Positions 1-9,826 of a DNA stretch of 9,826 nt are shown here, one piece after another. The translations under genes and the position numbers were made by a program. Positions within the stretch are counted from its first letter, which is position 1. Each line of letters starts with the position of its first letter. This stretch comes from Bacillus sp. ISL-7 (GTDB lineage: Bacteria; Bacillota; Bacilli; Bacillales_B; DSM-18226): NCBI RefSeq assembly GCF_018613065.1, contig NZ_JAGGQW010000070.1, positions 1-9,826 of the forward strand, written 5' to 3'. The notes beneath the pieces were generated by a model that worked only from the letters and a program-made list of their open reading frames with translations, ran no database searches and had not been told where the DNA came from.

Positions 1-146
1 CCCAGTCTTACAGGCAGGTTGCCCACGTGTTACTCACCCGTCCGCCGCTAACCAACAGGAGCAAGCTCCTGCAGATTCGCTCGACTTGCATGTATTAGGC
101 ACGCCGCCAGCGTTCGTCCTGAGCCAGGATCAAACTCTCCAAGAAA
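1..146 (-). rRNA. rrs: 16S ribosomal RNA, 5' end (partial)
   Basis: The reverse strand reads GGAGAGTTTGATCCTGGCTC followed by the conserved GACGAACGCTGGCGGCGTGC and CATGCAAGTCGAGCG segments, which are the universal start of bacterial 16S rRNA. The mature 5' end is placed at 146 by comparison with Bacillus 16S, where about six bases precede GGAGAG. Only the first ~146 nt lie in the window; the gene continues beyond the left edge. The short variable V1 stem (GCAGGAGCTTGCTCCTGT) is of Bacillaceae type but does not fix the genus. Confidence 0.98.
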
Positions 147-225
147 GTTGATTCGCTCATTTTGTTACGTTGGCTTAGCTTCAACAAATGAAGCTAATAG
201 TTATTGTTTGTTTACACGTCTTTAT

Positions 226-245
226 TTGTTTAGTTTTCAAAGAAC
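226..245 (-). promoter_or_regulatory. boxA-like rRNA leader motif
   Basis: The minus strand reads GTTCTTTGAAAACTAAACAA about 80 bases upstream of mature 16S. This CTTTGAAAACTA motif recurs in Bacillus rRNA leaders and 16S-23S spacers and corresponds to the boxA antitermination/processing region. Assignment is by resemblance to the known motif. Confidence 0.6.
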
Positions 246-312
246 AAAACTATTTCTCCTTGCTACAATTATTACTACTAGATTACTAGTTTTTAAAAGT
301 GACAGGAAATAT

Positions 313-342
313 ACTATAACATGTCCTTGCCAACATCGTCAA
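313..342 (-). promoter_or_regulatory. rRNA promoter P2 (sigma-A type)
   Basis: On the minus strand a -35 TTGACG (342-337) and a -10 TATAGT (318-313) are separated by 18 bases. An A/T-rich tract lies immediately upstream. The position, about 170 bases before the mature 16S end, and the pairing with a second promoter 82 bases further upstream match the tandem P1/P2 arrangement of Bacillus rRNA operons. Confidence 0.85.
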
Positions 343-394
343 CAATTTATTTTTTATCAATAACGTTTTGAATCGCTCGCGAAGGAACTTTCTT

Positions 395-423
395 ATAATA
401 ACATCCGAGTGTGTAGCATTCAA
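395..423 (-). promoter_or_regulatory. rRNA promoter P1 (sigma-A type)
   Basis: On the minus strand a -35 TTGAAT (423-418) and a -10 TATTAT (400-395) are separated by exactly 17 bases. The -10 box matches consensus at five of six positions. It sits 82 bases upstream of P2, the usual spacing of tandem Bacillus rRNA promoters. Confidence 0.75.
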
Positions 424-552
424 TAAATAATATTTTCCAATCTATTTAGCATCTTTTATCTTGATATTATCACGTTGAAAAAACATTCTACATATTCCTT
501 TTTTTCTTCTCATAAAATGGACAAGGAGTGATAGTCCTGAGGAGGTATTTAT

Positions 553-600
553 GTGGAATTGAAAAAAACAATTGATATGGTTTATTCCTTTAAACAATGA
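553..600 (+). CDS. possible 15-codon leader ORF coupled to the YitT-family gene
   Basis: A strong Shine-Dalgarno GAGGAGGT (539-546) is followed six bases later by GTG at 553, which opens a 15-codon frame (MELKKTIDMVYSFKQ) ending in TGA at 598-600. That stop overlaps the ATG of the next gene as ATGA (597-600). The next gene has no Shine-Dalgarno of its own, and an in-frame TAA at 591-593 prevents an upstream start, so translation is probably passed on from this ORF. An ATG at 551 in another frame meets a stop after three codons and is the competing reading. The peptide resembles nothing I know; its role is inferred from position only. Confidence 0.5.
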   Translation: MELKKTIDMVYSFKQ

Positions 601-1214
601 AAAGAACTTATTTAACCTATTTCTGCATTTTATTTGGGGCTACCCTTCAGGGCATGTCGATGTCCTTGTTTTTATTTCCTCACTCCATCCCTTCCGGCGG
701 GGCAGCAGGACTTGCGATCTTGGTAAATCACTGGTTTCATTTATCTCTTGGTTTCTCTTTATGGCTATCTAATATTGTTTTTCTACTTTTCGCTTTAAAG
801 TATTTTGGATACACCTGGACCATTCGAACGATTCTTTCGGTTGCTATTACCTCCACGACAGTAACTTTTCTAACAGCCCTAGTTCCACATCTTCATATCC
901 ATATCATGGTGGATATACTATGTGGAAGTGTTTTCTTTGGTATTGGTGTAGGATTATTGATTCGAGCGGGGGCATCCAGCGGTGGAATGGTCATTCCTGC
1001 ATTAATGATCGCTTCCTATAAGAAATGGAGTCCCGGAAAAGTAATGATGGGAATAAACTTTTTGATTTTTTTATTAACCGCCCTTGTGATTGATTATAAA
1101 ATTGTTATTTTCGCAGTTATTTGCCAATTCTTTTCAACGAATATCATTGATTTTATTTTTGAATTAAAATTACAAAAAATAAGATTCCTAACGACGAATT
1201 GGAGAAAAAGATAA
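597..1214 (+). CDS. YitT/YczE-family integral membrane protein
   Basis: The 205-residue product is hydrophobic almost throughout, with about five membrane segments. It starts with the family pattern of an aromatic first helix, then a proline and SGGAAGLAIL (residues ~33-42), and has a second glycine-rich stretch, GIGVGLLIRAGASSGG (~116-131). This fits the UPF0750/YitT type. It lacks the C-terminal soluble DUF2179 domain of the ~280-residue members, so it resembles short members such as B. subtilis YitE, whose gene, as I recall, also lies beside sulfolactate genes. Transport substrate is unknown. The start at 597 is forced by TAA at 591-593 and appears coupled to the short ORF before it. The gene converges on cysC with only eight bases between stops. 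Confidence 0.85.
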   Translation: MKRTYLTYFCILFGATLQGMSMSLFLFPHSIPSGGAAGLAILVNHWFHLSLGFSLWLSNIVFLLFALKYFGYTWTIRTILSVAITSTTVTFLTALVPHLHIHIMVDILCGSVFFGIGVGLLIRAGASSGGMVIPALMIASYKKWSPGKVMMGINFLIFLLTALVIDYKIVIFAVICQFFSTNIIDFIFELKLQKIRFLTTNWRKR

Positions 1215-1236
1215 GAAGATCCCTAAAGAATCTTCT
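1201..1236 (-). terminator. probable terminator of the comA-cysC operon
   Basis: On the minus strand AGAAGAT (1236-1230) and ATCTTCT (1220-1214) form a 7-bp stem around a 9-base loop that contains the cysC stop codon, followed by the U-rich TATCTTTTTCTCC (1213-1201). The hairpin overlaps the last codon and stop of the convergent YitT-family gene. Stem strength is modest; on the plus strand no U tract follows, so it would act mainly on the minus-strand operon. Confidence 0.45.
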
Positions 1237-1822
1237 CTTCCTTTAAATAGGCTATAATTTTTTCAACTGATTGATCAAGTGTCATTGTATCAGTTTCAAT
1301 CATGATTTCTGGATCATTTGGCACCTCATACGGAGAGGATATTCCCGTAAAGTCAGGGATTTCTCCTTTTCTTGCTTTTTTATATAGACCTTTTGGGTCC
1401 CGGTCTTCACAGATATTGATAGGACAATTCAAAAATATTTCAATAAATTCGCGGGGTTCAAACATATTTCGAACAAGCTGCCGATCATCAAGAAATGGAG
1501 AAATAAATGCAGAAGAAACAATCAGGCCGCTGTCAACAAACAGTTTTGCCACTTCCCCGATTCTCCGAATGTTTTCTCTTCTGTCCCCAATCCCAAAACT
1601 TAAATCACTATTTAGCCCGTGGCGAATATTATCACCGTCCAAAACATAGCTCATAATTTTTTGTTGATACAAAGCATGATCAACAGCATTAGCCAAGGTA
1701 GATTTTCCTGATCCAGATAAACCTGTAAACCACAATACACAGCTTTTATGCCCATTTAATAGGTAGCGATCTGTTTTTTTTACCGTTGACTGATGCCAAA
1801 TAATATTCTTACTATTTCCCAT
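1223..1822 (-). CDS. cysC: adenylylsulfate (APS) kinase
   Basis: Phosphorylates adenosine 5'-phosphosulfate with ATP to give PAPS, in the cytoplasm. The 199-residue protein has the family's normal length. Visible signatures are the Walker A loop GLSGSGKST (34-42), DGDNIR (62-67), the arginine-rich GDRRENIRR (79-87), ISPF (107-110) and the lid segment with GLYKKARKGEI (145-155) and FTGISSPYE (158-166). It is the last gene of the operon, 35 bases after sat, with a modest ribosome binding site (AAGGGTGA). Its presence beside a CysH that carries iron-sulfur cysteines is notable, because such reductases can use APS directly; the PAPS branch may be an alternative substrate route. B. subtilis has a comparable enzyme, YisZ, in its sulfolactate region. 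Confidence 0.97.
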   Translation of the reverse strand: MGNSKNIIWHQSTVKKTDRYLLNGHKSCVLWFTGLSGSGKSTLANAVDHALYQQKIMSYVLDGDNIRHGLNSDLSFGIGDRRENIRRIGEVAKLFVDSGLIVSSAFISPFLDDRQLVRNMFEPREFIEIFLNCPINICEDRDPKGLYKKARKGEIPDFTGISSPYEVPNDPEIMIETDTMTLDQSVEKIIAYLKEEKIL

Positions 1823-1857
1823 TTCATCACCCTTTTATTTTCTACAAATGGTTCGCT

Positions 1858-3027
1858 TTAAGGGGTCTCCAAACGGCGGGTTTCATCTAAGTAGGCTTCT
1901 TTCATTCCTTGGATTAGAATTTCAACCACTTCTGGCCGGCTAAATTCCTTTGGCGGCTGTTCCCCGTTTTTTAACATACCTCTAACTTTTGTACCTGATA
2001 AAATTACGTGTTGCTTTGAATCATGTGGGCATGTTTTTTCAGAGGCCATGTTTTCACATTTTTTACAATAAAAGCTATGTTCAAAAAAGAGCGGTTTAAT
2101 GCCGAGTTCTTCGTTTGTGAAGTGACTAAATATTTTTTGGGCATCATATGTTCCATAATAGTTTCCTACTCCGGCATGATCTCTCCCTACTATAAAATGA
2201 GTACATCCAAAATTTTTCCGGACGATGGCATGAAAGATTGCTTCCCTAGGCCCAGCATATCTCATCGCGGCAGGAAAAACAGAAAGGAACACCCGATCCT
2301 TCGGGTAATAATTTTCGATTAAGACTTGATAGCTTTTCATACGGATTTCACCAGGAATATCATCCGATTTGGTCTCACCCATCAACGGATTTAAGAAAAG
2401 CCCATCGACATTCTCTAATGCTGTTTTTTGTATATATTCATGGGCCCGGTGCACGGGATTTCGAGTTTGGAAACCAACTACCGTTTTCCAACCGAATCTC
2501 CTAAACTGCTTCCTTGTTTGGATGGGGTCCAAATAATAGCTTTCAAACTTACTTTTCTCAGGTCTTTTTATCAGGGTAATGGGACCTCCGAGATAGATCT
2601 CCGGTCGTTCTAACAGCCTTTTAACCCCTGGGTGATGAATATCGGTTGTTCTGTATACCATCTCAGCTTCAAACTTTTTATCAGGGATAAATAATTCCTT
2701 CACCTCCATTACACCATACACAGTGCCATTATGGATTAGATTGATCATCTCACCGGTTTTAAGTTCCTTCGCTTTATCTTTGTTGATAGATAATGTAATC
2801 GGTAACGACCACGGAAGTCCATTGATCAGCCTCATATTGCTAACTACTGAATTATAGTCAGATAGACCCATAAACCCAGTTAGCGGACTATAGGCTCCAT
2901 TTGCAATTAACTCTAAATCACTTAATTCTAAATTACCTAATTCTATATAGTTACGAGTGTAATCAATTGGAGTATTTAGGTTAATCCTATTTACCAATTC
3001 ACCCCCATGGGGGACACTTTCACTCAT
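1858..3027 (-). CDS. sat: sulfate adenylyltransferase (ATP sulfurylase)
   Basis: Activates sulfate with ATP to APS and pyrophosphate, the entry step of the operon's pathway. The 389-residue protein shows the ATP-binding [11 protein letters not shown] (187-197), the conserved MRYAGPREA (255-263), GRDHAGVG (281-288) and [10 protein letters not shown] (343-352). A CxxC...CPH cluster (C321, C324, C333, H335) fits the metal-binding site of bacterial monomer-type enzymes. The N-terminal PHGGELVNR (6-14) matches the usual start region of Bacillus Sat and supports the ATG at 3027, which has a strong GGGAGGGAG site four bases upstream. It lies 43 bases after cysH and 35 before cysC. No APS-kinase domain is fused to it. 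Confidence 0.97.
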
Positions 3028-3070
3028 TTTACTCCCTCCCTAACCTCTTGAATTTGCCTTTGTGGCCTAT

Positions 3071-3781
3071 TTATGCTTCATGGAGTCCGCATTCAGTTTT
3101 CGATTGACCAGCCCACCGTCCGGAACGAGAGTCTCTTGAATCTGCGACAGGCTTTGTACAGGGAGCACAGCCAATACTTGGGTACCCTTTATCGTGTAAG
3201 GAATTGTAGGGTAAATGATTTAGATGGATATAAGTCATAATGTCTTCCCATGACCAGTGAATAAGGGGACAAATTTTTATTTTCTTAAATTTTTCATCCT
3301 TATTTATATATTGGGTGTTACTCCTTATGGTGGATTGGCCTCGCCTTAAACCTGAGATCCATGCTTCAACATCCTGTAATGCTTCCTTTAGAGGAACCAC
3401 CTTTCTTAAATGACAGCACAGATTGGGGTTACTCTGCCACAATTCGTCTCCATACCATTTGGTTTGTTCATCCAACGATACCCTAGGTTTAATAAGCTCG
3501 ATTTGCAGCGATGGGTACCTGTTCCTAACTTCCTCAATTAATTGATAAGTTTCTGGAAAGTGGAGGCCGGTATCGAGGAAAATAATTTTCGCATTTTTAT
3601 TTACTTTATGAATTAAATCGATTAAGACAATTCCCTCTGCGCCAAAGCTGCACGAATAGACAATTCTCTCTCCATAATTTTGGTATGCCCATTTTAAAAT
3701 ATCTAGAAAATCGCGAGGATGGTCCAAAAGGGTACCTACCTTTTTTTCATCCCAATTTTCATACGTCAACAGATCTGACAA
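3071..3781 (-). CDS. cysH: APS/PAPS reductase (thioredoxin-dependent, 4Fe-4S type)
   Basis: Reduces activated sulfate (APS and/or PAPS) to sulfite. The 236-residue protein has the PP-loop-like SCSFGAEG (43-50), FLDTGLHFPET (68-78), the paired cysteines CC (122-123) and CAPC (205-208) that bind a [4Fe-4S] cluster in APS-using enzymes, RSGRWAG (219-225), and the catalytic cysteine in ECGLH (C231). All key residues are present. The start is TTG at 3781, preceded by GAGGTGA with six bases of spacing; there is no better ATG in frame. It lies 19 bases downstream of the phosphatase gene. No sulfite reductase accompanies it, so its sulfite is probably handed to the ComA reaction encoded in the same operon. 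Confidence 0.96.
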   Translation of the reverse strand: MSDLLTYENWDEKKVGTLLDHPRDFLDILKWAYQNYGERIVYSCSFGAEGIVLIDLIHKVNKNAKIIFLDTGLHFPETYQLIEEVRNRYPSLQIELIKPRVSLDEQTKWYGDELWQSNPNLCCHLRKVVPLKEALQDVEAWISGLRRGQSTIRSNTQYINKDEKFKKIKICPLIHWSWEDIMTYIHLNHLPYNSLHDKGYPSIGCAPCTKPVADSRDSRSGRWAGQSKTECGLHEA

Positions 3782-3800
3782 TTAAGGTCACCTCGACTTT

Positions 3801-4346
3801 CTATCCTCGAAGATTGGAATTCATTGCTAGTGTAATACAGGCATTGTTTTCGACAATTATTTTATTCATGTGATTAACATCGCCAAACTGCGAATAAGAA
3901 ATCATTGCCCTAATCCACGATCCATGGCCGAACACTAAAATATTGGACAACTTCTTATATTTTTCGATAAACAAAACAACCCTTTCTTCTAAATTCTTAA
4001 TACTTTCTCCTAACACAAGATCTTTTGGATTATTAATCCAAAGCTCACGATATTTCTCGAAAAGTTCTTCCTTTGGACGCCCTTCAAATGGACCAAAATC
4101 TAATTCATCTAATAAACCCTCTGTTTGGCATGCGTGGCCATATAGCTGAGCTGTTTGATGAGTTCGTTTTAGGGTGCTGGCCAAAACAAGTTCAAATGGT
4201 GCTAATTTTTTCAGCCGCAGCTTATTCTCTGCTATTCCTAAATATAATTCATCTGTTAATGGGGATAGTTCTATATCTCTCCTGCCTTGCAGCCAGGTTT
4301 TTTTATTCCATTCTGTGGGAAGATGTCTAATTAGCGTTATTTGCAT
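3801..4346 (-). CDS. histidine phosphatase superfamily protein; candidate phosphosulfolactate phosphatase
   Basis: The 181-residue protein belongs to the phosphoglycerate-mutase-like histidine phosphatases. Catalytic residues are visible: R7-H8 in LIRHLPTEWN, R61 in STLKRTHQTA, acid E81 in DELDFGPFEG and the second histidine H141 in FGHGSWIRA. The usual RHGETEWN is altered to RHLPTEWN. Its ATG lies inside the 3' end of comA (10-base overlap) with GGAGGG six bases upstream, so the two are probably translationally coupled; cysH follows after 19 bases. The known next enzyme after ComA is ComB, 2-phosphosulfolactate phosphatase, an unrelated fold absent from the window. I infer that this protein does that step. 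It could instead be a general or alpha-ribazole-type phosphatase. Family assignment is firm, substrate is inference. Confidence 0.85.
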   Translation of the reverse strand: MQITLIRHLPTEWNKKTWLQGRRDIELSPLTDELYLGIAENKLRLKKLAPFELVLASTLKRTHQTAQLYGHACQTEGLLDELDFGPFEGRPKEELFEKYRELWINNPKDLVLGESIKNLEERVVLFIEKYKKLSNILVFGHGSWIRAMISYSQFGDVNHMNKIIVENNACITLAMNSNLRG

Positions 4347-5098
4347 TCATTTCCCTCCAAAAAAAATGTTTCACTTCTTAGACCACAGCGTTGCGCTTCT
4401 AATATTAGTACATCTCGTATTTTCACATTTCCTAAATTGACATTCGGTCCAATTTCTTTAATAAAATACATTTGATGTTTTGCCGATGGTGCTTCAAAGA
4501 TGATTTTTTTGCTGTCAATACCTCTGACCAACTCTTGAATTAAATCAGATTTAATATCACCGCATTTTTCATAAATACCTGAAGTTCCAGAATCCCTGCC
4601 TTCTGTAATCACATATTCACAACCTGCTTCTAAGAAGAGCATTATCTCTTCTTTCCATCCACAGATAGACATTTCTTGATTAGGATCCTTGGACCCAACT
4701 TCTGCGATTACATGAAAGTCATTTTTTAATTGTGAAATTAAACGGAGGCGTTCATTTATTGGGATATCTAGTGTCCCATTAGATATTTCGAGCCATTCAA
4801 TCCCTAAATCCTGTAAAAAGGATAAATATTCAGGAATTTTTTTTTGGTAAAAACATTTTTCAAATAATGTACCCCCACAATAAGTCCTAATATGATATTC
4901 CTTGTAAAGCCGAACCTTTTCCTTTATGTTTGGCGTTACATAAGCTGAACCAATCCCGATCTTAGCTATATCAATAAAGCGGCCATAATCAGCTAAGATA
5001 TTCTTTAATTCTCCCATCGGGGTTCCCGTATCTATCACAGAAGTTAGACCGTATGATCTAATTCCTGAAGTCCTTTCGGGAATGGTTAAAAAACTCAT
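4337..5098 (-). CDS. comA: phosphosulfolactate synthase (ComA family)
   Basis: Adds sulfite to phosphoenolpyruvate to form (R)-2-phospho-3-sulfolactate, a magnesium-dependent reaction of the ComA family. This family was first described in methanogen coenzyme M synthesis and is also found in Bacillus (YitD-type). The 253-residue length is typical. Motifs seen are DTG (23-25), AKIGIGSA (45-52), GGTLFE (75-80), LEISNGT (103-109), EVGSKD (133-138), TEGRDSG (165-171), FEAP (201-204) and NVNLGNV (219-225). The ATG at 5098 has GAGGAGG ten bases upstream. It is the first gene of the minus-strand operon and overlaps the phosphatase gene. The symbol comA here is the coenzyme M name and has nothing to do with the competence regulator ComA. 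In a spore former the likely product is spore sulfolactate, not coenzyme M. Confidence 0.94.
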   Translation of the reverse strand: MSFLTIPERTSGIRSYGLTSVIDTGTPMGELKNILADYGRFIDIAKIGIGSAYVTPNIKEKVRLYKEYHIRTYCGGTLFEKCFYQKKIPEYLSFLQDLGIEWLEISNGTLDIPINERLRLISQLKNDFHVIAEVGSKDPNQEMSICGWKEEIMLFLEAGCEYVITEGRDSGTSGIYEKCGDIKSDLIQELVRGIDSKKIIFEAPSAKHQMYFIKEIGPNVNLGNVKIRDVLILEAQRCGLRSETFFLEGNECK

Positions 5099-5135
5099 AG
5101 GGAATGCGCCTCCTCTATTTTTCTAGGATAGATTA

Positions 5136-5164
5136 TTCAAAAAATGGGTGAATGTGTATATAAT
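5136..5164 (+). promoter_or_regulatory. sigma-A-type promoter for the MFS transporter gene
   Basis: A -35 TTCAAA (5136-5141) and a perfect -10 TATAAT (5159-5164) are separated by 17 bases. The expected transcript starts near 5171 and leaves a ~100-base untranslated leader before the TTG at 5272. I saw no known riboswitch class in that leader, only a short CCTAGG palindrome (5176-5181) and a tandem ACAGTT pair just before the ribosome binding site. Confidence 0.6.
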
Positions 5165-5198
5165 GGGCTTTATCCCCTAGGAAATAGGCAATTGTCAT

Positions 5199-5227
5199 TG
5201 TATAAACTCTTGTCTCATTCCAAACAA
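5199..5227 (-). promoter_or_regulatory. weak candidate promoter for the comA operon
   Basis: On the minus strand TTGTTT (5227-5222) and TATACA (5204-5199) are 17 bases apart, about 100 bases upstream of comA. The match to sigma-A consensus is only fair. The -10 side, TATACAAT, is one base from the sigma-E -10 form CATACAAT, but no sigma-E -35 (ATATT-like) sits at the right distance. The promoter would lie inside the leader of the divergent transporter gene. Confidence 0.25.
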
Positions 5228-5271
5228 TAATAGGGCTTAATTTTACAGTTACAGTTAGGGGTGTACATTCA

Positions 5272-6516
5272 TTGCCAAAGCAAAAGCATAAAGGCTTGAC
5301 GATTACTGCAATCGGTTCAATCCCACTTATTTTGGTGTTAGGAAACTCAATGTTAATCCCAATTCTTCCAAAAATGAAATCAGAACTAAATATTACTCAA
5401 TTTCAGACTAGCTTAATTATCTCAGTATTTTCGATTGCAGCGGCAATATCTATACCTGTTTTAGGATATTTATCTGACCGTTTTTCACGAAAAGCAATTA
5501 TTATCCCAGCTCTTATCGTGTATGGCAGCGGGGGTCTTTTAGCTGGTGCTGCAGCAGCCTGGTTCTCCAATCCGTATACATGGATACTTGCCGGGAGAGT
5601 TTTACAAGGGATTGGTGCTGCTGGTACGGCTCCAATTGCCATGGCATTGGCAGGCGATTTATTTAAGGGTGGCGAACAAAGTAAGGTTTTAGGCTTAGTG
5701 GAAGCATCGAATGGATTCGGAAAGGTTATAAGCCCAATTATCGGTTCGCTTCTAGCACTTCTGTTTTGGTATGCTGCATTTTTTGCCTTCCCGATTTTTT
5801 GTGCGATGTCAGTTCTCTTCACCATCTTTTTTATCAAGGAAAAAAAGGCAGAAAAAGAACCTCCTCCTTTGGGAAAATATGTGAAGGGTCTTGTATCAGT
5901 TTTTAAAACAGAAGGACGCTGGTTATTTGCAGCATATTTCACAGGTGCCTCCTGCCTTTTTACACTATTTGGGATTTTGTTTTATATATCCGATATTCTC
6001 GAGAAAGATCATCAGATTGATGGTTTACTAAAAGGTGCAATTTTAGCGATCCCCCTTTTATTTATGACAACAACCTCCTATTTTACAGGCAGTAATATCG
6101 GAAAAAAAATGAAAGTAATGAAAAGATTAATTGTCATCGGCTGTTTATTAATGACTGCTTCCTTTGCATCATTGGTCTTCTTTACAAATTTACTTCCATT
6201 TTTTGCTGTCTTAGTCATAAGCAGTATTGGAACTGGTCTCGTTCTTCCTTGTATTAATAGCTTTATTACTGGTTCCGTACCGGCAGACCGGCGTGGATTC
6301 GTTACCTCTCTATATGGATCCGTTAGATTTTTAGGTGTTGCCATTGGTCCACCTATTTTTGGGGCATTAATGGAATGGTCCCGTTCAGGGATGTTCTTAT
6401 CTACAGCAGGTTTAACATTGTTATGTGGATTGCTTTCCATGATTCTCATACATGTTGCTAAAAAGGAGCCTTCAGAAGAAAGTGATTCATTGTTTGAAAA
6501 ATTATCCTTCACATAA
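5272..6516 (+). CDS. major facilitator superfamily transporter (YitG-like)
   Basis: The 414-residue product is a 12-helix MFS protein of drug/solute antiporter type. The loop 2-3 motif A is [11 protein letters not shown] (64-74), the fourth-to-fifth helix region has [13 protein letters not shown] (~109-121), and a charged loop ([11 protein letters not shown], ~189-199) separates the two six-helix halves. A related loop, PADRRGF, lies in the C-terminal half. The start is TTG at 5272 with AGGGGTG nine bases upstream; no ATG gives a full first helix. It diverges from the comA operon across ~170 bases. B. subtilis carries an MFS gene, yitG, at the end of its sulfolactate region, so sulfolactate movement, for example into the forespore or out of the cell, is a reasonable guess. 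Substrate is not determinable from sequence. Confidence 0.88.
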
Positions 6517-6577
6517 AATTGAAAAAGGTCCGGTTAGGAGAGTTTACTTGACAATTGGGCTAGATAAAAAGGAGTAG

Positions 6578-6868
6578 ATGTCATTGCAGATTTATTTTTC
6601 TCCTGAGGTAATCACACCGCAGTTTCAGGTATTAAATGTGGTGGATGGAAATAACAAAGCAATAGGAAACGTGGCTCTTCTATTTGATGAAAAAAAGCTT
6701 TATGTTTATGGAATTTTAGAAGAGATAGAAGTCGGAGCGGATTTTAAGGATTTAGTCACACCTTATATAAAAGGATTAGCTAAGGCTCGGCCTGGATTAG
6801 ATATTTTCTCTTGTTTATATGTCGGATGTAAAAAAATAAATTTGAATGAAGAAGAAAAAGATAAATAA
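6578..6868 (+). CDS. small conserved-looking protein of unknown function
   Basis: I do not recognise this 94-96 residue protein. It has no signal peptide or membrane helix. Alternating hydrophobic residues (FQVLNVVDGN, VALLFDEKKLYVYGILE) suggest an N-terminal beta-rich part, then FKDLVTPYIKGLAKA looks helical, followed by FSCLYVGCKK with two cysteines and an acidic/lysine tail. The AAGGAG site (6569-6574) is only three bases from ATG 6578 but nine from an in-frame TTG at 6584, so the true start may be the TTG, giving 94 residues. It lies 61 bases after the transporter gene with no terminator between, and a strong terminator follows, so the two are probably cotranscribed. The coding pattern and ribosome site make it a likely real gene. 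Confidence 0.75.
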   Translation: MSLQIYFSPEVITPQFQVLNVVDGNNKAIGNVALLFDEKKLYVYGILEEIEVGADFKDLVTPYIKGLAKARPGLDIFSCLYVGCKKINLNEEEKDK

Positions 6869-6876
6869 TGATTTAG

Positions 6877-6905
6877 GTGGACTCCAAGCTGGGTCCACTT
6901 TTTTT
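6877..6905 (+). terminator. intrinsic terminator after the small unknown gene
   Basis: GTGGACTC (6877-6884) and GGGTCCAC (6891-6898) form an 8-bp stem with one G-U pair and a six-base loop, followed by seven T. It starts nine bases after the stop codon and closes the transporter/small-protein unit. Confidence 0.9.
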
Positions 6906-6948
6906 GGGCATACCATTCATGTCACAGGTATCTAACTCTTTCATATTT

Positions 6949-6969
6949 TAATGTTATAAATCAACATTA
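6949..6969 (+). promoter_or_regulatory. operator-like inverted repeat upstream of the TauE/SafE gene
   Basis: TAATGTT (6949-6955) and AACATTA (6963-6969) are perfect 7-base inverted arms around a 7-base AT-rich spacer, 28 bases before the likely start codon. There is no T tract after it, so it is not a terminator. Size and place fit a dimeric repressor site over the promoter; TATAAA inside it (6955-6960) could be a -10 box, though no good -35 box was found. The regulator is unknown. Confidence 0.4.
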
Positions 6970-6997
6970 GATTAGATATATTCGGGGTGTGCGTGTA

Positions 6998-7762
6998 ATG
7001 AGCATGGGGATTATTGTAATGGGTCTTTTAATCGGCTTTATGGTCGGATTAACAGGTGTTGGAGGGGCCGCTTTGTTGACTCCAATTTTAATTTTATTAG
7101 GTATCAGCCCTTCAATTGCGGTAGGTACTGATCTTGTTTATAACTCCATAACTAAACTTTTTGGTTCAATTCAACATTGGAGGCAGAAGACGATAAATTT
7201 CAAGTTAGTAAAGTATCTAGCGATTGGGAGTATTCCAAGTGCGATCTGTGCAGTAGGCGTTCTCCATTTATTTGATTCTTTTTTTCATAACCAAGAAGTG
7301 GTGATTAAACACGCATTGGGTTACGTTTTAATATTGGTAGCATTGACTACCTTGTTTAAAACATTTATGAAAAATAAATTAGAATGGAATCATTTTCAAA
7401 AGAAGCCGATCCACGAAAAACGGGGCTTAACCATTCTGATTGGTGCTATATTAGGTTTTATTGTAGGCTTGACATCGATAGGATCTGGTTCATTGTTTGC
7501 ATTAGCTATGATTTACTTGTACAGATTGAGAACTCCAGAATTGGTCGGAACCGATATCGCTCATGCCTTTTTATTAGTCTCCGCTGCAGGGATTATGCAC
7601 GCAGGATTCGGCAATGTTGATTATCTATTAGTGTTTAACCTTTTAATGGGGTCGATCCCTGGTGTCATATTAGGAAGCACCTTATCCTCTAAATTACCAG
7701 CAAAACCTCTAAGAACTATTATGGCAGTGATGATTTTGATTAGTGGGTTTAAACTAATTTAA
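6998..7762 (+). CDS. TauE/SafE-family membrane transporter
   Basis: A 254-residue polytopic protein with the internal duplication of the TauE/SafE (UPF0721) family. The first half carries GFMVGLTGVGGA with GTDLVYNSITK, and the second half repeats GFIVGLTSIGSGS with GTDIAHAFLL. Each half has about four membrane segments, separated by a basic cytoplasmic-looking loop. Members export sulfite, sulfoacetate or other organosulfur anions, or are uncharacterised. Beside genes that make sulfite and sulfolactate, sulfite or sulfonate export is a sensible guess. The frame opens with GTG at 6989, but GGGGTG (6984-6989) is eight bases from ATG 6998, which I prefer. It follows a terminator, so it is transcribed separately from the MFS gene, and it converges on the germination gene. 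Confidence 0.87.
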   Translation: MSMGIIVMGLLIGFMVGLTGVGGAALLTPILILLGISPSIAVGTDLVYNSITKLFGSIQHWRQKTINFKLVKYLAIGSIPSAICAVGVLHLFDSFFHNQEVVIKHALGYVLILVALTTLFKTFMKNKLEWNHFQKKPIHEKRGLTILIGAILGFIVGLTSIGSGSLFALAMIYLYRLRTPELVGTDIAHAFLLVSAAGIMHAGFGNVDYLLVFNLLMGSIPGVILGSTLSSKLPAKPLRTIMAVMILISGFKLI

Positions 7763-7790
7763 TATAAGTAATTAAATCTGAAACAGCTCA

Positions 7791-7825
7791 AAAGTCTATC
7801 AAATTTGATAGACTTTATTTTTATT
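7791..7825 (+). terminator. palindromic terminator between convergent genes
   Basis: AAAGTCTATCAAA (7791-7803) is followed directly by its exact reverse complement (7804-7816), giving an 11-bp stem with an AATT loop and then a T-rich tail on the plus strand. It ends the TauE/SafE gene. It lies five bases beyond the stop of the minus-strand germination gene and may also serve that gene, though the minus-strand T run is only four bases. Confidence 0.85.
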
Positions 7826-9287
7826 GCCTTGTTTTATCTTGTGGCCTTAGGATTGCAGCCCTTGTATTATTAAGCGGAATTGGCGTCCGAGAGAGCATTA
7901 TCCGAAAATCTCGTGGATTAAATGGAATAAACGGATACAAAAATGGTGTATTCATGCTCTTTGTTACAACAAGGAGCGTGATCCATAACGTGATTCCTAT
8001 GATTAACCCTGGAACTTTAAATAAAGCAACCATGATTAAAAAGAAAACCCGAAAAAGTCGATTGGCAAGGCTTAACTCATAACTTGGTGTGGCAAACGTT
8101 CCAATGGCAGCAACTGCCACATATAGGACGACCTCATGAGTAAAAATCCCTACCTCTACCGCTACATCTCCAATGATTATTGCAGAAACGATACCTAACG
8201 CAGTTGCAAGGGCATTGGGAGTATGTATAGCTGCCATTCGCAAAATTTCAATTCCGACTTCAGCAATGATAAATTGCCAGATTAAACCAATCTCCCCTTG
8301 ATCTTCTACACCGATAAACTTCCATCGATCTGAGAGTAATTGTTCATTGGTCGCATAAGTGTACCAAAGTGGTATGAGAAATAAGGAGGATAATACAGCG
8401 ATAAATCGTGCCCATCTTAAAAAAATCCCAATTACCGGCTTTTGACGATATTCCTCAGCATGCTGCAAGTGATGCCAATAGGTTGCTGGACAAATCATTA
8501 CACTTGGTGACCCATCCACCACTATTAATACATGGCCTTCCATTAAATGAACGGCACTTGTATCTGATCTTTCTGTGTATCGAACTAATGGATATGGATT
8601 ATAATTTCGGCCAAATACAAATTCTTCAATCGTTTTTTCCGCCATTGGAATCCCATCTATGGATATTTTTTCAAGTTCATTTCTTAACATTTTTACATTA
8701 TCCGGGTCAGCGATGCTATCTATGTATACTAATGCAATATCTGTTTTAGATCGCTTTCCTACTTGGACGTATTCCATTACAAGGGATCGATCCCGTACAC
8801 GCCTGCGAATTAAAGCTAAGTTAAATACAATCGTTTCAACAAAGCCATCACGGGGTCCCCGTACAACACGTTCAATATCTGGTTCCTGAGGAGAACGGAT
8901 TGGATATTCACGTGAATCAATCAGGATTACTTGTTTACCGCCTTCTACTACTACTGCAGTTTGTCCTGCAAGAATTTGGGCTATAACTTCCTCTAAATCA
9001 TCTGATGTATTCACCTCTACATGAGGAATAAAGGTTTTAAAAAGCTTGTCAATTGGACTATTTCCAAAATCCTCTGGTTTCCGTTTCTCGATCTCCTTCA
9101 TAATTAAAAGTAAGAGATTAGCTGAAGCGAACCCATCTATTAAAAACATCCCGAACCGGAGTCCTCCATATTCCAATGGCCGGTGAATCACATCAAAGCT
9201 TTTTCCGATTCGTAATTCTTTTATTAAGTATTCTATATTATCCTCAAACTTTTCCTTAACTGTAATTTGAGTCCCCTTTTTTCCCAA
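7821..9287 (-). CDS. SpoVAF-like spore germination protein (GerABKA family)
   Basis: Encodes a GerA/SpoVAF-family membrane protein of about 488 residues. A soluble N-terminal half includes a segment with RSPQEPDIERVVRGPRDGF and an arginine-rich ALIRRRVRDRSL. After it come LVRYTERSDTSAVHLMEGHV and HHLQHAEEYRQ, then about five membrane helices with EILRMAAIHTPNALATALG and FATPSYELSLANR. These phrases match SpoVAF more closely than GerAA/GerBA/GerKA as I remember them. SpoVAF acts in the spore inner membrane and promotes germination with FigP. Here it stands alone, without spoVA genes, GerB or GerC subunits or FigP. An upstream TTG at 9296 abuts the GGAG site with no spacing, while TTG at 9287 has nine bases, so I chose 9287. 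The gene points away from the 5S terminator. Confidence 0.88.
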   Translation of the reverse strand: MGKKGTQITVKEKFEDNIEYLIKELRIGKSFDVIHRPLEYGGLRFGMFLIDGFASANLLLLIMKEIEKRKPEDFGNSPIDKLFKTFIPHVEVNTSDDLEEVIAQILAGQTAVVVEGGKQVILIDSREYPIRSPQEPDIERVVRGPRDGFVETIVFNLALIRRRVRDRSLVMEYVQVGKRSKTDIALVYIDSIADPDNVKMLRNELEKISIDGIPMAEKTIEEFVFGRNYNPYPLVRYTERSDTSAVHLMEGHVLIVVDGSPSVMICPATYWHHLQHAEEYRQKPVIGIFLRWARFIAVLSSLFLIPLWYTYATNEQLLSDRWKFIGVEDQGEIGLIWQFIIAEVGIEILRMAAIHTPNALATALGIVSAIIIGDVAVEVGIFTHEVVLYVAVAAIGTFATPSYELSLANRLFRVFFLIMVALFKVPGLIIGITLWITLLVVTKSMNTPFLYPFIPFNPRDFRIMLSRTPIPLNNTRAAILRPQDKTRQ

Positions 9288-9317
9288 ACATGCCAACTCC
9301 TAAATTTTCATTATTGG

Positions 9318-9347
9318 TATTTTGCAACATGTTTGAGGTTAATATAC
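9318..9347 (-). promoter_or_regulatory. candidate sigma-G promoter of the germination gene
   Basis: On the minus strand GTATA (9347-9343) and CAAAATA (9324-9318) are 18 bases apart. This is close to the forespore sigma-G form GHATR-N17/18-CATnHTA, with one mismatch in the -10. It would start transcription shortly before the GGAG site at 9300-9297. The fit to a forespore-expressed germination gene is attractive, but such weak consensus matches occur by chance in AT-rich DNA. Confidence 0.35.
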
Positions 9348-9434
9348 TCTTTTCATATTATCAAATAATTCTGTCTCTATAGAGAGTTCGAGTGTATATT
9401 ATGTGAACCACCCTCCAGTTATTATCTCGAACAC

Positions 9435-9461
9435 AAAAAAAGACAACCTTTTCAGGTTGTC
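9435..9461 (-). terminator. rRNA operon terminator after 5S
   Basis: On the minus strand GACAACCT-GAAA-AGGTTGTC (9461-9442) forms a perfect 8-bp stem with a GAAA tetraloop followed by seven T (9441-9435). It starts nine bases after the 5S 3' end and terminates the upstream rRNA operon. Confidence 0.95.
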
Positions 9462-9469
9462 CTTGAAAT

Positions 9470-9586
<117 letters not shown>

Positions 9587-9592
9587 CTTTTT

Positions 9593-9616
9593 TTTTGAGG
9601 AATCATTCCCTCAAAA
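9593..9616 (-). other. 23S-5S spacer hairpin
   Basis: Within the ~77-base spacer the minus strand reads TTTTGAGG, eight loop bases, CCTCAAAA, an 8-bp stem just 5' of 5S. Such spacer structures are typical of pre-rRNA processing regions in Bacillus. A specific nuclease site cannot be assigned from sequence alone. No tRNA gene lies in the spacer. Confidence 0.5.
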
Positions 9617-9663
9617 CTAGATAATGCAGAAGAAGTTTGTAAAAACGAGTATGCCTTAAAAAT

Positions 9664-9826
9664 TGGTTAAGTCCTCGAACGATTAGTATCAGTCAGCTCC
9701 ACATGTTACCACGCTTCCACCTCTGACCTATCAACCTGATCATCTTTCAGGGTTCTTACTAGCTTGCGCTATGGGAAATCTCATCTTGAGGGGGGCTTCA
9801 TGCTTAGATGCTTTCAGCACTTATCC
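9664..9826 (-). rRNA. rrl: 23S ribosomal RNA, 3' end (partial)
   Basis: The minus strand reads GGATAAGTGCTGAAAGCATC at the window edge and ends with CTGATACTAATCGTTCGAGG and ACTTAACC, the standard Bacillus 23S 3' terminus. Only the last ~163 nt are present; the 3' end is placed at about 9664 by family resemblance and could be off by a few bases. Confidence 0.96.

Follow-up and report, generated by a model that had tools for sequence, protein, structure and literature searches.

A histidine phosphatase predicted to replace ComB beside comA in a sulfolactate operon of Bacillus sp. ISL-7 and its relatives

Gene content and upstream region of the operon

The stretch of DNA analysed here (the window) comprises the 9,826 nucleotides at positions 1 to 9,826 of contig NZ_JAGGQW010000070.1 from Bacillus sp. 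ISL-7. Its minus strand carries five genes in the order comA, HP, cysH, sat, cysC, and for each of them the family assignments from Pfam and NCBIfam agreed. comA (4337..5098) encodes a phosphosulfolactate synthase of 253 amino acids (PF02679, 261 bits against a cut-off of 25.2; PDB 1u83, 191 bits, E = 1.3e-55). HP (3801..4346) encodes a histidine phosphatase of 181 amino acids, our proposed 2-phosphosulfolactate phosphatase, and its start overlaps the end of comA by 10 bp (4337..4346), an arrangement likely to give translational coupling. The genes for a (P)APS reductase (cysH, 3071..3781; TIGR00434, 307.6 bits), a sulfate adenylyltransferase (sat, 1858..3027; NF003166, 579.1 bits) and an APS kinase (cysC, 1223..1822; NF003013, 303.2 bits) follow. 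Coordinates and profile matches thereby confirm the layout given in a preliminary description of this DNA, in which comA overlapped a 181-residue histidine phosphatase gene by 10 bases and cysH–sat–cysC came next.

We take yitD, yitC, yitB, yitA and yisZ of B. subtilis to be comA, comB, cysH, sat and cysC, respectively. The gene set of the spore sulfolactate (yit) pathway, comA with cysH, sat and cysC, is present in the window, which is the B. subtilis yitCD and yitBA–yisZ set with HP standing in the place of ComB (YitC). In B. subtilis these genes form two operons and the phosphatase is ComB, whereas in the window they share one strand and the phosphatase belongs to another family. In B. subtilis, yitCD and yitBA–yisZ are expressed late in sporulation, have an inferred role in phosphosulfolactate synthesis and are linked to spore sulfolactate, which amounts to ~5% of spore dry weight (PMC517825).

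The operon is flanked on the plus strand by a gene for a YitT-family membrane protein (597..1214; PF02588, 133 bits), also seen near several comB–comA loci, and by an MFS transporter gene (5272..6516; PF07690) that is divergent from comA and a conserved neighbor of it. A TauE/SafE-type sulfite exporter gene (6989–7762, plus strand) lies near the sulfite-using operon and recurs beside many HP-type comA loci. In the nearest genome (G001), which has 40% of sampled 31-mers in common with the window and an HP 96% identical, the interval between sat and the YitT gene (locus L057, 11240–11467) lacks the cysC that the window has there.

A promoter-like block, TACAC-N15-GAATAATCTA, lies on the minus strand at 5129..5158, 30 bp upstream of comA. 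Sigma-K promoters are described as having a −35 element of 5 nt and a −10 element of 10 nt with 14–16 nt between them (PMC517825), and the layout of the block fits these element sizes and this spacing. The pattern TACAC-N13..18-ATANNNTA was found in 70 of 81 regions upstream of comA (the 80 loci surveyed below and the window), against a mean of 0.11 for shuffled sequence; since this looser pattern was defined after viewing the sequences, the count shows conservation rather than use of sigma-K. The exact CATANNNTA, which we take to be the sigma-K −10 element, showed no enrichment, being present in 4 of 81 of these regions against a mean of 6.7 for shuffled sequence, and a still looser pattern was present upstream of comB in 3 of 10 ComB-type loci. 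By analogy, sporulation control of the comA–HP operon is likely.

Family, signature and catalytic residues of HP

HP was assigned to the histidine phosphatase superfamily, branch 1, by its match to PF00300 (98 bits; cut-off, 21.7), and the fold predicted by AF2 (pLDDT 95.4) is that of this branch. No other Pfam family matched at E ≤0.001, the ComB family PF04029 included. Residues Arg7, His8, Arg61, Glu81 and His141 were invariant in 64 of 64 HP sequences and common to all 18 paralogous histidine phosphatases of the window's order (20 were taken, and two without a usable frame were left out). From family knowledge, His8 is presumably the residue phosphorylated, with Arg7, Arg61 and His141 holding the phosphate and Glu81 acting as acid/base. 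A lysine or arginine at position 92 occurs in HP and in 7 of the 18 paralogues as well.

The signature RHLPTEWN spans residues 7–14 (4305..4328, minus strand) and contains the catalytic His8. RHLPTxWN was present in 73 of 75 comA-linked copies from the named loci described below, the remaining two reading RHLST, and all 18 paralogues have RHG instead of RHL. Judged from these sequences, the motif is a mark of the subfamily and not noise, as had been suggested for it at the outset.

Named families of known specificity were also considered. The top-scoring NCBI family for HP was CobC alpha-ribazole phosphatase (TIGR03162), rejected because the score of 88.5 bits falls far under the cut-off of 162.9. 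PspA phosphoserine phosphatase (NF045917) was likewise rejected at 49.4 bits against 350. In PHROGs, HP matched one unnamed family (phrog_12933, 73.3 bits). Public names of its relatives, taken from the 120 of 461 matches listed, only some of which are named, were "histidine phosphatase family protein," "broad specificity phosphatase PhoE" and "probable phosphoglycerate mutase."

Linkage of HP to comA

The best 80 of 326 confirmed comA relatives were examined as named loci, with the window's genes sought by blastp. HP follows comA immediately in 75 of the 80, and the arrangement is not due to chance. The two genes overlap by 10–44 bp in 69 of the 75 and are separated by 1–21 bp in 4, with 2 not placed (as the HP start we used the most distal start codon lying no more than 13 codons before the motif). 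Within the fetched flank of about 8 kb downstream of comA, 52 of the 75 loci have the full cysH–sat–cysC set, 2 have two of the three genes, 8 have cysH only (in two of these, L058 and L104, the sequence ends within 2.3 kb of comA) and 13 have none. As these 13, from several genera (Neobacillus mesonae, Siminovitchia, Robertmurraya and Bacillus), keep HP without cysH, sat or cysC, HP is tied to comA and not to the sulfate genes. In four Lederbergia-type loci (L112, L113, L116 and L127), comA runs on to cysH with no HP between, and in L089 a degenerate HP remnant follows comA; in that strain, comA and HP occur together on a second contig (L095). Two loci titled Paenibacillus sp. BSR1-1 (L073) and Bacillus subtilis DE0224 (L079) have the comA–HP arrangement, and these titles may be wrong.

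Distribution of HP and ComB among comA genomes

A survey of 397 genomes of the window's order gave 70 ComA matches, of which two (G274 and G411) fell below the family cut-off and were dropped. Among the remaining 68 genomes, HP adjoins comA in 37, ComB adjoins it in 25, no genome has both and six have neither (G431, G225, G417, G378, G327 and G408), so that the mutual exclusivity beside comA envisaged in the preliminary description was borne out. ComB is on the strand opposite comA in 2 of the 25 ComB-type genomes (G262 and G285). In 13 of 15 ComB-type loci inspected within the order, the genes run comB–comA, with opposite strands in the other two, whereas the window has comA–HP. Two of the genomes with neither gene (G327 and G408; loci L138 and L139) carry a divergent ComA, with 24–25% identity, overlapping a gene of another kind of about 490 amino acids; this ComA probably has another function.

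HP orthologues, scored at E ≤1e-25 with up to eight candidates per genome, were present in 38 of the 397 genomes, and 37 of these are the ones adjoining comA. The 38th (G045; L051, 6377–6931, plus strand) is a lone HP of 43–44% identity with the RHLPTEWN signature in a genome without comA; its neighbors look unrelated, and a gene that by eye resembles one for glycerate kinase lies a few genes away.

ComB was absent anywhere in 23 of the 37 comA–HP genomes, two of which (G215 and G241) are 87 and 80% complete, and a distant ComB-family gene was present in 14. The nearest genome, G001, carries one such distant gene. A by-eye comparison of 60 close relatives, a set overlapping the 397, gave HP beside comA in 21 of 22 comA genomes and ComB beside comA in the other (G041); ComB was not found in 10 of those 21.

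Outside the order, 77 comA-bearing genomes were sampled, every second one of 153. HP was found in none of them (E ≤1e-20), and ComB was found in 46, leaving 31 without it. A dedicated phosphatase gene is thus not always recognizable.

Phylogeny of ComA and history of the locus

The ComA tree was built from 94 rows after thinning by a quick method, with SH-aLRT support only and a midpoint root. HP-linked ComA forms one clade (support 100) on a stem of 1.62 changes per column, which includes three Lederbergia-type rows and L089. The adjoining clade (support 98) contains 13 of the 14 ComB-linked rows together with 4 rows that have no ComB neighbor; the 14th, L143, is placed elsewhere in the tree. 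The choice between HP and ComB follows a single split between the two ComA clades. The 68 genomes therefore do not test exclusion independently of one another, and the tree implies that one old, deep replacement, not many, would explain most of it. The claim first made for this locus, that a non-orthologous phosphatase has taken over from ComB, is therefore supported by linkage and exclusion and refined to one old swap; its catalytic part is a prediction. Retention of HP over a clade in which several genera lack the cys genes adds weight to the replacement.

The Lederbergia-type clade is nested within the HP-linked ComA clade. All four of its genomes keep comA–cysH–sat–cysC but have no HP orthologue and no ComB; Lederbergia citri and L. 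wuyishanensis are of this kind. By its position in the tree this clade appears to have since lost HP, and the step there is either dispensable or in the hands of a different phosphatase.

Three taxonomic families (f1, f41 and f42) hold both module types, as does, doubtfully, a fourth (f15, ComB on the opposite strand). This also adds weight, since a change of ComA between species goes with a change of phosphatase, and the two genes seem to move as one module. Two comB–comA loci (L145 and L147) lie beside a divergent cysH–sat–cysC set and have YitT-family and MFS neighbors in common with the window. L045 and L151, also ComB-type, have the YitT gene and a 96-amino acid gene in common with it, L151 the MFS gene too; the remaining ComB-type loci inspected have fewer or none of the window's neighbors. 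By eye, a glyoxalase/VOC-like open reading frame of 132–138 amino acids overlaps the end of ComB-type comA in two loci (L045, 5808–6206, and L137, 5890–6306, both minus strand), and G431, a genome without ComB, is included in this observation.

Discussion

From genome context, we predict that the unrelated ComB was replaced by HP acting as a dedicated (2R)-phosphosulfolactate phosphatase, and we consider this probable. The prediction is based on gene order, linkage, ComB exclusion, intact catalytic residues and the predicted fold; co-transcription, substrate, mechanism and spore role are what we infer from these. In the proposed pathway, Sat, CysC and CysH would convert sulfate to sulfite, and ComA would join sulfite to phosphoenolpyruvate to give 2-phospho-3-sulfolactate. 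HP, presumably translated from the same mRNA as ComA and coupled to it through the overlap, would then remove the phosphate via phospho-His8, with Arg7, Arg61 and His141 holding it and Glu81 as acid/base, and so yield 3-sulfolactate for storage in the spore. ComB (PF04029; YitC in B. subtilis) resembles HP in this proposed reaction, in its position adjoining comA and, in some loci, in its sulfite-forming neighbors, but the two families are unrelated. Counting against the prediction are the four Lederbergia-type genomes with comA and neither phosphatase, the lone HP of G045, the Lys/Arg at position 92 that 7 of 18 paralogues have too, the single ComA-clade split underlying the exclusion and, outside the order, the 31 of 77 comA genomes without ComB and the lack of HP in all 77.

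The HP-linked ComA clade might instead make a different phosphorylated product, which HP would dephosphorylate in place of phosphosulfolactate. Such a difference is suggested by the long stem of this clade and by the score of the window ComA against the archaeal ComA equivalog TIGR03849 (221.3 bits; cut-off, 280), and the protein is 40% identical to a ComB-linked ComA (L001). The best solved relative, however, is itself a phosphosulfolactate synthase (1u83, aligned over residues 4–247 of 253), the blocks GGTLFEK, EVGSK, E.R.SGT and IFEAP are common to the window ComA and ComB-linked ComA, and sulfite-forming genes adjoin both ComA types in some loci; we regard a changed product as improbable. 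We think it quite improbable that HP has a general or regulatory role and that phosphosulfolactate is left to a distant ComB or to unspecific phosphatases. The distant ComB-family genes of 14 HP genomes would fit that account, as would the persistence of comA in the Lederbergia-type clade and in the 31 outside genomes with neither gene, but the HP gene overlaps comA and hardly occurs outside genomes that have comA, and 23 of 37 HP genomes have no ComB. The distant ComB of G001, moreover, lies among genes whose N termini, by eye, look like those of a TetR regulator, a CoA ligase, an enoyl-CoA hydratase and a quinone reductase. A similar ComB-bearing cluster is found in G013 and G029, neither of which has comA. 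This distant ComB is unlikely to serve sulfolactate. We rejected distant ComB as the actual enzyme because it was not found in those 23 genomes and because, in all four loci examined (G001, G029, G013 and G059), the cluster around it looks unrelated. Least probable of all is that HP is a 3'-phosphoadenosine-5'-phosphate (PAP) phosphatase clearing the by-product of PAPS reduction by CysC/CysH, as its place between comA and cysH–sat–cysC in the window and the full cys set in 52 of 75 loci might suggest: we set this very low because HP stays with comA in the 13 loci without nearby cys genes and, in reverse, comA with the full cys set lacks HP in 4 of 80 loci, and three ComB-type loci (L145, L147 and L149) have cysH–sat–cysC in genomes without an HP orthologue.

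A dedicated phosphosulfolactate phosphatase of this superfamily would have precedents. PspA from Hydrogenobacter (4ij5/4ij6), to which HP is 24–25% identical, is a histidine phosphatase filling a pathway-specific step. HFP of Aquifex aeolicus riboflavin synthesis (9mmh), 27% identical to HP, acts on a different substrate (PMC12051542). Given these examples, the kind of recruitment is known and the instance is new. No description of an HP-for-ComB replacement was found in the open-licence literature, as covered by titles and the starts of abstracts, consistent with the preliminary description, which knew of none. The function predicted for this unnamed subfamily is new, and from its sequence context HP is a clear candidate for non-orthologous replacement.

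On balance, we favor a wider scheme in which spore-forming Bacilli have two separately assembled sulfolactate modules, comB–comA and comA–HP, which have replaced each other whole at a common locus while the two ComA clades retained phosphatases unrelated to one another. In this scheme HP would represent a second family of 2-phosphosulfolactate phosphatases, recruited, we propose, from the phosphoglycerate mutase superfamily because its substrate mimics 2-phosphoglycerate, and further comA lineages with neither gene would imply a third solution to phosphosulfolactate dephosphorylation. If HP has the predicted activity, a family now carrying the general names given above gains a substrate, genomes apparently missing a step have a complete sulfolactate pathway after all, and the presence of sulfolactate can be predicted for spores of Neobacillus and its kin. 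The handover of a pathway step between enzyme families, with the partner enzyme diverging alongside, would also become directly testable, and the many comA-bearing Bacilli outside the order with neither phosphatase mark a pathway gap.

The MFS gene divergent from comA may also belong to this pathway. Among NCBI families, it comes closest to the bacillibactin exporter BcbE (452 of 600 bits). Of 19 class-level loci from outside the order, comA was found in 15, and two genes on each side were examined; neither HP nor a cys gene was found within two genes of the MFS–comA pairs. A recurring layout among these loci is MFS–comA–small membrane gene, the last of about 150 amino acids. In 9 of the 15, a homologue 46–57% identical to the window's MFS protein directly adjoins comA, making the gene at 5272–6516 a possible candidate for a sulfolactate transporter.
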